A stretch of 64,000 nucleotides of DNA from Sinorhizobium garamanticum (GTDB taxonomy: Bacteria; Pseudomonadota; Alphaproteobacteria; Rhizobiales; Rhizobiaceae). Location of the stretch: positions 3,355,001 through 3,419,000 of the forward strand of contig NZ_CP120373.1 of assembly GCF_029892065.1 (NCBI RefSeq). The letters are read 5' to 3'. Under the pieces are notes generated by a model, which ran no database searches, was not told the DNA's origin, and saw only the letters and a program-made list of their open reading frames with translations. The position numbers and the translations under genes are program-made. This document shows, in pieces, positions 1-64,000 of this stretch; within the stretch, counting starts at the first letter, position 1; every line of letters starts with the position of its first letter.

Positions 1-1367
1 TCGCCTCGTGCCGTTAACAACCACTCCTTTGAGTAGGTTCGGGCCATGGCGCTCAGCGCCGGTGCAAAATCGGGACTTGCTTGCAGCGCAGCCTTCATCT
101 CCTTGCGCGCACGCCGCAAGTTTGGAAGCGTGAGTCGATTCAGGTGCGGTCTGCCGACAAGATATCGATGGTAAGCAGTCGGGTTCAGTTCAAGATAGGA
201 GCGTGTCGTTTCATGCCGCTCGATCTCACTGGAAACCGAAAGTGCGATGCGTCGCGAAATCACTCTTCGATCGCGAACAAGGTCAAGATGACCGAGGCCG
301 AACCTCTCCGCCCAAGTAATCTCGCTATCGGGAAGGAAGATTAGCTGGGCGAACAACGTCACTTCGTCTCCCAGGCTGCTGATCCGGGTGTCGAGAACGT
401 AGGTGACCGAATGGTTCTCAAAGAACGCAACCTGGTCCTCCATATCGTGGCCAATTCGAACGGCCGAATGGGGGGCTATAACCTGGAGGCTATTGAGGGC
501 ACAAAATCCGATCGTAATATCTTCGATCAACGAAGCGGCGACGAGGCCGGCGTCGGGACGGCTGGATTGATTGGTCGGAGGCAGCAACACAAGGCGAGGA
601 ATTGCCGCTTTGATGCCGGATCTGCCGGCATCAGATGAGGGCGCTCGCGCCTTAGCGAGGATTTTTGCCGATTTCTTATCGATGGCAGAACTAAGAGCAT
701 CGATGCCTCGCGAAATTGAACTGCTCCTCTGCTCAAAAAACCGTCGCAGGTCCTCAACTTCTCTTTCCGCGCCAAATATTTTTACGAGGAATCGGAGCGT
801 ATCTGGATCCGCGGGTTCGGCCCGGAAGAGGAGGATAGCCGCATCCTTGACGACTTCAGATTCCGCTTGGGTGCGGGCCAAAGGTGCCGCTCTTTCCAGC
901 GAATCTTTGAGAAGACGCTTGTGGTGATTTCTGCGTTCCGCGAGCCAACTGTCAAAATCGCAGCTGTCGCAGTTAACCGTCCCGATGAAAGACTGCTTCA
1001 ATAGGTCTGTGAGGCGCATAAGCTGAGAAACGGGCTCCGCCACACCCTCCTTGTCAATCGACAAGACATCGGAGGACAAAGACCCCCGATCAACGTAAAT
1101 CATGGTTTCCGTGAAGGAAAGGAACTGCGCTCCGAGTTCATTTTGGCGAGTCTTTATTCTCGAAACGGTCTTACGCAAGTTCGAAAGCGAAACGGCCTTA
1201 TCCTCGTTGCTCCATAAAAATGTAGCCAACTCCTGTCGATACGCAGAACCGCTTGGGGTTGTGAGCAAATAAACGAGAATCAGCAATCCCTTTTCGGGAA
1301 AAGCAACGTGGTTGCTTTCCGAGTCGACGAGCCTCAAGCCCCCAAAGGTCTGCAAAAAGAAAGCCAT
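1..1367 (-). CDS. BTAD/SARP-type transcriptional regulator with TolB-like domain (partial, runs off the left edge)
   Basis: Reverse-strand translation is open from an ATG at 1367 to position 1 (455 residues, no stop), preceded by a good ribosome site (AAAGGA, four bases before the ATG) and an in-frame stop upstream. Residues 1-80 have the pattern of the winged-helix domain of SARP/BTAD regulators (starts MAFFLQTFGGLRLVD, then ATFLW and NLRKTVSRIK). About residues 260-370 (PRLVLLPPTN...) look like the TolB-like domain that often follows it, and the last visible part begins a helical, probably TPR, region. Family knowledge: such proteins are one-component DNA-binding regulators with a sensory or TPR C-terminal half. 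The target is unknown and the C-terminus lies outside the window. It is the only convincing gene in the first 1.5 kb; all forward frames here are fragmentary. Confidence 0.8.
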   Translation of the reverse strand, partial: MAFFLQTFGGLRLVDSESNHVAFPEKGLLILVYLLTTPSGSAYRQELATFLWSNEDKAVSLSNLRKTVSRIKTRQNELGAQFLSFTETMIYVDRGSLSSDVLSIDKEGVAEPVSQLMRLTDLLKQSFIGTVNCDSCDFDSWLAERRNHHKRLLKDSLERAAPLARTQAESEVVKDAAILLFRAEPADPDTLRFLVKIFGAEREVEDLRRFFEQRSSSISRGIDALSSAIDKKSAKILAKARAPSSDAGRSGIKAAIPRLVLLPPTNQSSRPDAGLVAASLIEDITIGFCALNSLQVIAPHSAVRIGHDMEDQVAFFENHSVTYVLDTRISSLGDEVTLFAQLIFLPDSEITWAERFGLGHLDLVRDRRVISRRIALSVSSEIERHETTRSYLELNPTAYHRYLVGRPHLNRLTLPNLRRARKEMKAALQASPDFAPALSAMARTYSKEWLLTARG

Positions 1368-1653
1368 CTTGTCCTTTACGGCGCGACCCGATGTAGAAGA
1401 TGTCCCAGGTCGGCGGCCGACTGTGTATCAGCGGCAGTTTGTTCCAACTGCGCGCAGACTTCAACAACTGCGTTCATTTCTGAACAAGCTATCGTTAGGG
1501 TAGATTTCAGCAGCAAATTGCGCGACGATTTCGAGAGGTTTGCGACTCTTGCGCATTACGGAAGCTGAGCACGATCGACGCAGGCGGCGGAGTCCTCCGG
1601 TTCGAAACGCTCACATCGCTGATGTACGAGGGACATACTGTGGAAGGTCATTG

Positions 1654-2112
1654 ATGAAATCTGAGCGCATGTCTTTTTTGATCACGCAGATGAACGAGGC
1701 AGACCTCGAAGCGGCAGCAACCATCATTTCTCGCGCATACGCCGCGCCCCCTTGGAATGAGGACTGGCCCGTCGAAGCCGCAACTGAACGTGTTTCGCAG
1801 CTTTTGGCCGCGCCAAAGCGAATAGCGTTAGCGGCCCGGGACGCAGACAATGTCATTGGGATTACAATCGGCACGCGGCACAGACACCATGCAGGCCAGT
1901 TGCTGTACTTGGAGGAGGTTGCGGTGCTTCCAGGTGAGCAGGGTGCCGGCGTTGGAACGGCACTGCTTGGCGCCATCGTCGAGGCGGCAAAGGCGGCGGG
2001 ATGTCACAAAGTATGGCTGGTATCGCAACGCTCGGGCAGAGTATCCGAGTTCTACCGTCGTAATGGGTTCGTCTCCAGCGACAAACTCGATATCTACTCC
2101 AAATTGGCTTGA
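1654..2112 (+). CDS. GNAT family N-acetyltransferase
   Basis: 152 residues when started at ATG 1654, which follows GGAAGG at six bases. The open frame runs further upstream but that part is Arg-rich and not protein-like. The acetyl-CoA loop of the GNAT fold is visible as GEQGAGVGTALL around residues 90-102, after the beta-strand LLYLEEVAVLP, and the C-terminus has the usual SEFYRRNGF motif. It should transfer an acetyl group to a small amine or protein amine in the cytoplasm; the substrate cannot be read from sequence. It stands alone between the divergent SARP-type regulator and a repeat-filled spacer. Confidence 0.85.
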   Translation: MKSERMSFLITQMNEADLEAAATIISRAYAAPPWNEDWPVEAATERVSQLLAAPKRIALAARDADNVIGITIGTRHRHHAGQLLYLEEVAVLPGEQGAGVGTALLGAIVEAAKAAGCHKVWLVSQRSGRVSEFYRRNGFVSSDKLDIYSKLA

Positions 2113-2571
2113 GCTGTATTGGGCTGGTTGCGAGAGGATTAGCAGGGCGTTTCGCCTGAACGCCGGACAAGCGTGCTGCGAAGGCATTTCTGTTCGAAGC
2201 TGATGTGCCGGCGACACGCCCGTCAAGCAGCTCGCGGTCTTCGTCCGCTCGTCAGCGACGAGGAATAGGCGGCGGGTCCTTCGAGAGCCAGAGTGGGCAA
2301 GGGGCCTGCGTACAAGGGCGCGGGGCCTTTTGTTGTGCGCGTCACCCATACGTCGGACTCGCTATTGTTGTTGGTTCGGTTCATCATCAACCCTCGCTGG
2401 GGCTGGTCGTCCCGGCTATGCGTCGAATGCGTCGCGAGAACGCATGTCCTGCTACTGCATGATTCCCTGAATCGGAATCGATTTAGGGACGAAATCATGC
2501 AGAGATTCAAAGTTCTACAGCGACCTATGCGCCTCTAACGAGACGCGCGGCGCTGTAGAGAGGAAAAATCG
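2113..2571. other. Spacer without a convincing gene
   Basis: 459 bases. The right part (2454-2558) is a bipartite palindromic repeat described separately. The left part holds only short frames on both strands. The best is a possible 54-codon frame on the minus strand, 2223-2387, with a weak GAGGG site; I do not call it a gene. Confidence 0.6.
2454..2558 (+). repeat. Bipartite palindromic intergenic repeat, family A, copy 1
   Basis: About 105 bases in two hairpins. The first is bounded by TGCATGATT and AATCATGCA with an inner AT-rich palindrome around ATCGGAATCGATT. The second runs from CTACAGCG to CGCTGTAG with an inner arm GACGCGC. Near-copies occur at 27071-27167 (reversed), 33579-33635 (reversed, second hairpin only), 34577-34675, 35805-35908 and 40141-40234, and a split copy lies around 21652-21934. 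Confidence 0.85.
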
Positions 2572-2658
2572 ATGTCACCAGAGTGGCCGATGTTCATTCT
2601 ACAGTGCATCGTCGTCTTCGGCCTCGTCAGCGCGCTGTTCATCCGGTTCGGCGAGTAG
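2572..2658 (+). CDS. 28-residue single-span membrane peptide (small ORF)
   Basis: ATG at 2572 follows AGAGGAAA at a normal distance. The peptide begins MSPEWPMFILQ, has one hydrophobic stretch (about residues 7-23, rich in I, V, L, F) and ends IRFGE. The N-terminal residues before the stretch and the single Arg after it suggest one inner-membrane span. It ends nine bases before the stop of the convergent VOC gene. No family is recognised. A ribosome site plus a clean transmembrane profile argue for expression; nothing shows its role. Confidence 0.45.
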   Translation: MSPEWPMFILQCIVVFGLVSALFIRFGE

Positions 2659-2666
2659 CCCCCTCT

Positions 2667-3020
2667 TTACTGGGCCGACCAGACCGCGAGCTCGTATCCG
2701 TCCGGGTCGGCGAAATGGAAGCGGCGGCCGCCGGGGAAGGAGTAGATCGGCTTGACGATCTTGCCGCCGGCCGCCTCGACCCGCCGTGCCGCGTCCTGAA
2801 GATCGTCGGCGTAGAGGATGACGAGCGGCCCGCCGCTCCGGACGGGACCAAGTGTCGTGAAGCCGCCCGTCAGGCGACCGTCGGCGAATTCGCAATATTC
2901 CGGCCCGTAATCCTTGAAGGTCCAGCCGAAGGCGCCGCCGTAAAAGGCCTTGCTCGCTTCGATGTTTGCCACGTTGAACTCGATGTAGTCGATGCGGCGG
3001 TCGTTGTCCTTGTTGCTCAT
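2667..3020 (-). CDS. VOC (glyoxalase/bleomycin-resistance fold) family protein
   Basis: 117 residues. The sequence shows the two beta-alpha-beta-beta-beta units of the vicinal oxygen chelate fold: IDYIEFNVANIEASKAFY at the N-terminus and GPLVILYADDLQDA followed by the ending FHFADPDGYELAVW. Such short one-domain proteins act as metal-dependent lyases, dioxygenases or resistance proteins; the substrate is not deducible. It is the last gene of a leftward group with an SRPBCC protein and an AraC-type regulator, a frequent combination in rhizobia, so co-regulation is likely. Confidence 0.88.
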   Translation of the reverse strand: MSNKDNDRRIDYIEFNVANIEASKAFYGGAFGWTFKDYGPEYCEFADGRLTGGFTTLGPVRSGGPLVILYADDLQDAARRVEAAGGKIVKPIYSFPGGRRFHFADPDGYELAVWSAQ

Positions 3021-3047
3021 GGCGTCCCAATTCCTCCTGTTCGTTGC

Positions 3048-3452
3048 TTAACGCTCGGATTCCATGATGGACTTGAGCGTCGCGAGATCCTTTTCGACGG
3101 CTGTCGCATCAGCGGCGAACTCCTCGTCACTCATGTCCGGCTGTCGGAGCAGGGTAAACATGACCTCGGCGCCGTCGCCGTTCGGCACGACGCGTAACGC
3201 GTTGTGCACCTTGAGCCCGCTTTCGAGCATCACGAGATGGTCGACCACGCCGAAATCATTGTCCGGCGCAAAGCGCACGCGCGCGTTTCCGAGCGGACCG
3301 GGTGCGATCCATTCGTCGCCGTCGCGGGTGAGGCCCGTGGAAAGCCCGGCCGCCCAAAGCGGCATCTTCTCGTGATCGGCCATGAAGGCATAGACGTCGC
3401 GCCAATCGCGCGCGATCGATGTGTGGATGATTTTTGCCGCCATGGTTGCCAT
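3048..3452 (-). CDS. SRPBCC family protein
   Basis: 134 residues if started at ATG 3452, which has AGGGAG at about seven bases; the frame upstream of it is low-complexity. The chain begins with IIHTSIARDWRDVYAFMADHE, the usual first strand and helix of the START/Bet v1-like (SRPBCC) fold, and ends with a long helix (EEFAADATAVEKDLATLKSIME). Members bind hydrophobic ligands or act as ATPase activators (AHSA1-like); the ligand is unknown. It lies 27 bases upstream of the VOC gene on the same strand, so the two are probably one transcript. Confidence 0.82.
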   Translation of the reverse strand: MATMAAKIIHTSIARDWRDVYAFMADHEKMPLWAAGLSTGLTRDGDEWIAPGPLGNARVRFAPDNDFGVVDHLVMLESGLKVHNALRVVPNGDGAEVMFTLLRQPDMSDEEFAADATAVEKDLATLKSIMESER

Positions 3453-3563
3453 GCGTTCACTCCCTTTGGCGCCACGGCTACCACGTTCCGAGGGCGCCGT
3501 CTTGAACGAAACGGCCAAACACGGTCGGCTGTTCGGCAGTCCGCCGCCGCGTGACAGTTCGTA

Positions 3564-4403
3564 TTATCGTTCGTGATAAGCAAGTTGCCGAACTTTTCTA
3601 AAGTCCTGCATCACATATGCGAGCTGCTTCTGAATATCGCCGGGGGTCAACGACGTCAGTTCCCTTGCCTCGCGGCTGAGGTGAGCCTGATCGGCATAGC
3701 CTGCGTCGAGTGCGAGCGTCGCCAATGCGGATTGCGGCCGGGCTCCGCAGGCGACGAGAAAGCGCAGCAGCCGAAGGATGCGGTCGAGCGTCTTGGCGCC
3801 GTAGCCGAAATGCTCGCGACAGCGACGACGCAGCGTCCGTTCGCTGGTTCCTGTCTCTTGAACGAGCGTGCGGATCGGCTCGACGGAGCTTATCCGGTCG
3901 TTTTCGAGAAGCGAGACACAGGCGGTGATCTCGGCCGATGGCGGCTTCACAGTCGGGAGCAGGCTTTGCAGAGCCGCCCGGAGAACTGCAATCCGGGCCG
4001 CGGCATCCGTCGCTTCCGCCATCTGCGCCTCCAGCACACGCGCCTCGCGGCCCCAGAAAGCATCGAGCGGAACCGTCTTGCCCGTGATCCCGTCGAGCGG
4101 GGTGCGCAGCCAGGAGGCGGCCGAGCCAATGCGGAAGCGAGCGCCGACGACGGTTTCGCCGGCGACGAGCTGGGGAAAGGCCGCCACCTTGTCTGGCCCG
4201 ACGACCGCAAGACCGCCGGAAATCCAGATGATGTCGACGCAACCATCCGGTACCACCGCAACACGCGCTGGCTCGTGCAGGTGATGCGTCCAGAAGCACT
4301 TCACATCGCCGGCCAACGCGCCGGATGACGCTTGCTCGCGATAGATGCCTCGGCTCTGGGCGAGCCCGGGACAGTCGGGCGGGTCTTGCGGGATTTCCTT
4401 CAT
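3564..4403 (-). CDS. AraC family transcriptional regulator
   Basis: 279 residues from the ATG at 4403; an upstream in-frame extension to 4529 exists but is compositionally poor, so the start is uncertain. The N-terminal part (GDVKCFWTHHLHEP, VVPDGCVDIIWI, then WLRTPLDGITG) is the ligand-side domain seen in AraC regulators with the DUF6597 layout. The C-terminal 90 residues carry the two helix-turn-helix units, including GTSERTLRRRCREHFGYGAK and the second-helix DAGYADQAHLSREAREL. It probably controls the SRPBCC and VOC genes directly downstream (110-base gap). A FixK/FNR-type palindrome lies 130 bases upstream of its start. Confidence 0.85.
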   Translation of the reverse strand: MKEIPQDPPDCPGLAQSRGIYREQASSGALAGDVKCFWTHHLHEPARVAVVPDGCVDIIWISGGLAVVGPDKVAAFPQLVAGETVVGARFRIGSAASWLRTPLDGITGKTVPLDAFWGREARVLEAQMAEATDAAARIAVLRAALQSLLPTVKPPSAEITACVSLLENDRISSVEPIRTLVQETGTSERTLRRRCREHFGYGAKTLDRILRLLRFLVACGARPQSALATLALDAGYADQAHLSREARELTSLTPGDIQKQLAYVMQDFRKVRQLAYHER

Positions 4404-4886
4404 CCGAAACGATCCGTCGTACAAAGCTTCTCCAACCTTACACCGGAAATCGGGCACAAAGCGTGCAGGCAAAATCCAATTGGTGCGCGATTTGGACGTT
4501 TCGACGCACCGTGCGGCAATAGGGTGCATACTTGACGCAGATCAAGGTTAGGCGCGGTCAGATCCGGCAAAACGCGGCTCGAATAGCAAAGCATTCTCGG
4601 ATTCCCATCAATGCGCCCCCAGCCTGTCGCCAAAGCTGCGTCCGTCTCTGGACACTCGACAAGATCTGGAAACGCGTCGTCAGCATGGCGACGGCTAGCC
4701 TGAAATGGATTGATTTTCGCAGGAGTGGCTTGTCGTAAATCGATTTGGGTGCCAAAAGAACCTCCGCCGCCGCATGTCCTGGCCGCCCATCCCGGAGCGG
4801 GCCGAACATGCGCAGATCAATATCGAGGGGCTCTCCGCGTGTCTGTTCCGATCGCGGCGGCTCTTCTTTCCAACGGAGGCAATCAC
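4404..4886. other. Divergent promoter region between the AraC regulator and gnd
   Basis: 483 bases, no coding frame with a supported start. It holds a FixK/FNR-type palindrome at 4532-4545 (described separately). The rest shows no clear repeat or hairpin. Confidence 0.6.
4532..4545. promoter_or_regulatory. FixK/FNR-type binding site (anaerobox)
   Basis: TTGACGCAGATCAA is an exact match to the rhizobial FixK/FNR pattern TTGA(T/C)-N4-(A/G)TCAA. It lies 129 bases upstream of the AraC gene (minus strand) and about 340 bases upstream of gnd. By distance it fits activation of the AraC transcript better. The match is seen; binding is inferred. Confidence 0.55.
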
Positions 4887-6317
4887 GTGTCACAGGCGGA
4901 AATCGGGCTTATCGGCCTCGGCGTCATGGGGTCGAACCTCGCCCTCAACATCGCGGAAAAGGGCAACAAGATCGCCGTATTCAACCGCACGGTCGAGGCG
5001 ACGCGCAAGTTCTATGCCGAGGCCGGCGCGCTCAAGGAGCAGATCGTTCCCTGCGAGACGATCGAAGAGTTTGTCGCCGCGATCCGCCCGCCGCGGCCGA
5101 TCATCATCATGATCAAGGCCGGTGAAGCCATTGACCAGCAGATGGAGATCCTGAAGCCCTATCTTGCCAAGGGCGACATCATGATCGACGCCGGCAACGC
5201 CAATTTCCGCGACACGATGCGCCGCTTCGAGGCGCTGAAGGACTCGGGGCTGACCTTCATCGGCATGGGTGTTTCCGGCGGCGAGGAGGGCGCGCGCCAC
5301 GGGCCGTCGATCATGGTCGGCGGCACGGAAGAGTCCTACCGCCGCGTCGAGAAGGTGCTGACCTCGATCGCCGCGAAATACGAGAACGACCCGTGTGTCG
5401 CCTGGCTCGGTGAAAACGGCGCCGGCCACTTCGTCAAGACGATCCACAACGGCATCGAATATGCCGACATGCAGATGATCGCCGAAATCTACGGCATCCT
5501 GCGCGACGGGCTGAAGATGAGCGCTGCCGAGATCGGCGAGGTCTTTGGCGCCTGGAACAAGGGCCGGCTCAACTCCTATCTGATCGAGATCACCGAAAAG
5601 GTGCTGAACGCCGCCGATCCCTTGACCGGCAAGCCGATCGTCGACCTGATCCTCGACAAGGCGGGCCAGAAGGGCACCGGCAAATGGTCGGTGATCGAGG
5701 CGCAGAACATGGGCATTCCGGCGACCGGCATCGAAGCCGCCGTAGCCGCCCGCAGCATTTCCTCGATGAAGGAGGAGCGTGAAGCAGCCGAGAAGATCCT
5801 CGGCCTGCCGCCGGTCGGCGACTTCACGGTGGCCGACAGGGATGCGTTCCTCAAGGACCTCGAAAGCGCACTGCTCGCCGCCAAGATCGGCGCCTATGCG
5901 CAAGGCTTCTCTGTGATGTCGGCCGCCTCGAAGGAGTTCGGCTGGAACCTGCCGATGCCGACGATCGCCAAAATCTGGCGTGCCGGCTGCATTATTCGCT
6001 CGCAGTTCCTCGACGAGATCACCACCGCCTTTACCAAGGCGCCGGATGCCGCCAATCTGATTGTGACGCCGGCCTTTGCGGCGATGGTCAAGGAGACGGA
6101 CGCAGCACTGCGCCGTGTCGTTTCCGCCGCCGTGCTCGGCGGCCTCCCGGTGCCGGCGCTCGCCTCAGCGCTCGGCTACTTCGACAGCTACCGGCGCGGC
6201 CGTGGCACGGCCAACGTCATCCAGGCGCAACGCGACTTCTTCGGCGCCCACGGCTTCGACCGCGTCGATGGCGCCGACAGCCACCACGGTCCGTGGGGGA
6301 GTGGGCTGAACGGTTAA
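4887..6317 (+). CDS. gnd: 6-phosphogluconate dehydrogenase (NADP-dependent, decarboxylating)
   Basis: 476 residues from a GTG at 4887 preceded by GGAGG at seven bases; the length is typical of the long 6PGDH form. It oxidises and decarboxylates 6-phosphogluconate to ribulose 5-phosphate in the pentose phosphate pathway. Visible are the Rossmann start IGLIGLGVMGSNLALNIAEKG, the substrate signature GVSGGEEGARHGPSIMVGG and the catalytic-lysine region HFVKTIHNGIEY. The C-terminal tail GRGTANVIQAQRDFFGAHGF closes the partner active site. It stands as a single gene, with a GC hairpin 27 bases after its stop. Confidence 0.97.
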   Translation: MSQAEIGLIGLGVMGSNLALNIAEKGNKIAVFNRTVEATRKFYAEAGALKEQIVPCETIEEFVAAIRPPRPIIIMIKAGEAIDQQMEILKPYLAKGDIMIDAGNANFRDTMRRFEALKDSGLTFIGMGVSGGEEGARHGPSIMVGGTEESYRRVEKVLTSIAAKYENDPCVAWLGENGAGHFVKTIHNGIEYADMQMIAEIYGILRDGLKMSAAEIGEVFGAWNKGRLNSYLIEITEKVLNAADPLTGKPIVDLILDKAGQKGTGKWSVIEAQNMGIPATGIEAAVAARSISSMKEEREAAEKILGLPPVGDFTVADRDAFLKDLESALLAAKIGAYAQGFSVMSAASKEFGWNLPMPTIAKIWRAGCIIRSQFLDEITTAFTKAPDAANLIVTPAFAAMVKETDAALRRVVSAAVLGGLPVPALASALGYFDSYRRGRGTANVIQAQRDFFGAHGFDRVDGADSHHGPWGSGLNG

Positions 6318-6343
6318 GGCGGATCGGTCTTCGCGTAAAAAAT

Positions 6344-6366
6344 GGGGCGGCTTTCGCGGCCGCCCC
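6344..6366. terminator. GC-rich hairpin after gnd
   Basis: GGGGCGGC and GCCGCCCC form an 8-bp stem with a 7-base loop. An A6 run directly precedes it on the plus strand, so it would make a canonical U-tailed terminator only for leftward transcripts. For gnd it is at best a weak or 3'-protective hairpin. Confidence 0.5.
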
Positions 6367-6441
6367 CGTAAGCTTTTGAAACTACGCAATTCCGCACGGA
6401 ATTGCGCCAGAGTTCCACTCAGAAAACTCTCAAAAACCGGT

Positions 6442-6708
6442 ATGAAACTGAAAGTGATCGACGGCGGTAAAGCCAATGAAGCCATGTCCGCCGACAGGCC
6501 GACCATCCGCGCCGAGGCGGAGCGACGCATAAAGGCGACCGGCTACGAGCAATGGCGGGTTCGCAGCCTCGCAACCGGCTCGCCGGTCCCGAAGTCCACC
6601 CAATATCTAAAGATGCAGATCGAATTCGTTGCCGAGAAACTCGAGCAGCTCAATCCCATCCCCGGTGATTTCACCGACGACAAGTACTGGCCAACTATCG
6701 GGGCGTGA
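6442..6708 (+). CDS. Conserved-looking hypothetical protein
   Basis: 88 residues from ATG 6442 (MKLKVIDGGKANEAMSADRP). The frame is also open from 6376, but that stretch overlaps a palindromic sequence (GCAATTCCGCACGGAATTGC). The middle, IRAEAERRIKATGYEQWRVRSLATGSPVPKS, and the end, QLNPIPGDFTDDKYWP, look like a compact soluble helical protein. No strong ribosome site is visible, which leaves the start open. Function unknown. It converges on the monooxygenase-like gene at 6735 with a 26-base gap. Confidence 0.6.
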   Translation: MKLKVIDGGKANEAMSADRPTIRAEAERRIKATGYEQWRVRSLATGSPVPKSTQYLKMQIEFVAEKLEQLNPIPGDFTDDKYWPTIGA

Positions 6709-6734
6709 TGACTGCGCCCGCGCAGCCAGTGGCG

Positions 6735-7040
6735 CTATTTGGTTGGCGCGCTCTCGTAGATCGCCTCACCGGAAACGGCATCCGTGACGTCTATGCTTTC
6801 CCCCTGCCCCTCGAGGGAGTGGCGGAACTTGTCGAGATTGCTGATCATTTTCGGCCGCGCTGCAACGATGTGATCGAAACTTTCCCACTCGCCGATCGAG
6901 CAATAGGACCGTTCGCCGGTCTTGATGAGCGCCATTTTCCGCAATCCTTCGAAATCGCGACGAAGTTGGCGGAACCAGGTCTCAAACTCGTCCTCCAGCC
7001 CCGGTTTCGTACGGAAGCGAACCACGTTGTATGCTGTCAT
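6735..7040 (-). CDS. ABM-fold (antibiotic biosynthesis monooxygenase-like) protein
   Basis: 101 residues from ATG 7040, with a GGGGGT stretch upstream as ribosome site. The chain MTAYNVVRFRTKPGLEDEFETWFRQL...GERSYCSIGEWESFDHIVAARPKM matches the dimeric alpha-beta barrel of ABM-domain proteins in length and order: beta-strand, long helix with F-x-x-W-F, then strand and GEWES. Members include heme-degrading and quinone monooxygenases and many unassigned enzymes. It is divergent from the gene at 7207, another small ferredoxin-like protein, and the two share a 166-base promoter region. Confidence 0.72.
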   Translation of the reverse strand: MTAYNVVRFRTKPGLEDEFETWFRQLRRDFEGLRKMALIKTGERSYCSIGEWESFDHIVAARPKMISNLDKFRHSLEGQGESIDVTDAVSGEAIYESAPTK

Positions 7041-7206
7041 GACGCTACCCCCATATCTTTCGGAGGCAAGAATACCATTAATGGTGGCGGTAGTTCCACC
7101 ACTCAATTTTGCCGAGATTGCCGGCCGAAATGTCACCGGTCGCAGCACTCTCACGCATGATCGCCCGCAAGAGCGGGCGGCTAACCAAATGAGGAGGATC
7201 GAAGCC

Positions 7207-7563
7207 ATGAAGAGATTTCTGGCCATTTACATAGGGACGGAAGCCGCGCTCGCGAGATCGCAGTGGAAGCAGATGGACGACGAAGAGCGCAAGGCGCGTG
7301 AGGTTGCGGGCGTCGAGGCGTGGATGGAATGGGGAAGGGCGAATGCGGCCTCCATCATCGACCAGGGAAGCCCTCTCGGGAAGACGAAGCGCGTGTCCCC
7401 GGAAGGGATTTCCGACATCAAGAACAGCATGACGGGGTATGTGGTCGTTCAGGCGGAATCGCACGAAGCTGCCGCAAGGCTGTTCGAGAAACATCCGCAT
7501 TTCACGATCTTCCCGGGCGACGCCGTGGAAATCATGGAATGTCTGCCGCTTCCTGGGCAGTAA
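7207..7563 (+). CDS. YciI-like small protein (dimeric alpha-beta barrel)
   Basis: 118 residues from ATG 7207, with GAGGAGG nine bases upstream. The order of elements (MKRFLAIYIG strand, helix with WKQMDDEERKAREVAGVEAWMEWG, strand GYVVVQAESHEAAARLFEKHP, then GDAVEIMECLP) fits YCII/DGPF-type proteins, which are often encoded near ECF sigma factors or regulators. The assignment is by pattern only. Reaction and substrate unknown. Confidence 0.7.
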   Translation: MKRFLAIYIGTEAALARSQWKQMDDEERKAREVAGVEAWMEWGRANAASIIDQGSPLGKTKRVSPEGISDIKNSMTGYVVVQAESHEAAARLFEKHPHFTIFPGDAVEIMECLPLPGQ

Positions 7564-7624
7564 GGCATCGCAACAATCGAACCCGAGGCAAACGGCGCAG
7601 AGGGGGGTCTGTCGGCCGTCTCAG

Positions 7625-8695
7625 CTACGCCTTTCGCGATATCGACATGGGCCGCTGGAATTCCGGCTGACTGAGGCTTTGCAGCGTTTCGGGTGGCTTG
7701 CCTTCGATTTGGCCGATCACAGCCTTGGCGAGCTCGCGACCGGCAAGCCGGATGTCCTCGTACATGGTCATGACTTCGGGGCGCAGCCAGCGTAGGAAGT
7801 CGCTCGGCACCTTGGAGACCATGTCGACATCGTCGCCGACCTTCTTGCTCGCAGATTCGATCCCTGCGATTAACGCAATCGCGCCAGAACCGCTGCCGGA
7901 AACGATGCCGTCCGGGGCGTCAACCGAGCGCATCAGTTGCTCGAAGGCGTCGCGGATGGCGACGAGGCTGTGGTCGATGTTGACATGGTGGAAGCTCACC
8001 GCTTCCGCACCGAAATCCTTAAGCCCACGCTCGAAGCCCGTGCGCATGTGGGAATGGAAGGTGAGGTTCGGCGGCGGCTCCAATAGCACCAGCCGGCGCC
8101 TGCCGCGCTCGGTGAGCCGGCGCACCGCCTCATAGGCGAAGCGTTCGTTGTCGAAGTCGTGGAAGGGATGGACGATCCCCATTTCCGTGCGGCCATGGGT
8201 GACAAAGGGCAAGTGGCGCTCGGTCATCAGCGTCACACGCGGGTCGTGTGGCTCCGTCCGCGAGATGATTACGCCGTCGGCGGCGCCCGTGTCGAGGATA
8301 TAGCGGATCGGCCCCAACGGATCCTTTGTGGAACTGTAAGGGGTAACCACCAGATGGTACTGGGTGCCAGCGAGGATTTCGGTGATGCCGACGACCATGG
8401 GGCTAGTGATGCCCATGATCTCTTCCTCCAGTGTCAGCACGAGGCTGATGACATTGGTCTTGCCGGTTCTGAGGCGCACGCCGGCACGGTTCGGCTGGTA
8501 GCCGATCTGCTTGGCGACGAGGCGCACCCTTTCCTTGGTTTCGGCGCCGATGTCGGGCGCATCCTTCAATGCTCGGGAAACCGTGGTGATCCCAAGACCG
8601 GTCATGAAGGCGATCGTTTTCAGCGTCGGCCTGGCGCCGTCCGGCGGCGGCACTGCCGCCGCCCTGTTTTTCGTCTTGCCGTCCATCCCCGTCAC
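7625..8695 (-). CDS. LacI family sugar-responsive repressor
   Basis: 356 residues from GTG 8695 (ATG 8686 is an alternative). Residues about 23-75 form the LacI helix-turn-helix and hinge: TLKTIAFMTGLGITTVSRALKDAPDIGAETKERV, then IGYQPNRAGVRLRTGKTN. The rest is a periplasmic-binding-protein-like effector domain with VISLVLTLEE, DGVIISRTEPHDPRV and the C-terminal PEFQRP. It is divergent from the sugar ABC operon starting at 9210, so it most likely represses that operon and releases when a pathway sugar binds. A CTGTAACGATACAG palindrome in the shared spacer is the candidate operator. Confidence 0.93.
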   Translation of the reverse strand: MTGMDGKTKNRAAAVPPPDGARPTLKTIAFMTGLGITTVSRALKDAPDIGAETKERVRLVAKQIGYQPNRAGVRLRTGKTNVISLVLTLEEEIMGITSPMVVGITEILAGTQYHLVVTPYSSTKDPLGPIRYILDTGAADGVIISRTEPHDPRVTLMTERHLPFVTHGRTEMGIVHPFHDFDNERFAYEAVRRLTERGRRRLVLLEPPPNLTFHSHMRTGFERGLKDFGAEAVSFHHVNIDHSLVAIRDAFEQLMRSVDAPDGIVSGSGSGAIALIAGIESASKKVGDDVDMVSKVPSDFLRWLRPEVMTMYEDIRLAGRELAKAVIGQIEGKPPETLQSLSQPEFQRPMSISRKA

Positions 8696-9209
8696 CAGCC
8701 CCGTCCCCTTTTGAGACCTTTGCGCAAACCGCCACGGTCAAGCGCCCGCTTTGACTCGCAGCTTCGATGCGAACACGCCCGATCCGTCTCGGTTCCCGGC
8801 TTATATACGAATTGTGACCGGTGACCAGATTTGTCGGAGCTGTGTCGCGGAACAAAATCTGTAACGATACAGTAGCGATGTCGAGCATTTTCGTTGCTGC
8901 ACTGCGAAGAACATAACCATCTGGTTGAATCCTGCAGTCGCGAAGCGAGATATTGCATTTGCGAAGTGCCGCCCAAGTGCTCCGCGATCTATTTCGGTTC
9001 AGAATCCCTTTGAATCAAAGCGTTATGGCCGAGAATTGGAGGCTCGCACGACTGAGCCGAGGATCGATGTTATCCTCTTTGAAGAGCTGTCAGACACACG
9101 TATTAGGCGAATTGAAAATAATATCTAGAATTATCCGTTGTGGGTGTTGCGTCGGAAAATCGTTTGAACTAAGTTTTTACGGCAACGTTACAGTGAGGGA
9201 GGAGAACTC
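8696..9209. other. Divergent promoter region of the LacI gene and the sugar operon
   Basis: 514 bases without a supported gene. It contains candidate LacI-type operator sequences at 8859-8872 and near 9181-9193. The rest is AT-richer than the coding neighbours, as expected for a promoter region. Confidence 0.6.
8859..8872. promoter_or_regulatory. Candidate LacI-family operator
   Basis: CTGTAACGATACAG is a near-perfect palindrome with the central CG typical of LacI-family operators. A related half-site, CGTTACAG, occurs at 9186-9193 just before the ribosome site of the binding-protein gene. Two sites about 320 bases apart could allow looping. Inference from palindrome and position only. Confidence 0.5.
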
Positions 9210-10445
9210 ATGAAATTGCGTTCCATGGCCGCCGCATTGGCCGCAACCGTCGCCCTGCCATTCGGTGTGGCCAACGCCGCCGATCTGGAGGTCACGCATT
9301 GGTGGACCTCAGGCGGCGAGGCCGCGGCGGTCGCCGAACTGGCCAAGGCTTTCGATGCGACCGGCAACAAGTGGGTCGACGGTGCAATCGCCGGCTCGGG
9401 CGGGACCGCGCGTCCGATCATGATCAGCCGCATCACCGGCGGCGATCCGATGGCTGCTACCCAGTTCAACCACGGCCGTCAGGCGGAGGAATTGGTGCAG
9501 TCGGGCCTGATGCGCGACCTGACGGATCTCGCCACGCGCGAGAACTGGAAGGAGATCGTCAAGCCGGCAAGCCTGCTTGAGTCCTGCACCATCGAGGGCA
9601 AGATCTATTGCGCGCCCGTCAACATCCATTCCTGGCAGTGGCTGTGGCTTTCGAATGCGGCCTTCAAGCAGGCCGGCGTTCCCGTGCCGAAGAACTGGGA
9701 TGAGTTCGTCGCGGCAGCACCGGCGCTGGAAAAGGCCGGTATCGTGCCGCTCGCCGTCGGCGGTCAGCCATGGCAGGCGGCAGGTGCCTTTGACGTGCTG
9801 ATGGTGGCGATCGCCGGGAAAGACACGTTCGAGAAGGTGTTCGCCCAGAAGGACGAGGAAGTGGCTGCAGGTCCGGAGATCGCCAAGGTCTTCAACGCTG
9901 CCGACGACGCGCGCCGCATGTCAAAAGGCAGCAATGTCCAGGACTGGAACCAGGCAACGAACCTCGTCATCACTGGCAAGGCCGGCGGCCAGATCATGGG
10001 CGACTGGGCCCAGGGTGAATTCCAGCTTGCGGGCCAGAAGGCCGGTGTCGACTACACCTGCCTTCCGGGGCTTGGCGTCAACGAGGTGATCTCGACCGGC
10101 GGCGACGCATTCTACTTCCCGCTGCTGGAGGATGAAGAAAAGGCGAAGGCGCAGGAGGCGTTGGCATCGGCCCTGCTGAAGCCGGAGACGCAGGTTGCCT
10201 TCAACCTGAAGAAGGGCTCGCTGCCGGTGCGCGGCGACGTCGACCTCGCAGCCGCCAATGATTGCATGAAGAAGGGGCTCGATATCCTTGCCAAGGGCAA
10301 TGTGATCAAGGGCACCGACCAGCTTCTGTCTGCCGATAGTCAGAAGCAAAAGGAGGACCTGTTCTCCGAGTTCTTCGCAAACCCGTCGATGACGCCGGAG
10401 GATGCGCAGAAGCGCTTCGCCGCGATCATCGCGGCGGCAGACTAA
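9210..10445 (+). CDS. Sugar ABC transporter substrate-binding protein
   Basis: 411 residues with a clear signal peptide (MKLRSMAAALAATVALPFGVANAA, cleavage after about residue 23) and GGGAGGAG before the ATG. The mature start LEVTHWWTSGGEAAAVAELAKAF is characteristic of family-1 (MalE/UgpB-type) periplasmic sugar-binding proteins. Later signatures are GGTARPIMISRI and IMGDWAQGEF, as in glucose/mannose-type rhizobial binding proteins. It delivers the sugar to the two permeases encoded next. A GC hairpin directly after the stop probably stabilises this most abundant component relative to the membrane genes. The sugar is not identifiable by eye; the downstream GH2 gene suggests a mannoside or its breakdown product. 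Confidence 0.95.
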   Translation: MKLRSMAAALAATVALPFGVANAADLEVTHWWTSGGEAAAVAELAKAFDATGNKWVDGAIAGSGGTARPIMISRITGGDPMAATQFNHGRQAEELVQSGLMRDLTDLATRENWKEIVKPASLLESCTIEGKIYCAPVNIHSWQWLWLSNAAFKQAGVPVPKNWDEFVAAAPALEKAGIVPLAVGGQPWQAAGAFDVLMVAIAGKDTFEKVFAQKDEEVAAGPEIAKVFNAADDARRMSKGSNVQDWNQATNLVITGKAGGQIMGDWAQGEFQLAGQKAGVDYTCLPGLGVNEVISTGGDAFYFPLLEDEEKAKAQEALASALLKPETQVAFNLKKGSLPVRGDVDLAAANDCMKKGLDILAKGNVIKGTDQLLSADSQKQKEDLFSEFFANPSMTPEDAQKRFAAIIAAAD

Positions 10446-10460
10446 TAGATGCCAATTGAA

Positions 10461-10482
10461 GGCCCCGCGCATTCGCGGGGCC
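10461..10482 (+). terminator. Intercistronic hairpin after the binding-protein gene
   Basis: GGCCCCGCG and CGCGGGGCC form a 9-bp stem with a 4-base loop, with no U-run after it. It lies 15 bases after the stop and 260 bases before the first permease gene. Such hairpins usually act as mRNA-stabilising or partial-termination signals that keep binding-protein mRNA above permease mRNA. Confidence 0.6.
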
Positions 10483-10742
10483 GCCCTCATGCCCCATTCG
10501 GCACGACGCGTTCGCGCCGGGCACCCGTGACGATGTCTGCCGGCGTCGGCGCAAGGAGCATCCCGCTTTCGAGCTGAATTGCGAACGCGGATAAGATGTT
10601 CCAGATCAAGGTGTTCTGAGCGTTCATTATATGTTCGCGTGAACACGGAGTGCCGAGCAGGGGCCATTACCACGGTGAGGTGGCGGCGTGTTTCGCTGCG
10701 AGTACCGCCCACCGAATATATTGCAGTTTCGGAGGAGCAAAC

Positions 10743-11651
10743 ATGACAGGCCAAACACGCGGCTCGGCTCGCCCGAATCAGTGGTTGCGGAACCTGAATG
10801 CGAAGATCGCCTCTATTCCGATGATCCTGACAGCCGTGGTCATCTTCGTCGGCGGCACAGCCTGGACGGTTCTCTATTCCTTCACCAACTCGAAGCTGCT
10901 GCCACGGCTTTCCTTCGTCGGTCTCGACCAGTATGAGCGGCTATGGGCGGCACCGCGTTGGCTCGTCTCGATCGAGAATCTCGCGATCTACGGCTTTTTT
11001 TCACTGGTTTTCAGTCTCGTGATCGGCTTTGTGCTGGCGGCGCTGATGGATCAGAAGATCCGTTTCGAGAACACGTTTCGAACGATCATGCTCTATCCCT
11101 TCGCGCTGTCGTTCATCGTCACGGGCCTGGTCTGGCAGTGGCTGCTCAATCCGCAATACGGCATACAGTCGATCGTACGGTCCCTTGGCTGGACGAGCTT
11201 CAACTTCGATCCGCTCTATAATTCCGACATTGTCATCTACGGCATTCTGATCGCGGCCCTCTGGCAGGGCACAGGTCTTGTCATGTGCCTGATGCTCGCC
11301 GGACTGCGCGGCATCGACGAGGACATCTGGAAGGCTGCGCGGGTCGACGGCATCCCGATGTGGAAGACTTATGTCCTTATCATCATCCCGATGATGCGCG
11401 GCGTCTTCATCACGACGCTCGTCATCATCGCGAGCGGCATCGTCAAGGTTTACGACCTCGTCGTAGCGCAGACGAGCGGCGGCCCCGGCATCGCCTCGGA
11501 AGTGCCTGCCAAATACGTCTACGACTACATGTTCCAGGCCCAGAACCTGGGCCAGGGCTTTGCCGCCTCCACCATGATGCTCGTGACGGTCGCGATCATC
11601 ATCGTGCCGTGGGCGTATCTGGAATTCGGAGGAGGTCGCAAGCGTGCTTAA
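10743..11651 (+). CDS. Sugar ABC transporter permease (MalF type)
   Basis: 302 residues from ATG 10743, preceded by GGAGGAG. About six hydrophobic segments are visible, beginning with IPMILTAVVIFVGGTAWTVLY. The cytoplasmic EAA loop that docks onto the ATPase is present as DIWKAARVDGIPMWKTYVLIIIPMM. It forms the membrane channel together with the next gene product. The next gene starts inside its last codons (8-base overlap), indicating translational coupling. Confidence 0.94.
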   Translation: MTGQTRGSARPNQWLRNLNAKIASIPMILTAVVIFVGGTAWTVLYSFTNSKLLPRLSFVGLDQYERLWAAPRWLVSIENLAIYGFFSLVFSLVIGFVLAALMDQKIRFENTFRTIMLYPFALSFIVTGLVWQWLLNPQYGIQSIVRSLGWTSFNFDPLYNSDIVIYGILIAALWQGTGLVMCLMLAGLRGIDEDIWKAARVDGIPMWKTYVLIIIPMMRGVFITTLVIIASGIVKVYDLVVAQTSGGPGIASEVPAKYVYDYMFQAQNLGQGFAASTMMLVTVAIIIVPWAYLEFGGGRKRA

Positions 11652-12588
11652 TCTCGTCGCCAACAACAGCACGGTTACCGAGGACGAAGCGGTTCCCGAC
11701 AGGATCACATCCGGTCCGCGTGGCGCCAAGCCGCGCCGGACACTCTCTCGCCGCAACATCGTCGTATACGGCACGTTGATCGTGGTCGCCCTCTATTACC
11801 TGCTGCCGCTCTACGTGATGATCATGACGTCGCTCAAGGGCATGCCGGAAATCCGCGTCGGCAACATCTTCGCGCCTCCGGTCGAAATCACCTTCGAACC
11901 CTGGGTAAAGGCCTGGGCGCAGGCCTGCACCGGCCTTAATTGCGACGGGCTTTCGCGCGGGTTCTGGAATTCGGTGCGCATCACCGTTCCCTCGGTGATC
12001 ATCTCGATCGCGATCGCCTCGATCAATGGCTACGCGCTCGCCAACTGGCGCTTCAAAGGGGCCGACCTGTTTTTCACCATCCTCATCGTCGGCGCCTTCA
12101 TTCCCTATCAGGTGATGATCTACCCGATCGTGATCGTGCTCAGGGAAATGGGTGTCTACGGCACGCTGACCGGTCTCATCATTGTGCATACGATCTTCGG
12201 CATGCCGATTCTGACCCTCTTGTTCCGCAACTATTTCGCCGGCTTGCCCGAGGAACTCTTCAAGGCGGCGCGCGTCGACGGCGCCGGGTTCTGGACGATC
12301 TATTTCAAGATCATGCTGCCGATGTCGCTGCCGATCTTCGTCGTTGCGATGATCCTTCAGGTGACCGGCATCTGGAACGACTTCCTGTTCGGCGTGGTTT
12401 TCACACGGCCGGAATACTACCCGATGACCGTGCAGCTCAACAATATCGTCAACTCTGTGCAGGGCGTGAAGGAATACAACGTCAACATGGCGGCGACCCT
12501 CCTGACCGGGCTCGTGCCGTTGGCGATCTACTTCGTCTCCGGCCGGCTGTTTGTGCGCGGCATCGCCGCCGGCGCAGTGAAAGGATAA
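11644..12588 (+). CDS. Sugar ABC transporter permease (MalG type)
   Basis: 314 residues from GTG 11644, with GGAGGAGG upstream inside the previous gene. Hydrophobic segments start at IVVYGTLIVVALYYLLPLYV. The EAA loop reads LFKAARVDGAGFWTIYFKIMLP, matching the MalG-type partner. A hydrophilic 35-residue N-terminal tail precedes the first span. It ends seven bases before the ATPase gene. Second half of the heterodimeric inner-membrane channel. Confidence 0.94.
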   Translation: MLNLVANNSTVTEDEAVPDRITSGPRGAKPRRTLSRRNIVVYGTLIVVALYYLLPLYVMIMTSLKGMPEIRVGNIFAPPVEITFEPWVKAWAQACTGLNCDGLSRGFWNSVRITVPSVIISIAIASINGYALANWRFKGADLFFTILIVGAFIPYQVMIYPIVIVLREMGVYGTLTGLIIVHTIFGMPILTLLFRNYFAGLPEELFKAARVDGAGFWTIYFKIMLPMSLPIFVVAMILQVTGIWNDFLFGVVFTRPEYYPMTVQLNNIVNSVQGVKEYNVNMAATLLTGLVPLAIYFVSGRLFVRGIAAGAVKG

Positions 12589-12594
12589 TCAAGC

Positions 12595-13680
12595 ATGACC
12601 AGTGTTTCAGTCAGGGACCTGTCGCTGAACTTCGGCGCCGTCACCGTTCTCGACAAGCTCAATCTCGACATCAATCATGGCGAGTTCCTTGTCCTGCTCG
12701 GCTCGTCCGGATGCGGCAAGTCTACGCTCTTGAACTGCATCGCCGGCCTGCTTGACGTTTCGGAAGGGCAGATCTTCATCAAGGACCGCAATGTCACATG
12801 GGAGGAGCCGAAGGACCGGGGCATCGGCATGGTGTTCCAGTCCTACGCGCTCTACCCGCAGATGTCGGTCGAGAAGAACCTCTCCTTCGGGCTCCAGGTT
12901 GCCAGGGTGCCGCAGGCCGAAATCGACAAGCGTGTCGCACGCGCGGCGGAAATCCTGCAGATCCAGCCGCTTCTGAAGCGCAAGCCTGCCGAGCTTTCCG
13001 GCGGCCAGCGCCAGCGCGTGGCGATCGGCCGCGCACTTGTGCGCGACGTCGATGTCTTCCTCTTCGACGAGCCCTTGTCGAACCTCGACGCCAAGCTGCG
13101 ATCGGAATTGCGCGTCGAAATCAAGCGGCTGCACCAGTCTCTCAAGAACACGATGATCTATGTCACGCACGACCAGATCGAGGCGCTGACCTTGGCCGAC
13201 CGCATCGCCGTCATGAAGGGTGGCGTCATCCAGCAGCTCGCCGATCCGATGACCATTTACAACGCGCCGGAGAACCTCTTCGTCGCCGGCTTCATTGGTT
13301 CGCCGTCGATGAACTTCTTCCGTGGCGAGGTCGCCGCCAAGGACGGCCGTAGCGTCGTGCAGGTCGACGGCGTCGCCTTCGACGTCACCGCCTATCCCGC
13401 GCAGACAAAATTACAGCCGGGCCAGAAGGTCGTGCTTGGTCTTCGGCCGGAGCACGTCAAGATCGACGAGGCCGGGGCAGGAGATACAACGCACCAGGCC
13501 GTGGTCGACATCGAAGAGCCGATGGGCGCCGACAACCTTTTGTGGCTGACTTTTGCCGGTCAAACGATGTCCGTGCGCATCGCCGGCCAACGGCGCTACC
13601 AGCCCGGCACCGCAGTGCGCCTTTCTTTCGACATGGGGGTCGCCTCAATCTTCGACGCTGCCAGCGAAAACCGTCTTTGA
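12595..13680 (+). CDS. Sugar ABC transporter ATP-binding protein (MalK/UgpC type)
   Basis: 361 residues. Walker A is GSSGCGKST, the Q-loop VFQSYALYP, the signature LSGGQRQRVAIGRALV, Walker B VFLFDEPLSNLDA and the switch histidine YVTHDQIEA. After about residue 235 comes the C-terminal OB-like (TOBE) regulatory domain with GLRPEHVKI, as in MalK, UgpC and MsmK. It powers import through the two permeases encoded immediately upstream. Rhizobial MalK-type ATPases sometimes serve more than one transporter; here the gene is clearly within its own operon. Confidence 0.95.
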   Translation: MTSVSVRDLSLNFGAVTVLDKLNLDINHGEFLVLLGSSGCGKSTLLNCIAGLLDVSEGQIFIKDRNVTWEEPKDRGIGMVFQSYALYPQMSVEKNLSFGLQVARVPQAEIDKRVARAAEILQIQPLLKRKPAELSGGQRQRVAIGRALVRDVDVFLFDEPLSNLDAKLRSELRVEIKRLHQSLKNTMIYVTHDQIEALTLADRIAVMKGGVIQQLADPMTIYNAPENLFVAGFIGSPSMNFFRGEVAAKDGRSVVQVDGVAFDVTAYPAQTKLQPGQKVVLGLRPEHVKIDEAGAGDTTHQAVVDIEEPMGADNLLWLTFAGQTMSVRIAGQRRYQPGTAVRLSFDMGVASIFDAASENRL

Positions 13681-13717
13681 GAACCAATATCGAGCCCGGG
13701 CGACGCCGTCCGGGCCG

Positions 13718-13749
13718 CAATAAACGATAATCGCAACAAACGATAATGA
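13718..13749 (+). repeat. Short direct repeat in the ATPase-GH2 spacer
   Basis: Two near-identical copies, AATAAACGATAAT and AACAAACGATAAT, lie next to each other in the 108-base spacer. A GC hairpin (CCCGG ... CCGGG, 13695-13714) lies just before them. Role unknown; possibly an internal promoter or operator. Confidence 0.4.
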
Positions 13750-13788
13750 TGTCGGCCTCGATCGCCGCTCCATAAATGGATTGAGGAA

Positions 13789-16263
13789 ATGCCCCCCGAA
13801 ACCTTGAACCGCGACGCCATCTGCATCGACTTGTCCGGTGACTGGCTGCTTGCCTCGACCGACAACAGCCACGCGCTTACCATCGCGCTTCCGGGCGATG
13901 TGCATAGCGCGTTGCAGCAGGCGGGCATCATCGCGGATCCCTATGCCGGCCGGAACGAGGCTGATGTGCAATGGGTCGCGCACAAGGACTGGGTTCTGGA
14001 GCGCACGGTCACCATCGATGCGGACGATCTCGACGGGTGCTGGTATCTCGATTTCGAGAGCATCGACACGGTCGCCTCGGTCTTCGTCAACGATCAACTG
14101 GTGCTGCAGGCGGAAAACTGCTTTCGCCGCTATCGCCCCGACGTATCGAGTGCGCTCGTCGTCGGCGAGAACCGCCTCCGCATCGTGCTGCACTCCTCGA
14201 TTGCCGAGGGCGCGCGCCGGCAGGCGGCGCAGCCCTTCTACGTGCCCTATCACGATGGGAATTCGCCGATTGCCAACGGCAACATGCTGCGCAAGCCCCA
14301 GTGCCACTTCGGCTGGGACTGGAACATCGCCATCGCGCCGCTCGGCATCTATGGCTCGCTGGCACTTCGCCGGCTGGAGACCGCGCGCATCGAACACCTC
14401 ACCACACGTCAGCTCTGGCTTACCGACGGCTCGATCGACCTGCAGGTGACCGTCACGCTCTTTGCCCGCGAACCCGGCATCGTACCCATTCATTTCGAAC
14501 TCGATGGCATGCGGGAGCGCCTGGACTGCGCGGTCGCCGCCGGCGAGACCCGGATCACCCACGTGTTCACGGTCGCAAAGCCGAGATTGTGGTGGCCGGC
14601 AGGCAGCGGCGAGCAGGCGCTTTCCGTCCTTAACGTCGAACTGCCGGACGAGAGCGTGACGCGCCAGATCGGTTTCCGCACGATCGAGCTTGTCACCGAC
14701 AAGGACGAGGCGGGCAGCCGTTTTGCCTTCCGCATCAACGGCCGCGAGGTCTTCTGCCGCGGCGCGAACTGGATCCCGGCGGATGCGCTGGTGTCGCGCG
14801 TGACGCTGCAAGGGGTTGAGGACCTCCTGCAATCCGCCGTCGACGCCAACATGAACATGATCCGCGTCTGGGGCGGCGGCTTCTACGAGCCGGACTGGTT
14901 CTACGATCTCTGCGACCGGCTGGGACTGCTCGTCTGGCAGGACTTCATGTTCGCCTGCAATCTCTACCCCTCTACACTGGACTTTCTCGACAATGTCGCG
15001 GCCGAGGTGGACTACCAGGTCAAACGCCTGTCGTCCCACCCGTCGATTGCGCTTTGGTGCGGCGACAACGAACTTGTCGGCGCGCTCACCTGGTTCGAAG
15101 AAAGCCGCAAGGATCGCGACCGTTACCTCGTCTCTTATGACCGGCTGAACCGCACGGTCGAGGCTGCCATGAAGGCCGCCTGCCCGGAAGCGATCTGGTG
15201 GCCTTCGAGCCCGTCTGTCGGCCACCTCAATTTCGGCGATGCATGGCATGCGGACGGCGCGGGCGACATGCACTACTGGTCCGTCTGGCACGAGAACAAG
15301 TCGTTCGACAATTATCGCACCGTGCGCCCGCGTTTCTGCTCGGAATTTGGTTTCCAGTCTTACACCTCGATGCCGATCGTCCGGCAATTCGCCGAGACAC
15401 GCGATCTCAACATCGCCTCGCCGGTGATGGAGGCGCATCAGAAGAATGCCGGCGGCAACGAGCGGATCGCCGGGACCATGTTCCGCTATTTCCGCTTTCC
15501 GAAGGATTTCCCGAGCTTCGTCTATCTGAGCCAAATCCAGCAGGGACTCGCGATCCGCACCGCGGTCGATTATTGGCGGTCGCTGAAACCGCATTGCATG
15601 GGCACGCTTTATTGGCAGCTCAACGACACCTGGCCGGTCGCCTCCTGGTCGAGCCTGGACTACGGCGGCAACTGGAAGGCCATGCACTATATGGCCCGCC
15701 GCTTCTTCCAGCCGGTCGCCGTCGCCGCCATTCCTTCCGCGGACCGCAAGGAGATCACCTTCTCGATGGTGAACGACACCGCCGAGATGGTGACGGTCGA
15801 ACTACAGACCTTTGTCGTTTCGCTTGACGGCGAGCGTCGCCCGCTTGCAGCGGCCGCCGGCGCCTGCGCGCCGGACCGCGCTGCCACGCTCGTCACCATC
15901 GGGACCGGCGACATCCCGGAAGGCGCTCTTCTTTTCTGGTCGTTTGAAGCCTCGAACGGCATGCGTGGCGAGGGGCATCATGTCCAGGGCACCTACAAGG
16001 CGCTTGATCTTTCGCCGTCCGGCCTGACGCTGGAGACCGTGCCGCGACTGGATGGCGCCTTCGACGTGATTGTCTCGGCGAGCGGTCTCGCGCTGCACGT
16101 AATGATCGAGGGGGATGTCGAGGGGCGTTATTCCGACAATGCCTTCGACCTGACGGCCGGCGAGACGAAGGTGATCCGCTTCACGCCGAAGGTGCTGCTC
16201 GCCGAAGGCATCGTGCCGAGCTTCATCGCCTACGACCTCGAATCCTGCCAGGGAAAAGGGTGA
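13789..16263 (+). CDS. Glycoside hydrolase family 2 beta-mannosidase-like enzyme
   Basis: 824 residues, the usual length of GH2 beta-mannosidases. The order fits: an N-terminal jelly-roll (LSGDWLLASTDNSH, CWYLDFESIDTVASVFVND), Ig-like middle, a TIM barrel with FCRGANWIPADAL and MIRVWGGGFYEPDWFYDLCD, then C-terminal beta domains. The catalytic acid/base is in the NE of LWCGDNE and the nucleophile in FCSEFGFQS. No signal peptide is seen, so it acts in the cytoplasm on imported mannosides or manno-oligosaccharides (or similar beta-glycosides). It is downstream of the ABC genes and overlaps the next gene by four bases. The exact glycoside is inference. Confidence 0.92.
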   Translation: MPPETLNRDAICIDLSGDWLLASTDNSHALTIALPGDVHSALQQAGIIADPYAGRNEADVQWVAHKDWVLERTVTIDADDLDGCWYLDFESIDTVASVFVNDQLVLQAENCFRRYRPDVSSALVVGENRLRIVLHSSIAEGARRQAAQPFYVPYHDGNSPIANGNMLRKPQCHFGWDWNIAIAPLGIYGSLALRRLETARIEHLTTRQLWLTDGSIDLQVTVTLFAREPGIVPIHFELDGMRERLDCAVAAGETRITHVFTVAKPRLWWPAGSGEQALSVLNVELPDESVTRQIGFRTIELVTDKDEAGSRFAFRINGREVFCRGANWIPADALVSRVTLQGVEDLLQSAVDANMNMIRVWGGGFYEPDWFYDLCDRLGLLVWQDFMFACNLYPSTLDFLDNVAAEVDYQVKRLSSHPSIALWCGDNELVGALTWFEESRKDRDRYLVSYDRLNRTVEAAMKAACPEAIWWPSSPSVGHLNFGDAWHADGAGDMHYWSVWHENKSFDNYRTVRPRFCSEFGFQSYTSMPIVRQFAETRDLNIASPVMEAHQKNAGGNERIAGTMFRYFRFPKDFPSFVYLSQIQQGLAIRTAVDYWRSLKPHCMGTLYWQLNDTWPVASWSSLDYGGNWKAMHYMARRFFQPVAVAAIPSADRKEITFSMVNDTAEMVTVELQTFVVSLDGERRPLAAAAGACAPDRAATLVTIGTGDIPEGALLFWSFEASNGMRGEGHHVQGTYKALDLSPSGLTLETVPRLDGAFDVIVSASGLALHVMIEGDVEGRYSDNAFDLTAGETKVIRFTPKVLLAEGIVPSFIAYDLESCQGKG

Positions 16264-16967
16264 GCCGGATGAGGCGCAGCCACGTCAACGAGATCATCCG
16301 CGAAAGCGACGCCTTCATGCGTAGCCACGGCTTCGTGCTGCCCCCCTTTGCCTACTGGTCGCCGGAGGAATTGAAGACGCGGGTTGCGTCCGACAGCCCG
16401 ACGATCCTTGAGGCGCGGCTCGGCTGGGACATCACCGATTACGGCAAGGGGCGCTTCGGCGAATTCGGCCTCGTCCTTTTTACCCTGAGGAACGGTGCCG
16501 CGGCCAATCTCGGCACCGGCAAGGGCATGGTCTATGCCGAGAAGCTGATGATCACGCGTGCGGGCCAGGTCAATCCATTGCACCGTCACGCGGTGAAAAC
16601 GGAGGACATCATCAATCGCGGCGGCGGCACTCTGGTCCTTGAGATGTACAACTCGCTGCCCGATGGCTCAGTCGACGAGGAAAGCGACGTCGAAGTGGCA
16701 TGCGATGCGCGCCTGCGCCGGCAGAAGGCGGGGGAGCTCCTGCAGCTTGAACCCGGTGAGAGCGTCACTTTGCCGCCCGGAAACTGGCATGCCTTTTGGG
16801 CGGAGGGAGGCGACGTGTTGATGGGCGAAGTCTCGACCGTCAACGACGACCTTACCGACAACTATTTCCGCGAGCTGGTGGGCCGCTTTTCCGCAATCGA
16901 AGAGGACGAACATCCGCTCCACCTGCTTGTTTCGGACTACGACACCTGGCTGAAGGCAACAGGTTGA
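16260..16967 (+). CDS. D-lyxose isomerase-like cupin (DUF1498)
   Basis: 235 residues from GTG 16260, overlapping the GH2 stop as GTGA; ATG 16269 is an alternative. The cupin metal site is visible as NPLHRHAVKTEDI and a later LPPGNWHAFWAE, the arrangement of the sigma-B-type D-lyxose isomerases, which interconvert lyxose and xylulose and accept mannose. The family's N-terminal helix (NEIIRESDAFMRSHGFVLPPFAYW) is also present. In this operon it probably isomerises mannose released by the GH2 enzyme, or another sugar of the pathway. Substrate is inferred from family and context. Confidence 0.82.
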   Translation: MSRMRRSHVNEIIRESDAFMRSHGFVLPPFAYWSPEELKTRVASDSPTILEARLGWDITDYGKGRFGEFGLVLFTLRNGAAANLGTGKGMVYAEKLMITRAGQVNPLHRHAVKTEDIINRGGGTLVLEMYNSLPDGSVDEESDVEVACDARLRRQKAGELLQLEPGESVTLPPGNWHAFWAEGGDVLMGEVSTVNDDLTDNYFRELVGRFSAIEEDEHPLHLLVSDYDTWLKATG

Positions 16968-17025
16968 AACGCCCTTACCTACTTTCAACAACTCATTCCT
17001 GCGCACTCAACGAGGAGAATTTTTG

Positions 17026-17787
17026 ATGAAAGACGTCAGCTTCCAACTCTACAGCGCCCGCAATTTTCCACCGCTCGCCGATGTGCTCGCGACCGTCGGC
17101 AAGGCCGGTTATACCCAGGTCGAGGGCTACGGTGCGCTTTACGCATCGCTGACCGACGAAGAGGTCGCTGATTTCAAGCGCGGTCTCGAACGCAACGGCG
17201 TCACCATGCCTACCGCGCATTTCGGGATCGACATGCTGGAGCAGGAGCCGGCGCGGGTGCTGCGGATCGCCAATGCGCTCGGCATCCGGGCAATCTACTG
17301 CCCTTACCTGATGCCGGACCAGCGCCCGAGCGATGCGGCCGGCTGGCGCGCCTTCGGTGCGCGGCTGCAAGCGGCGGGCAAGCCTTTCCGGGATGCGGGA
17401 CTCGACTTCGGCTGGCACAATCACGACTTCGAATTCCATGCCCTTGCAGACGGCTCCATACCGTTGGACCACATCTTCGCCGGCGGCCCGGATCTTTCCT
17501 GGGAAGCCGATATCGCCTGGATCGTGCGCGGTGGCGCCGATCCCTTCGCCTGGATCGCGAAATACGGCAGCCGCATCACCGCCGTCCACGTCAAGGACAT
17601 CGCCCCCAAGGGCGAGAAGACGGATGAGGACGGCTGGGCAGATGTCGGCCACGGCACGATCGACTGGAAGGGGCTCGTAAAGGCGCTCTCCGCAACCTCG
17701 GTAAAATATTTTATCGCCGAACATGACAACCCCAGCGACTTCCGGCGCTTCGCCGAACGTTCGCTGGCTTCCATCCAATCCTATTGA
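17026..17787 (+). CDS. Sugar phosphate isomerase/epimerase (xylose isomerase-like TIM barrel)
   Basis: 253 residues from ATG 17026 with GAGGAG upstream. The TIM-barrel family signatures are present: SFQLYSARNFPPLADVLATVGKAGYTQVEGYG, GWHNHDFEF with metal-binding His, WEADIAWIV, AVHVKDI and the end YFIAEHDN. This is the IolE/IolI-like AP-endonuclease-2 superfamily, which binds a divalent metal and isomerises or epimerises keto sugars. Such genes next to Gfo/Idh dehydrogenases often act on 3-keto sugars. It lies between the lyxose isomerase-like gene and a dehydrogenase that starts 14 bases downstream. Confidence 0.88.
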   Translation: MKDVSFQLYSARNFPPLADVLATVGKAGYTQVEGYGALYASLTDEEVADFKRGLERNGVTMPTAHFGIDMLEQEPARVLRIANALGIRAIYCPYLMPDQRPSDAAGWRAFGARLQAAGKPFRDAGLDFGWHNHDFEFHALADGSIPLDHIFAGGPDLSWEADIAWIVRGGADPFAWIAKYGSRITAVHVKDIAPKGEKTDEDGWADVGHGTIDWKGLVKALSATSVKYFIAEHDNPSDFRRFAERSLASIQSY

Positions 17788-17801
17788 GCGACGGGAAAAA
17801 C

Positions 17802-18938
17802 ATGAAGACGAAGGAACTTGGCGTTGGCATCATCGGATGCGGCAACATCTCCACCACCTATTTCAGGCTCGCGCCGCTCTTCAAGGGCATCAGAATGGTC
17901 GCGTGCGCCGATATCAACCCGGCAGCGGCCGAGGCGCGGGGGGCAGAATATGACGTGACGGCGCAGAGCATCGAGGCGCTGCTGGCCAATCCGGAGGTGG
18001 ACATCATCGTCAATTTGACGATCCCGGACGCGCATTTTCCCGTTTCGAAGGCGATCCTCGAAGCGGGAAAACATGTCTATTCCGAAAAGCCCCTGGTTCT
18101 GACGCTGGAGCAGGGCGAGGAACTCAGGACGATCGCCAAGGCGAAGGAACTAACGGTCGGCTGCGCACCGGATACCTTCCTCGGCGGTGCGCACCAGCTC
18201 GCCCGCGACTACATCGACGCCGGAAAGATCGGTCGGATCACTTCTGGTACCTGCCACGTCATGAGCCCCGGCATGGAGATGTGGCATCCGAACCCGGATT
18301 TCTTCTTCCTGCCGGGCGGCGGTCCGGTGCTCGATCTCGGACCTTACTACATCGCCAACCTCATCAACCTGATCGGCCCGGTGAAGCGCGTCGCCGCGCT
18401 TTCCTCGATGGCGAGCGAAACGCGCACCATCACCAGCGCGCCGCGCAACGGCGAGGTCATCCCGGTCAAGACGCCGACCAATATCCATGCGCTGCTCGAA
18501 TTCCAGAACGGCGCGACGATCACGCTTTCGGCAAGCTGGGATGTCTGGTCGCACCGCCACGCCCACATGGAGCTCTATGGCACCGAAGGATCGCTTTTCG
18601 TGCCGGATCCCAACTTCTTCGGCGGCACGGTCGAGGCGAGTGGGCGCGACAAGAACATCCAGCCCCTCGAAATGTGGGAGCATCCCTTTGCGGTCAACAA
18701 CTGGGATCACCCGGCCGGGCCGATCGCCAACTACCGCACGGCCGGTCTCGCCGACATGGCGGACGCCATCCTCAATGGGCGCGATGCGCGTTGCTCGCTC
18801 GACCGCGCGCTTCACGGTGTCGACGTGATGGTGTCGATCCTGAAGTCGGGCGAAGAGGGGCGGTTCGTGACGCTTTCGACCACCTGCACGCAGCCGGCCG
18901 CTCTCGGCATCGAAGAGGCGCAGGCGCTGCTGCGCTGA
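17802..18938 (+). CDS. Gfo/Idh/MocA family NAD(P)-dependent sugar oxidoreductase
   Basis: 378 residues from ATG 17802. The N-terminal Rossmann fold reads GVGIIGCGNISTTYFRLAPLF, followed by MVACADINPAAA and the conserved EKPLVLTLEQGEEL, whose lysine is part of the active site. The C-terminal domain has GGGPVLDLGPYYIANLINLIGPVKRV, typical of glucose-fructose-oxidoreductase-like enzymes. It likely oxidises the imported sugar or a derivative at a ring hydroxyl, with the upstream epimerase-like protein as partner. About 180 bases of repeat sequence separate it from the next gene. Confidence 0.92.
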   Translation: MKTKELGVGIIGCGNISTTYFRLAPLFKGIRMVACADINPAAAEARGAEYDVTAQSIEALLANPEVDIIVNLTIPDAHFPVSKAILEAGKHVYSEKPLVLTLEQGEELRTIAKAKELTVGCAPDTFLGGAHQLARDYIDAGKIGRITSGTCHVMSPGMEMWHPNPDFFFLPGGGPVLDLGPYYIANLINLIGPVKRVAALSSMASETRTITSAPRNGEVIPVKTPTNIHALLEFQNGATITLSASWDVWSHRHAHMELYGTEGSLFVPDPNFFGGTVEASGRDKNIQPLEMWEHPFAVNNWDHPAGPIANYRTAGLADMADAILNGRDARCSLDRALHGVDVMVSILKSGEEGRFVTLSTTCTQPAALGIEEAQALLR

Positions 18939-18964
18939 ATAAGAAATCCCCGGTACGAGGAACA

Positions 18965-19095
18965 CCCAAGAAAAGAGGGCCGCGGCGTTTCCCATTCGCC
19001 GAGGCCCCCCAAGGGGCCAGACGCACAAAGGCAAAAGATCGGGCATGACAAACCCCTCCCTCTTGTGGCGAAGGGTTGGGGAGGGGTATCCAAAC
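18965..19095. repeat. Palindromic repeat inside the sugar operon
   Basis: The 183-base gap between the dehydrogenase and aldo/keto reductase genes contains rhizobial-type palindromic sequence, including ACCCCTCCCT ... GGGGAGGGGT (about 19052-19088) and AGGCCCCCCAAGGGGCC. No frame with a supported start occurs. Probably a mobile repeat that landed within the transcription unit. Confidence 0.6.
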
Positions 19096-19121
19096 ACCCA
19101 CCCGAAACAGAGGAATCGAGA

Positions 19122-20150
19122 ATGGCCTGGCAACCGGCGGAAAACCGATACGAGAAGATGAAATACAACCGCTGCGGCAAGAGCGGGCTGAAGCTGCCGG
19201 CGATCTCGCTCGGCCTCTGGCACAATTTCGGCGGCGACACGCCGCATGAGCGCAAATTGGACATGTGCCGCACGGCGTTCGATCTTGGCATCACCCATTT
19301 CGATCTAGCCAATAATTATGGTCCCCCGCCCGGATCGGCGGAGACGGCTTTCGGCGAAATCATGCGCACCGACTTCGCCGGTCTGCGCGACGAACTGATC
19401 ATTTCCTCCAAGGCCGGCTACGATATGTGGCCGGGTCCCTATGGCGAATGGGGCAGCCGCAAATATCTGATCGCTTCCTGCGACCAGAGCCTGAAGCGCA
19501 TGGGCCTCGACTATGTCGACATCTTCTATTCCCACCGCTTCGATCCCGACACCCCGCTCGAGGAGACCTGCGGCGCGCTCGACCATATCGTCCGTTCGGG
19601 CAGGGCGCTCTATGTCGGCATCTCGTCCTATAATTCGCAGCGAACCCGCGAAGCGGCGGCAATCCTCAAGGATCTCGGCACGCCATGCCTGATCCACCAG
19701 CCGAGCTATTCGATGCTCAACCGCTGGATGGAGGACGACGGCCTCGTCGATACGTTGGAAGACCTCGGTATCGGCTCGATCGTCTTCTCGCCGCTCGCGC
19801 AGGGCATGCTGACGACGAAGTATCTGAACGGGATCCCGGAGGGCAGCCGCGCAGCCCAGAACCACTTCCTCAAGAAGGATTTCATCCGCCCGTCGATCAT
19901 TGAAAACATCGGCAAATTGAATGGCATTGCCGAGCGGCGTGGCCAGACGCTGGCGCAGATGGCGCTTGCCTGGGTGCTGCGCGGCGACCGTATTACGTCG
20001 GCTCTGATCGGTGCCAGCCGGTCCGCGCAGATCGTCGATTGCGTCAAGGCGCTCGAGAACGACAGCTTCACGGCGGAAGAACTGGCCGAGATCGATCTCT
20101 ATGCGCGCGAGGCCGATATCAACCTGTGGGCCAAGTCGGCGGAGCTCTGA
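19122..20150 (+). CDS. Aldo/keto reductase (YghZ/L-glyceraldehyde 3-phosphate reductase-like)
   Basis: 342 residues from ATG 19122 with AGAGGA upstream. The chain starts WQPAENRYEKMKYNRCGKSGLKLPAISLGLWHNFG and continues with HFDLANNYGPPPGSAE, which carries the catalytic Asp and Tyr; the Lys is in LIISSKAGYDMWPGPYG and the His in DIFYSHRFD. This is the YghZ-type subgroup of NADPH-dependent reductases. As last gene of the sugar operon it may reduce an aldehyde or keto intermediate, or protect against reactive aldehydes from sugar breakdown. Confidence 0.92.
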   Translation: MAWQPAENRYEKMKYNRCGKSGLKLPAISLGLWHNFGGDTPHERKLDMCRTAFDLGITHFDLANNYGPPPGSAETAFGEIMRTDFAGLRDELIISSKAGYDMWPGPYGEWGSRKYLIASCDQSLKRMGLDYVDIFYSHRFDPDTPLEETCGALDHIVRSGRALYVGISSYNSQRTREAAAILKDLGTPCLIHQPSYSMLNRWMEDDGLVDTLEDLGIGSIVFSPLAQGMLTTKYLNGIPEGSRAAQNHFLKKDFIRPSIIENIGKLNGIAERRGQTLAQMALAWVLRGDRITSALIGASRSAQIVDCVKALENDSFTAEELAEIDLYAREADINLWAKSAEL

Positions 20151-20170
20151 AACAGAGCGAATTCATTGAT

Positions 20171-20189
20171 TTGCCTCGATTTTAGGCAA
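20171..20189. promoter_or_regulatory. Inverted repeat upstream of the TRAP binding protein
   Basis: TTGCCT-N7-AGGCAA is a perfect 6+6 inverted repeat about 250 bases before the TRAP binding-protein start. It is followed by AATATTGACTTAT, which could hold a -35 element (TTGACT). Candidate operator or small hairpin; the regulator is unknown. Confidence 0.4.
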
Positions 20190-20428
20190 TATTGACTTAT
20201 CTCCGGCGCCTTAGACAAAAGTCGAAGAGAGCGCCGGAAAACCGTCGCTGGACATGCATTAGTGAATATGTATGGTGCAGTGGTGCCGGTCCCGCTTGCG
20301 CGACGTTTTGCGTGTGCGCGGCCGGCAAAACGAGGAGAAATGAGCCCTCGACGCGCTGGAGCGGGCCGAGGAAGAGTTCGACGGGAGATGTCGCGGAGAG
20401 CGGCCGCAACCGTCATGGCGGGAAATAG

Positions 20429-21544
<1,116 letters not shown>

Positions 21545-21568
21545 GCCGCTGCATCATCGCAGAAACGA

Positions 21569-21599
21569 AAAACCCCGGGGCTTGGCTCCGGGGTTTTTC
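21569..21599 (+). terminator. Rho-independent terminator after the TRAP binding protein
   Basis: CCCCGGGG ... CCGGGG forms a GC stem flanked by A5 before and T5 after. It lies 25 bases after the stop and is symmetrical enough to work on both strands. Confidence 0.85.
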
Positions 21600-21677
21600 T
21601 TTGCTGTGGTGGTTTCGAAATACCGGCATGCAACCACAGAACTCATTCTACGCTACAGCGTTCTTTGCGCGTCTGAT

Positions 21678-21907
21678 CACAGTACACGACAGTAACCAGC
21701 TTCTGCCTCGCTAGTTCCGGTACGGTAATGCATCTCCTCCTGTCCTCATTCCTGTGCTCGTCAAAGGAATCCAGCAGCGCCGCGTCTGCGGCACGGAAGA
21801 GTCTTTTCAGCCCAAGGACTTGGGCTGGCTGGATTCCTGTGACAAGCACAGGAATGAGGGCGAAAAACGGATACGCCAAACCAATTGAGCTGCGGTCGTG
21901 TACCGTG
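21678..21907. mobile_element. MITE-like element (230 bp) with terminal inverted repeats and target duplication
   Basis: Ends are CACAGTACACGAC and GTCGTGTACCGTG, inverted repeats of 13 bases with one mismatch. GTCTGAT flanks both sides (21671-21677 and 21910-21916), extendable to nine bases with one mismatch. The element sits in the second hairpin of a family A repeat: the left piece ends at 21677 and the right piece resumes at 21917 (AAGACGCGCGG). Inside it an internal inverted repeat runs CCTCATTCCTGTG (21744) to CACAGGAATGAGG (21859). It has no transposase gene. Confidence 0.65.
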
Positions 21908-21956
21908 GTGTCTGATAAGACGCGCGGCGCTGTAAGGGACGATAGCAAACGGAAAA

Positions 21957-21985
21957 GGCCCGAATGCCACTTCGACATTCGGGCC
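21957..21985 (-). terminator. Terminator of the leftward TRAP membrane operon
   Basis: GGCCCGAATG pairs with CATTCGGGCC. Read leftwards it is followed by a TTTTCC tail. It lies 50 bases past the stop of the large permease gene. Confidence 0.7.
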
Positions 21986-22035
21986 TTGTTGTTGTTGGCC
22001 GGCCTGCTTTGTGACTTTCAGGCCTGATTGCCGCG

Positions 22036-23838
22036 TCAGTTGAACGACGGCGGTGCGCTGAGATCGGTCGCCGGCTTGTTCGGCTGGGCGGGTGCGTTGT
22101 TCGGCTGGGCCGGCTGGGCCGGCTGCTGAGGGTTGTCGAGTGGGCTGCCGCCCGGCAGTTGCAGGCCGCCCGGAAGGCCAAGACCGCCGCCGTTGTCCGG
22201 CAGCGTCAGTCCGCCGCCACCCGTTCCGAACCCGGGAACCTCGATCTTGATGGTAGACGGATCGACGGCCGCGCCGCCTCCCTTGTAGTGCATAACCATC
22301 TGCGGGAACATGATCGTCAGCGCCACCATGAGGATCTGGATACCGACGAAAGGCACCGCACCCCAATAGATCTGGCCGGTGGTGACTGGTTGGGTCATCT
22401 TGCCGGTGACTTTGTCGAGGTAGGGCACCCTGGCCGCGACCGAGCGCAGGTAGAAGAGCGCGAAGCCGAACGGCGGGTGCATGAAGCTCGTCTGCATGTT
22501 GATGCCGAGCAGCACGCCGAACCAGATCAGGTCGATTCCGAGCTTGTCGGCTGCCGGAGCGAGCAGCGGCACGATGATGAAGGCGAGCTCGAAGAAGTCG
22601 AGGAAGAAGGCCAGGAAGAAGACCAGCAGGTTGACCGCAATCAGGAAGCCGGTTTCGCCGCCCGGCATCGCCGTCAGCAGGTGTTCCACCCAGATATGCC
22701 CGTTGACGCCGTAGAAGGTCAGCGAGAAGACGCGTGCACCGATCAGGATGAACAGCACGAAGGCCGAAAGGCGCGTCGTGGCCGTCAGTGCTCCTCGTAC
22801 GACATCGAGACTAAGCCGCCCCTTGGCCGCTGCCATGATCAGGGCACCGACCGCGCCCATGGCTCCGCCTTCCGTCGGCGTGGCGATGCCGAGGAAGATC
22901 GTGCCAAGCACGAGGAAGATCAATGCGAGCGGCGGAATGAGGACGATGATGACCTGCTGGGCCAGCCGGGAGAGCGCATTGATCTTGAGCGCGCGGTCGA
23001 TCAGAGCGACCATGTAGATGATCGCAACGCCGACCGTCGCGCCGAGGATGTCCGCGTTCTCGCCTTGCGTCGGCGAGAAGTAGAGGTGCGCCGCATAGGC
23101 GATGCCCGCCGCGGCGATCAGGGCGATGATAAGCGATGTGACGCCCGAACCGAGCGTGCGGGCCTCCAGCGGCAGCGCCGGCATCGAGTCGCGCTTCAGG
23201 AACGACATCAGCAGGACGTAGCCCATGTACAGGCCCGTCAGGACGAGGCCCGGGATGAGGGCGCCGGCGTACATGTCACCGACCGAGCGACCGAGCTGGT
23301 CAGCAAGGACGATCAGCACGAGCGAGGGCGGGATGATCTGCGCCAGCGTGCCGGAGGCGGCAATGACGCCCGAGGCGACCCGCCGGTCATAGCCGTAGCG
23401 CAGCATGATCGGCAGCGAGATCAGCCCCATCGCGATGACCGAGGCCGCGACCACGCCGGTGGTTGCCGCAAGCAACGCACCGACGAAGATGACCGCATAG
23501 GCAAGACCGCCGCGGACGGGGCCGAAGAGCTGACCGATCGTGTCGAGCAGGTCCTCGGCCATGCCCGATTTCTCGAGCACGATGCCCATGAAGGTGAAGA
23601 AGGGGATAGCGAGCAAGGTGTCGTTGGACATCACCCCCCAGAATCGTTCCGGCAATGCGTTGAGCAACGGCCAGGAGAGATTGATCGAATCCGAAAGCGG
23701 CGCGAGTTCCACGCCGATGATGAAGAACAGGAGGCCATTCGCGGCGAGCGAGAAGGCGACGGGATAACCCAGCATCAGGAACACGATCAGCGATACGAAC
23801 ATGATCGGTGCCAGGTTTTCGGCAATGAACTCAATCAC
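22036..23838 (-). CDS. TRAP transporter large permease (DctM type) with Pro-rich C-terminal tail
   Basis: 600 residues from GTG 23838, overlapping the small-permease stop, with GGAGGTG upstream. It has about 12 hydrophobic segments starting IMFVSLIVFLMLGYPVAFSLAANG, with DctM signatures such as IPFFTFMGIVLEKSGMAEDLL, SGTLAQIIPPSLVLIVLADQ and GGAMGAVGALIMAA. It is longer than the usual 425-residue DctM because of an enlarged middle region and a hydrophilic tail of about 65 residues (GGGGLTLP ... QQPAQPAQPNNAPAQPNKPA). Dicarboxylate or keto-acid TRAP systems of the TakM type share the extra length. It works with the small permease upstream and, by inference, the convergent binding protein. Confidence 0.92.
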   Translation of the reverse strand: MIEFIAENLAPIMFVSLIVFLMLGYPVAFSLAANGLLFFIIGVELAPLSDSINLSWPLLNALPERFWGVMSNDTLLAIPFFTFMGIVLEKSGMAEDLLDTIGQLFGPVRGGLAYAVIFVGALLAATTGVVAASVIAMGLISLPIMLRYGYDRRVASGVIAASGTLAQIIPPSLVLIVLADQLGRSVGDMYAGALIPGLVLTGLYMGYVLLMSFLKRDSMPALPLEARTLGSGVTSLIIALIAAAGIAYAAHLYFSPTQGENADILGATVGVAIIYMVALIDRALKINALSRLAQQVIIVLIPPLALIFLVLGTIFLGIATPTEGGAMGAVGALIMAAAKGRLSLDVVRGALTATTRLSAFVLFILIGARVFSLTFYGVNGHIWVEHLLTAMPGGETGFLIAVNLLVFFLAFFLDFFELAFIIVPLLAPAADKLGIDLIWFGVLLGINMQTSFMHPPFGFALFYLRSVAARVPYLDKVTGKMTQPVTTGQIYWGAVPFVGIQILMVALTIMFPQMVMHYKGGGAAVDPSTIKIEVPGFGTGGGGLTLPDNGGGLGLPGGLQLPGGSPLDNPQQPAQPAQPNNAPAQPNKPATDLSAPPSFN

Positions 23839-24410
23839 GAGCGCACCTCCGGACCTACAGCTTCGTCAAGCGGCGCGTGCGCCGCCACATAGGGGGTGGG
23901 ATCGTCCATGTTTCCCGTCATGATCGCGATTTTCTTGATGATTTCCGAAACACCTTGCAGGGCAAGCAGTATGAAGCCAATGAGCAGGATGGCCTTTGCC
24001 GGCCAAATGATCAGCCCACCCGCGCTGGACGAGCCTTCGCCCGACACATAGGACATGCGGACGTAGGGCACGAGGTAATAGAGCATGAGCAGCACGAACG
24101 GCATCAGGAAGAAGACGTGACCGAAGAGGTCGATCCAGTGCTGCACACGGCGCGAGAAACTGCCGTAGACGACGTCGATGCGGATGTGTTCGTTCTGGCT
24201 GAGCGTATAGGCGGCAGCGAACATGAAGGCTGCGCCGAAGAGATACCACTGCGCCTCGAGCCAGGCATTCGACGACATGTTGAAGATTTTTCGGATGACG
24301 GCATTGCCCGCGCTGACGAGCACGGCGACCAGAATGAGCCAGCCGACCGCCTTGCCGATATTCTCGGTGATGGTGTCAATCAATCGGCTGAAGCCGAGTA
24401 ACGGTTTCAT
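23835..24410 (-). CDS. TRAP transporter small permease (DctQ type)
   Basis: 191 residues from ATG 24410, after GGGGAGGATC. Four hydrophobic segments are visible (AVGWLILVAVLVSAGNAVIRKIF, WYLFGAAFMFAAAYTLSQNEHIRIDVV, HVFFLMPFVLLMLYYLV and AILLIGFILLALQGVSEIIK), the standard DctQ layout; NEHIRIDV is the family motif. The stop overlaps the start of the large permease. It is the first gene of the leftward transcript. Confidence 0.92.
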   Translation of the reverse strand: MKPLLGFSRLIDTITENIGKAVGWLILVAVLVSAGNAVIRKIFNMSSNAWLEAQWYLFGAAFMFAAAYTLSQNEHIRIDVVYGSFSRRVQHWIDLFGHVFFLMPFVLLMLYYLVPYVRMSYVSGEGSSSAGGLIIWPAKAILLIGFILLALQGVSEIIKKIAIMTGNMDDPTPYVAAHAPLDEAVGPEVRS

Positions 24411-24883
24411 CAAGATCCTCCCCGCAATGGCTGTTTTTATCTTTCGCCAAGCACAGTCACAGTGCCGATTTCAAGCCCCCTTTCAAGTCCGAAGCCCGAT
24501 TTTCCGGGATGGGGAGACAGTCTCAGACGAAAGTCGAATGCAGGGCAGCGGAAAATGCCCAAGACTTAGGCAGGTGGGCGTGGGGATCGCCGTTTGCTCC
24601 ATGCGAGCTCTCCACAGAATGGACACCGGTTTCGCCCATGCTCAGGCGATTCGGGAGCAGGACAATTCGGCCTGCTCCTTCCTGCACAGGAACCGGCGTG
24701 ACGGGTCTTGAAACGGTTCGGAGTTTCGGGCTGGATGCGCTCGCCAAGAATCTAGAGCGGGATGAGGAAAAGTGTGAGCGGTTTTCCGCCCGCATCCCGC
24801 TCTAACTTATTAGTATCGATCACGTTTAAGGTTTTTGGGTCGATTCGACCCAAAATCATCGTGATCTAGGGAAGAGGCAAGCT
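24411..24883. other. Divergent spacer between the TRAP operon and the GH43 gene
   Basis: 473 bases. 24411-24750 shows no supported gene or repeat. 24751-24868 is filled by a two-part palindromic repeat that reaches to 15 bases before the GH43 start, so the GH43 promoter must lie within or upstream of the repeat. Confidence 0.6.
24751..24868. repeat. Two-part palindromic repeat (family D)
   Basis: First part: TAGAGCGGGATG ... CATCCCGCTCTA with an inner GAGCGG/CCGCCC arm. Second part: GATCACG ... CGTGATC enclosing TTTGGGTCGATTCGACCCAAA. Repeats of this form are very common between genes in Rhizobiaceae. Confidence 0.75.
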
Positions 24884-26506
24884 ATGGTCGCGACTATCCG
24901 CAACCCGATCCTTCCGGGCTTCAACCCGGACCCGTCGATCTGCCGCGTTGGAGACGACTATTATATCGCCACGTCGACATTCGAATGGTACCCGGGCGTG
25001 CAGATCCACCATTCGCGCGATCTCGTGAACTGGCGGCTCGTGCGCCGGCCGCTGGAGCGGGCAAGCCAGCTCGACATGCGCGGCAACCCCGACAGCTGCG
25101 GCGTTTGGGCGCCGTGCCTGTCCTATTCCGACGGGCTGTTCTGGCTGGTCTATACCGACGTCAAGCGCTTCGACGGCAATTTCAAGGACGCGCACAATTA
25201 TATCGTCACGGCCGAAGCCGTGGAGGCGACCTGGTCCGATCCGGTTTATGTCAATTCCTCCGGCTTCGATCCCTCGCTCTTTCACGACGACGATGGCCGC
25301 AAGTGGTTCCTCAACATGCAGTGGAACCACCGCTCGGAGAGCTTCGGCGGCGCGCCGAAGAGCCCGGCTTTCGACGGCATTCTCCTGCAGGAGTGGGATG
25401 AGCGCACGCGCCGGCTCGTCGGTCCGGTGAAGAACATCTTCGCCGGCAGTTCGCTCGGCCTGGTCGAGGGACCGCATCTCTTCAAGCGCAACGGCTGGTA
25501 CTACCTGACGACAGCTGAGGGTGGCACGGGCTATGACCATGCGGTGACCATGGCGCGCTCACGCACCATCGACGGCCCCTACGAGCTGCATCCGAATACC
25601 CATCTCATCACCTCGAAGGACCATCCCGAAGCCGCGCTGCAGCGGGCAGGGCACGGGCAATATGTCGAGACGCCGGATGGACAGGCCTATCACACCCACC
25701 TTTGCGGCCGCCCGCTGCCGCCGAAACGGCGCTGCACCCTCGGCCGCGAGACGGCGCTGCAGAAATGCGTCTGGCGCGAGGATGGCTGGCTGTACCTCGA
25801 AAACGGCGGCACGGTCCCGGACGCCACCGTTCCGGCGCCGGCAGGCACGAGCTTCGTCGCGCAACCAGGCGTGGTCGAGACCGATTTCGACGAGGCCGAG
25901 CTCCCGTTCGAGTTCCAGTGGCTGCGCACGCCTGTGGCCGATCGCATCTTTTCGCTGACGTGGCGGGAAGGGCACCTTAGGCTGTTCGGGCGGGAAAGCA
26001 TCGGCAGCTGGTTCGAGCAGGCGCTGGTGGCGCGGCGGCAGGAGCACCATTCGTTCCGGGCCGAGACCGTCGTCGAATTTGCACCCGAGACTTATCAGCA
26101 GGTGGCCGGCCTGACGCTTTACTACAACAGGCACAAGTTCCATGCGTTGGGCGTCACCTGGCACGAGAAGCTCGGACGGGTCGTCACCATTCTCTCGTGC
26201 CCCGGCGATTTTCCGCATGGCCGCCTGGAGTTCCCGGTAGGCAGCGGCGTCGCGGTTCCGGATGGAGCGATCCACCTCGCGATGGAAGTGCGCGACAACG
26301 ATCTCCAGTTCTTCTGGCGAGCGACGGCGCGAGACACATGGCAGGCGATCGGTCCGGTGCTCGACGCCGGCGTGGTTTCCGACGAAGGCGGGCGGGGCGA
26401 GCACGGCTCGTTCACCGGCGCCTTCGCCGGCATGTTCGCCTTCGATACTTCGGGCAGCGCACTGCCGGCCGATTTCGATCATTTTCGTTATCAGGCGCTT
26501 GTCTGA
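24884..26506 (+). CDS. Glycoside hydrolase family 43 (beta-xylosidase/arabinofuranosidase-like)
   Basis: 540 residues, typical of GH43 xylosidases with a C-terminal beta-sandwich. The first strand carries the catalytic base in NPDPSICRVGDDYYIATSTFEWYPG. GFDPSLFHDDDGRKWFLNMQW holds the pKa-modulating Asp, and GLVEGPHLFKRNGWYYL the catalytic Glu. From about residue 325 a second domain (ETDFDEAELPFEFQWLRTP, VAGLTLYYNRHKFHALGVTWHE) is the accessory beta-sandwich. No signal peptide, so it cleaves imported xylo- or arabino-oligosaccharides in the cytoplasm. Ribosome site GGGAAGAGG. It has no dedicated transporter next to it. Confidence 0.93.
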   Translation: MVATIRNPILPGFNPDPSICRVGDDYYIATSTFEWYPGVQIHHSRDLVNWRLVRRPLERASQLDMRGNPDSCGVWAPCLSYSDGLFWLVYTDVKRFDGNFKDAHNYIVTAEAVEATWSDPVYVNSSGFDPSLFHDDDGRKWFLNMQWNHRSESFGGAPKSPAFDGILLQEWDERTRRLVGPVKNIFAGSSLGLVEGPHLFKRNGWYYLTTAEGGTGYDHAVTMARSRTIDGPYELHPNTHLITSKDHPEAALQRAGHGQYVETPDGQAYHTHLCGRPLPPKRRCTLGRETALQKCVWREDGWLYLENGGTVPDATVPAPAGTSFVAQPGVVETDFDEAELPFEFQWLRTPVADRIFSLTWREGHLRLFGRESIGSWFEQALVARRQEHHSFRAETVVEFAPETYQQVAGLTLYYNRHKFHALGVTWHEKLGRVVTILSCPGDFPHGRLEFPVGSGVAVPDGAIHLAMEVRDNDLQFFWRATARDTWQAIGPVLDAGVVSDEGGRGEHGSFTGAFAGMFAFDTSGSALPADFDHFRYQALV

Positions 26507-26635
26507 ATGAATTCAATTTATAAGGAAACAATCATAAACGACGATTATCATTACATAAATGTAATCTGACGTTTCATCTACGGTTCATGTAGGGAACTCT
26601 AGTTTCGAGGGGCAGACAACGAAAGGAAGCCCCTC

Positions 26636-27016
26636 ATGAAACGTCTCATCATTGCCCTGGTCGCCAGCTCCTTCCTGGCAAGCCCTATGGCTCTCGCCCA
26701 ACCGTCCGGATCTTTCGAGGTTGCGCAGGCGCATGACCGTTACCGGTCCAAGTCAGTCGACCGCCACGTAGACAAGCGGGTCGATCGGCACGTCGAGAAG
26801 ACTGTCGAAAAACGGGTGATCATCAAGAAGCATCGCTGGGCGCGCGGCCATCGGCTAAGCGCGGCAGAGCGCCGGCACATGGCCTATGTCCGTGACTACC
26901 GCCGTTACAAGCTGCGCACACCGCCACGCGGCCAGCAATGGGTGCGCGTCGACAATGATTTCCTGCTGATCAGCCTCGCGACGGGCGTGATCGTCGGGCT
27001 TGCCGCGGCGCACTGA
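26636..27016 (+). CDS. RcnB-like periplasmic protein
   Basis: 126 residues with a signal peptide (MKRLIIALVASSFLASPMALAQ). A charged central part carries repeated DxHVxKxVxxHV motifs (SVDRHVDKRVDRHVEKTVEKRV). The C-terminal YRRYKLRTPPRGQQWVRVDNDFLLISLATGVIVG is the hallmark of the RcnB family, where RcnB itself is a periplasmic factor in nickel/cobalt homeostasis. Many rhizobial homologues have no proven metal role. The upstream 130 bases are AT-rich with several overlapping inverted repeats, suggesting regulated transcription. Confidence 0.82.
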   Translation: MKRLIIALVASSFLASPMALAQPSGSFEVAQAHDRYRSKSVDRHVDKRVDRHVEKTVEKRVIIKKHRWARGHRLSAAERRHMAYVRDYRRYKLRTPPRGQQWVRVDNDFLLISLATGVIVGLAAAH

Positions 27017-27070
27017 TCCCCAGCAGCTTGGAGCGGTGGCGGCCCGCAGGCCGCCTCGTTCTCGTCCGAC

Positions 27071-27167
27071 TACAGCGCCGCGTGTTTCTTGAGACGCGCA
27101 AAGGTCGCTGTAGCAATCGCTGCATGATTTTGTCGTCAAATCGATTCCGATTTGAGGAACCATGCAT
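27071..27167 (-). repeat. Bipartite palindromic repeat, family A, copy 2 (reversed)
   Basis: Runs TACAGCGCCGCG ... CGCTGTAG, then TGCATGATTTTG ... CATGCAT, the reverse of the copy at 2454-2558. It ends directly at the left border of the MITE-like element at 27168. Confidence 0.8.
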
Positions 27168-27443
27168 TAGAGCCCTTCAGGGTTAAATGGAAACAGTTCT
27201 GTTGGCTCAAACGGAGTCGGATGGGCGACCGGCCGGCGCGCGGCGTAGCCAAAGCATACGGCCAAGCCGGCCGGCCGATCAGGCGGCCCGTTTCAGCCAA
27301 CCCGAAGGGCCGGGCATCTTTCCGCCAGGCTCAGAGGCGATCGGCTCGGACATACATCCGGGTACGCCCCTTCGCCGATCGCCTCTGCCCTGACGAAAAC
27401 CTGCTCCGGCAGAACTGCTTCCATTTAACCCTGAAGGGCTCTA
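27168..27443. mobile_element. MITE-like element (about 276 bp) with long terminal inverted repeats
   Basis: The left end TAGAGCCCTTCAGGGTTAAA and its continuation through 27201 are matched in inverted orientation by 27410-27443 with a single mismatch in the 33 bases 27169-27201 versus 27410-27442. Including the outermost T/A the ends read TAGAGC and GCTCTA, compatible with a TA target as used by IS630/mariner-type transposases. An inner inverted repeat (GAGGCGATCGGC / GCCGATCGCCTC, about 27346-27384) lies near the right end. No coding frame spans it. Confidence 0.65.
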
Positions 27444-27668
27444 GGCCCGACCTCGAAAAGAGGGCGCCGTGTGCGGTCGGAGGAGAGTCGGGAGGCTCTC
27501 CTGCTCGCGCGGACCGAAAAGCGACAGCTCGATCGGTCCTTGCTCCTCCGAGGGTGCAACCGCCGCTTCCTCGTCGAAGAACGGATCGAACATCGGCACA
27601 GGCCGCCCCACTGCGTTCAACGCCGTGCAAACGAAGCGGAGCTTGCGTCGCGACGGGACGCCCGACAT
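27441..27668 (-). CDS. Small hypothetical protein coupled to the COG0523 gene
   Basis: 75 residues. The ATG at 27668 overlaps the stop of the upstream COG0523 gene (TGATG), a layout that indicates translational coupling. The sequence ([20 protein letters not shown] ... MFDPFFDEEAAVAPSEEQ) is acidic in the middle and shows no known motif. Its last codons touch the right arm of the MITE-like element, so the 3' end may have been replaced by that insertion. Role unknown; a zinc-response link is suggested only by position. Confidence 0.5.
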   Translation of the reverse strand: MSGVPSRRKLRFVCTALNAVGRPVPMFDPFFDEEAAVAPSEEQGPIELSLFGPREQESLPTLLRPHTAPSFRGRA

Positions 27669-28870
27669 CAGGCCGCCCGCTGCGTCCAGCTCGCGAAGGG
27701 ATCCGGCAGATCGCGCCAGCGCTCCGGCCGAAAGGCGTCTTCCTTGATCAGGCAGGCATCGAGCCCGGCGCGAAGTGTCGTCTCATCCATCGGATCGGCG
27801 CCGATGAAGACGATCTCCTGTCGCCGGTCGCCCCAGACCGGATCGATATAGGGGGCGATCGCCTTGTGGAAGTCCGTGTCGCGCGGCCATTGCTCCTTGG
27901 GCACCGACGCCCACCAGAGCCCCATCTTGCCCGTGCGCACCAGCGGTCCGGCCTGGTTCAGCTCGCCGACGTGATAGGGGCGCGTGGCCAACCAGAAGAA
28001 GCCCTTGGCGCGTAGCACGCCCGGCCATGACTGGTTCAGGAAGGTCTGGAAGCGCATCGGATCGAAGGGCTGGCGCGCGCGATACACGAAGGAATTGATA
28101 CCGTATTCCTCCGTTTCCGGAACGTGATCCTTGAAACCGTTGAGTTCCTTGTACCAGAGCGGATGCTGCGCGGCCTTGAGCAAATCGAAGCGGCGGGTGC
28201 CGAGCACTTCGCGCAGTTCCACCTTGCCGAAATCGGTTTCGATCAGTTTCGCGTCTGGGTTAAGACCGACGATGATCTTGCGCGCGGCGTCGAGTTGTTC
28301 CGCCGACGCCGTTCCCACCTTGTTGAGGACAATCACATCGGCGAATTCGATCTGCTCGACCAGCAGATCGACGAGCGTGCGGATGTCGCCTTCGCCCGCC
28401 GTTTCGCCCCGGTCGGCGAGGAAGTCGAGGCAGGAATAATCGGCGAGCAGGTTGGCTGCATCCACCACCGTCACCATCGTGTCGAGGCGGGCGACGTCGG
28501 CGAGGCTTTCGCCATTTTCATTGCGGAAGTCGAACGTGATCGCGACTGGCAGGGGTTCGGAAATGCCGCTCGATTCAATCAGCAGGTAGTCGAAGCGATC
28601 CTGTTCGGCGAGGTTGCGCACCTCGCGCAGGAGATCGTCGCGAAGTGTGCAACAGATGCAGCCATTGGTCATCTCGACGAGCTGTTCCTCCGTACGCGAA
28701 AGATTGGCGCTGCCGTCACGCACCAGCGAGGCGTCGATGTTGATCTCGCTCATGTCATTGACGATCACGGCGACGCGCAGACCGTCGCGGTTGGAAAGCA
28801 CATGGTTCAGCAGTGTCGTCTTACCGGCGCCGAGAAACCCGGAAAGGACGGTGACGGGGAGTTTTTCCAT
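27668..28870 (-). CDS. COG0523 family GTP-binding metallochaperone (zinc-limitation type)
   Basis: 400 residues from ATG 28870. The N-terminal GTPase has the Walker A loop [16 protein letters not shown], the metal-binding CxCC motif [12 protein letters not shown], and NKVG as base-recognition loop. The C-terminal CobW-like domain ends with [16 protein letters not shown] and DPF. COG0523 proteins with a Zur box upstream are zinc-transfer factors (ZNG1/ZigA/YeiR type) that supply metal to client enzymes under deficiency. A near-palindromic Zur-like site is present at 28886-28900, just upstream. The znuABC-zur block follows 140 bases away, supporting a zinc role rather than a cobalamin one. Confidence 0.9.
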
Positions 28871-28885
28871 TGCATGGTGTCCATA

Positions 28886-28900
28886 TGTTATATCGTTACA
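28886..28900. promoter_or_regulatory. Zur-like operator upstream of the COG0523 gene
   Basis: TGTTATATCGTTACA is a near-palindrome of the form TGTTA/TAACA, resembling the two sites between znuA and znuC. It lies 16 bases upstream of the ATG, where binding would block transcription. Seen as a pattern; binding is inferred from the zinc context. Confidence 0.5.
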
Positions 28901-28965
28901 GTAACACGGGAAAGAAAAGGCGGACTTTGCAGCCCGCCTTCGCCGTCTTGGGAGGACGACTTTTG

Positions 28966-29011
28966 GAATTCGCAATTCCGGACGGAAAACCGTTACACCT
29001 AGAACTGCTTT
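28966..29011. repeat. Short palindromic repeat (family E)
   Basis: GGAATTCGCAATTCCGGACG followed by GAAAACCG and TAGAACTGCT. A close relative occurs at 51724-51779 (GTTCCGGACGGAAAACCGC, then TTTTCCTGGAACTG). Confidence 0.55.
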
Positions 29012-30029
29012 AGCTCGCCGAAGCGAGGCAGGATTTCAAGGATGTGCCGATGTTCTCCATCAGTTGGAAATAGAGGTCCGGACCGGCATCAAGCGTTGCG
29101 GCCTCGGGGTCGAGGGTTCCCGATTTTGCCGGGGTGCCCTCGATGACGACGTTGATCAGCTTCGGCTCGAACTGCGGTTCGGCGAAGACGCAGGTCGCGC
29201 CCAGCTCCTTGATCTTGGCACGGATTTCGGAAAGCCGTTCGGCGCCGGGCAGCACCTCGGGGCTTACCGTGATGGAGCCGGCGACCCGCACCTTGTAGCG
29301 ATGCTCGAAATATTGATAGGCATCGTGGAAGACGACAAAAGGCTTGTCCTGGACTGGCGCCACAGTCTCGGCGAGGTGTTTGTCCAGTGCATCCAATCTT
29401 TGGTTGAGCTTGTCCAGATTGGCCTCGTACGCGGCGGCGTTGGCGGGGTCGGCTTCGGCGAGCGCCTTTTCGATCTCGTTGGCCATCGCCTTGGCGTTCA
29501 TCGGGTCGAGCCACATATGCATGTCGAACTCGCCCTCGGCATGGTGGTCATGATCGTTAGCCGGCTCCTGTTCGGCGGCGTGCTCTTCATGCTCGTGGCC
29601 GTCATGGGCAGCTTCTTCGGCACCGTGACTGTCGCCTTCATGGCCTTCGTCGTCGTCCGCGTGCGCCTCGAACGCGCCGCCCTCGCGGAACTTCAGCTTC
29701 TCAAGGCCGGGCGCTTCGCCGAGTTCCACCACTTTGGCGCCGCTGCCGAGCGCTTCGAGCGGCTTGTCCAGGAAGGCCTCGAGGCCGTGGCCGACCCAGA
29801 ACACCACCTTGGCCTCCTGCAGTGCCGCGGCATTCGAGGGCTTCATGTTGTAGGTATGTGGCGAGGCGCCGCCCTCGACGATAAGCGACGGTTTTCCGAC
29901 TCCCTCCATGATCGAAGCGACCAGCGAGTGCACAGGCTTGATGGAAGCCACCACATTGGGTGCATCCGCCCAGGCGGGAGAGGAGAGAAGGACGGTGGAT
30001 GCAAAGAGCAGGGCAGGCGTCGATTTCAT
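29010..30029 (-). CDS. znuA: Zinc ABC transporter substrate-binding protein
   Basis: 339 residues with a signal peptide ([21 protein letters not shown]). The zinc-binding histidines fall in [14 protein letters not shown], in the MHMWLDP motif and in [22 protein letters not shown] long His/Asp/Glu-rich loop lies at about residues 120-168 ([20 protein letters not shown] and more), characteristic of ZnuA rather than manganese-binding relatives. It captures Zn in the periplasm and delivers it to ZnuB. It is divergent from znuC, with two Zur-type palindromes in the 149-base spacer. Confidence 0.96.
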
Positions 30030-30099
30030 CGGGGTCTCCGAGCTTTACAGGTTCAAAATGTTGGGCAGCCTCTGCGCATCGGCGTTGCGCAGGCTCGCC

Positions 30100-30116
30100 A
30101 TGTAATGTTATTACAT
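30100..30116. promoter_or_regulatory. Zur box 1 (znuA/znuCB-zur divergent promoter)
   Basis: ATGTAATGTTATTACAT is a perfect 7+7 palindrome around three central bases, the form expected of a Fur/Zur-family site. It lies 71 bases upstream of znuA and 63 bases upstream of znuC. Confidence 0.7.
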
Positions 30117-30122
30117 CAATTG

Positions 30123-30137
30123 CGTTATGCTATAACG
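30123..30137. promoter_or_regulatory. Zur box 2 (znuA/znuCB-zur divergent promoter)
   Basis: CGTTATGCTATAACG is a perfect 6+6 palindrome, 23 bases (about two helical turns) from box 1. The pair could repress both directions cooperatively. Confidence 0.65.
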
Positions 30138-30178
30138 TGTGCGATAGCCAGTGGCAACCATCAATCCGGAATTTTTTG

Positions 30179-31087
30179 ATGCTGAATCTCCGATCGCCAG
30201 AAACGAGGCCGCTCGTCAGCCTCAATAACACCGGGGTCCGCCGGAACGGGCGGTGGCTCGTGCGCGGCGTCGAGTTTTCGATCAGCCGCGGCGAAATCGT
30301 CACTCTCATCGGTCCGAACGGCTCGGGAAAATCGACGACGGCGAAGACCGCGATCGGCGTCCTGAAGCCGGACGAGGGCCATGTTGAGCGGGTCGCTGGG
30401 CTCAAGGTCGGCTATGTCCCGCAGAAGCTTGCCGTCGACTGGACCTTGCCGTTGACCGTCGAGCGGCTGATGACGTTGACCGGGCCGCTGAAGGGGCGCG
30501 AGATCGAGGAGGCGCTCGCCGCAACCGGCATGCTGCACATGGCAAAAGCGGAAGTGCAGCATCTTTCGGGGGGCGAGTTCCAGCGCGCAATGCTTGCCCG
30601 CGCAATCGCCCGCAAGCCTGACCTGCTTGTTCTCGACGAACCGGTGCAGGGCGTCGATTTCTCCGGCGAGATTGCGCTTTACGAACTCATCAAGCAGATC
30701 CGCAACCGCACAGGCTGCGGCATCCTGCTGATCTCGCATGATCTCCACATCGTCATGGCCGAGACCGATACTGTCGTCTGCCTCAACGGACATGTCTGCT
30801 GCCGCGGCACGCCGCAGGCGGTGAGCCAGAGCCCGGAATATCTGAAGCTGTTCGGCCGGCGGGCAGCGGGCACGCTCGCGGTCTACAGCCACCATCACGA
30901 CCATACGCACCTGCCGGACGGCCGCGTGCTGCATGCCGACGGCAGCATCACCGAAAGCTGTTTCCCGGGCGATGGGCATCATCACCACGAGGAAGCCGAG
31001 GACGTGCACAATCACGATCCGGACTGCGGCTGCGGCCATCACACGCGACTCCAGGGCTTCGAACAGGCGGAGAAGCGCGATGCTTGA
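30179..31087 (+). CDS. znuC: Zinc ABC transporter ATP-binding protein with His/Cys-rich tail
   Basis: 302 residues from ATG 30179. Walker A is GPNGSGKST, the signature LSGGEFQRAMLARAI, Walker B LLVLDEPVQGVD and the switch ISHDLH. After the ATPase core the last 60 or so residues are very rich in His, Asp and Cys (SHHHDHTHLPDG, GDGHHHHEEAEDVHNHDPD and CGCGHH). ZnuC proteins of Rhizobiales and Vibrio often carry such tails, probably for zinc sensing or storage at the cytoplasmic side. It overlaps znuB by eight bases. Confidence 0.95.
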   Translation: MLNLRSPETRPLVSLNNTGVRRNGRWLVRGVEFSISRGEIVTLIGPNGSGKSTTAKTAIGVLKPDEGHVERVAGLKVGYVPQKLAVDWTLPLTVERLMTLTGPLKGREIEEALAATGMLHMAKAEVQHLSGGEFQRAMLARAIARKPDLLVLDEPVQGVDFSGEIALYELIKQIRNRTGCGILLISHDLHIVMAETDTVVCLNGHVCCRGTPQAVSQSPEYLKLFGRRAAGTLAVYSHHHDHTHLPDGRVLHADGSITESCFPGDGHHHHEEAEDVHNHDPDCGCGHHTRLQGFEQAEKRDA

Positions 31088-31907
31088 CGATTTCTTCATC
31101 CGCGCGCTCGTTGCCGGCATCGGCATCGCCATGGTCGCCGGCCCGCTCGGCTGCTTCGTCATCTGGCGGCGCATGGCCTATTTCGGCGACACCATGGCCC
31201 ATTCGGCGCTGCTCGGCGTGGCGCTGTCGCTGCTCCTCGAACTCAATCTGATGGTCAGCGTCTTCATCGTCGCCTCCGTTGTCTCGCTTCTGCTGCTCTT
31301 CCTGCAGAAGCGCGGTGCGCTGTCGACGGACGCGCTGCTCGGCATCCTCTCGCATTCGGCCCTGTCGATCGGCCTCGTCATCGTCGCCTTCATGACCTGG
31401 GTTCGGATCGATCTCGTCGGCTTTCTCTTCGGTGATATCCTCGCCGTCTCCGAGGCCGACATCGACATTATCTGGGGCGGCGGCATTCTGGTGATCTTCG
31501 CGCTCGTCTATCTCTGGCGGCCGCTGCTTGCCTCGACCGTCAATCCGGAACTGGCGGAAGCCGAAGGCCTGCGGCCAGAGAGGACACGGCTCTTCTTCAT
31601 GCTGCTGATGGCGCTGGTGATCGCCATCGCCATGAAGATCGTCGGCATCCTGTTGATCACGTCGCTTCTGATCATACCGGCGGCGACCGCGCGCCGCTTT
31701 GCCGGCTCGCCGGAGATCATGGCCGTTCTCGCTTCGCTGATCGGCGCGCTCGCCGTCGTCGGCGGCCTTTTTGGCTCGCTCCACTTCGACACGCCGTCGG
31801 GACCGTCTATCGTGGTTGCGGCGCTGGCGCTGTTCGTGCTGAGTCTCCTGCCGATCGGCAGACAGCTCGAAAGCGCATCACATTCTTCGCATGGAGGGCA
31901 TCATTGA
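31080..31907 (+). CDS. znuB: Zinc ABC transporter permease
   Basis: 275 residues with eight or so hydrophobic segments, starting MLDDFFIRALVAGIGIAMVAGPLGCFVIWRRMAYFGDTMAHSALLGVAL. That opening is diagnostic of the ABC-3 metal permease family, as is GDILAVSEADI. The C-terminus ends HSSHGGHH, a further histidine cluster. The ATG lies inside znuC, and the stop overlaps the zur start (TGATG), so znuC, znuB and zur are one coupled transcript. Confidence 0.95.
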   Translation: MLDDFFIRALVAGIGIAMVAGPLGCFVIWRRMAYFGDTMAHSALLGVALSLLLELNLMVSVFIVASVVSLLLLFLQKRGALSTDALLGILSHSALSIGLVIVAFMTWVRIDLVGFLFGDILAVSEADIDIIWGGGILVIFALVYLWRPLLASTVNPELAEAEGLRPERTRLFFMLLMALVIAIAMKIVGILLITSLLIIPAATARRFAGSPEIMAVLASLIGALAVVGGLFGSLHFDTPSGPSIVVAALALFVLSLLPIGRQLESASHSSHGGHH

Positions 31908-32305
31908 TGGTCACGCCGCAATTGACGAAAAACCAGTCGCTGGTGATGGGAGCGCTGGCCCATTCGGAAGGCCCGATGAGCGCCTATACCATTCTCGACA
32001 AGCTGCGCGACCAGGGTTTTCGCGCGCCGCTGCAGGTCTATCGCGCGCTCGACAAGCTGCTCGAATACGGCCTCGTCCACCGGCTCGAAAGCCTGAACGC
32101 CTTCGTGGCCTGCACCTGCCCGCATGAGCACGAGCATGATCGCGGCGTCACCGCCTTCACCATCTGCGAGGGCTGCGGCCAGGTGACGGAGTTCAACGAC
32201 GCGGCGATCGAGGAGCGCCTTTCGGCGCTCGTGCGCGCACAGAGCTTCAAGACCGAAAAGACGACGATCGAGATCCGCGGCCACTGCAAGAGTTGCGCCG
32301 CCTGA
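31907..32305 (+). CDS. zur: Zinc uptake regulator, Fur family
   Basis: 132 residues from ATG 31907, with GGAGGG upstream inside znuB. The N-terminal winged helix reads LTKNQSLVMGALAHSEGPMSAYTILDKLRDQGFRAPLQVYRALDKLLEYGLVHRLES. The dimerisation domain has the structural-zinc cysteines FTICEGCGQV and the C-terminal CKSC. The regulatory-site cluster CPHEHEHD replaces the Fur-type motif and fits Zur. With zinc bound it should repress the znu genes through the palindromes at 30100-30137, and its own synthesis with them. Confidence 0.95.
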   Translation: MVTPQLTKNQSLVMGALAHSEGPMSAYTILDKLRDQGFRAPLQVYRALDKLLEYGLVHRLESLNAFVACTCPHEHEHDRGVTAFTICEGCGQVTEFNDAAIEERLSALVRAQSFKTEKTTIEIRGHCKSCAA

Positions 32306-32323
32306 TTTGTGTCGGCGTGAGCG

Positions 32324-32854
32324 TCAGTCCAGCCGCGTGAACTGGGCGGCATAGCGCTGCCAATTCTTCACATAGTGTTCGGCGGAACGCTTCAGCTTCT
32401 CGACGGCGGCGTCATCAAGCGTGCGGATCACTTTGGCTGGTGTACCGACAATCAGCGAATTGTCTGGAAATTGCTTGCCTTCGGTGATGAGTGCATTGGC
32501 GCCTACAAGGCAGTTCCTGCCGATCTGCGCGCCATTCAACACGATTGCGCCCATGCCTATCAGCGAATTGTCGCCGATCGAGCAGCCGTGGATGATCGCC
32601 CGGTGGCCGATGGTGCAACCTTCGCCGATGGTCGTCGGAAAACCGGGGTCGACGTGGATGATGACGGCTTCCTGGATGTTCGTGCGCGCGCCGATGCGGA
32701 TCGGCTCGTTGTCGCCACGCAGTGTCGCACCGAACCAGATGCCGACATCCTCGCCGATTTCCACCTGGCCGATGACGTTGGCATCAGGGGCGATCCAATA
32801 GCTGCCTTCAGCCGGCCTTTGAGGCCGCAGCGGTCCAAGTGCGAAGAGCGGCAT
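32324..32854 (-). CDS. Gamma carbonic anhydrase family protein (left-handed beta-helix)
   Basis: 176 residues with GGGAGGAAA before the ATG. The repeated hexapeptides (VIGQVEIGEDVGIWFGATLRGD, IRIGARTNIQEAVIIHVD, TIGEGCTIGHRAIIHGCSIG) form the left-handed beta-helix. The three metal-binding histidines fall in IIHVD and in GHRAIIHG. It belongs to the YrdA/PaaY/CaiE group, which bind Zn or Fe; some members are active carbonic anhydrases, others act as thioesterases. It probably shares a leftward transcript with the FAH-family gene 24 bases upstream. Confidence 0.93.
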   Translation of the reverse strand: MPLFALGPLRPQRPAEGSYWIAPDANVIGQVEIGEDVGIWFGATLRGDNEPIRIGARTNIQEAVIIHVDPGFPTTIGEGCTIGHRAIIHGCSIGDNSLIGMGAIVLNGAQIGRNCLVGANALITEGKQFPDNSLIVGTPAKVIRTLDDAAVEKLKRSAEHYVKNWQRYAAQFTRLD

Positions 32855-32878
32855 GCGTGTTTCCTCCCTGGCGCCAGG

Positions 32879-33565
32879 TTAGATCACAGTGACCGAGAGC
32901 GCGGCGATGCCATCGACGCCGCAGGTGACGACGTCGCCACGCTGAACCGGGCCGACGCCTGCAGGCGTTCCGGTCATGATGACATCACCCGGCGCAAGCG
33001 TGAAGGTCGTTGAAAGCTCGGCGATGATCTCGGGTACCTTCCAGATCATCTGGTCGAGATCGCCCTGCTGGCGCGTTTCGCCGTTGACCTTCAGCCAGAT
33101 ATTGCCGTTGCTCGGGTGGCCGATCGCTTCGGCCGGCACGATCTCCGAGACCGGTGCGGAATGCTCGAAAGCTTTGGCTGCAGTCCAGGGCTTGCCGGCC
33201 TTCTTGGCTTCGGCCTGGAGGTCACGGCGCGTGAAATCGATGCCGACGGCGTATCCATAGACGTGGTTGAGCGCTTCCTCGACGGGAATGTCGGCGCCGC
33301 CGCTGCGCAGGGCGACGATCAGTTCCACCTCGTGGTGCACATCAAAGGAGCGCGGCGGGTAGGGGAATTCCTCGCCAGGCGGCAGCAGATTGTCCGGATT
33401 TTTCTGGAAGAAGAAGGGCGGTTCGCGGTCGGGATCATGCCCCATCTCGATCGCGTGGGCGGCATAGTTGCGGCCGACGCAATAGACGCGCCGGACCGGA
33501 AAGCCCACGAGGCTGCCGGAAATCGGCAGCAGCACGGGCGGCGAGGGCGGTATGACTGTTTCCAT
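32879..33565 (-). CDS. Fumarylacetoacetate hydrolase family protein
   Basis: 228 residues, the length of single-domain FAH enzymes. The metal-binding acidic residues are in VHHEVELIVAL (Glu-x-Glu) and in the Asp of GYAVGIDFTRRDLQAEAKKAG. The oxyanion and end motifs are PGDVIMTGTPAGVGPV and RGDVV. Members decarboxylate oxaloacetate, cleave acylpyruvates or hydrate dienoates; the short VRRVYCVGRNYAAHAIEMG type is closest to acylpyruvase/oxaloacetate decarboxylase (FAHD1-like). No linked catabolic genes narrow it down. Confidence 0.93.
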   Translation of the reverse strand: METVIPPSPPVLLPISGSLVGFPVRRVYCVGRNYAAHAIEMGHDPDREPPFFFQKNPDNLLPPGEEFPYPPRSFDVHHEVELIVALRSGGADIPVEEALNHVYGYAVGIDFTRRDLQAEAKKAGKPWTAAKAFEHSAPVSEIVPAEAIGHPSNGNIWLKVNGETRQQGDLDQMIWKVPEIIAELSTTFTLAPGDVIMTGTPAGVGPVQRGDVVTCGVDGIAALSVTVI

Positions 33566-33578
33566 GATCGTCCCCTTC

Positions 33579-33635
33579 TACAGCGCCGCGCGTCCGATTG
33601 GACCCGCAAAGGTCGCTGTAGCACTTTGAATTGCT
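33579..33635 (-). repeat. Family A repeat, second hairpin only (copy 3)
   Basis: TACAGCGCCGCGCG ... GTCGCTGTAG with the GCACTTTGAATT flank, equal to the second hairpin of the repeat at 2454-2558 in reverse. The first hairpin is missing. Confidence 0.7.
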
Positions 33636-33787
33636 ACCGCGATCAACCCGGCGGCGAAAATCGCCGCAGCGACCTTGCGTATCGATAGATGCGCGTCACT
33701 GCGGCGAATCTGAAGCTGGACGTTAGCAGCCGGAAGGGCTGCCGCAAAAGGCAAAGTTATGCCGATGGTTCGACACGGCGGCTGCAA

Positions 33788-33994
33788 TCAGGCGCAGCGC
33801 ACGTAGGCTTTAAGCTGGTCGCGTGTCAGAAACCGGCCGTCCGAGCGCGAGTTGAGCTCCGGATGGCTGTATTCGAGGCTGGGTACTTCGGGAAGTTCAA
33901 GGGCCTGTCGGACTGTCATGATACCGATGTCCTTGCGGCCGCTTTCGCGCTTCATGCTGACTTCGACTATGCGGTAGAGATGACTCTCGCTCAT
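33788..33994 (-). CDS. Small hypothetical protein
   Basis: 68 residues with GGGAGAG seven bases before the ATG. The sequence starts MSESHLYRIVEVSMKRESGRKD and has IMTVRQALELPEVPSLEYS and SDGRFLTRDQLKAYVRCA, a soluble mixed profile with no membrane span. It is not a repeat remnant and its codon use fits the region, so it is probably real. Function unknown; no coupled neighbours. Confidence 0.6.
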   Translation of the reverse strand: MSESHLYRIVEVSMKRESGRKDIGIMTVRQALELPEVPSLEYSHPELNSRSDGRFLTRDQLKAYVRCA

Positions 33995-34257
33995 GCTGGC
34001 TCTCCCGTCTTATTTTTTTCCCCTTGGTGTGGACTAAAGCTCTCCGAAATTGGTTTTTGTGAGGCACCTCAGAATATAACTGAGAGAAATGAACGCTTCG
34101 CGACAGAAATCGGGCAGTTTCGCGAAGATTTCTGTGTCATTTCGAGATATGCGGATACGAAAAGTAACACTTTCCGCCTGCGATCGCTTAGGTCGGAAGC
34201 GGATATCGTACGCAATTAGACGGAGCCGGTAACTGGCTGCCGCGTAGCGCCGGTGCC

Positions 34258-34497
34258 TCAATGCGTCTCTAGATGCGCCTCCTTGGCGGCGGAAATAAAG
34301 AGCTTGCGGGCTTCCTCGACGGTACGGCGACCCTCGATTGCCGCGCGGCAGGCGCTGCGGGCGGCGACGTAGTAAGGTCCACGGTGGGGCCACTGGTCCG
34401 CCAGGCATCTCAGCGCGTCGGACGGTCCCTTGACCATGCGCACGTCGTTACGGGTCAAACCGAGCTCGATCGGATGGCTCCACAACACTTGATGCAT
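34258..34497 (-). CDS. DUF982 domain protein
   Basis: 79 residues from ATG 34497, which has AAGGAGGAG at the ideal distance; the longer frame upstream runs into a repeat. The pattern LGLTRNDVRMVKGPSDALRCLADQWPHRGPYYVAARSACRAAIEGRRTVEEARKLFISAAKEA is that of DUF982, a small family nearly restricted to Rhizobiales and usually present in many paralogues. The function of the family is unknown. Stand-alone gene. Confidence 0.85.
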   Translation of the reverse strand: MHQVLWSHPIELGLTRNDVRMVKGPSDALRCLADQWPHRGPYYVAARSACRAAIEGRRTVEEARKLFISAAKEAHLETH

Positions 34498-34913
34498 GCT
34501 TCTCCTCCTTGAGATCATGAACGACAACGTCGTCAGATGGGCACAGGTTCCGTACTCCTCGGACGCGCGCCCACGGCATGTTTCCTTAAATCTGAACCGA
34601 TTTAAGAATAAAATATGCAGCAATTCACAGTGCACCAGCGTCCTTTGCGCGTCTGACAAGCGCACGGCGCTGTAGGCCAAGCGCTTCAATGTAGCGCAGG
34701 AATTCCGGTTTGTCCGCTATTTTGCGGGGCCTCGTGCGCCGGAGGAACCATCGTGCTTCACATGGGTTTCGTTTCCGTAGACTCTGAGGGGAGCGGCCGG
34801 ACGATTGCCCTGGACGGTGGCGAACCGGGTGGCATTCCCTAAGGAGTTCATCGTGGTCGATCGCGCGCCGAGTTGGGACGGCGCGAGGTCTTCTGTCGTG
34901 TTAGGAAAGAACA
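34498..34913. other. Spacer between the DUF982 and DUF4174 genes
   Basis: 416 bases. 34577-34675 is a family A repeat. The remainder has only short unsupported frames, such as 34717-34929 on the minus strand, which lacks a ribosome site. Confidence 0.55.
34577..34675 (+). repeat. Bipartite palindromic repeat, family A, copy 4
   Basis: Degenerate relative of the copy at 2454-2558: TTTCCTTAAATCTGAACCGA ... AAATATGCAGCAATTCA, then CAGCGTCCTTTGCGCGTCTG ... GGCGCTGTAG. The first outer arm is weakened. Confidence 0.7.
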
Positions 34914-35342
34914 ATGTGGACAAAATCACTGGTGGCCGAAATTCTTGGCGAACCTTCCCTCTCGCAGTACGCCGGCAGCAGTCTCGCCCAATTCGAATGG
35001 AAGAATCGCGTCATCGTTATCTTCTGCGACCTGACAAACGAAAAAGCGGCGCATCAGGAAAAGCTGCTCCTTGCGAAGCGCCGCGAGCTTGCGCGTAACG
35101 ATGTCGTCGTCCTGCGTGTCAGGGGCGGTTCCGCAGTGCCCTTATACGGAGCCGGCGGCGACCTCGACGCACGCCAGATCCGCGAGGACCTCGACGTCAA
35201 CGAGGTTCGCGACTTCACCGTTGTGGTTGTGGGGAAGGATGGATCGGTGAGACTTCACGCAACCGAGCCGAAAATGCCGGCAGAGCTTTTCGCGCTGTTC
35301 AGGGGCGGCGCCAGGCCATCACGTCAGCCGTCGGAGAACTGA
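34914..35342 (+). CDS. DUF4174 domain protein
   Basis: 142 residues, with TTAGGAAAG before the ATG. Sequence features fit DUF4174, a thioredoxin-like fold: LAQFEWKNRVIVIFCDLTNEKAAHQEKLLLAKRRELARNDVVVLRV, then VRDFTVVVVGKDGSVRLH and PAELFALF. The CXXC of thioredoxins is absent. No signal peptide is apparent, unlike many secreted relatives. Function unknown; members have been linked to stress and redox responses only loosely. Confidence 0.75.
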   Translation: MWTKSLVAEILGEPSLSQYAGSSLAQFEWKNRVIVIFCDLTNEKAAHQEKLLLAKRRELARNDVVVLRVRGGSAVPLYGAGGDLDARQIREDLDVNEVRDFTVVVVGKDGSVRLHATEPKMPAELFALFRGGARPSRQPSEN

Positions 35343-35365
35343 CGCAGGAGTTCGAGCGCGGCAGG

Positions 35366-35611
35366 TCAATGTAACATCTTTGAAATCGGCACTCCCAGCG
35401 AGGCGCCTTCCCTCATTTGGGCATCAAGGCGCATTGCCGCCACATAGTCCTCGGTGAGTTCCATCAAAGCCAGCGCGATCTCCTGCCAACTCCAGCCTTC
35501 ATTTTCGGCAACGGCGATGAGCAGCTTGAAATCGTCGTCCATCGCGCGTTGGCATTCGAGATCGCGGTTGCGATGATCGGGGCAGATGTTTTGTGCAAGT
35601 GCTTTAGCCAT
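35366..35611 (-). CDS. Conserved hypothetical protein
   Basis: 81 residues from ATG 35611, with GAGGAAG six bases upstream. The N-terminal part has CPDHRNRDLECQRAMDDDFKLLIAVAENEGWSWQEIALALMELTEDYVAAMRLD, a helical soluble protein with two cysteines near the start. No family is recognised with confidence. It converges on the DUF4174 gene with a 23-base gap. Confidence 0.65.
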   Translation of the reverse strand: MAKALAQNICPDHRNRDLECQRAMDDDFKLLIAVAENEGWSWQEIALALMELTEDYVAAMRLDAQMREGASLGVPISKMLH

Positions 35612-35991
35612 CGTTCTTCCTCGCTCCGAAAAGGAACTCCGCGAGCATCCGGCTGGTTCCATCACGGTAAATCCTTCTGCTGGGAAATACGTGATCGACC
35701 GCGAGATAGTTGCAGCGGCCGCGTGGTTCGAAGCCTCCGTCGCACGAACGGCCAGGGCGGCAGTCTCGCCTTATCCGGATCCGCGCGGTATAAGGGCTCG
35801 CCCTACTGCATGACTCCTCAAATCGGAATTGATTTGAGGATAAAATCATGCAGCGATTCAAAGTGCTGCAGCGACCTTTGCGCGTCTCAAAAGACGCGCG
35901 GCGCTGGAGTTCTGCACTGCCGCTCCGATATGGCGCCGGCCGCGAGCGATCCGTCGCGGCGCCAGAGGGCGTCATGCGAACCCGAGAGAAC
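35612..35991. other. Spacer before dusA
   Basis: 380 bases. 35805-35908 is a family A repeat; 35612-35804 and 35909-35991 contain no supported gene. The reading frame of dusA is open back through the repeat, but start codons there come from the repeat and are not credible. Confidence 0.5.
35805..35908 (+). repeat. Bipartite palindromic repeat, family A, copy 5
   Basis: TGCATGACTCCTCAAATCGG ... AAAATCATGCAGCGATTCAA, then CTGCAGCGACCTTTGCGCG ... GCGCGGCGCTGGA. One of the most complete copies. Confidence 0.85.
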
Positions 35992-37149
35992 ATGAGAGAA
36001 TTGTCGCCAATGGCTGAAAATCCGGGAAATTCCCGATACTTCAAGGCGCCGGTCTTCGCCGTGGCGCCGATGATCGACTGGACTGACCGGCACTACCGCT
36101 TCTTAGCGCGGCAGCTCTCGCGCCATGCGCTGCTTTATACGGAGATGATCGTCGCCGATGCGATCCTGCGGGGCGATCGCGAGAAGCTGCTCGGCCACGA
36201 CGCCTCGGAGAACCCGGTCGCCTTGCAGCTTGGCGGCAATGATCCCGCAAAATTGGCGGAGGCCGCCCGGATCGGCGAAGGCTTCGGCTACGACGAGATC
36301 AACATGAATGTCGGCTGCCCGTCAGATCGGGTGCAGTCGGGCACATTTGGCGCCTGCCTGATGCAGGAGCCGGCGCTCGTCGCCGAATGCGTCGCGGCGA
36401 TGAAGGCGGCCGTCAGAATTCCCGTCACCGTCAAATGCCGCATCGGCGTCGACGACCAGGATCCGGAGCGGGCGCTGCGCGACCTCGTCGCCCGCGTGAA
36501 GGATGCCGGCACGGATGCCGTCTGGGTGCATGCGCGCAAGGCCTGGCTGCAAGGTCTGAGCCCTCGCGAAAACCGCGAGATTCCGCCGCTCGACTATGAC
36601 CTCGTCCATCGTCTGAAGGCGGAAAATCAGAATCTTTTCATCGGTCTCAACGGTGGTCTTCAGAATCTGGATCAGGCGCTTTCGCATCTGGATCATCGCC
36701 TGTTGCCGCAAGGCGCGGCTGTCGAGCCTGCCGCCGGGGCCGGCAACGGCCCGGCGCTGGACGGCGTCATGCTGGGCCGCGCCGCCTACCATGACAGCGG
36801 CCTGCTGACCGCCGCCGACGGCTATTTCGCCCATCCTCTGACCGGTGCGGCACCCGAACCGATCGAGCCGCATGCCTTCAACGATCGCGACCATCGCCTG
36901 TCGCTCGACTTCTGGGCCGGCGTGCGCGACGCCATGGCGGATTACGCCGCGACCCACATTGCGAACGGCGGCCGGCTGGTCCATGTCACCCGGCACATGG
37001 TCGGCCTTTTCCAGGGCTGGCCCGGCGCCCGGCGCTACCGCCAGTTGCTCTCCGCCGACGCCACCCGCAAGGGTGCCGGCCCGGAGGTGATCCACGCCGC
37101 CTTCGACGCCGTGTTCGAGGCGGCAACGGCACGGCAGGCGGCGGAGTAG
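35992..37149 (+). CDS. dusA: tRNA-dihydrouridine synthase A
   Basis: About 385 residues; the start at 35992 is chosen from several in-frame ATGs (35974, 35992, 36010). The FMN-binding TIM-barrel start is FKAPVFAVAPMIDWTDRHYRFLARQ. The catalytic-cysteine region reads INMNVGCPSDRVQSGTFGACLMQ, followed by VTVKCRIGVDD and VWVHARKAWLQGLSPRENREIPPLDY, the last characteristic of DusA rather than DusB or DusC. It reduces uridines of the tRNA D-loop. Monocistronic; both flanks are repeat sequence. Confidence 0.93.
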   Translation: MRELSPMAENPGNSRYFKAPVFAVAPMIDWTDRHYRFLARQLSRHALLYTEMIVADAILRGDREKLLGHDASENPVALQLGGNDPAKLAEAARIGEGFGYDEINMNVGCPSDRVQSGTFGACLMQEPALVAECVAAMKAAVRIPVTVKCRIGVDDQDPERALRDLVARVKDAGTDAVWVHARKAWLQGLSPRENREIPPLDYDLVHRLKAENQNLFIGLNGGLQNLDQALSHLDHRLLPQGAAVEPAAGAGNGPALDGVMLGRAAYHDSGLLTAADGYFAHPLTGAAPEPIEPHAFNDRDHRLSLDFWAGVRDAMADYAATHIANGGRLVHVTRHMVGLFQGWPGARRYRQLLSADATRKGAGPEVIHAAFDAVFEAATARQAAE

Positions 37150-37178
37150 GAGCGGAGCTCCTGGCTCTTCCAGTCCGC

Positions 37179-37344
37179 CCTCATTCCTGTGCCCGTCACA
37201 GGAAATCAGCCACAGCGCGTCCGCGCTGTGAATGTCTCCATTTATACCGAAAAGACACGTCCTCTCGGCTTCCTTCGTCCAAGCATCTCGCGCGCCCAAG
37301 GACTTGGGCGCGCTGGATTCCTGTGCCGAGCATAGGACTGACGG
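37179..37344. repeat. Inverted repeat (family B)
   Basis: CCTCATTCCTGTGCCCGTCA at the left, ATTCCTGTGCCGAGCATAGG at the right, with GCCCAAGGACTTGGG inside. The same ends and core (CCCAAGGACTTGGG, GGATTCCTGTG) are found at 21744-21859, inside the MITE-like element. Confidence 0.65.
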
Positions 37345-37407
37345 AGCAGCGAGAGGCCGCGCCGTTTCGGAGCACCATCGTCGATGGATGTCCAGATTCG
37401 GCGCTTG

Positions 37408-37518
37408 CCCCTCACCCTAGCCCTCTCCCCGCCCGCGGGGAGAGGGGACTTAAGAGGCCGCCGCGAGTCCCTTCGCCCCGCTCGCGGGGAGAAGGTGGCC
37501 GGCAGGCCGGATGAGGGG
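37408..37518. repeat. Rhizobial palindromic repeat pair (family C)
   Basis: CCCTCTCCCCGCCCGCGGGG plus AGAGGGGA form one hairpin. CCTTCGCCCCGCTCGCGGGG plus AGAAGG form the second, ending GGCAGGCCGGATGAGGGG. Such CCCTCACC ... GATGAGGGG modules are highly repeated in rhizobial intergenic DNA. Confidence 0.75.
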
Positions 37519-37535
37519 CTTTGCACGGCGCCAAC

Positions 37536-37566
37536 AAAAAAACGGCGCCTCTTGCGAAGCGCCGTT
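37536..37566 (-). terminator. Rho-independent terminator of cspA
   Basis: Read leftwards: ACGGCGC, 10-base loop, GCGCCGT, then a T7 run. It lies 28 bases after the cspA stop. Confidence 0.88.
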
Positions 37567-37593
37567 CTTCAAATTCCAACCGAAACGTCCGGC

Positions 37594-37806
37594 TTAGATA
37601 GCCTGGAGGTTGACGGCCTTCGGGCCCTTGCCCATGCGGTCCGGCTCGGTGTCGAAGGAGACCTGCTGGCCGTCCTGCAGGGTTGCGAGGCCAGCGGCCT
37701 GAACGGCGGAGATGTGGACGAATACGTCCTTCGCGCCGCCTTCCGGCGTGATGAAACCAAAACCCTTGTCCTGGTTGAAGAATTTTACGGTGCCCTTGGT
37801 GGCCAT
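37594..37806 (-). CDS. cspA: Cold-shock domain protein, CspA family
   Basis: 70 residues, a single cold-shock domain. RNP1 is KGFGFITPE and RNP2 is VFVHISAVQ; the start [15 protein letters not shown] is typical of alphaproteobacterial Csp. It binds single-stranded RNA/DNA and relieves RNA structure. A long upstream region without genes (over 500 bases) leaves room for the extended leader that many csp genes use for temperature control. Which csp paralogue it is cannot be told from the window. Confidence 0.93.
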
Positions 37807-38337
37807 GGAAGAAGTCCTTTTCCTTCAGTCTGTCTTTTGCCGCAACCCAGTGCTTCAATAACACGCATCGGCTGCCGCAGGTAGTGTCCGCGCCCCCGGG
37901 GGGATGCGAACGGGTCGTCTTCAGCGCTATCGGCACTGAAAGGCGTCGAGTGGTCACGATATCGGGGAAAAGACGTCAACGATGCCGCTTGCGGCGGTCC
38001 CGGCGAATGGCCGGGCTCAAACGAAAGTCCAGTCTCCGGGATTGAAAACGCCCGAACAAAGATAGGAGTGGCAGCTTTCGCGAAAAAAGGCAAGCGGAGT
38101 TTCAGGATGCGGTGATCGCCAGCTGCAATGCCTTGCATGCAGCCTTTTGCGCCACTTCCTCGAACGCGCCTCGATCCGGAATTGTCGTGGATTGCCTCTT
38201 TCTGACCACATTTTCGTCCCGACGCTCGGCTGAGCGTGGCGATCACGGATCGACCGCCATGGGCTTGCTGCCGGCGCAGCGAACCGGTAGGTCTGAACCG
38301 AGAGGAATATTGCATTGATGAAGAACAGGTGCCCGGC
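37807..38337. other. Divergent leader/promoter region of cspA and the J-protein gene
   Basis: 531 bases without a supported gene. Near 37891-37902 there is a GCGCCCCCGGGGGG stretch that could fold in the cspA leader. No family A-E repeat was seen. Confidence 0.5.
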
Positions 38338-38925
38338 GTGATCGATCCCTATGTCCTCCTTGGAATTGAGCGCGACGCCGACGCGCGAGCGATCCGGACC
38401 GCCTATCGAAAGGCGGTCAAGACGGCGCATCCCGACCGCGGCGGCGATGCCGAACAGTTCGGCAAGCTGCAGGCGGCCTATGACCTGCTCAAGGATCCGG
38501 TGCGCCGCAAGGTCTATGACGACACCGGCTACGATCCGCAGCTCGCCGATCCGAAGGACCTCAAGGGCCTGATGATGCTCGAAGCGCTGGTCAACGATTT
38601 TATCCTCGACGAGCGTGAGCCCGGCAGCTTCGATCCGGTCGCCGCCATGCGCCGCAAACTCTCCGACGACATCGTCAAGAACCGCTTCCACATCCTCGAA
38701 CTCGAGCGCCACCGCTCCCGCGTCCGCAAACACCTCGACCGCCTCGGCCGCCGGCCGGAGACCGACGTGCTTGGCTCGATGCTCCGCGCCCGCAGCCAGT
38801 CGATCGCCGATGCAATCAAGAACGCCGAAGCGCAGATCGAGGCGATCGAGCAGGCATATACGATGCTGGAGGGGTATTCGTATGAGCTGGAGGCGTTGGA
38901 GGTGAAGGCGAGGGCGGCGGAGTAG
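38338..38925 (+). CDS. J-domain (DnaJ-like) protein
   Basis: 195 residues from GTG 38338 (GTG 38329 also possible; neither has a strong ribosome site). Residues 1-60 form a J domain (IDPYVLLGIERDADARAIRTAYRKAVKTAHPDRGGDAEQFGKLQAAYDLLKDP) with the HPD tripeptide that stimulates DnaK ATPase. The rest (LEALVNDFILDE ... ADAIKNAEAQIEAIEQAYTMLEGYSYELEALEV) is helical, probably coiled-coil, with no zinc-finger or client domain. It is a specialised co-chaperone of unknown client. A degenerate second copy of most of this gene lies at about 40285-40776. Confidence 0.85.
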   Translation: MIDPYVLLGIERDADARAIRTAYRKAVKTAHPDRGGDAEQFGKLQAAYDLLKDPVRRKVYDDTGYDPQLADPKDLKGLMMLEALVNDFILDEREPGSFDPVAAMRRKLSDDIVKNRFHILELERHRSRVRKHLDRLGRRPETDVLGSMLRARSQSIADAIKNAEAQIEAIEQAYTMLEGYSYELEALEVKARAAE

Positions 38926-38980
38926 GGGGCAGGATGTCGCTTTGATTTAGAAGCGATAAACTCGCTTGGGCTGCACGAGC

Positions 38981-39259
38981 ATGATTTCGACGGCCGTTCT
39001 GTCGTGCATCCTGCTTCGGGCGGTTGTTGCGCCGATCGCTATGGCCCAACCTGCTTCAAAGCGGCTTTCCTTTGGCGAAGTGCGATGCACGCCGGAGGGT
39101 GTGTTTCAAGACGGAGTGCAGTGTGGTTGCCTGGCCAAGCCCGGAACGGACCTGATCCGATCCACTGCATTCTTGGTGAGGGCGACGAGGAACTCGCGCC
39201 AGCCGCAAGGGGCCGGCGCGACTTGCTTGTTCATCTGGCGTGGCGGTTTGCTGGGTTGA
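38981..39259 (+). CDS. Possible small secreted protein
   Basis: 92 residues from ATG 38981. A signal-like start (MISTAVLSCILLRAVVAPIAMAQ, cleavage after AMA) is followed by VRCTPEGVFQDGVQCGCLAKPG with three cysteines. The second half is basic and less protein-like. No good ribosome site is seen, and it converges on the Gly-rich gene. It may be real or a decayed remnant. Confidence 0.4.
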   Translation: MISTAVLSCILLRAVVAPIAMAQPASKRLSFGEVRCTPEGVFQDGVQCGCLAKPGTDLIRSTAFLVRATRNSRQPQGAGATCLFIWRGGLLG

Positions 39260-39264
39260 TCTCC

Positions 39265-39972
39265 CTAATCCTGATTGCCTAGCTCGCTGGCATCACCACC
39301 GGGATCACCAGCGCCACCGCCGGGTTCAACGTCGCCGTTGCCTAGCTCGCTGGCATCACCACCGCCGGGATCACCGCCGCCGTTGCCGGGATCACCGCCG
39401 CCGTTGCCGGGATCACCGCCGCCGTTGCCGGGATCACCGCCGCCATTGCCGGGATCACCACCGCCGTTGCCGGGGTCACCGCCGCCATTGCCGGGGTCAC
39501 CGCCGCCATTGCCGGGGTCACCGCCACCGCCACCGGGATCACCGCCGCCGCCACCGGGGTCGCCACCGCCACCGCCGGGATCACCGCCGCCATTGCCGGG
39601 GTCATCGCCGCCGCCACCGGGACCACCGCCACCGGGACCACCGCCACCGGGACCGCCGCCACCGGGACCGCCACCGCCGGGACCGCCGCCGTTCTGGCCA
39701 TTGGTGCGGTCCGTGGACTGGCTGGCTGCACCCGTCAGGGCCGTGGACATCGGCGGACATTGCTCGATTTCCGTGGCTGTCAGGATTTCAGTCCTGTTGC
39801 GAGCAATGCAGCAGACCTGATAGTTCGCCTCGGTAAGGGGGCTACACTGCTCAGCGGTAAGTATGGGGCGCTCGACGTCTTGGCTCCACGCCGGGACTAC
39901 CGTCGATGCTAAAAACCCGGCCGACATCATAGCCAGGCCGGTGCTCGCGAAAAGTGAATTTAGGATTTTCAT
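39265..39972 (-). CDS. Secreted glycine-rich repeat protein
   Basis: 235 residues, with a near-perfect ribosome site (AGGGAGGTG) before the ATG. Signal peptide MKILNSLFASTGLAMMSAGFLASTVVPAWSQ, then a 60-residue folded segment with a few cysteines (AEQCSPLTEANYQVCCIARN and TEIEQCPPM). From residue 92 on it is low-complexity: five GGGGP units, then about ten GGGDPGN/GGGDPGG heptads (21-nt DNA unit), ending with two copies of GGDASELGN. The array resembles calcium-binding or extended surface linkers, but no known repeat family fits exactly. Function unknown; the repeat number is likely variable. Confidence 0.78.
   Translation of the reverse strand: MKILNSLFASTGLAMMSAGFLASTVVPAWSQDVERPILTAEQCSPLTEANYQVCCIARNRTEILTATEIEQCPPMSTALTGAASQSTDRTNGQNGGGPGGGGPGGGGPGGGGPGGGGPGGGGDDPGNGGGDPGGGGGDPGGGGGDPGGGGGDPGNGGGDPGNGGGDPGNGGGDPGNGGGDPGNGGGDPGNGGGDPGNGGGDPGGGDASELGNGDVEPGGGAGDPGGDASELGNQD
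39341..39680. repeat. Tandem repeat array coding Gly-Asp-Pro heptads
   Basis: Direct repeats of about 21 bases (CCGCCGCCGTTGCCGGGATC and variants) and 15-base GGGGP units, all in frame with the secreted protein. Not a CRISPR array: units are contiguous with no spacers. Confidence 0.85.
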
Positions 39973-40284
39973 TTTACACCTCCCTAAATTAGTAGAGGCT
40001 GAACTGCGTATCGGCGGGAATGTTCCTTAAAAAATTAGGGGTTTTATGGTGGAAGCTACTACGAGGAATGCCGGAGATTTTCAGATGATAGGTGGAAGAT
40101 CGCGCAGTCCGCTATAACCCGGTTCACACTCGTTGCCGCTACTGCATGATTCCTTAAATCGGAATCGATTTAAGGGCAAAATCATGCAGCAATTTCAAAG
40201 TGTTGCGCGCCCGATTGGACGCGCGGCGCTGCAGGTGCTCGGATATCTGCGTGTGGCCTTGTGAATTCGCCGTCGTCGTTGTTG
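39973..40284. other. Spacer upstream of the Gly-rich protein gene
   Basis: 312 bases. AT-rich promoter-like sequence near 39975-40075, then a family A repeat at 40141-40234. No gene. Confidence 0.55.
40141..40234 (+). repeat. Bipartite palindromic repeat, family A, copy 6
   Basis: TGCATGATTCCTTAAATCGG ... CAAAATCATGCAGCAATTTC, then GCGCGCCCGATTGGACGCGC ending GCGCTGCAG. It lies immediately before the decayed J-protein copy. Confidence 0.8.
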
Positions 40285-40776
40285 ACGCATAGCACGGAAG
40301 TCTGGGCGTTGATGCCGAGCAGTTCGGCAAGCTGCAGACGGCCTACGACCTGCACAAGGACTCGCTGCGCCGCAAGGTCTATGACGACACCGGCTACGAT
40401 CCGCAGCCCGCCGATCCTAGAATTTTTAGGGGGTCGATGATGCTGGAGACACTGATTAACGAGTTCGTGCCTCGATAGCACGAGCGCCGCAACTTCGATC
40501 CGGTCGCCGCCATGCGCCGCAACTCTCCGCGACATCGTCAAGAACCGCTTCCACATCCTCGAACTCGAGCGCCACCGCTCCCGTGTCCGCAAGCACCGCG
40601 ATCCCCTTGGCCGCGGGCCGGAGACCGACGTGCTCGGCTCAATGCTGCGCGCACGCAGCCAGTCGATCGCCGAGGCGCAGATCGAAGCCATCGAGCAGGC
40701 GTATTTGATGCTGGAAGGGTATTCTTATGAACTGGAGGCGATAGAGATGATGGCGCGCGGCGGATTAGCGGTATAG
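40285..40776 (+). pseudogene. Degenerate second copy of the J-protein gene
   Basis: From GATGCCGAGCAGTTCGGCAA to TAG at 40776 the DNA aligns with 38445-38925 over nearly its full length. It encodes recognisable pieces such as KVYDDTGYDPQ, FDPVAAMRR, HILELERHRSRVRKH and EAIEQAYLMLEGYSYELEAIE. The HPD-containing first half of the J domain is lost. There is an in-frame stop where the intact gene has DEREPGS (CGATAG at about 40475), and a frameshift in the segment matching RRKLSDDI. There is no start. It cannot make the protein. Confidence 0.82.
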
Positions 40777-40849
40777 TAGCTCGTCGCCACTTATCCATCA
40801 CCTACGAATGTACGCCGTATTTGGCGCGTTCGCAGCGGTATCCGCCCGA

Positions 40850-41032
40850 TTATTTGCTCTTTTGGGAATCCTGGCGAAGTTGGTTGGATCGCTCGGCTTC
40901 TCGCGATGAAGAGCCTTCGTCGAACTTATGTGAGCGCCAATCCGAGAAGTAAATCCTGTGCGAGGCGATCACTTTTTCTAAGCGCCGAGCTGCCGCTTGA
41001 GTTGCATTAGCTTTGTTTGATTTTGCAACCAT
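40850..41032 (-). CDS. Small basic protein divergent from the antiphage deaminase gene
   Basis: 60 residues with a perfect AAGGAGG ribosome site seven bases before the ATG. The sequence (MVAKSNKANATQAAARRLEK ... RSHKFDEGSSSREAERSNQL) is rich in Lys, Arg, Ser and Gln, soluble, with no known motif. It is the only gene divergent from the deaminase; the two starts are only 55 bases apart, so both promoters overlap. It could be a regulator, an inhibitor or an unrelated passenger. In known AvcD systems the partner is a small RNA, not a protein. Confidence 0.55.
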   Translation of the reverse strand: MVAKSNKANATQAAARRLEKVIASHRIYFSDWRSHKFDEGSSSREAERSNQLRQDSQKSK

Positions 41033-41086
41033 TTTGTGCCCTCCTTGCGATCAAATGTCAGCTTACACGATTCGAGACTTCAATCC

Positions 41087-42604
41087 ATGACGCAGTTGAT
41101 ACCTCGCCTGGAATTTCCGGAAATTGTGATTGGCCTCGTTGCGCCAATAGGGACTTCGCTTAATGATACAATTGCCGAAATTCGGAAGTTTTTCTTATCC
41201 GTCGACTACCAAGTGCACGAACTTCGCGTCACGGACGTTTTCAAGCAGATGGCGAAAATAATTAAGCCAGATGATCGGCTCATCGAAAAGCCTCTGTTTA
41301 AGCGATACGAGAGCCATATTTCCTACGGTAACCAACTCAGGCGATTTTCTAGCGATCCATCCGTCTTGGCGGCTTTAACAATACAGACGATTGTCGAAAC
41401 GAGAATTAAGCAGAGCTCTCCAAACAATGAGAAATTTACGAAAAACGTATATATACTTCATCAGTTTAAGAGACCTGAGGAGATAGAACTACTTAGGTCT
41501 GTCTATGGAAAGATTTTCTTTCAAATATCTGTCTATTCAATGAGATCTTCTAGAGTGGATTATCTCGCGCGAAAATTTGCGGAAGACGCAGCGGAGGCGA
41601 GTCACACTTCATTTCGTTCTAGTGCCGAGCAGTTGGTTGATATTGATGAAAACCAAGTTAAAGAGAAGTTTGGGCAACGGGTAGCCAAAATCTTTCATGA
41701 CGCGGATTTAATTTTGAACAGAGACGTGCGGGAACCTTCTTTAACTGATCAGTTAAACCGTTTCCTTGAACTGCTTTTCTCTTCGAACGTTATAACGCCT
41801 ACAAAACTCGAGTATGGCATGTTTGCGGCGAAGTCGGCCGCGTTGCGAACCTCAGATCTTTCACGGCAAGTTGGAGCAGCGATTTTCAGTCGAAAAGGTG
41901 AAGTTATTGCTATGGGCTCCAATGAGGTGCCAAAGGCTGGGGGCGGAACATATTGGCCTGATGATGAGTTCGATGACAGGGAGTTCAGGAGAAAGGTCGA
42001 CTCTAACGACAAAAGAAAACAAGAGATACTTGAGGAAATAGTCAAAAAAGTTGGGATTTCATGGGACCAATTAAGTGAAGAGCAGGTCAACAGTCTGCAT
42101 GACTCAAGTTTGATGGATGCTCTTGAGTATGGACGCATTGTGCATGCAGAGATGTCAGCTATATCAGATGCTGCGCGACTTCGCGGCGCGTTGCAAGATT
42201 CTATACTCTATACAACAACCTTCCCTTGTCACATGTGTGCAAAGCACATCGTTTCGAGTGGCATAAAGAGGGTTGTATATCTAGAGCCGTATCCCAAAAG
42301 CTTGGCTTCGCGGCTTCATGCAGACTCTATTGATATAGATAGCCAAGAGCGTGGCGAGTACAAAAGCTATCCTGCCGTCGAGTTTACCCACTTTTACGGG
42401 ATAACCCCTAGGCGTTATCGCGAATTCTTTCAGAGAAGCAAACGAAAGGATGGAGATGGCCGGCTTCAGGATTACATAGATAACAAAAAAATACCGTTTG
42501 TTGATCTGAAATCTCCCTTCTATGCACAACTTGAAGACACAGTTTTAGAAAGCCTCAAAGCGGCTCTACATAAGATGGAGCGAAGTGGCTCTTTAACCGA
42601 CTAG
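41087..42604 (+). CDS. Antiphage dCTP deaminase (AvcD-like)
   Basis: 505 residues from ATG 41087 (41036 is an alternative but overlaps the divergent gene's ribosome site). Two-domain layout: an N-terminal P-loop kinase-like domain starting FPEIVIGLVAPIGTSLNDTI (modified P-loop at residues 16-23), and a C-terminal zinc deaminase domain with HAE at 353-355 and PCHMC with Cys381 and Cys384. This is the architecture of the AvcD/antiphage dCTP deaminases, which deaminate dCTP (and dCMP) during phage infection, collapsing the dC pool. DNA is visibly AT-richer (about 40-45% GC by eye) than its neighbours and codon use differs, so it is probably acquired. It sits between a gene-duplication scar and uvrB. 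Confidence 0.85.
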   Translation: MTQLIPRLEFPEIVIGLVAPIGTSLNDTIAEIRKFFLSVDYQVHELRVTDVFKQMAKIIKPDDRLIEKPLFKRYESHISYGNQLRRFSSDPSVLAALTIQTIVETRIKQSSPNNEKFTKNVYILHQFKRPEEIELLRSVYGKIFFQISVYSMRSSRVDYLARKFAEDAAEASHTSFRSSAEQLVDIDENQVKEKFGQRVAKIFHDADLILNRDVREPSLTDQLNRFLELLFSSNVITPTKLEYGMFAAKSAALRTSDLSRQVGAAIFSRKGEVIAMGSNEVPKAGGGTYWPDDEFDDREFRRKVDSNDKRKQEILEEIVKKVGISWDQLSEEQVNSLHDSSLMDALEYGRIVHAEMSAISDAARLRGALQDSILYTTTFPCHMCAKHIVSSGIKRVVYLEPYPKSLASRLHADSIDIDSQERGEYKSYPAVEFTHFYGITPRRYREFFQRSKRKDGDGRLQDYIDNKKIPFVDLKSPFYAQLEDTVLESLKAALHKMERSGSLTD

Positions 42605-42610
42605 CTTGGA

Positions 42611-45559
42611 TTACCGCCCGGGCCGTCCCGTTTTCCCCTTCGTGCGCCCCTTGGACCCCACACCCGGATTCGCCCGGATTAACGGCTTCTCCGGTACTTT
42701 GCCCGTCACCGGCTTTTCCGTCCGGCCGACGGTCATTTCGTCGAGCGTGTTCTTGCGGAACAGCGATTGCTCTTTGCCGGCAGGGACCGCCACGTCGCGG
42801 CCCATTTCGTCGAGGTCGGGTTTGCGGAAGAGGGGGCGTTCGGTGTCGGTGCCAGGGCCCATGTCGTCGATCGAAGGCTTGGTGAAATAGCTCCCGGAAG
42901 CACCCCCCTCTGTCCTGCCGGACATCTCCCCCACAGGGGGGGAGATTGGCCCGGGCGCGCCCTTGCTGCCCCGCTTGCCGCTTTCCTGCGACCGCGCCTC
43001 TTCCCGTGCCAACGGATCATCCAGCGCGGCGAGTTCGGCGGCCTTGAGGCGCTTGATCTCGTCGCGGAGCCGGGCGGCGGTTTCGAAGTCGAGGTCGGCG
43101 GCGGCGTCGCGCATCTGTTTTTCGAGTGCGTTGAGATGCGCCTGGAGATTGTTGCCGACGAGGTGTCCGCCTTCGGCGAAGCCCTTGCCGGAGATGCCGG
43201 AAATGTCGGCGCGGACGTGGTCGCGCTCGTATACCGAATCGAGGATGTCGGAGATCTTCGCCTTCACCGATTCCGGCGTGATGCCGTGTTCGAGGTTGTA
43301 GGCCATCTGCTTCTCGCGGCGGCGGGCGGTTTCCTCCATCGCGCGCTGCATGGAGCCGGTGATCGTGTCTGCATAGAGGATGACCTTGCCGTCGACATTG
43401 CGGGCGGCGCGGCCGATCGTCTGGATCAGCGAGGTTTCCGAACGCAGAAAACCTTCCTTGTCGGCGTCGAGGATGGCGACGAAGCCGCATTCGGGAATGT
43501 CGAGGCCCTCGCGCAACAGGTTGATGCCGACCAGCACATCGAAGGCGCCGAGGCGGAGGTCGCGGATGATCTCAATACGCTCCAGCGTGTCGATGTCGGA
43601 GTGCATGTAGCGCACCCGCACACCCTGCTCGTGCAGGTACTCGGTGAGGTCCTCGGCCATGCGCTTGGTGAGCACGGTAACGAGTGTGCGGTAGCCGGCG
43701 GCGGCCGTCTCGCGGATTTCGCCGAGGACGTCGTCGACCTGCGTCTTGGCCGAGCGCACTTCGACCGGTGGGTCGATAAGGCCGGTCGGGCGGATCACCT
43801 GTTCTGCGAAGACGCCGCCGGACTGTTCCATCTCCCAGCCGCCCGGCGTCGCCGAGACGGCGATCGTGTCCGGACGCATCGCGTCCCATTCCTCGAACCG
43901 CAGCGGCCGGTTGTCCATGCAGGAGGGCAGGCGGAAGCCATATTCGGCCAGCGTCGCCTTGCGGCGGAAGTCGCCGCGATACATGCCGCCGATCTGCGGA
44001 ATGGTGACGTGGCTCTCGTCGATGAAGATCAGCGCGTTGTCGGGAATATATTCGAACAGCGTCGGTGGCGGCTCGCCCGGCTTGCGGCCGGTCAGGTAGC
44101 GCGAATAGTTCTCGATGCCCTGGCAGGAGCCGGTGGCCTCCAGCATCTCAAGGTCGTAGCGAGTCCGTTGCTCTAGCCGCTGCGCTTCGAGCAGGCGGCC
44201 CGCCTTTTCCAGTTCTTCGAGCCGAAAGACCAGTTCGTCCTTGATCGCCTTGATGGCGGCGTTCAGCGTCGGGCGCGGCGTCACATAGTGCGAGTTGGCG
44301 TAGATCTTCACCGATTTCAGGTCGCCGGTCTTCTGGCCGGTCAGCGGATCGAACTCGGTGATCGCGTCGATCTCGTCACCGAACATGGAGATCCGCCAGG
44401 CGGCATCCTCCAGGTGGGCGGGGAAGATCTCGATGGTGTCGCCGCGCACGCGGAACGAGCCGCGCTGGAAATCCATGTCGCGGCGCTTGTATTGCTGCGC
44501 CACCAGGTCGGCGAGCAATTGCCGCTGGTCGAGCCGGTCGCCGACACTCATCTGGAAGGTCATCGCCGTATAGGTCTCGACCGAACCGATACCGTAGATG
44601 CAGGAGACCGAGGCGACAATGATGACGTCGTCGCGTTCGAGCAGCGAGCGCGTCGCCGAGTGGCGCATGCGATCGATCTGCTCGTTGATCGAGGATTCCT
44701 TCTCGATATAGGTGTCCGAGCGCGGTACGTAAGCTTCCGGCTGGTAGTAGTCGTAGTAGGAGACGAAATACTCGACGGCGTTTTCCGGGAAGAAGTTCTT
44801 GAATTCGGAATAGAGCTGGGCGGCGAGGGTCTTGTTCGGCGCCAGGATGACTGCCGGGCGCTGCGTTGCCTCGATCACCTTGGCCATGGTGAAGGTCTTG
44901 CCGGAGCCGGTGACGCCGAGCAGCACCTGGTTCCGCTCGCCGGAGGAGAGGCCGTCGACGAGGTCGGCGATCGCGGTCGGCTGGTCGCCCGCAGGCTCGT
45001 AGTCCGATTGCATGCGGATGGCGATGCCGCCTTCGGACTTTTCCGGCCGGGACGGGCGGTGCGGCGTCCAGAGTTTGCCGTCCTTGAACAGCGGATTGCC
45101 GCTCTCGATCAGCTTGGAGAGCGCCTCGACGGTGGCGGTTACGCCGGAACCGGCCGTCAGCTTGTCGGCATCCTCCAGCGCGACATCGAGGCCCGCGACT
45201 GGATTGAGACCCGCGGCGGCGCGTGTCTTCGGATCGGTCGAGCCACCCATGGAAGTGCCGCGTGCCGTTTTTCCGCTGACGGTCTCGGCCTTGCCCTTGC
45301 CGCTGCGCGGGCTGTCCGCCTTGCCCGTGGCTGTCTTCTTCGAAGCAGCAAACTCCACCTTCTTGCGATGCTTGCCCGCCTTGGAGGCGAGCTGGCGCTG
45401 GCTTTCGAAGGTGCTTGCCTCCGCCTCCGCCTCGAGTTGCTTCACCCAGTCGGAGACATTGCCGGACAGCGGCGTGCCGGAAAGCGGCGCCTGCGGGGCT
45501 TCCTCGAAACCGCTGGGTGCTGACGATTTCTTCGAGGAGTTCTTCGGATTTTGGGCCAT
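42611..45559 (-). CDS. uvrB: Excinuclease ABC subunit B
   Basis: 982 residues from ATG 45559, far longer than the usual 670-700. The core is intact: [21 protein letters not shown] (motif I), [20 protein letters not shown] (beta-hairpin for damage probing), [61 protein letters not shown] and the UVR motif [27 protein letters not shown]. An N-terminal extension of about 170 charged residues precedes the core. A tail of about 130 follows the UVR motif, part of it coded by an inserted palindromic repeat. It loads onto damage with UvrA and positions UvrC in nucleotide excision repair. Confidence 0.97.
42901..42950. repeat. Palindromic repeat inside uvrB (in frame)
   Basis: CCCCCTCTGTCCTGCCGGAC followed by ATCTCCCCC-ACAG-GGGGGGAGAT is the standard rhizobial intergenic module, here in the coding sequence. 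Read as protein it gives [15 protein letters not shown] in the UvrB tail, without disturbing the frame. Confidence 0.75.
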
Positions 45560-45735
45560 GGCCGGAATATGGACAGAGTCAGGTCGAATGTGAAGGGGGA
45601 ATGAGTACAAACGGGAAACGAAACGGGTGTTTTTCCGACGGAACGACCGGCTTTGTTTACCGGCGCATGCACGCGGCGATTGCGCCGCCACATCGGCTGT
45701 GCAAGATCGCTCGGGATCGGATTCCGGAGGCAAGG

Positions 45736-45915
45736 GTGGAAGCAACGCAGCAAGACACTGCCAGAACAGCTTTCGACGAAATCGCCCTGGCGCCGAGCGG
45801 CGAAGCTCTGGCGAATGTCCGCGAACTTCTCGTATTGCTCGCGACTGCGAAACTCGCAGGCCAGATTGGTTGGGAAGGGCTTTTATCCGGGGAGACCCTA
45901 GAAAGCGCGGTTTGA
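45736..45915 (+). CDS. Small hypothetical protein
   Basis: 59 residues from GTG 45736 with GGAGG five bases upstream. The end of the chain ([46 protein letters not shown]) is a plausible soluble helical protein. The frame is open further upstream without a supported start. No family recognised. Lies between divergent uvrB and the DUF486 gene. Confidence 0.45.
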
Positions 45916-45994
45916 GTACGGTGAACCGCTTGCGGTGGCGATCTCGATCGGCTCATCCTCGGGCAAACGATTCGCGCTCTTCCCCGAGGTCTTC

Positions 45995-46348
45995 ATGCAA
46001 TTCGCCATCAATCCCGCCTATGTGTGGCCGGTGCTGCTTCTGCTTGTCTCCAACGTCTTCATGACCTTCGCCTGGTATGGTCACCTGAAGTTCACGTCCT
46101 CGCCGCTCTACATCGTCATCGTCGCGAGCTGGGGTATCGCCTTTTTCGAATATTGGCTGGCTGTGCCGGCCAATCGCATCGGCCACTCGGTCTATTCGGC
46201 GGCGCAACTGAAGACGATGCAGGAGGTGATCACGCTCACCATCTTCGTCATCTTCTCGGTCTTCTGGCTGAAGGAGTCGATCGGCTGGCACCATGTCATC
46301 GGCTTCGCGCTGATCGCCGCCGGCGCCTCGTTCATTTTCAAGGGGTGA
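45995..46348 (+). CDS. DUF486 family membrane protein (DMT-like)
   Basis: 117 residues from ATG 45995 (CCGAGG upstream). Four hydrophobic spans: VWPVLLLLVSNVFMTFAWYGHL, IVIVASWGIAFFEYWLAVPAN, EVITLTIFVIFSVFWL and VIGFALIAAGASFIFKG. The ISNVFMTFAWYGHLKF ... YWLAVPANRIG pattern is the DUF486 hallmark, a small four-span family related to the drug/metabolite transporter superfamily. Transport substrate unknown. Confidence 0.88.
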   Translation: MQFAINPAYVWPVLLLLVSNVFMTFAWYGHLKFTSSPLYIVIVASWGIAFFEYWLAVPANRIGHSVYSAAQLKTMQEVITLTIFVIFSVFWLKESIGWHHVIGFALIAAGASFIFKG

Positions 46349-46384
46349 GGTCGGTTCGCAATTTGCCGCTCATCCTCAGCGCGG

Positions 46385-46975
46385 TCAGCTAAGCAGGTCG
46401 AAGGCGCGATAGATCCAGATCAGTTGGTAGAGCAGGCCACCGACGAGGAAGATCGCATGAAAGCGCCTGTTCGGCGTCCAGGCGGCGGCGACGCACAGGA
46501 TGATGTAGGCCGCGTTGCGCAGCGGATATTCGAGGCCGTAGCTTTCGAAATGGGCTTTGCCCTTGAGAGCCGTATCGAGGAGGTCGACCGCAAACGCGAT
46601 CGCGAGGAAGCCGAAGAACCACGCCCGCCGCGACAGGAAATACTCCTCGTAGCCGGCATATTCGTCCAGCGAGGTTGGAAAGAGCAGCACGCAGAGGAAA
46701 AAGTAGATGCAGGCGTAGAGGATGACAAAGAGGTAGACGCTGAAGTCGATCACCGCGAGCGAGTGCAGGTAGTATTCCCACCACCAGAAATGCAGCAGGA
46801 ATACGAACATGAACAGCACCCAGCCAAGGTGGATCCAGTAGACCTTGGTCTTGCCGGGGTGCTGAACAAAAAGTGCCACGCCGCTCAAGAGCCGCGCCAG
46901 GCTGAGGCTGATGATCATGCCCATGACGATGCGAATATGGGAGAAGATCGCCGGATCTGGCGCGGGCGCATCCAT
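46385..46975 (-). CDS. Hypothetical integral membrane protein
   Basis: 196 residues from ATG 46975. Six or so hydrophobic spans, for example IVMGMIISLSLARLLSGVALF, WIHLGWVLFMFVFLLHFWWWEYYL, YLFVILYACIYFFLCVLLFP and AWFFGFLAIAFAVDLLD. There is a short polar loop TSLDEYAGYEEYFLSRR. No family assigned. It starts eight bases after the stop of the thioesterase gene and is probably co-transcribed with it. Confidence 0.75.
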   Translation of the reverse strand: MDAPAPDPAIFSHIRIVMGMIISLSLARLLSGVALFVQHPGKTKVYWIHLGWVLFMFVFLLHFWWWEYYLHSLAVIDFSVYLFVILYACIYFFLCVLLFPTSLDEYAGYEEYFLSRRAWFFGFLAIAFAVDLLDTALKGKAHFESYGLEYPLRNAAYIILCVAAAWTPNRRFHAIFLVGGLLYQLIWIYRAFDLLS

Positions 46976-46983
46976 CCGGTTGC

Positions 46984-47370
46984 CTATTCTTCCGGTACCG
47001 GCGTCGGCTTGCCGGTGGAATCGAGTGCCACCATCACGAAGATCGCGTCCGTGACCTTGTCCATGACATGGGAGAGGTAACGCTGCGCCCAGGCCTCCAC
47101 CTTCAACGTCATCGACGTGCGCCCGACCTTGACGATATCGGTATAGATGCAAAGCGTATCGCCGATCTTCACCGGCAGGGCGAAGGCCATTTCCTTGACG
47201 GCAGCCGTCACCACGCGGCCTCTGGCGCGTTCGGCGGCGCGAATGCCGCAGGAAAGGTCCATCTGGGCCATGACCCAGCCACCGAAGATATCGCCGGCGG
47301 CATTGGCGTCGGCGGGCATGGCAAGTGTGCGCAAGGTAAGCTCGCCGTTCGGCTTGATCGCGTCGGTCAT
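46984..47370 (-). CDS. Acyl-CoA thioesterase (YciA-type hotdog fold)
   Basis: 128 residues from ATG 47370 with CAGGGAGACAG upstream. The hotdog signature is LRTLAMPADANAAGDIFGGWVMAQMDLSCGIRAAERA, with the active-site Asp in DANAAGDIFGGWV, then VGRTSMTLKVEAWA. YciA-type enzymes hydrolyse acyl-CoA of broad chain length to free acid and CoA. It leads a two-gene leftward unit with the membrane protein above. Confidence 0.9.
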   Translation of the reverse strand: MTDAIKPNGELTLRTLAMPADANAAGDIFGGWVMAQMDLSCGIRAAERARGRVVTAAVKEMAFALPVKIGDTLCIYTDIVKVGRTSMTLKVEAWAQRYLSHVMDKVTDAIFVMVALDSTGKPTPVPEE

Positions 47371-47581
47371 CAGCCTGTCTCCCTGTTGTCGAACAAGGTC
47401 TACCGCATGGTCGGTCGGCAAGAAAAGAGTATCTGCCGACAATTTCGCGTGGAGCGAAAGCGCCGTGATGGCTTCAGTGATTTTCAAATCGTTAATTGAG
47501 TACCGCAAAAATTAGTGATCCTTTGTTAGGGGCTTTGCAAAGACCTGCTTCTATCCTGCAGCCTCAAATTGGAGGCTGGGG

Positions 47582-49393
47582 ATGAGAAAATTTCGGATTT
47601 CGGCGCGTCTCTACGCGCTGGTGGGGTTTGCGCTGCTGACAATGGCGGCGGCGCTGACATTTGGTCTCGTGCAGGCGCAGGATAGGCTGGTCGCAGAGCG
47701 CAAGGCCATGCTTGCGGCGATGAACGAGAACGCCATCACGGTGTTCGGCGCCTATCACAAGCAGGAGACGGCAGGAACGCTTTCGCGCGAGGAGGCGCAG
47801 AAGCGTGCGCTCGAAGCCGTCAAGGCGATGCGTTATCAGGGCAGCGGCTATTTCTGGGTCAACGACATGCATCCGACCATGGTCATGCACCCGATCAAGC
47901 CGGAGCTTGACGGGGCGGACCTGACCGCCAACAAGGACCCGAACGGCAAGTATCTCTTCGTCGAATTCGTCAAGACGGTGCAGGCCCACGGCAAGGGTTT
48001 CGTCGACTACTACTGGCCGAAGCCCGGAGCCGACGAGCCTGTGCTGAAATATTCGCATGTGGCCGGCTTCGAGCCCTGGGGCTGGGTGGTTGGTACTGGC
48101 GTCTATGCCGATGATCTCGCCGCGATGTTCCGTGAGCGCGCCTGGCAGATGGCCGGCATTCTCGCTGCAGCGGCGCTGGCAATCCTGATGGCGGCGCTGG
48201 CGATCGTACGCAGCGTCGTGCGGCCGGTCGAGAAGCTGAAAGTCTCGATGCGTGCGATTGCCGACGAGGATCTTTCCTCCGACGTGCCGGAAACCGATCG
48301 TGGAGACGAGATCGGCCAGATGGCCAAGGTGCTGGTCGTGCTTCGCGATTCGGTTAGGGAGCGGCTCGAATTGCGCTCGCGCGAGGAGGAGCAGCAGCAC
48401 AGACTGAACGCGGAACGCCGCGGCAACGAGGAACGCCAGCGTGCGACCTCCGAGGCGCAGGCGGAAGCGATGGACACGATCGGCGCTGCACTTGAGCGGC
48501 TGGCGAGCGGCGACCTGACTGCCGAAGTGGAACAGATCGCTCCGGAATATGCCAAGCTGCAGCAGGACTTCAACACGGCCGTGGCGGCACTTCGCGATGT
48601 CATCGGCGCCATCTCGCAGTCGACCGAGGTCGTCCACGGCAGCGCCGGGGATATTTCCGAGGCGGCCAACAACCTGTCCCGCCGCACCGAGCAGCAGGCG
48701 GCTGCCCTCGAAGAGACTGCGGCAGCGCTCGACGAGATCACCTCGACCGTTCGCCATGCCTCCGACCGTGCCCACGAGGCGCGTGACATGGTCAACGAGA
48801 CGAAGGCGAGCGCGGCGAAATCCGGCGGCATCGTTCGCAATGCGATCGACGCCATGGGACGTATCGAAGCGTCCTCCAGCCGGATCAGCCAGATCATCGG
48901 CGTCATCGACGAAATCGCCTTCCAAACCAACCTGCTTGCGCTCAATGCCGGCGTCGAGGCGGCGCGGGCAGGCGAGGCGGGCCGCGGCTTTGCCGTCGTC
49001 GCCCAAGAAGTGCGCGAGCTTGCGCAACGTTCGGCCGGTGCGGCCAAGGAGATCAAGGATTTGATCGGCGCCTCGGTCAAGGAAGTCGGCGCCGGGGTAG
49101 AACTCGTGCGTTCCACCGGTGACGCCCTGATGGAGATCGAAACCCTGGTTAATCGTGTGAACGAGCAGGTGGCCTCGATCGCGACGGCCGCCCGCGAGCA
49201 GGCGACGGGCCTTCAGGAGGTCAACACGGCTGTCAACAGCATGGACCAGATGACGCAGCAGAATGCCGCGATGGTCGAGGAAACCACTGCCGCGAGCCAG
49301 ACGCTCGCACAGGAGAGTCGCGAACTCAAGGCGCTGCTCGAGAAGTTCCGCCTGCAGGAAAATCGTCGTACGGCCTACGGTAGGGCGGCCTAA
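47582..49393 (+). CDS. Methyl-accepting chemotaxis protein with single Cache domain
   Basis: 603 residues. TM1 is [21 protein letters not shown] (about residues 10-30). The periplasmic single-Cache (sCache_2) domain follows, with [23 protein letters not shown] and [10 protein letters not shown] and ending [14 protein letters not shown]2 is [20 protein letters not shown] (about 197-216). A HAMP domain comes next, then the MCP signalling hairpin with its tip [44 protein letters not shown]. It feeds the CheA/CheW array; Cache_2 domains usually bind small carboxylates. No CheR-binding pentapeptide ends the chain (it stops TAYGRAA). Confidence 0.95.
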
Positions 49394-49422
49394 CACAGAA
49401 AAAAGACTGCTTGCAAAGACTG

Positions 49423-49452
49423 GCCCGCGTTCACACGGACGCGGGCTTTTTT
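49423..49452 (+). terminator. Rho-independent terminator of the chemoreceptor gene
   Basis: GCCCGCGT and ACGCGGGC pair (8 bp) with an 8-base loop, followed by T6. 30 bases after the stop. Confidence 0.9.
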
Positions 49453-49667
49453 GCATCGGATCGCAACCCTATCGACGGTTGTATGCGAAGGCGTGCGACT
49501 CGCGGGACTTGACGTAATGCCGCGGGCGGCGTGAGATGGCGTGGCAGCGGGGATTGGCCGTGGCAGGCCGGTCGCTTGGGGCCAAAGCACGTTACACTTT
49601 CCTGGGATTGGTTTTTTCCGTCCGCCCTTGCGTAGTTGCCAAGCGTTAGATCCGGAGGAGTATACCT

Positions 49668-50219
49668 GTGTCGCTTCTCAAGCCTTTCATCTCGCGGTCG
49701 TCCGCTGTCATCTTGATGGCGATCGGCTTCCTATCGGCGTGCACGGTGGTCGTGGAGGAACCGCGACCCGGTCCGGGTCCCATACGTCCGGGTCCGCCAA
49801 TGTGCACGATGGAGTTCGCGCCGGTTTGTGGGGAGCGCGGCAACCGACTGCGGACTTTCCCGAATGCTTGCCTGGCGCGGGCTGACGGCTTCCGGGTCGT
49901 GCATCGCGGTGAGTGCCGCGCCACCAGCCGCCCGCCGGTGCAGCAGGCCTGTACGCGTGAATTCGCGCCCGTCTGCGGCCAGCGCGGCGCACGGAGGCAA
50001 ACCTTCCCGAATGCCTGCACGGCACGTGCGGAAGGTTTCAGTGTAATCGCGCCGGGTGAATGCCGTGTCGGCAGCGTCCGCCCGCCGCTGCAGCAGGCCT
50101 GCACGCGTGAATTCGCCCCCGTCTGCGGTCTGCGCGCCGGGCGCATGCGCACCTTCCCGAATGCCTGTGAGGCACGTGCCGAAGGGGCCAGGATTGTGCA
50201 CGGCGGCGAATGCCGCTGA
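49668..50219 (+). CDS. Lipoprotein with three Kazal-like protease-inhibitor units
   Basis: 183 residues from GTG 49668 with GGAGGAG upstream. The signal ends in a lipobox LSAC (Cys25 lipidated), then a Pro/Gly linker. Three near-identical units follow (Cys46-Cys83, Cys95-Cys132, Cys145-Cys182), each C-x-x-EFAPVCG ... TFPNAC-x-AR-x-x-G ... GEC with four cysteines, as in bacterial Kazal-type domains. It is predicted to sit in the outer membrane and inhibit serine proteases outside the cell, such as host or competitor enzymes. That role is inferred from the fold. Monocistronic with its own terminator. Confidence 0.88.
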   Translation: MSLLKPFISRSSAVILMAIGFLSACTVVVEEPRPGPGPIRPGPPMCTMEFAPVCGERGNRLRTFPNACLARADGFRVVHRGECRATSRPPVQQACTREFAPVCGQRGARRQTFPNACTARAEGFSVIAPGECRVGSVRPPLQQACTREFAPVCGLRAGRMRTFPNACEARAEGARIVHGGECR

Positions 50220-50251
50220 CATCCCGGTAAGGACGCTGACCCAGAATCTTA

Positions 50252-50282
50252 GGCCCGCGTTTGAATGCATGCGGGCCTTTTC
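50252..50282 (+). terminator. Rho-independent terminator of the Kazal lipoprotein gene
   Basis: GGCCCGC and GCGGGCC pair with a 12-base loop, followed by TTTTCC. 32 bases after the stop. Confidence 0.8.
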
Positions 50283-50479
50283 CGTATCGGCCCTCAGCGT
50301 TTCTCCGCCGGATCTGGCATGCTTCCGGAAAGGCTTCATTTACCGTGTTTGCATAAACTCCGCCCGAGATCCGATTTTACCGGCCGTGCGCCCGCTTGGC
50401 GACACAGGCGGCAGCCACGGTTCGGGAATGGCGCATCGACAACACTTCGGTTTTGTCGTGGATGAAGGCGGCAGTGAGT

Positions 50480-51721
50480 ATGGCGTATGTTTCTCTTCTC
50501 CATCGACCGTTGATTGCGATGGTGCTGTCCGCTTCCCTGGTCGCCTGCACGACTGACGTGCTCGCGCCGTCTGCCAGGGTCGACAGCGGCGCCCGTGTCA
50601 GCGCAATAGTGCCGGTGCGGACCGACGCCCGCCCACGGCAGGAGATGGCGGCCGCCTATCCTTCAGGTGAACCGATTGCGGCCTCCAGCGGAAATGTCGT
50701 CACCGCCAATCCCGGCATGCTGACGGGCGGCGATCTACCGATGATTGACAGCCAGCCGATGCCGGCTGCCGAAACGCAGACGGCAAGCGCTGTTCCAATA
50801 ACGATACCACCCGAAGGGGTTAACATGGACGCCATGCTGGGGGTCCAGCCAGTCGTCGGGCTAGCTGAAGAGCAGAGCAACGAGATTGCCGAAGGCAACG
50901 CCAGTCAGCCGGTGGTCGCCGGCATCGGCGAGGACAGTGTGCATCAACTCGGCGGATCCCCGGGGCGAGCGCCCGCATCTGACCCGAACCTCGGCTACGA
51001 CCCTGACCTGCCGCCGCTGACGCCGGAGCGGAGCTCTGCGGAGGAGGCGAAAAAGCCGCGTTACATCGAGCGGCAACGGAGTGTCCGACCCACGCAGGAG
51101 CCACAGCAGGTCGCCTTCCTGCCGCGCGTGCGCAATCCGATGTCCGCACCGGAATTTACCGGTGAGGTGCCTCGCTCGGAAATTGCCTGCCGCCAGCGCC
51201 TGAAAAAGCTCGGCGTCGTCTTCCGCGACGTCCCGCGCATCAGCAACGGACCGTCCTGCGGCATCGACTATCCGATCGAGCTTGGTGGCCTTTCCGGCGG
51301 CATCGCCGTCAAGCCGGCGGTAACGCTGAATTGCCAGGTGACCGAAGCCTTCGCCAAGTGGGTCAAATACGAACTCGCTCCGTCATCGCGCTACCGCTAC
51401 TGGTCCGGCGTCAAGACGATCAAGCCGCTCGGCGGCTATTCCTGCCGCACGATGAATTCGCGCCGCGGCAACCCGATGTCCGAGCATGCGCGCGGCAATG
51501 CCATCGATGTCGGCAAATTTGTATTGAAGAACGGCAAGGAGATCGACGTGCGCAGGAAGGGCTTCTTCGCGTTCCGCGAACGCGGCCTGCTGAAGGCCGT
51601 GCGCTCCGACAGTTGCAAGTATTTCAACACCGTGCTCGGCCCCGGCAGCGATCCGTTCCACAAGGACCACTTCCACTTCGACCTGAGGACGCGAAAGTCC
51701 GGCTATCGGCATTGCGATTGA
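50480..51721 (+). CDS. Extensin-like C-domain lipoprotein (LAS-type fold)
   Basis: 413 residues if started at ATG 50480 (50462 also in frame). The signal has a lipobox LVAC, followed by a long disordered Pro/Ala/Ser-rich stretch to about residue 220. The C-terminal extensin-like domain starts SEIACRQRLKKLGVVFRDVP and includes PAVTLNCQVTEAFAKWV, GGYSCRTMNSRRGNPMSEHARGNAIDVGKF and DPFHKDHFHFDL. The H-x6-D and HxH residues are the metal ligands of the LAS/M15 peptidase superfamily, pointing to cell-wall peptide cleavage. Rhizobia have several paralogues. Enzymatic role is inferred. Confidence 0.88.
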   Translation: MAYVSLLHRPLIAMVLSASLVACTTDVLAPSARVDSGARVSAIVPVRTDARPRQEMAAAYPSGEPIAASSGNVVTANPGMLTGGDLPMIDSQPMPAAETQTASAVPITIPPEGVNMDAMLGVQPVVGLAEEQSNEIAEGNASQPVVAGIGEDSVHQLGGSPGRAPASDPNLGYDPDLPPLTPERSSAEEAKKPRYIERQRSVRPTQEPQQVAFLPRVRNPMSAPEFTGEVPRSEIACRQRLKKLGVVFRDVPRISNGPSCGIDYPIELGGLSGGIAVKPAVTLNCQVTEAFAKWVKYELAPSSRYRYWSGVKTIKPLGGYSCRTMNSRRGNPMSEHARGNAIDVGKFVLKNGKEIDVRRKGFFAFRERGLLKAVRSDSCKYFNTVLGPGSDPFHKDHFHFDLRTRKSGYRHCD

Positions 51722-51723
51722 CT

Positions 51724-51779
51724 TCTGAATTTACGCAGTTCCGGACGGAAAACCGCTATGCACTTTTCCTGGAACTGTT
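51724..51779. repeat. Short palindromic repeat (family E), second copy
   Basis: GTTCCGGACGGAAAACCGC followed by TTTTCCTGGAACTG, matching the copy at 28966-29011. A second hairpin (GGCCGGC ... GCCGGCC, 51801-51819) follows; an A7 run before it would make it terminator-like for leftward transcripts. Confidence 0.55.
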
Positions 51780-51981
51780 GGCAGGCAAAAAAAGAGGCCG
51801 GCGGGGAAAGCCGGCCAAACACCGGAGAATAGGGGGAGACTCCGGAGTGCAAATCACGGGAAGCGAGGGCTCCACGCGGGGTCAAAGTGATTGAAAAGCA
51901 TCACCGTTTCATGACAGTGATAGGCACGCAGCCCTGATTCGGATTCTTCTTCGCGGGATTCCAGCAAAATCGAGTTTCTTC

Positions 51982-52803
51982 ATGCCGCCTGTCTCGGAAT
52001 TGATGATGTTTGCACTGGCGCTGGCGGCGTCCGGCGTTGTTGCCGGCGTGCTCGCCGGCCTCTTCGGCATCGGTGGCGGGGCGATCCTCGTGCCGGTCTT
52101 CTATCAGGTTTTCGGCCTGCTCGGCATCGATGACGCGGTCAGGATGCATCTTTCCGTCGGCACCTCGCTTGCTATCATCGTTCCGACTTCGGTCCGTTCG
52201 TTCCTGTCGCACTACCGCCGCGGAGTGGTCGATATCGACCTGTTGCGCAGCTGGATCGTGGCGGTACCGCTCGGTGCAATCCTCGCCTCGGTGATCGCAG
52301 CCCATGTCGGCAGCGAGACGCTGCGTCTGATCTTCGCCGTGATCGCGCTCGCCCTGGCGTTCCGGATGATCTTCAACCGTGCGAGCTGGCACATCGGCGC
52401 GGACCTGCCGAAGAACCCGATCAAATGGCTGGTCGGCGTCGGGATCGGCATTCTTTCCGGTCTCATGGGGATCGGCGGCGGCGTGCTCAACAACACCTTC
52501 ATGACGCTGCACAACCGACCAATTCACCAGGCTGTGGCCACCTCCGCCGGCGTTGGCGTGCTGATCTCGATTCCGGGGCTCTTCGGCTATGTCTGGGCGG
52601 GGCTGGGTGCGCCGGGCCTTCCGCCGCTTTCGACCGGCTTCATCAACTGGATTGCCGTGGCGCTGATCATCCCTATAACCTTGCTTGTCGCGCCGCTCGG
52701 CGTGCGGCTTGCCCACGCGATGGGCCGGCGACAGCTCGAGGCGGGCTTCGGCATCTTCATGGTGCTCATCGCCGCCCGGTTCTTCTACAGCCTTCTTGGG
52801 TAG
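51982..52803 (+). CDS. TauE/SafE family sulfite/sulfonate exporter
   Basis: 273 residues from ATG 51982. Eight or so spans in two repeats, with the family motifs LAGLFGIGGGAILVPVFYQVFGLLG in the first half and ILSGLMGIGGGVLNNTFMTLHNRP in the second. Members export sulfite, sulfoacetate or related anions. The gene lies 290 bases before the blh-bigR operon, where TauE/SafE proteins recur and are proposed to remove sulfite formed from persulfide oxidation. Confidence 0.93.
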   Translation: MPPVSELMMFALALAASGVVAGVLAGLFGIGGGAILVPVFYQVFGLLGIDDAVRMHLSVGTSLAIIVPTSVRSFLSHYRRGVVDIDLLRSWIVAVPLGAILASVIAAHVGSETLRLIFAVIALALAFRMIFNRASWHIGADLPKNPIKWLVGVGIGILSGLMGIGGGVLNNTFMTLHNRPIHQAVATSAGVGVLISIPGLFGYVWAGLGAPGLPPLSTGFINWIAVALIIPITLLVAPLGVRLAHAMGRRQLEAGFGIFMVLIAARFFYSLLG

Positions 52804-53046
52804 GCAGACACGGCCGTCGCTGCTTGCTTGCTGCAGCGCGTCTTCAGATGTGAGCACGTGGCCGTAATTTTTTGAATTACTGTATGATTTCGTCTGTGCG
52901 GCGGTCCCGACCCGAGGTTTGCGCGGCATCCTCGATTGCCGCGTGACAGACATCGCATGTGTGGCAGAAGCTGTGCGATAATTCCGCTTCTCGGAACTCC
53001 ATGAAACGCGGAGTTCGCCGCAGTTCGAACCCGCTTGTTGACGTTA

Positions 53047-53070
53047 ACAATATATAATATATGTAATTGT
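53047..53070. promoter_or_regulatory. Candidate BigR operator
   Basis: ACAAT and ATTGT enclose a 14-base AT-only palindromic core (ATATATAATATAT), 25 bases before the blh start. BigR-type ArsR repressors bind AT-rich inverted repeats overlapping the -10 region. Pattern seen, binding inferred. Confidence 0.55.
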
Positions 53071-53094
53071 ATAATGATCCAGATGGAGGCAACG

Positions 53095-53985
53095 ATGCCT
53101 GCAGCAGCGACTGCAAGACCAGATGTCAAAGGCTTTTACGAGGCCCGCACCGGAAGCGTTCAATATGTCGTCTCGGACCCGCAGGCGAAGCGCTGCGCCA
53201 TCATTGATCCGGTCCTCGATTTCGACGAGAAATCGGGAGCGACAGCGACCGTGCAGGCCGATCGCATCCTCGACTACATTGCCGAGAACGACCTGACGGT
53301 CGAATGGATCCTCGACACCCATCCGCACGCTGATCATTTTTCGGCCGCGGCCTATCTGAAGGAGAGGACCGGCGCGTCAACCGGTATCGGATCAGAGGTA
53401 GTCGGCGTCCAGAAGCTCTGGAAGTGCATCTACAATTGGCCGGACTTTGCGACAGACGGATCGCAATGGGACCATCTTTTCGTTGACGGCGAGCGCTTCT
53501 CGGTTGGCTCGATCGAGGGGGGCGTAATTTATTCGCCTGGCCATACGCTCGCTTCCGTCACCTATGTCATTGGCGATGCCGCCTTCGTGCACGATACGAT
53601 TTTCATGCCGGATAGCGGCACCGCGCGGGCGGATTTCCCCGGCGGCGACGCGCGTCAGCTCTGGCGTTCGATCAGCGCAATCCTCGCCCTGCCGGACGAA
53701 ACGCGGGTCTTTACCGGCCATGACTACCAGCCGAACGGCCGCGAGCCGCGCTGGGAAAGCACGGTTGGCGAACAGAAGCGTTGCAATCTCCATCTCGCAG
53801 GCGTGACCGAGGAACAATTTGTCGAGCTGCGTCAGGCGCGCGACAAGACGCTGCCGATGCCGAAGCTGATCCTTCATGCGCTGCAGGTCAACATTCGCGG
53901 CGGCCGCCTGCCGGAGCCGGAAGCGAATGGCGCCCGCTATCTGAAATTTCCGCTTAACGCGCTCAAGGGAGCGACGTGGGGCTGA
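53095..53985 (+). CDS. blh: Persulfide dioxygenase/beta-lactamase-like hydrolase of the bigR operon
   Basis: 296 residues from ATG 53095 with GGAGG at six bases; other in-frame ATGs (53074, 53083) lack a site. The metallo-beta-lactamase metal motif is ILDTHPHADHF, with further ligands in YSPGHTLASVTYVIGDAAFVHDTIFMPDSGTARADFPGGD and FTGHDY. The GTARADFPGGD stretch is the ETHE1/Blh-type mark of non-haem-iron persulfide dioxygenases, which oxidise glutathione persulfide to sulfite. First gene of blh-bigR-pmpA-pmpB. Confidence 0.93.
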   Translation: MPAAATARPDVKGFYEARTGSVQYVVSDPQAKRCAIIDPVLDFDEKSGATATVQADRILDYIAENDLTVEWILDTHPHADHFSAAAYLKERTGASTGIGSEVVGVQKLWKCIYNWPDFATDGSQWDHLFVDGERFSVGSIEGGVIYSPGHTLASVTYVIGDAAFVHDTIFMPDSGTARADFPGGDARQLWRSISAILALPDETRVFTGHDYQPNGREPRWESTVGEQKRCNLHLAGVTEEQFVELRQARDKTLPMPKLILHALQVNIRGGRLPEPEANGARYLKFPLNALKGATWG

Positions 53986-53996
53986 AGGAGGTGAAC

Positions 53997-54329
53997 ATGG
54001 GAACGGTAATGAAATTTCGAAACGTCCGTCCCGACATGAGCACGCGAGCGGGCGATGCCGCGGCGCTGCTCAAGACGCTTGCGAACCAGAACCGGCTGAT
54101 GATCGTGTGCACGCTCGTCGAGGGCGAGCATTCCGTCGGCGAACTGGAAGAGATGCTGGGGATACATCAGCCAACACTGTCGCAGCAACTGACGGTGTTG
54201 CGCGAGGCCGGCATCGTCGCGACGCGGCGCGATGCAAAGCAGATCTTCTATCGGCTGGCGGAGGATAAGGCCGCGCGGTTGGTGATGGCGCTTTATGAAA
54301 TCTTCTGCCGCGAGGGGACGAAACAATGA
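53997..54329 (+). CDS. bigR: ArsR/SmtB-type sulfide/persulfide sensor BigR
   Basis: 110 residues from ATG 53997, with AAGGAGGTG at five bases. Winged helix: AALLKTLANQNRLMIVCTLVEGEHSVGELEEMLGIHQPTLSQQLTVLREAGIVATRRDAKQIFYRLAE. The two redox cysteines of BigR/SqrR sensors are both present, Cys38 in MIVCTL and Cys104 in EIFCRE. Their spacing (66 residues) equals that of the characterised BigR Cys42/Cys108 pair. Disulfide or tetrasulfide formation releases DNA. It should repress its own operon. Overlaps pmpA by four bases. Confidence 0.94.
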   Translation: MGTVMKFRNVRPDMSTRAGDAAALLKTLANQNRLMIVCTLVEGEHSVGELEEMLGIHQPTLSQQLTVLREAGIVATRRDAKQIFYRLAEDKAARLVMALYEIFCREGTKQ

Positions 54330-54733
54330 CGGCCTACATCAGCGGACTTTGCGGCGGCATGCTGATCGGCCTGTCGGCCGCGATCCTGATGCTCGCGAAT
54401 GGCCGTGTCGCCGGCGTCAGCGGCATCCTCGGGCGGCTGTTGCAAGGTTTGCACACCGCGACCGGTGCCGCTTTCGTCGCCGGTCTGGTCGTCGGACCGA
54501 TCGTCTTTCGCCTGCTCTCCGGCGAATGGCCGGAGGTGGTGCTGGCGGCGTCCTGGCCGGTCGTTGTCATCGGCGGCTTGCTGGTCGGCTACGGTTCGCG
54601 CATGGGATCGGGCTGCACGAGCGGCCACGGCGTCGTTGGACTCGCCCGTTTGTCTCGGCGCTCCATGGCGGCCGTCGCCACCTTCATGATCGCGGCGGTT
54701 GGGACCGTCTATCTTATGGGGTTCTTCGTATGA
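54326..54733 (+). CDS. pmpA: YeeE/YedE family transporter subunit PmpA
   Basis: 135 residues. Four spans including [19 protein letters not shown] and [17 protein letters not shown]. The YeeE/YedE motif [27 protein letters not shown] contains the conserved cysteine of thiosulfate/sulfur-compound channels. Half-size YeeE proteins PmpA and PmpB together form the transporter in bigR operons. ATG overlaps the bigR stop; the stop overlaps pmpB. Confidence 0.92.
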
Positions 54734-55179
54734 GCAAGAGTGCAGGTTTTCGCGTCGCTGCCGCTTTTGTGTCCGGCACAATTTTCGGGCTTGGCCTTGC
54801 GCTTTCGGGGATGTTGAACCCCGCGCGCGTGCGCGGTTTCCTCGACGTCGCCCGCGATTGGGACCCGACGCTCGCCTTTGTGCTCGGGGGCGCCGTCGCA
54901 GTCTCGGCGATCGGCATGTCCTTGGCGCGCTGGATACGCAAGCCGCTCCTGGATGAGCGTTTCCACCTTCCCGAGACGCAATTGATCGATCGTCGGCTCA
55001 TCGTCGGATCCGCGATCTTTGGTGTCGGGTGGGGCATGGTCGGCCTTTGCCCGGGCCCGGCGGTCGCGTCTCTGTCGCTCGGCCTTCCCGCGACCATTCT
55101 CTTTCTGGCGGCAATGTTTGCGGGGATGGCCGCGCATGACCATCGGTTAGGAGTAGGTCTATGGGGGCGAGCATCGTAG
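54730..55179 (+). CDS. pmpB: YeeE/YedE family transporter subunit PmpB (DUF6691)
   Basis: 149 residues from ATG 54730 (ATGA overlap with pmpA). Motifs SGTIFGLGLALSGMLNPARVRGFLDVARDWDPTLAFVLGG and FGVGWGMVGLCPGPAVASLSLG, the second YeeE half with its conserved cysteine in GLCPGPA. Partner of PmpA in moving a reduced-sulfur species. Last gene of the operon. Confidence 0.9.
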   Translation: MSKSAGFRVAAAFVSGTIFGLGLALSGMLNPARVRGFLDVARDWDPTLAFVLGGAVAVSAIGMSLARWIRKPLLDERFHLPETQLIDRRLIVGSAIFGVGWGMVGLCPGPAVASLSLGLPATILFLAAMFAGMAAHDHRLGVGLWGRAS

Positions 55180-55365
55180 CGGCCCTCGCTTCCGGCGGAG
55201 CGGTCGGCCTCGGAAAGAGACGGGCGGCGCATGATGTAAGCCTGCCCCAGTCCCCCGTTGACGGAGCGTCACGGCTAAATTTGCGCTCGGTGGCTGCAAT
55301 TCCGCGCGAATTGGCCCATATAGAGCGGCATCCCGCCACTCCTCACCATTCCCGGATCCTTTTGC

Positions 55366-56288
<923 letters not shown>

Positions 56289-56292
<4 letters not shown>

Positions 56293-57050
56293 ACATCGAG
56301 GCAGTCAAGTCGATCTATTTTTTTGAGATGGCGCGCACCCGCCGCACGCTGCTGCAGAGCGTCGTGTCGCCTGTCATCTCCACGTCGCTCTATTTCATCG
56401 TCTTCGGCGCGGCGATCGGGGCACGCATCCAGGAGATCGACGGCGTTTCCTATGGCGCCTTCATCACGCCCGGCTTGATGATGCTGACGCTCCTGACCCA
56501 GTGCATCGGCAACGGCTCCTTCGGCATCTATTTCCCGAAATTCACCGGCACGATTTATGAGGTGTTGTCGTCGCCGATATCGATGGTGGAGATCGTGCTC
56601 GGCTATGTCGGCGCGGCGGCGACCAAAGGGCTGATGATCGGCACGATCATCCTCGCGACAGCCTCGCTTTTCGTCGATCTCTCGATCGCCCATCCCTTCG
56701 TGATGCTGTTCTTCTTCGTGCTGACGGCGATAACCTTCAGCCTGTTCGGCTTCATCATCGGCATCTGGGCCAAGGACTTCGAACAGTTGAACCTGATCCC
56801 GATGCTGGTCGTACCGCCGCTCGTCTTTCTTGGCGGCAGCTTCTATTCGATCGATATGCTGCCGCCTTTCTGGCGGGCGGTCAGTCATTTCAACCCGGTG
56901 CTCTATCTGATCAGCGGCTTCCGCTGGAGCTTCTTCGAGATTTCCGACGTCAATCCGGTCGCGAGCGCTGTCATCATCCTCGTCTTCCTGGCGCTTTGCA
57001 TGTCGGTGCTGACCTGGATCTTCCGGACCGGCTACAAGCTTCGTAACTGA
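56289..57050 (+). CDS. ABC-2 type exporter permease
   Basis: 253 residues, six spans ([32 protein letters not shown] segment, [37 protein letters not shown], and a C-terminal [19 protein letters not shown]). The ABC-2 motif [39 protein letters not shown] is clear and NodJ/YadH-like. Forms the channel with the upstream ATPase. Confidence 0.93.
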
Positions 57051-57056
57051 CGGGCA

Positions 57057-57758
57057 CTAGTCCCGGAGCCTGAGCTCGTCCGTGCGCATCTGGAGGAAAT
57101 CGAGCGTCGAAATGAAGCTCATGCCGAGAAGGCTGCGGTCGAGCCGCCCTTCCGCCGCGACCATTGCGCGGATATTCCGGCGCTCGATCGGGCCGATGGC
57201 AATGTCCGACAAGGTGACCGGGGCGGCGAGGGCGCGGCCATTCGCCGTCATCACCGTTACGGTGTAGCTGAGGTTCGCCGGATCGAGGCCGATCCTTTCG
57301 GCGTCCTCATAGGTCAGTGCGACGCTGCTCGCGCCGGTATCGACCAGCATGCTGACGTCGTGGCCGTTGATTTTGGCGTCGGCGGCGAATTGGCCGTCGA
57401 GACGGCGCTGCAGTACCACCTCCTGCTGGCCGTCGCTGTCGGTGATCACCATCGCGCGTCCCGGCATCAGGCCCGCCAGCAGCCGGTCGCCGACGGATTG
57501 CAGTTCGAAACGGTAGACATAGACGGAGATCAGCGCGAGGGCGATCAGGAACCAGATGAAGATCAGGCGCAGGCCTTCGCCCAAGCGACCGCGGCTGCGG
57601 AGGATGCCCGCACTCAGGAGTGCGGCGATGGCGCCCAGCGCGACAAGCCTCCCGAAATCATCGTTGTTGATGCCGAAGGTTTGGCCGCTCTCGTGATTGA
57701 AGATCAGGAGCGCAAGGCCTACCGCGAGGATTGCCAACAAAAATATGAGACGATTCAT
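57057..57758 (-). CDS. Retropepsin-like aspartic protease, TIGR02281 family
   Basis: 233 residues. Three N-terminal spans (LIFLLAILAVGLALLIF, LVALGAIAALLSAGI and LIFIWFLIALALISVYVY) are followed by a single aspartic-protease lobe: DVSMLVDTGASSVALTYEDAERIGLD with the catalytic DTG, then LSDIAIGPIERRNIRAMV and LDRSLLGMSFISTL. Such clan AA proteins are membrane-anchored and dimerise to form the active site; their substrates are unknown. Its start overlaps the stop of the DUF1289 gene. Confidence 0.93.
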   Translation of the reverse strand: MNRLIFLLAILAVGLALLIFNHESGQTFGINNDDFGRLVALGAIAALLSAGILRSRGRLGEGLRLIFIWFLIALALISVYVYRFELQSVGDRLLAGLMPGRAMVITDSDGQQEVVLQRRLDGQFAADAKINGHDVSMLVDTGASSVALTYEDAERIGLDPANLSYTVTVMTANGRALAAPVTLSDIAIGPIERRNIRAMVAAEGRLDRSLLGMSFISTLDFLQMRTDELRLRD

Positions 57759-57976
57759 GCGCCGTTTCGTTCCCGCGCCATGCGCGACCGGCGCGTCTCC
57801 CGTCGCGGCTTGCGTTCCACGGTGTCGAGCCGTGCCGGCAGCGCCACCATGATGCTGTGTCGCTCCGCATCGGTGTAAAGCGTCCAGGCACCGATCTCTT
57901 CACGCGTGCGGCCGCAGCCGAAACAGTAGCCGGTCCTTTCGTCGATCGAACAAACGAGAATACAGGGGGATTCCAC
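57755..57976 (-). CDS. DUF1289 protein (Cys-rich)
   Basis: 73 residues from GTG 57976. The family pattern ESPCILVCSIDERTGYCFGCGRTREEIGAWTLY holds four cysteines (C-x3-C-x8-C-x2-C) likely to bind a metal or iron-sulfur centre, followed by a basic tail (RKPRRETRRSRMARE). Function of the family unknown. Coupled with the protease gene by overlap; probably also downstream of cobV in one leftward transcript (85-base gap). Confidence 0.9.
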   Translation of the reverse strand: MESPCILVCSIDERTGYCFGCGRTREEIGAWTLYTDAERHSIMVALPARLDTVERKPRRETRRSRMARERNGA

Positions 57977-58061
57977 GGTCGGGGCTTACTCCGTTTTTCG
58001 CCGGAAGTGGTTTGCGGCCAGTATCCCATTTCACTTCGGACCTCGAAATAATATTGGCCTT

Positions 58062-58850
58062 TCAGATCGCCAGCGCAAGGGCGCCGAGTATGGCGATCTC
58101 CGTCAGTTGCTGCGTCGCGCCGATCGTATCGCCGGTATGGCCGCCGAGCTTGCGTGACGCAATCTTTCCAAAGGCCTTTACGGTGAGCGCGAAGGCGGCA
58201 AGCGCCAGCAGCATCGCGATAACGGGAACGCCGGCGGCATAGAACAGGAGCAGTGCAAAAAGAACGGCGGAGCCGAGTGCGGTGGAGGTCGCTTGCGGAT
58301 CGGGCGTGCCCGCCGATGCGGCCACACCGTCGGAGCGCGCAGACGGCAAGCGAGACCAATGCCAGACCATCGCCGCGCGGGTGAGCGCCGCCGCGCCGAC
58401 GAGGGTGAGCCCCCCACCGATCGGCGTGAGAAGTGGCAGGAAGGACGCGAGCGCGGAGACTCGCAGGCCGATGGACAGGATGAGAGCCAAGGCACCGTAA
58501 GTGCCGACGCGGCTGTCCTTCATGATCGCGAGCGCGCTTTCCCGGTCGCGTCCGCCGCCGAAACCGTCGGCGGTGTCGCCGAGGCCATCTTCGTGCAGGG
58601 CTCCGGTGGCAATGACTTGCACGGCAACGACAAGGAAGGCGGTGAAGAGCGAACTCGTCTGAAGCGCACTCAGAAGTGCTGCCAGAGTTGCGGCGGGCAG
58701 GGTGATCAGCATGCCAGCAAGGGGAAAGGCGCGCACGGCGCGTTCCAGCCGCCCGTCATGGTTCACGAAGTGGCGCTGCGGCACGGGAATGCGGCTGAGG
58801 AAGGCAACCGCCCGCGCCACGTCGTCCCAGAGATCGCCGATAGATGCCAT
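58062..58850 (-). CDS. cobV: Adenosylcobinamide-GDP ribazoletransferase (cobalamin synthase)
   Basis: 262 residues from ATG 58850 with AGGAGGGGG upstream. N-terminal VAFLSRIPVPQRH, the metal-binding TGALHEDGLGDTADGFGGGRDRESALAIMKDSRVGTYGALALI signature, and several spans identify CobS/CobV. It joins adenosylcobinamide-GDP and alpha-ribazole (phosphate) at the membrane in the last assembly step of cobalamin. Divergent from cobT, which makes the other substrate. Confidence 0.96.
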   Translation of the reverse strand: MASIGDLWDDVARAVAFLSRIPVPQRHFVNHDGRLERAVRAFPLAGMLITLPAATLAALLSALQTSSLFTAFLVVAVQVIATGALHEDGLGDTADGFGGGRDRESALAIMKDSRVGTYGALALILSIGLRVSALASFLPLLTPIGGGLTLVGAAALTRAAMVWHWSRLPSARSDGVAASAGTPDPQATSTALGSAVLFALLLFYAAGVPVIAMLLALAAFALTVKAFGKIASRKLGGHTGDTIGATQQLTEIAILGALALAI

Positions 58851-58995
58851 GCCCCCTCCTGCGGCCCGGCCGGGCCGAATCGTCGTGCTTCGTCCGATCA
58901 TGCTCCGGCGACAGCATTTGGCGCAAATGCCGTTGCCGTAAGCGGTCCCACGCTCTATGACGTGCGCCAACCGACGCTTCTTACAAGGATTCTCC

Positions 58996-60012
58996 ATGAG
59001 TGCCAGCGGCCTTCCGTTCGATGATTTCCGCGAATTGTTGCGTAACCTGCCGGGACCGGATTCGGCGGCGCTCGTCGCGGCGCGTGAGCGGGATGCGCAA
59101 TTGACGAAGCCGCCGGGTGCGCTTGGGCGTCTCGAGGAAATCGCGTTCTGGCTTGCAGCCTGGACCGGGCGTCCGCCTGCCGTGACCCGGCCACTGGTCG
59201 CGGTCTTTGCCGGCAACCACGGCGTGACGCGCCAGCGCGTGACACCCTATCCGCCTTCGGTGACGCAGCAAATGGTGGAGAATTTCGCGGCCGGCGGCGC
59301 GGCGATCAACCAGATCTGCGTCAGTCATGATCTCGGCCTCAAGGTGTTCGATCTTGCGCTGGACTATCCGACTGGCGACATTACCGAAGAGGCTGCCCTT
59401 TCCGAGCGCGATTGCGCGGCGACTATGGCCTTCGGCATGGAGGCGGTCGCAGGCGGAACGGATCTCCTCTGTATCGGCGAGATGGGGATCGGCAACACGA
59501 CCATCGCGGCCGCGATCAATCTCGCTCTCTACGGCGGCACGGCGGAAGAATGGGTGGGGCCGGGGACGGGCTCTGAAGGCGAGGTGCTGAAGCGCAAAAT
59601 CGCCGCGGTCGAGAAGGCGGTGGCGCTCCATCGCGACCACCTCTCCGATCCGCTCGAACTGATGCGCCGTCTCGGCGGGCGCGAGATCGCGGCGATGGCC
59701 GGCGCGATCCTGGCCGCGCGCATGCAGAAGGTTCCGGTGATCATCGACGGTTACGTTGCCACTGCGGCCGCGGCGATCCTCAAGGCTGCCAACCCTTCGG
59801 CGCTCGACCACTGCTTGATCGGCCATGTTTCCGGAGAGCCGGGACATATGCGCGCGATCGAGAAGCTCGGCAAGACGCCGCTTCTGGCGCTTGGCATGCG
59901 ACTTGGCGAAGGCACGGGCGCCGCGCTTGCTGCGGGCATCGTCAAGGCCGCCGCCGCCTGCCACAGCGGCATGGCGACCTTCGCCCAGGCCGGCGTCAGC
60001 AACAAAGAGTAA
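58996..60012 (+). CDS. cobT: Nicotinate-nucleotide-dimethylbenzimidazole phosphoribosyltransferase
   Basis: 338 residues from ATG 58996 with AAGGA upstream (called cobU in Pseudomonas denitrificans naming). Family marks: LTKPPGALGRLEEIAFWLA, VFAGNHGVTRQRVTPYPPSVTQQMVENFAAGGAAINQI, CIGEMGIGNTTIAAAI and the catalytic-Glu-bearing LGMRLGEGTGAALA near the end. It makes alpha-ribazole phosphate from NaMN and dimethylbenzimidazole for the lower ligand of B12. No cobalamin riboswitch could be recognised in the 145-base divergent spacer. Confidence 0.96.
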   Translation: MSASGLPFDDFRELLRNLPGPDSAALVAARERDAQLTKPPGALGRLEEIAFWLAAWTGRPPAVTRPLVAVFAGNHGVTRQRVTPYPPSVTQQMVENFAAGGAAINQICVSHDLGLKVFDLALDYPTGDITEEAALSERDCAATMAFGMEAVAGGTDLLCIGEMGIGNTTIAAAINLALYGGTAEEWVGPGTGSEGEVLKRKIAAVEKAVALHRDHLSDPLELMRRLGGREIAAMAGAILAARMQKVPVIIDGYVATAAAAILKAANPSALDHCLIGHVSGEPGHMRAIEKLGKTPLLALGMRLGEGTGAALAAGIVKAAAACHSGMATFAQAGVSNKE

Positions 60013-60284
60013 GCGCGCCGTCAGGCGCATCAAGGCTACCGCGTTCAGCCGGTTGACGGTTTCATGCGGCAACCTTGCGTGGGGGGCGAGCGCGTGGCAC
60101 CGTTGCTGTCGACGGTCTGTCGGACCCCGAAGGCTCCGTCGCGGAGGGCTTGATAGGAACAACCGGCTCGCCTATCCGTTGGCACGTGACGAGTGATGGG
60201 TGACAGGTCTCAAATCCGGGCCGCCTTGTATTCGCCTCAATCGCGATATCGTAGCTTCCGCAGTTTTGAACCTGTCGAGATAAA

Positions 60285-60698
60285 ATGGACGCCAACAACA
60301 CGACCCCGCGCAACGGCCGCTCCGGAGCTGTCGACAAGCATAACGGCATTCGGCACCTCTTTGCCGCTGCCAGCTATTCGCTGGGCGGTGCAAAGCGGCT
60401 GATCGGGGAGGCCGCGTTCCGTCATGAGCTCATCGCATTTGCCGTCGCCATGGTGGCCTTCTTCATCGCCGGCGCGACTCTGTTTCAATACGTCGCAATG
60501 GCGATCCTGTTCTTGCTCATGATGGCTTTCGAGGCGATCAACACGGCGATCGAGGAGATCGTCGATCGCGTCTCGCCGGAAATTTCGGAAATGGGAAAGA
60601 ACGCCAAGGATCTCGGCTCCTTCGCCTGCCTCTGCCTCATCCTTGCCAATGCGGCCTACGCCTTTTACGTGGTGTTTCTGGCCGGGTTCCTGAACTGA
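60285..60698 (+). CDS. dgkA: Diacylglycerol kinase
   Basis: 137 residues, the length of DgkA. Motifs: [26 protein letters not shown], then a span, then the active-site helix [41 protein letters not shown], and a third span. It recycles diacylglycerol from osmoregulated glucan modification to phosphatidic acid. Single gene; 272 bases without a gene precede it. Confidence 0.93.
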
Positions 60699-60710
60699 CC
60701 TGCGCGCAGA

Positions 60711-62246
60711 TCACGCGAAGCTCTTGCGGCGCCGCGCGGGCGCGGGGACGTCCTCGACCGGCGGAAGGCTCTCGAGCACGCGGCGGGGCGGCAGGATGGC
60801 GATGGCTTCCGTGCCTTCGCGAAGCTTCGAGCGCAGGATGAACTGGCCATTATGCTTGGCAAGGATCGCCTGCACGATCGGCAGCCCGAGCCCGGTGCCC
60901 TGTTCGGCGCTCTTGATGGCGATCGAGCCCTGACCGAAGGCGGAAAGCACGATCGGGATTTCCTCCTCGGGAATGCCAGGACCATTGTCCTTGATCGACA
61001 GATACTGTCCGCCGCCCGCGGTCCAGCCCACCTTGACGGTGATCTCGCCGCCCGAGGGCGTGAACTTGACCGCGTTCGAAAGCAGGTTCAGCGTCACCTG
61101 GCGTATTGCCTTCTCGTCGATCCAGACGGCAGGCATGCCCAGCTCGAATTGCTCACCGATCGTGATGTTCTTGGACCGGGCGCGAAGCTGCACCATGCCG
61201 ATGCAATCCTCGGCGATATCGACGAGATTTACCGCCTCTTCATTAAGTTCGTACTTGCCGGCCTCGATGCGCGAGAGGTCTAGGATCTCGTTGATGAGAT
61301 TGAGCAGGTGCTCGCCGGAACGGTGGATGTCGGACGTATATTCCTTGTAGGTCGGATTGCTGAGCGGCCCGAGCACTTCGGTCGACATGACCTCAGAAAA
61401 GCCGAGAATGGCATTCAGCGGGGTGCGCAGCTCGTGCGACATCGAAGCGAGGAAACGGGATTTTGCGAGATTGGCTTCCTCGGCGCGCCGACGGGCTTCG
61501 TCGGACATGGATTTCGCCACTTCGAGCTCGGCAATCAGGTCGTCCTTTTCCGATTGCATCGAGAGGATACGGACGTTAGCGCGGTTCATGCGCCCGGTCA
61601 TGAAGACGAGGAAGACGAGCGAGAGCGAGAGGATGCCGGTGAGGCCAATGTGGACTGGATCGCCGGTAGTCGCCGACGAGAAGCTGAGCGCAGCAACAAC
61701 CGGCAGAAAGGTGTAGAGCAGGGCGTTGCGCAACAGGAAGGTGGCCATGGCGGTTGTTGCGAGTGCAACCAACAGCACAGTACCTTCGAAGAAGCCGAAG
61801 CGGATATCGCCGCAGGCGGCGCAGTCCTGGGTGGCGAAAATGGCCCAGCAAAACCCCATCAATAGCTGGCCGACGAGAAAGCGACGGCGCCAGACGGCGA
61901 TCTTGTCGGCACCAATGTCCTCCCGCTTCGCCTTGCGGGCGAGGAATACGATCACGGCATGGGCGGAAAGCGTCGTCAACGCCCAGGCGAGGATGTCGGG
62001 TTCGCCGGAAAGGTAGACTCCCGTGGCAGCAATCAGCGCGACGAGGAAGGGCAGGGCAATCGCCCCATGCAGGACGGAATCGATATGCAGGAGAAGCATT
62101 TCCCGCTCGAAGCCGGTCGGGGCGGACGAACCGGTCTGCAAACGCTCGCGCGTCGCCCGCACAGTCTTCGAAACGGCCTTGTTTCGATGGCTGCGCGACT
62201 TGTCGACGATGATCTTATCTGTCGATGTGCTGGCGACGATGCTCAT
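60711..62246 (-). CDS. Membrane-bound sensor histidine kinase
   Basis: 511 residues from ATG 62246. The N-terminal half has five or six spans (IALPFLVALIAATGVYL, AWALTTLSAHAVIVFLA, FLVGQLLMGFCWAIFA, VLLVALATTAMATFLL and IGLTGILSLSLVFLVF). A coiled coil follows, then the H-box FLASMSHELRTPLNAILGFSEVM, the N-box VTLNLLSNAVKFTPSGG, and the ATP lid DNGPGIPEEE ... GTGLGLPIVQAI. No receiver domain and no adjacent response regulator, so its partner is elsewhere (an orphan kinase). The sensing mode is unknown. Confidence 0.93.
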   Translation of the reverse strand: MSIVASTSTDKIIVDKSRSHRNKAVSKTVRATRERLQTGSSAPTGFEREMLLLHIDSVLHGAIALPFLVALIAATGVYLSGEPDILAWALTTLSAHAVIVFLARKAKREDIGADKIAVWRRRFLVGQLLMGFCWAIFATQDCAACGDIRFGFFEGTVLLVALATTAMATFLLRNALLYTFLPVVAALSFSSATTGDPVHIGLTGILSLSLVFLVFMTGRMNRANVRILSMQSEKDDLIAELEVAKSMSDEARRRAEEANLAKSRFLASMSHELRTPLNAILGFSEVMSTEVLGPLSNPTYKEYTSDIHRSGEHLLNLINEILDLSRIEAGKYELNEEAVNLVDIAEDCIGMVQLRARSKNITIGEQFELGMPAVWIDEKAIRQVTLNLLSNAVKFTPSGGEITVKVGWTAGGGQYLSIKDNGPGIPEEEIPIVLSAFGQGSIAIKSAEQGTGLGLPIVQAILAKHNGQFILRSKLREGTEAIAILPPRRVLESLPPVEDVPAPARRRKSFA

Positions 62247-62530
62247 GCTCTTGATCGAGGGATTGTGTCCAGCTTGCAGTCTAGGATGCAATCCTTAAGA
62301 AGTTGCTGCCCGGCAAGGATTCGACAACCATTGTGGCGCGATTGGGTTTTTTCGGAAGGGAGAATGAGGCTGATAGAGTCGAGTGGCGAGGTGCGTGCGT
62401 GAGGACGGGAAAGCGGAAGTTCCGGATCATCAACGGCGCGGGAACAAGGTCGCCTGCGCCGAGACGACGGTTCGGATTTGGCCGTTCAGCGGCCGTCGCG
62501 CCCCGGATTGGCTCCGAGGGGCGCGGCGGA

Positions 62531-63121
62531 ATGATCGGCGGTTGGACCTTCCTTGTCCTGCTCAGCATCGGCGCCTATGTCGCCGCGAAGCTGCCGCCGC
62601 CGGAACGGAGGGTGACCGGGGAACTGCAGGGCGCAGCCACGGCAAGCGATGGCGACAGCTTGAGGCTCGGCGGGCGCCGCATCCGGCTCGAAGGCATCGA
62701 CGCGCCAGAGATCGGCCAGACCTGCCGACGCGGCGAAGCGACATGGGATTGCGGCGGCGAGGCGCGCGAGCGTCTGAAGGCGTTTGTCAGCGGGCTTGCG
62801 ACCGCCTGCCGCCTGCATGGCCACGACCGCTATGGGCGCGACCTCGGCGTCTGCGAAGCCGGACAGCGCGATCTCGGCCGCGAGATGGTTCTCTCCGGCT
62901 ACGCGGTCAGTTACGGCCGCTACCAGAACGAGGAAGACGTGGCGCGCGAGGGCCGCGTCGGCATCTGGAGCGGTGATTTCGTTCGGCCGCAAGCATGGCG
63001 CCAGTCGAATGGTGGCGCGGAGGAAATGCCGCATGACACAGACGATTGGTCGGAACTCATTCTTCAATGGCTGGAGGAGCAGGTCCGGGTGATTTTCAGG
63101 AGGATCGTCTATGACGGATAG
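62531..63121 (+). CDS. Thermonuclease-like (SNase) protein, membrane anchored
   Basis: 196 residues from ATG 62531. One N-terminal span (WTFLVLLSIGAYVAAKL), then the SNase fold: ATASDGDSLRLGGRRIRLEGIDAPEIGQTCRRGE with the first catalytic Arg, ERLKAFVSG, HGHDRYGRDLGVCEAG with the third, and EMVLSGYAV. It should face the periplasm and hydrolyse nucleic acid with calcium, though many rhizobial members are untested. Overlaps the next gene by 11 bases. Confidence 0.88.
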   Translation: MIGGWTFLVLLSIGAYVAAKLPPPERRVTGELQGAATASDGDSLRLGGRRIRLEGIDAPEIGQTCRRGEATWDCGGEARERLKAFVSGLATACRLHGHDRYGRDLGVCEAGQRDLGREMVLSGYAVSYGRYQNEEDVAREGRVGIWSGDFVRPQAWRQSNGGAEEMPHDTDDWSELILQWLEEQVRVIFRRIVYDG

Positions 63122-63749
63122 TGGCGCGCCTCATCTCGAAGAATTGCGCGCATCCATTACCGCATGCCGCATCTGTCGCGACAGTCCGGCGCGCGGCGAG
63201 GAACATGCGTTGCCGCACGAGCCGCGGCCCGTGGCGGTTATTTCGGATTCGGCGCGGATATTGATCGCGGGCCAGGCGCCCGGTCTGCGCGTGCATGAGA
63301 GCGGACTGCCCTTCAACGATGCTTCGGGCGATCGGCTGCGCCAGTGGCTCGCCGTCGACCGACCGACATTTTATGACGCGAAGAAGTTCGCGATCGTCCC
63401 CATGGGGTTCTGCTTCCCGGGCTACGACCGACACGGCAGCGACCTCCCGCCGCGGCGCGAGTGCGCGCCGCTCTGGCGGCAGAGGGTGATGGACGCCATG
63501 CCCCAGATCGAGCTCGTGCTCGCGATCGGCCACTACGCACAGCGCTGGCATCTCGGGCCCGATTGTCCGGCTTCGATGACGGAAACCGTGCAGAACTGGC
63601 AGCGATACGTCATGCGCAACACCCGCCCTGCCGTCTTGCCGCTGCCGCATCCAAGCTGGCGCAACACCGCCTGGCTAAGGAAGAATCCCTGGTTTGAAAC
63701 GGACATGCTGCCGTATCTGCGTGCCCGGGTCGCTCGCTTGATTTCGTGA
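63111..63749 (+). CDS. Uracil-DNA glycosylase family protein
   Basis: 212 residues. N-terminal LEELRASITACRICRDSP has a CxxC typical of family 4/5 enzymes, but only part of the four-cysteine cluster is visible. The UDG core reads ARILIAGQAPGLRVHESGLPFNDASGDRLRQWL, then AIVPMGFCFPGYD and the end LPLPHPSWRNTAWLRKNPWFE. The active-site loop GQAPGLR differs from the GEAPG of family 4, so activity on uracil is uncertain. Overlaps the SNase-like gene, suggesting co-expression. Confidence 0.85.
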   Translation: MTDSGAPHLEELRASITACRICRDSPARGEEHALPHEPRPVAVISDSARILIAGQAPGLRVHESGLPFNDASGDRLRQWLAVDRPTFYDAKKFAIVPMGFCFPGYDRHGSDLPPRRECAPLWRQRVMDAMPQIELVLAIGHYAQRWHLGPDCPASMTETVQNWQRYVMRNTRPAVLPLPHPSWRNTAWLRKNPWFETDMLPYLRARVARLIS

Positions 63750-63771
63750 AACAATTTTCTTTATCTTCACG
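63745..63771. promoter_or_regulatory. Inverted repeat upstream of the Lrp/AsnC gene
   Basis: CGTGAA and TTCACG enclose an AT-rich 15-base centre, followed by a second TTCACG at 63775. Lrp-type regulators bind AT-rich sites of this kind; autoregulation is plausible. Confidence 0.4.
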
Positions 63772-63813
63772 AAATTCACGCTATGAAGGGAAAAATATTC
63801 GAGAGGACTTTTC

Positions 63814-64000
63814 ATGGATCGTCTAGACCGCAAGATCCTGCGCCTTTTGCAGGAAGACTCGACTCTGGCCGTCGCTGACCTCGCCAAGAAGGTCGGTCTT
63901 TCGACCACGCCTTGCTGGCGGCGTATCCAGAAAATGGAAGAGGACGGCGTGATCCGCCGCCGGGTGGCGTTGCTCGATCCGGTGAAGATCAACACCAAGG
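63814..64000 (+). CDS. Lrp/AsnC family transcriptional regulator (partial, runs off the right edge)
   Basis: 62 residues visible from ATG 63814 with GAGAGGA upstream. They form the Lrp helix-turn-helix: MDRLDRKILRLLQEDSTLAVADLAKKVGLSTTPCWRRIQKMEEDGVIRRRVALLDP. The RAM effector domain lies beyond the window. Members sense amino acids. Confidence 0.9.
   Translation, partial: MDRLDRKILRLLQEDSTLAVADLAKKVGLSTTPCWRRIQKMEEDGVIRRRVALLDPVKINTK

Follow-up and report, generated by a model that had tools for sequence, protein, structure and literature searches.

The window analysed here, a 64-kb stretch within the 4.2-Mb contig of the Sinorhizobium garamanticum genome (6.83 Mb, 3 contigs), carries an AT-rich cassette inserted next to uvrB, in which a gene for a predicted anti-phage dCTP deaminase and a small gene on the opposite strand diverge from a shared promoter region. 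The features are listed below in window coordinates.

40305..40774, + strand: degraded second copy of a DnaJ-domain gene at the left edge of the cassette, aligned to intact dnaJ-like genes of relatives
40765..42607: inserted cassette of ~1.84 kb, holding the small gene and the deaminase gene and nothing else, delimited by flank alignment against genome G010 (locus L127)
40850..41032, − strand: divergent small gene, 60 aa, family A (a predicted helix with a conserved Trp), supported by same-place homologs, HMM and synonymous excess
41033..41086: shared divergent promoter region, 54 bases between both start codons
41040..41046, − strand: strong Shine-Dalgarno sequence AAGGAGG of the small gene, from sequence and duplex energy
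41068..41074, + strand: CGATTCG, a CcrM site GATTC (41069–41073) within a match to the extended GcrA-type motif YGAKTCK
41087..42604, + strand: putative anti-phage dCTP deaminase, 505 aa (P0001), from NF041025 and PADLOC dCTPase scores and a structure model
41120..41779, + strand: adenylate-kinase-like N-terminal domain, residues 12–231, without the Walker A lysine
41795..42421, + strand: zinc dCMP/dCTP deaminase C-terminal domain, residues 237–445
42143–42151, + strand: HAE motif, residues 353–355, a zinc/catalytic motif
42224–42238, + strand: PCHMC motif (PCxxC), residues 380–384, a zinc/catalytic motif
42611..45745, − strand: uvrB, the right neighbour, from Pfam UvrB domains

Against the NCBIfam equivalog NF041025 ('anti-phage dCTP deaminase') the enzyme scored 446.1 bits (cut-off 400), with residues 12–453 aligned to profile positions 1–435 of 437, and the PADLOC dCTPase model gave 549 bits. 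In the predicted structure (pLDDT 90.7), the kinase-like N-terminal and the zinc deaminase C-terminal domain are joined in one chain, and the HAE and PCxxC residues were invariant across 49 aligned rows. Profile score and predicted fold place the enzyme in the anti-phage dCTP deaminase family, with deaminase and defence activity predicted from that family. The first-pass annotation, made from the letters alone, had already read this two-part architecture from the single chain, and both the fold and the family search that it proposed agree with it. Its label 'AvcD-type' holds for the enzyme, which belongs to the deaminase family of AvcD (to which we take NF041025 to be linked), and fails for the AvcID system as a whole: identity to the listed enterobacterial, Vibrio and Photobacterium plasmid homologs was just 32–36%, and no sign of an AvcI-type RNA was seen. 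Taken alone, the enzyme would count as a new member of an already known family.

Insertion site and distribution

The flanks of the cassette match the G010 locus up to 40764 and then again from 42608. Among 33 genomes of the genus, a full-length deaminase was found in four (the window's own genome, G005, G020 and G021), with an 81-residue remnant in G012. The interval between the dnaJ-like gene and uvrB was extracted from 30 of the 32 other genomes in the set, where the two genes lie ~0.15–3.7 kb apart, and in none of these 30 did it contain the deaminase. This absence, together with the sparse occurrence in the genus and the AT-rich composition, fits the earlier suggestion that the DNA was acquired. 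The annotation had also named two outcomes that would speak against its reading, a housekeeping placement with synteny conserved across the genus and a missing kinase-like N-terminal domain; no such placement was found, and the domain is present.

Other genomes carry other genes in the same interval. In G010 it is occupied by a different pair, one a RES-domain protein and the other a DnaB_C protein with Xre/ParS antitoxin domains at its end, and in G012 (L144) by a PARIS-like AriA/AriB pair (oriented coordinates 6584–8724). The G010 pair (oriented coordinates 6756–8671 of L127) is an unusual toxin-antitoxin architecture, in whose 456-residue protein a DnaB_C helicase domain is joined to antitoxin domains of the Xre/MbcA/ParS type.

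The deaminase tree comprised 69 rows, after eight of 77 deaminases were omitted as short or broken. It contained clade I (29 rows including the window; support 100/98), clade II (19 rows; support 100/99) and a third group of 12 rows, which includes the E. coli and Pantoea plasmid homologs and stands apart from clades I and II. When genera are compared, at least 14 loci spanning these three tree groups have uvrB no more than ~2 kb from the deaminase, among them L001, L012 (a 76-residue piece at a contig end), L013, L014, L015 and L061 in clade I, L041, L046, L051 and L054 in clade II, and L006 in the third group; a dnaJ-like gene is found on the opposite side too in six (L001, L013, L015, L041, L046 and L054), both counts being lower bounds as several loci have short flanks. 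The dnaJ–uvrB interval looks like a defence hotspot rather than the conserved synteny of one gene.

Of 419 matching annotated phage records, two cover at least 80% of the enzyme, the remaining listed matches being to the deaminase domain. Because many relatives of the deaminase sit in IMG/VR contigs, carriage of deaminase loci by prophages is likely; the cassette of the window itself contained no phage gene.

Several further features were recorded around the insertion site. Second DnaJ-gene copies or pieces are also present in L127, L128, L129 and L141, there without a deaminase. A glycine-rich low-complexity protein with a signal-like start, as judged by eye, is encoded at 39265–39972 (− strand); it had no Pfam match and has a counterpart in the same interval of 26 of the 30 other genomes. 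At 40132–40265 lies a palindromic dispersed repeat that recurs in several loci of the genus; a permissive scan of 38000–42700 placed BASRCI27 (Brucella sRNA CI27) there at 29.1 bits, below its gathering score of 59.8, and this candidate was rejected as overlapping the repeat and lying outside the cassette. Within uvrB (42890–42966, − strand), an element of 45–75 bases in the 3' coding region, read in frame as UvrB, matches dozens of places across the genomes of the genus at ~83–98% identity and is likewise a dispersed repeat.

The divergent small gene and its pairing with the deaminase

In most related alphaproteobacterial loci, the upstream ORF listing revealed a divergent ORF of ~55–75 residues upstream of the deaminase. 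Same-place homologs of the 60-aa ORF of the window occur in its five closest full-length relatives (L012–L016), with 48–59% identity over the aligned part. Six seeds were hand-picked from this listing for each of two small families, A and B. The divergent small ORF was classed as family A in 25 of the 29 clade I rows, the exceptions being L022, L034 and L035, which have no partner, and L065, which has only an unlike ORF; these 25 rows and three loci with an interrupted deaminase frame make up the family A set of 28 small ORFs. Family B occupies the divergent position in all 19 clade II rows and in the fragment locus L072, and its 20 members (the six seeds, plus 14 that an HMM picked out of all six-frame ORFs) are all divergent and on the opposite strand. 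No homology between the two families was detectable (hhalign probability 0.2%). Searches of 14 homologs outside clades I and II, of which three are enterobacterial, gave no family A or B match better than E 0.19 and none that was convincing at the divergent place.

Scanning 397 genomes of the order with the family B model gave six hits, of which five adjoin a deaminase and belong to the training loci or copy one of them; the sixth is new and lies in G244, at a contig end with deaminase pieces next to it. The four hits of the family A model likewise adjoin a deaminase and are without exception training loci or copies of these, a scan that shows absence elsewhere rather than new members and that misses diverged copies such as the one in G331. 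In viral-contig loci collected later (L177–L188), a divergent ORF of 57–74 residues accompanied a clade I-like deaminase (47–56% identical) in 12 of 12 cases, some of these loci being near-identical to one another. At the divergent place, the frozen family A model matched three loci, L177, L178 and L179, at E 7e-7 to 6e-4, with a weaker match in L185 (0.017); the family B model matched L190.

The family A ORFs had been chosen on the divergent strand beforehand. In a jackknife ranking that covered both strands, the model for each locus was built from the other loci minus any relatives of ≥60%, and the ORF was ranked against all six-frame ORFs of its locus. The divergent ORF came first in 21 of 28 loci, with 0.17 expected by chance, and was first of 82 ORFs in the window; the remaining ranks were 5th (L026 and L032), 6th (L019), 7th (L055), 9th (L028), 14th (L021) and 72nd (L049). 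Across the six closest loci, 120 of 169 single-base codon differences were synonymous in the true frame, where the blind expectation is a fraction of 0.24, and the other five frames gave 41/186, 23/202, 23/169, 88/202 and 21/186, the 88 belonging to the frame with the same wobble position. The clade II small ORFs gave 1764 synonymous differences out of 3083 (blind 0.24). Identity at codon positions 1, 2 and 3 was 0.53, 0.60 and 0.36 in the six closest loci and 0.46, 0.52 and 0.29 in family B. By these comparative measures the small ORF is under protein-coding constraint, and the protein it encodes diverges faster than the enzyme in 15 of 15 pairs of the six closest loci (e.g., 53% vs 80% identity).

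The small gene also has the stronger ribosome site. Duplex energies in the window are −11.4 kcal/mol for the small gene and −3.0 kcal/mol for the deaminase; the same order holds in 25 of 27 clade I loci (medians −9.5 vs −3.0 kcal/mol) and in 13 of 20 clade II loci (medians −9.8 vs −6.5 kcal/mol). Modelled alone, the small protein forms one helix, best over residues 11–30 (pTM 0.45), a prediction that neither supports nor excludes binding to the enzyme. No credible Pfam match was obtained for the companion protein: T6SS_Tle1-like_C (one of 23 family A members, E 7e-4) and PhaP_Bmeg (one member, 0.006) were taken as chance, and its database relatives are called 'hypothetical' or 'uncharacterized' where named. 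Family A was aligned as 23 of its 28 ORFs (L021, L032, L049, L055 and L056 being omitted as too diverged) and, in a wider alignment, as 22 loci with 13 of 19 database proteins. The Trp is invariant in the aligned rows and missing from L032 alone among all 28 ORFs; by eye, a Trp-less version also occurs in the viral-contig loci L180–L184 and L186–L188, relatives of L032.

The deaminase and the small gene almost certainly constitute a two-gene module. On comparative grounds, constant co-occurrence and selection at the protein level establish the 60-residue protein as a dedicated partner of the enzyme.

Other upstream ORFs were noted in passing. Those divergent to the deaminase in L048, L053, L067, L071 and L195 show, by eye, a WL...L..A pattern like that of the N-terminal half of family B, and could enlarge the partner family. 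In two E. coli plasmid copies, an ORF of 60–61 residues is annotated on the same strand just upstream of the deaminase (L088 2209–2394 and L089 705–887, both + strand), with a similar Lys/Arg-rich C-terminal stretch closed by SK...W; this ORF could be either a third partner protein or part of the AvcI region.

A CcrM site in the shared promoter

The spacing between the two starts, 54 bases in the window, is ~100 in many clade II loci. Start codons, set by hand for family A and by rule for family B, were fixed before the GANTC search, in which each counted region was at least 30 bases (lengthening that of L056) and the deaminase start of L055 was estimated. The GATTCG columns are identical across the six closest loci, and GANTC is the commonest of the 16 xyNy'x' palindromes in the promoter regions (20/28 in clade I, 18/20 in clade II). 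It was present in 38 of 48 promoters and absent from 10, with 10.6 expected from GC-matched windows of the same loci and a mean of 15.5 (maximum 25) in 300 dinucleotide shuffles; the extended motif YGAKTCK was present in 31 of 48 (2.3 expected from GC-matched windows). Since the 48 loci are related, they were thinned to one locus per 65%-identity group, leaving 28, of which 20 had GANTC (5.5 expected) and 16 YGAKTCK (1.35 expected). Among 68 loci that were fetched after the motif had been noticed and are not identical to earlier ones, 13 have a family A- or B-type ORF; GANTC was found in all 13 (2.4 expected) and YGAKTCK in nine (0.46 expected), where near-copies (L178/L179, L180–L182 and L187/L188) reduce the 13 to about 9 distinct loci.

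As a control, ordinary upstream stretches of a rhizobial plasmid contained GANTC in 3 of 57 cases, and its divergent intergenic regions (66–870 bases) in 2 of 10. In alphaproteobacterial homologs outside clades I and II, the site was found within 120 upstream bases in 4 of 9. No uniform orientation of the extended motif toward one gene was found. The middle base of GANTC varies and the position of the site shifts between loci, from which we argue for selection on GANTC itself. Taken together, these comparisons establish a conserved predicted CcrM site between both starts. Inverted repeats (GCGAT...ATCGC and TTAAG...CTTAA) were also seen by eye in aligned clade II promoters (L038, L042, L043 and others).

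The window genome encodes GcrA (PF07750, 220 bits, in a search whose control also rings in Caulobacter and, oddly, in Sulfolobus). A RAMA domain, which we take to be a marker of CcrM, was found in a 417-codon frame (PF18755, 67 bits; here the control rings in Caulobacter only). As far as the available extracts of the published work go, GANTC is the CcrM site, methylated in 4 of 4 Ensifer strains tested (PMC8725594), and in Caulobacter GcrA is recruited by methylated GANTC, changes to the site lowering activity by 60–80% in four tested promoters and leaving a fifth unaffected (PMC3667746). GcrA activation has been linked to TGATTCG/YGAKTCK, and the same extract reports no preference for the extended motif among the GcrA targets of B. 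subvibrioides (PMC7987155). For E. meliloti, the consulted part of one study gives GANTC within 125 bp for 111 of 462 cell-cycle genes, with no enrichment, and describes promoter GANTC alone as no predictor of cell-cycle regulation in Ensifer (PMC8725594).

The promoter site of the module probably functions in CcrM/GcrA control. It resembles the GcrA/CcrM-dependent Caulobacter promoters mipZ, podJ, flaY, pleC and ctrA P1, which, in the extracts cited, have a promoter GANTC, often in YGAKTCK (PMC3667746, PMC7987155). Unlike those examples, which belong to cell-cycle, polarity and flagellar genes, it stands in a mobile defence module, where GcrA/CcrM control is what we infer. The first-pass annotation had guessed from the divergent gene upstream that this enzyme may be controlled differently from AvcD; the gene proved to be a conserved companion, with a conserved CcrM site in the promoter, and the guess is upheld.

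Proposed control of the deaminase by a protein partner

In Vibrio, a small RNA, AvcI, lies upstream of avcD (PMC9455884, PMC10511110). In the extracts available, AvcD deaminates dCTP and dCMP and is inhibited by AvcI, which is lost when phage shuts off transcription, freeing AvcD (PMC10511110); over-production of AvcD without AvcI leads to filamentation (PMC9455884). The present module is like AvcID of Vibrio cholerae in the kind of enzyme, its patchy distribution and a small regulatory element directly upstream, and unlike it in that this element is a divergent protein gene (of two families), that the promoter has a CcrM site, and that no AvcI-like RNA was found. By score the enzyme belongs to PADLOC dCTPase/NF041025; the matching models describe the enzyme, and the companion lies outside them. 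Among the literature matches listed (titles and abstract starts, from a set with few subscription papers and without the 2022 discovery papers), none described control of an anti-phage dCTP deaminase by GcrA/CcrM, or a partner protein for such an enzyme. The novelty lies in the partner protein and the methylation-site promoter, beyond the known enzyme family.

We propose that the deaminase would act as the effector, converting dCTP/dCMP to dUTP/dUMP on infection and thereby starving phage DNA synthesis, as expected from its family. The small protein, made in excess via its strong ribosome site, would hold the enzyme off in healthy cells, a labile brake in place of the Vibrio RNA AvcI; when phage shuts off host transcription it would disappear, and the enzyme would be freed. 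CcrM would methylate the promoter GANTC and GcrA would probably read the methylated site, so that expression of one or both genes could be tied to the cell cycle and replication. More speculatively, the promoter could respond to infection, because a GcrA homolog is encoded by five of six phiCbK-like Caulobacter phages, according to the extract consulted (PMC3556154). By analogy with antitoxins, the small protein may well be an inhibitor of the deaminase, a point on which our confidence is evenly divided. The fast divergence and the two unrelated families in the same slot are as with antitoxins, and, as in type II toxin-antitoxin systems, a small, exchangeable gene for a dedicated protein, with a strong ribosome site, adjoins the effector. 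Unlike in those systems, the companion has no recognised DNA-binding domain, its inhibition of the enzyme is putative, and it is not in one operon with the effector; classical protein antitoxins share the toxin's operon, and the divergent position of the small gene on the opposite strand counts against an inhibitor. The reading as a whole, a defence module of a deaminase and a labile inhibitor protein whose expression is tied to CcrM/GcrA methylation, appears to us about as credible as not.

The pairing can be read in other ways. The small protein might be a transcriptional autoregulator of the divergent promoter that does not touch the enzyme, an arrangement to which the 54-base or ~100-base shared promoter, typical of regulator–target pairs, and the recurring inverted repeats seen by eye in clade II would lend themselves. 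We consider it unlikely: the protein is predicted as a single helix, with neither a helix-turn-helix nor a credible Pfam match, and the two unrelated families in one slot would both need to be repressors. Somewhat less likely again is that the deaminase depends on the small protein for defence, as its activator or as a sensor of infection. Constant pairing and fast divergence would also suit a sensor caught in an arms race, whereas the 14 homologs outside clades I and II lack a convincing family A or B member, and the enzyme core would thus not need one; this argument is weakened by the two E. coli plasmid copies, which have their own same-strand upstream ORF.

An AvcI-like RNA on the + strand, running across the small gene and controlling the deaminase with the small ORF as a secondary feature, has the Vibrio precedent in its favour and is nonetheless improbable, given that the opposite strand of the 183 bases upstream is constrained as protein-coding sequence, that no Rfam match reached its gathering score in the 64-kb window, that the + strand fold of 40846–41089 is ordinary (z = 0.11), and that 40780–41200 contained no terminator-like site. 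A scan for E. coli-type hexamer promoters, from which rhizobial promoters may differ, gave one site, on the − strand at 40849–40877, inside the end of the small gene. Hardly credible is an ordinary housekeeping dCMP deaminase with incidental neighbours: the C-terminal fold is indeed that of dCMP deaminases, yet the protein passed the two-domain anti-phage model, is full length in few genomes of the genus, is encoded in an AT-rich insert at a variable site, and does not show universal presence in the genus with conserved synteny.

The preferred reading, with the small protein as a labile inhibitor, can be extended to a broader proposal that we hold tentatively and with rather more doubt than belief: that Alphaproteobacteria may have replaced the RNA antitoxin by protein inhibitors more than once and placed the pair under a CcrM/GcrA-read promoter, making it an epigenetically gated defence that would sense disturbance of both host transcription and replication-linked methylation, as might happen when an infecting phage supplies a GcrA homolog of its own. 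In the literature examined, the sole described control of an anti-phage dCTP deaminase is RNA. Conserved partner proteins of two unrelated kinds would account for how many alphaproteobacteria keep the enzyme safe, and make two small proteins candidates at once. With a conserved CcrM site in its promoter, a mobile defence module would link phage defence to the alphaproteobacterial cell cycle.
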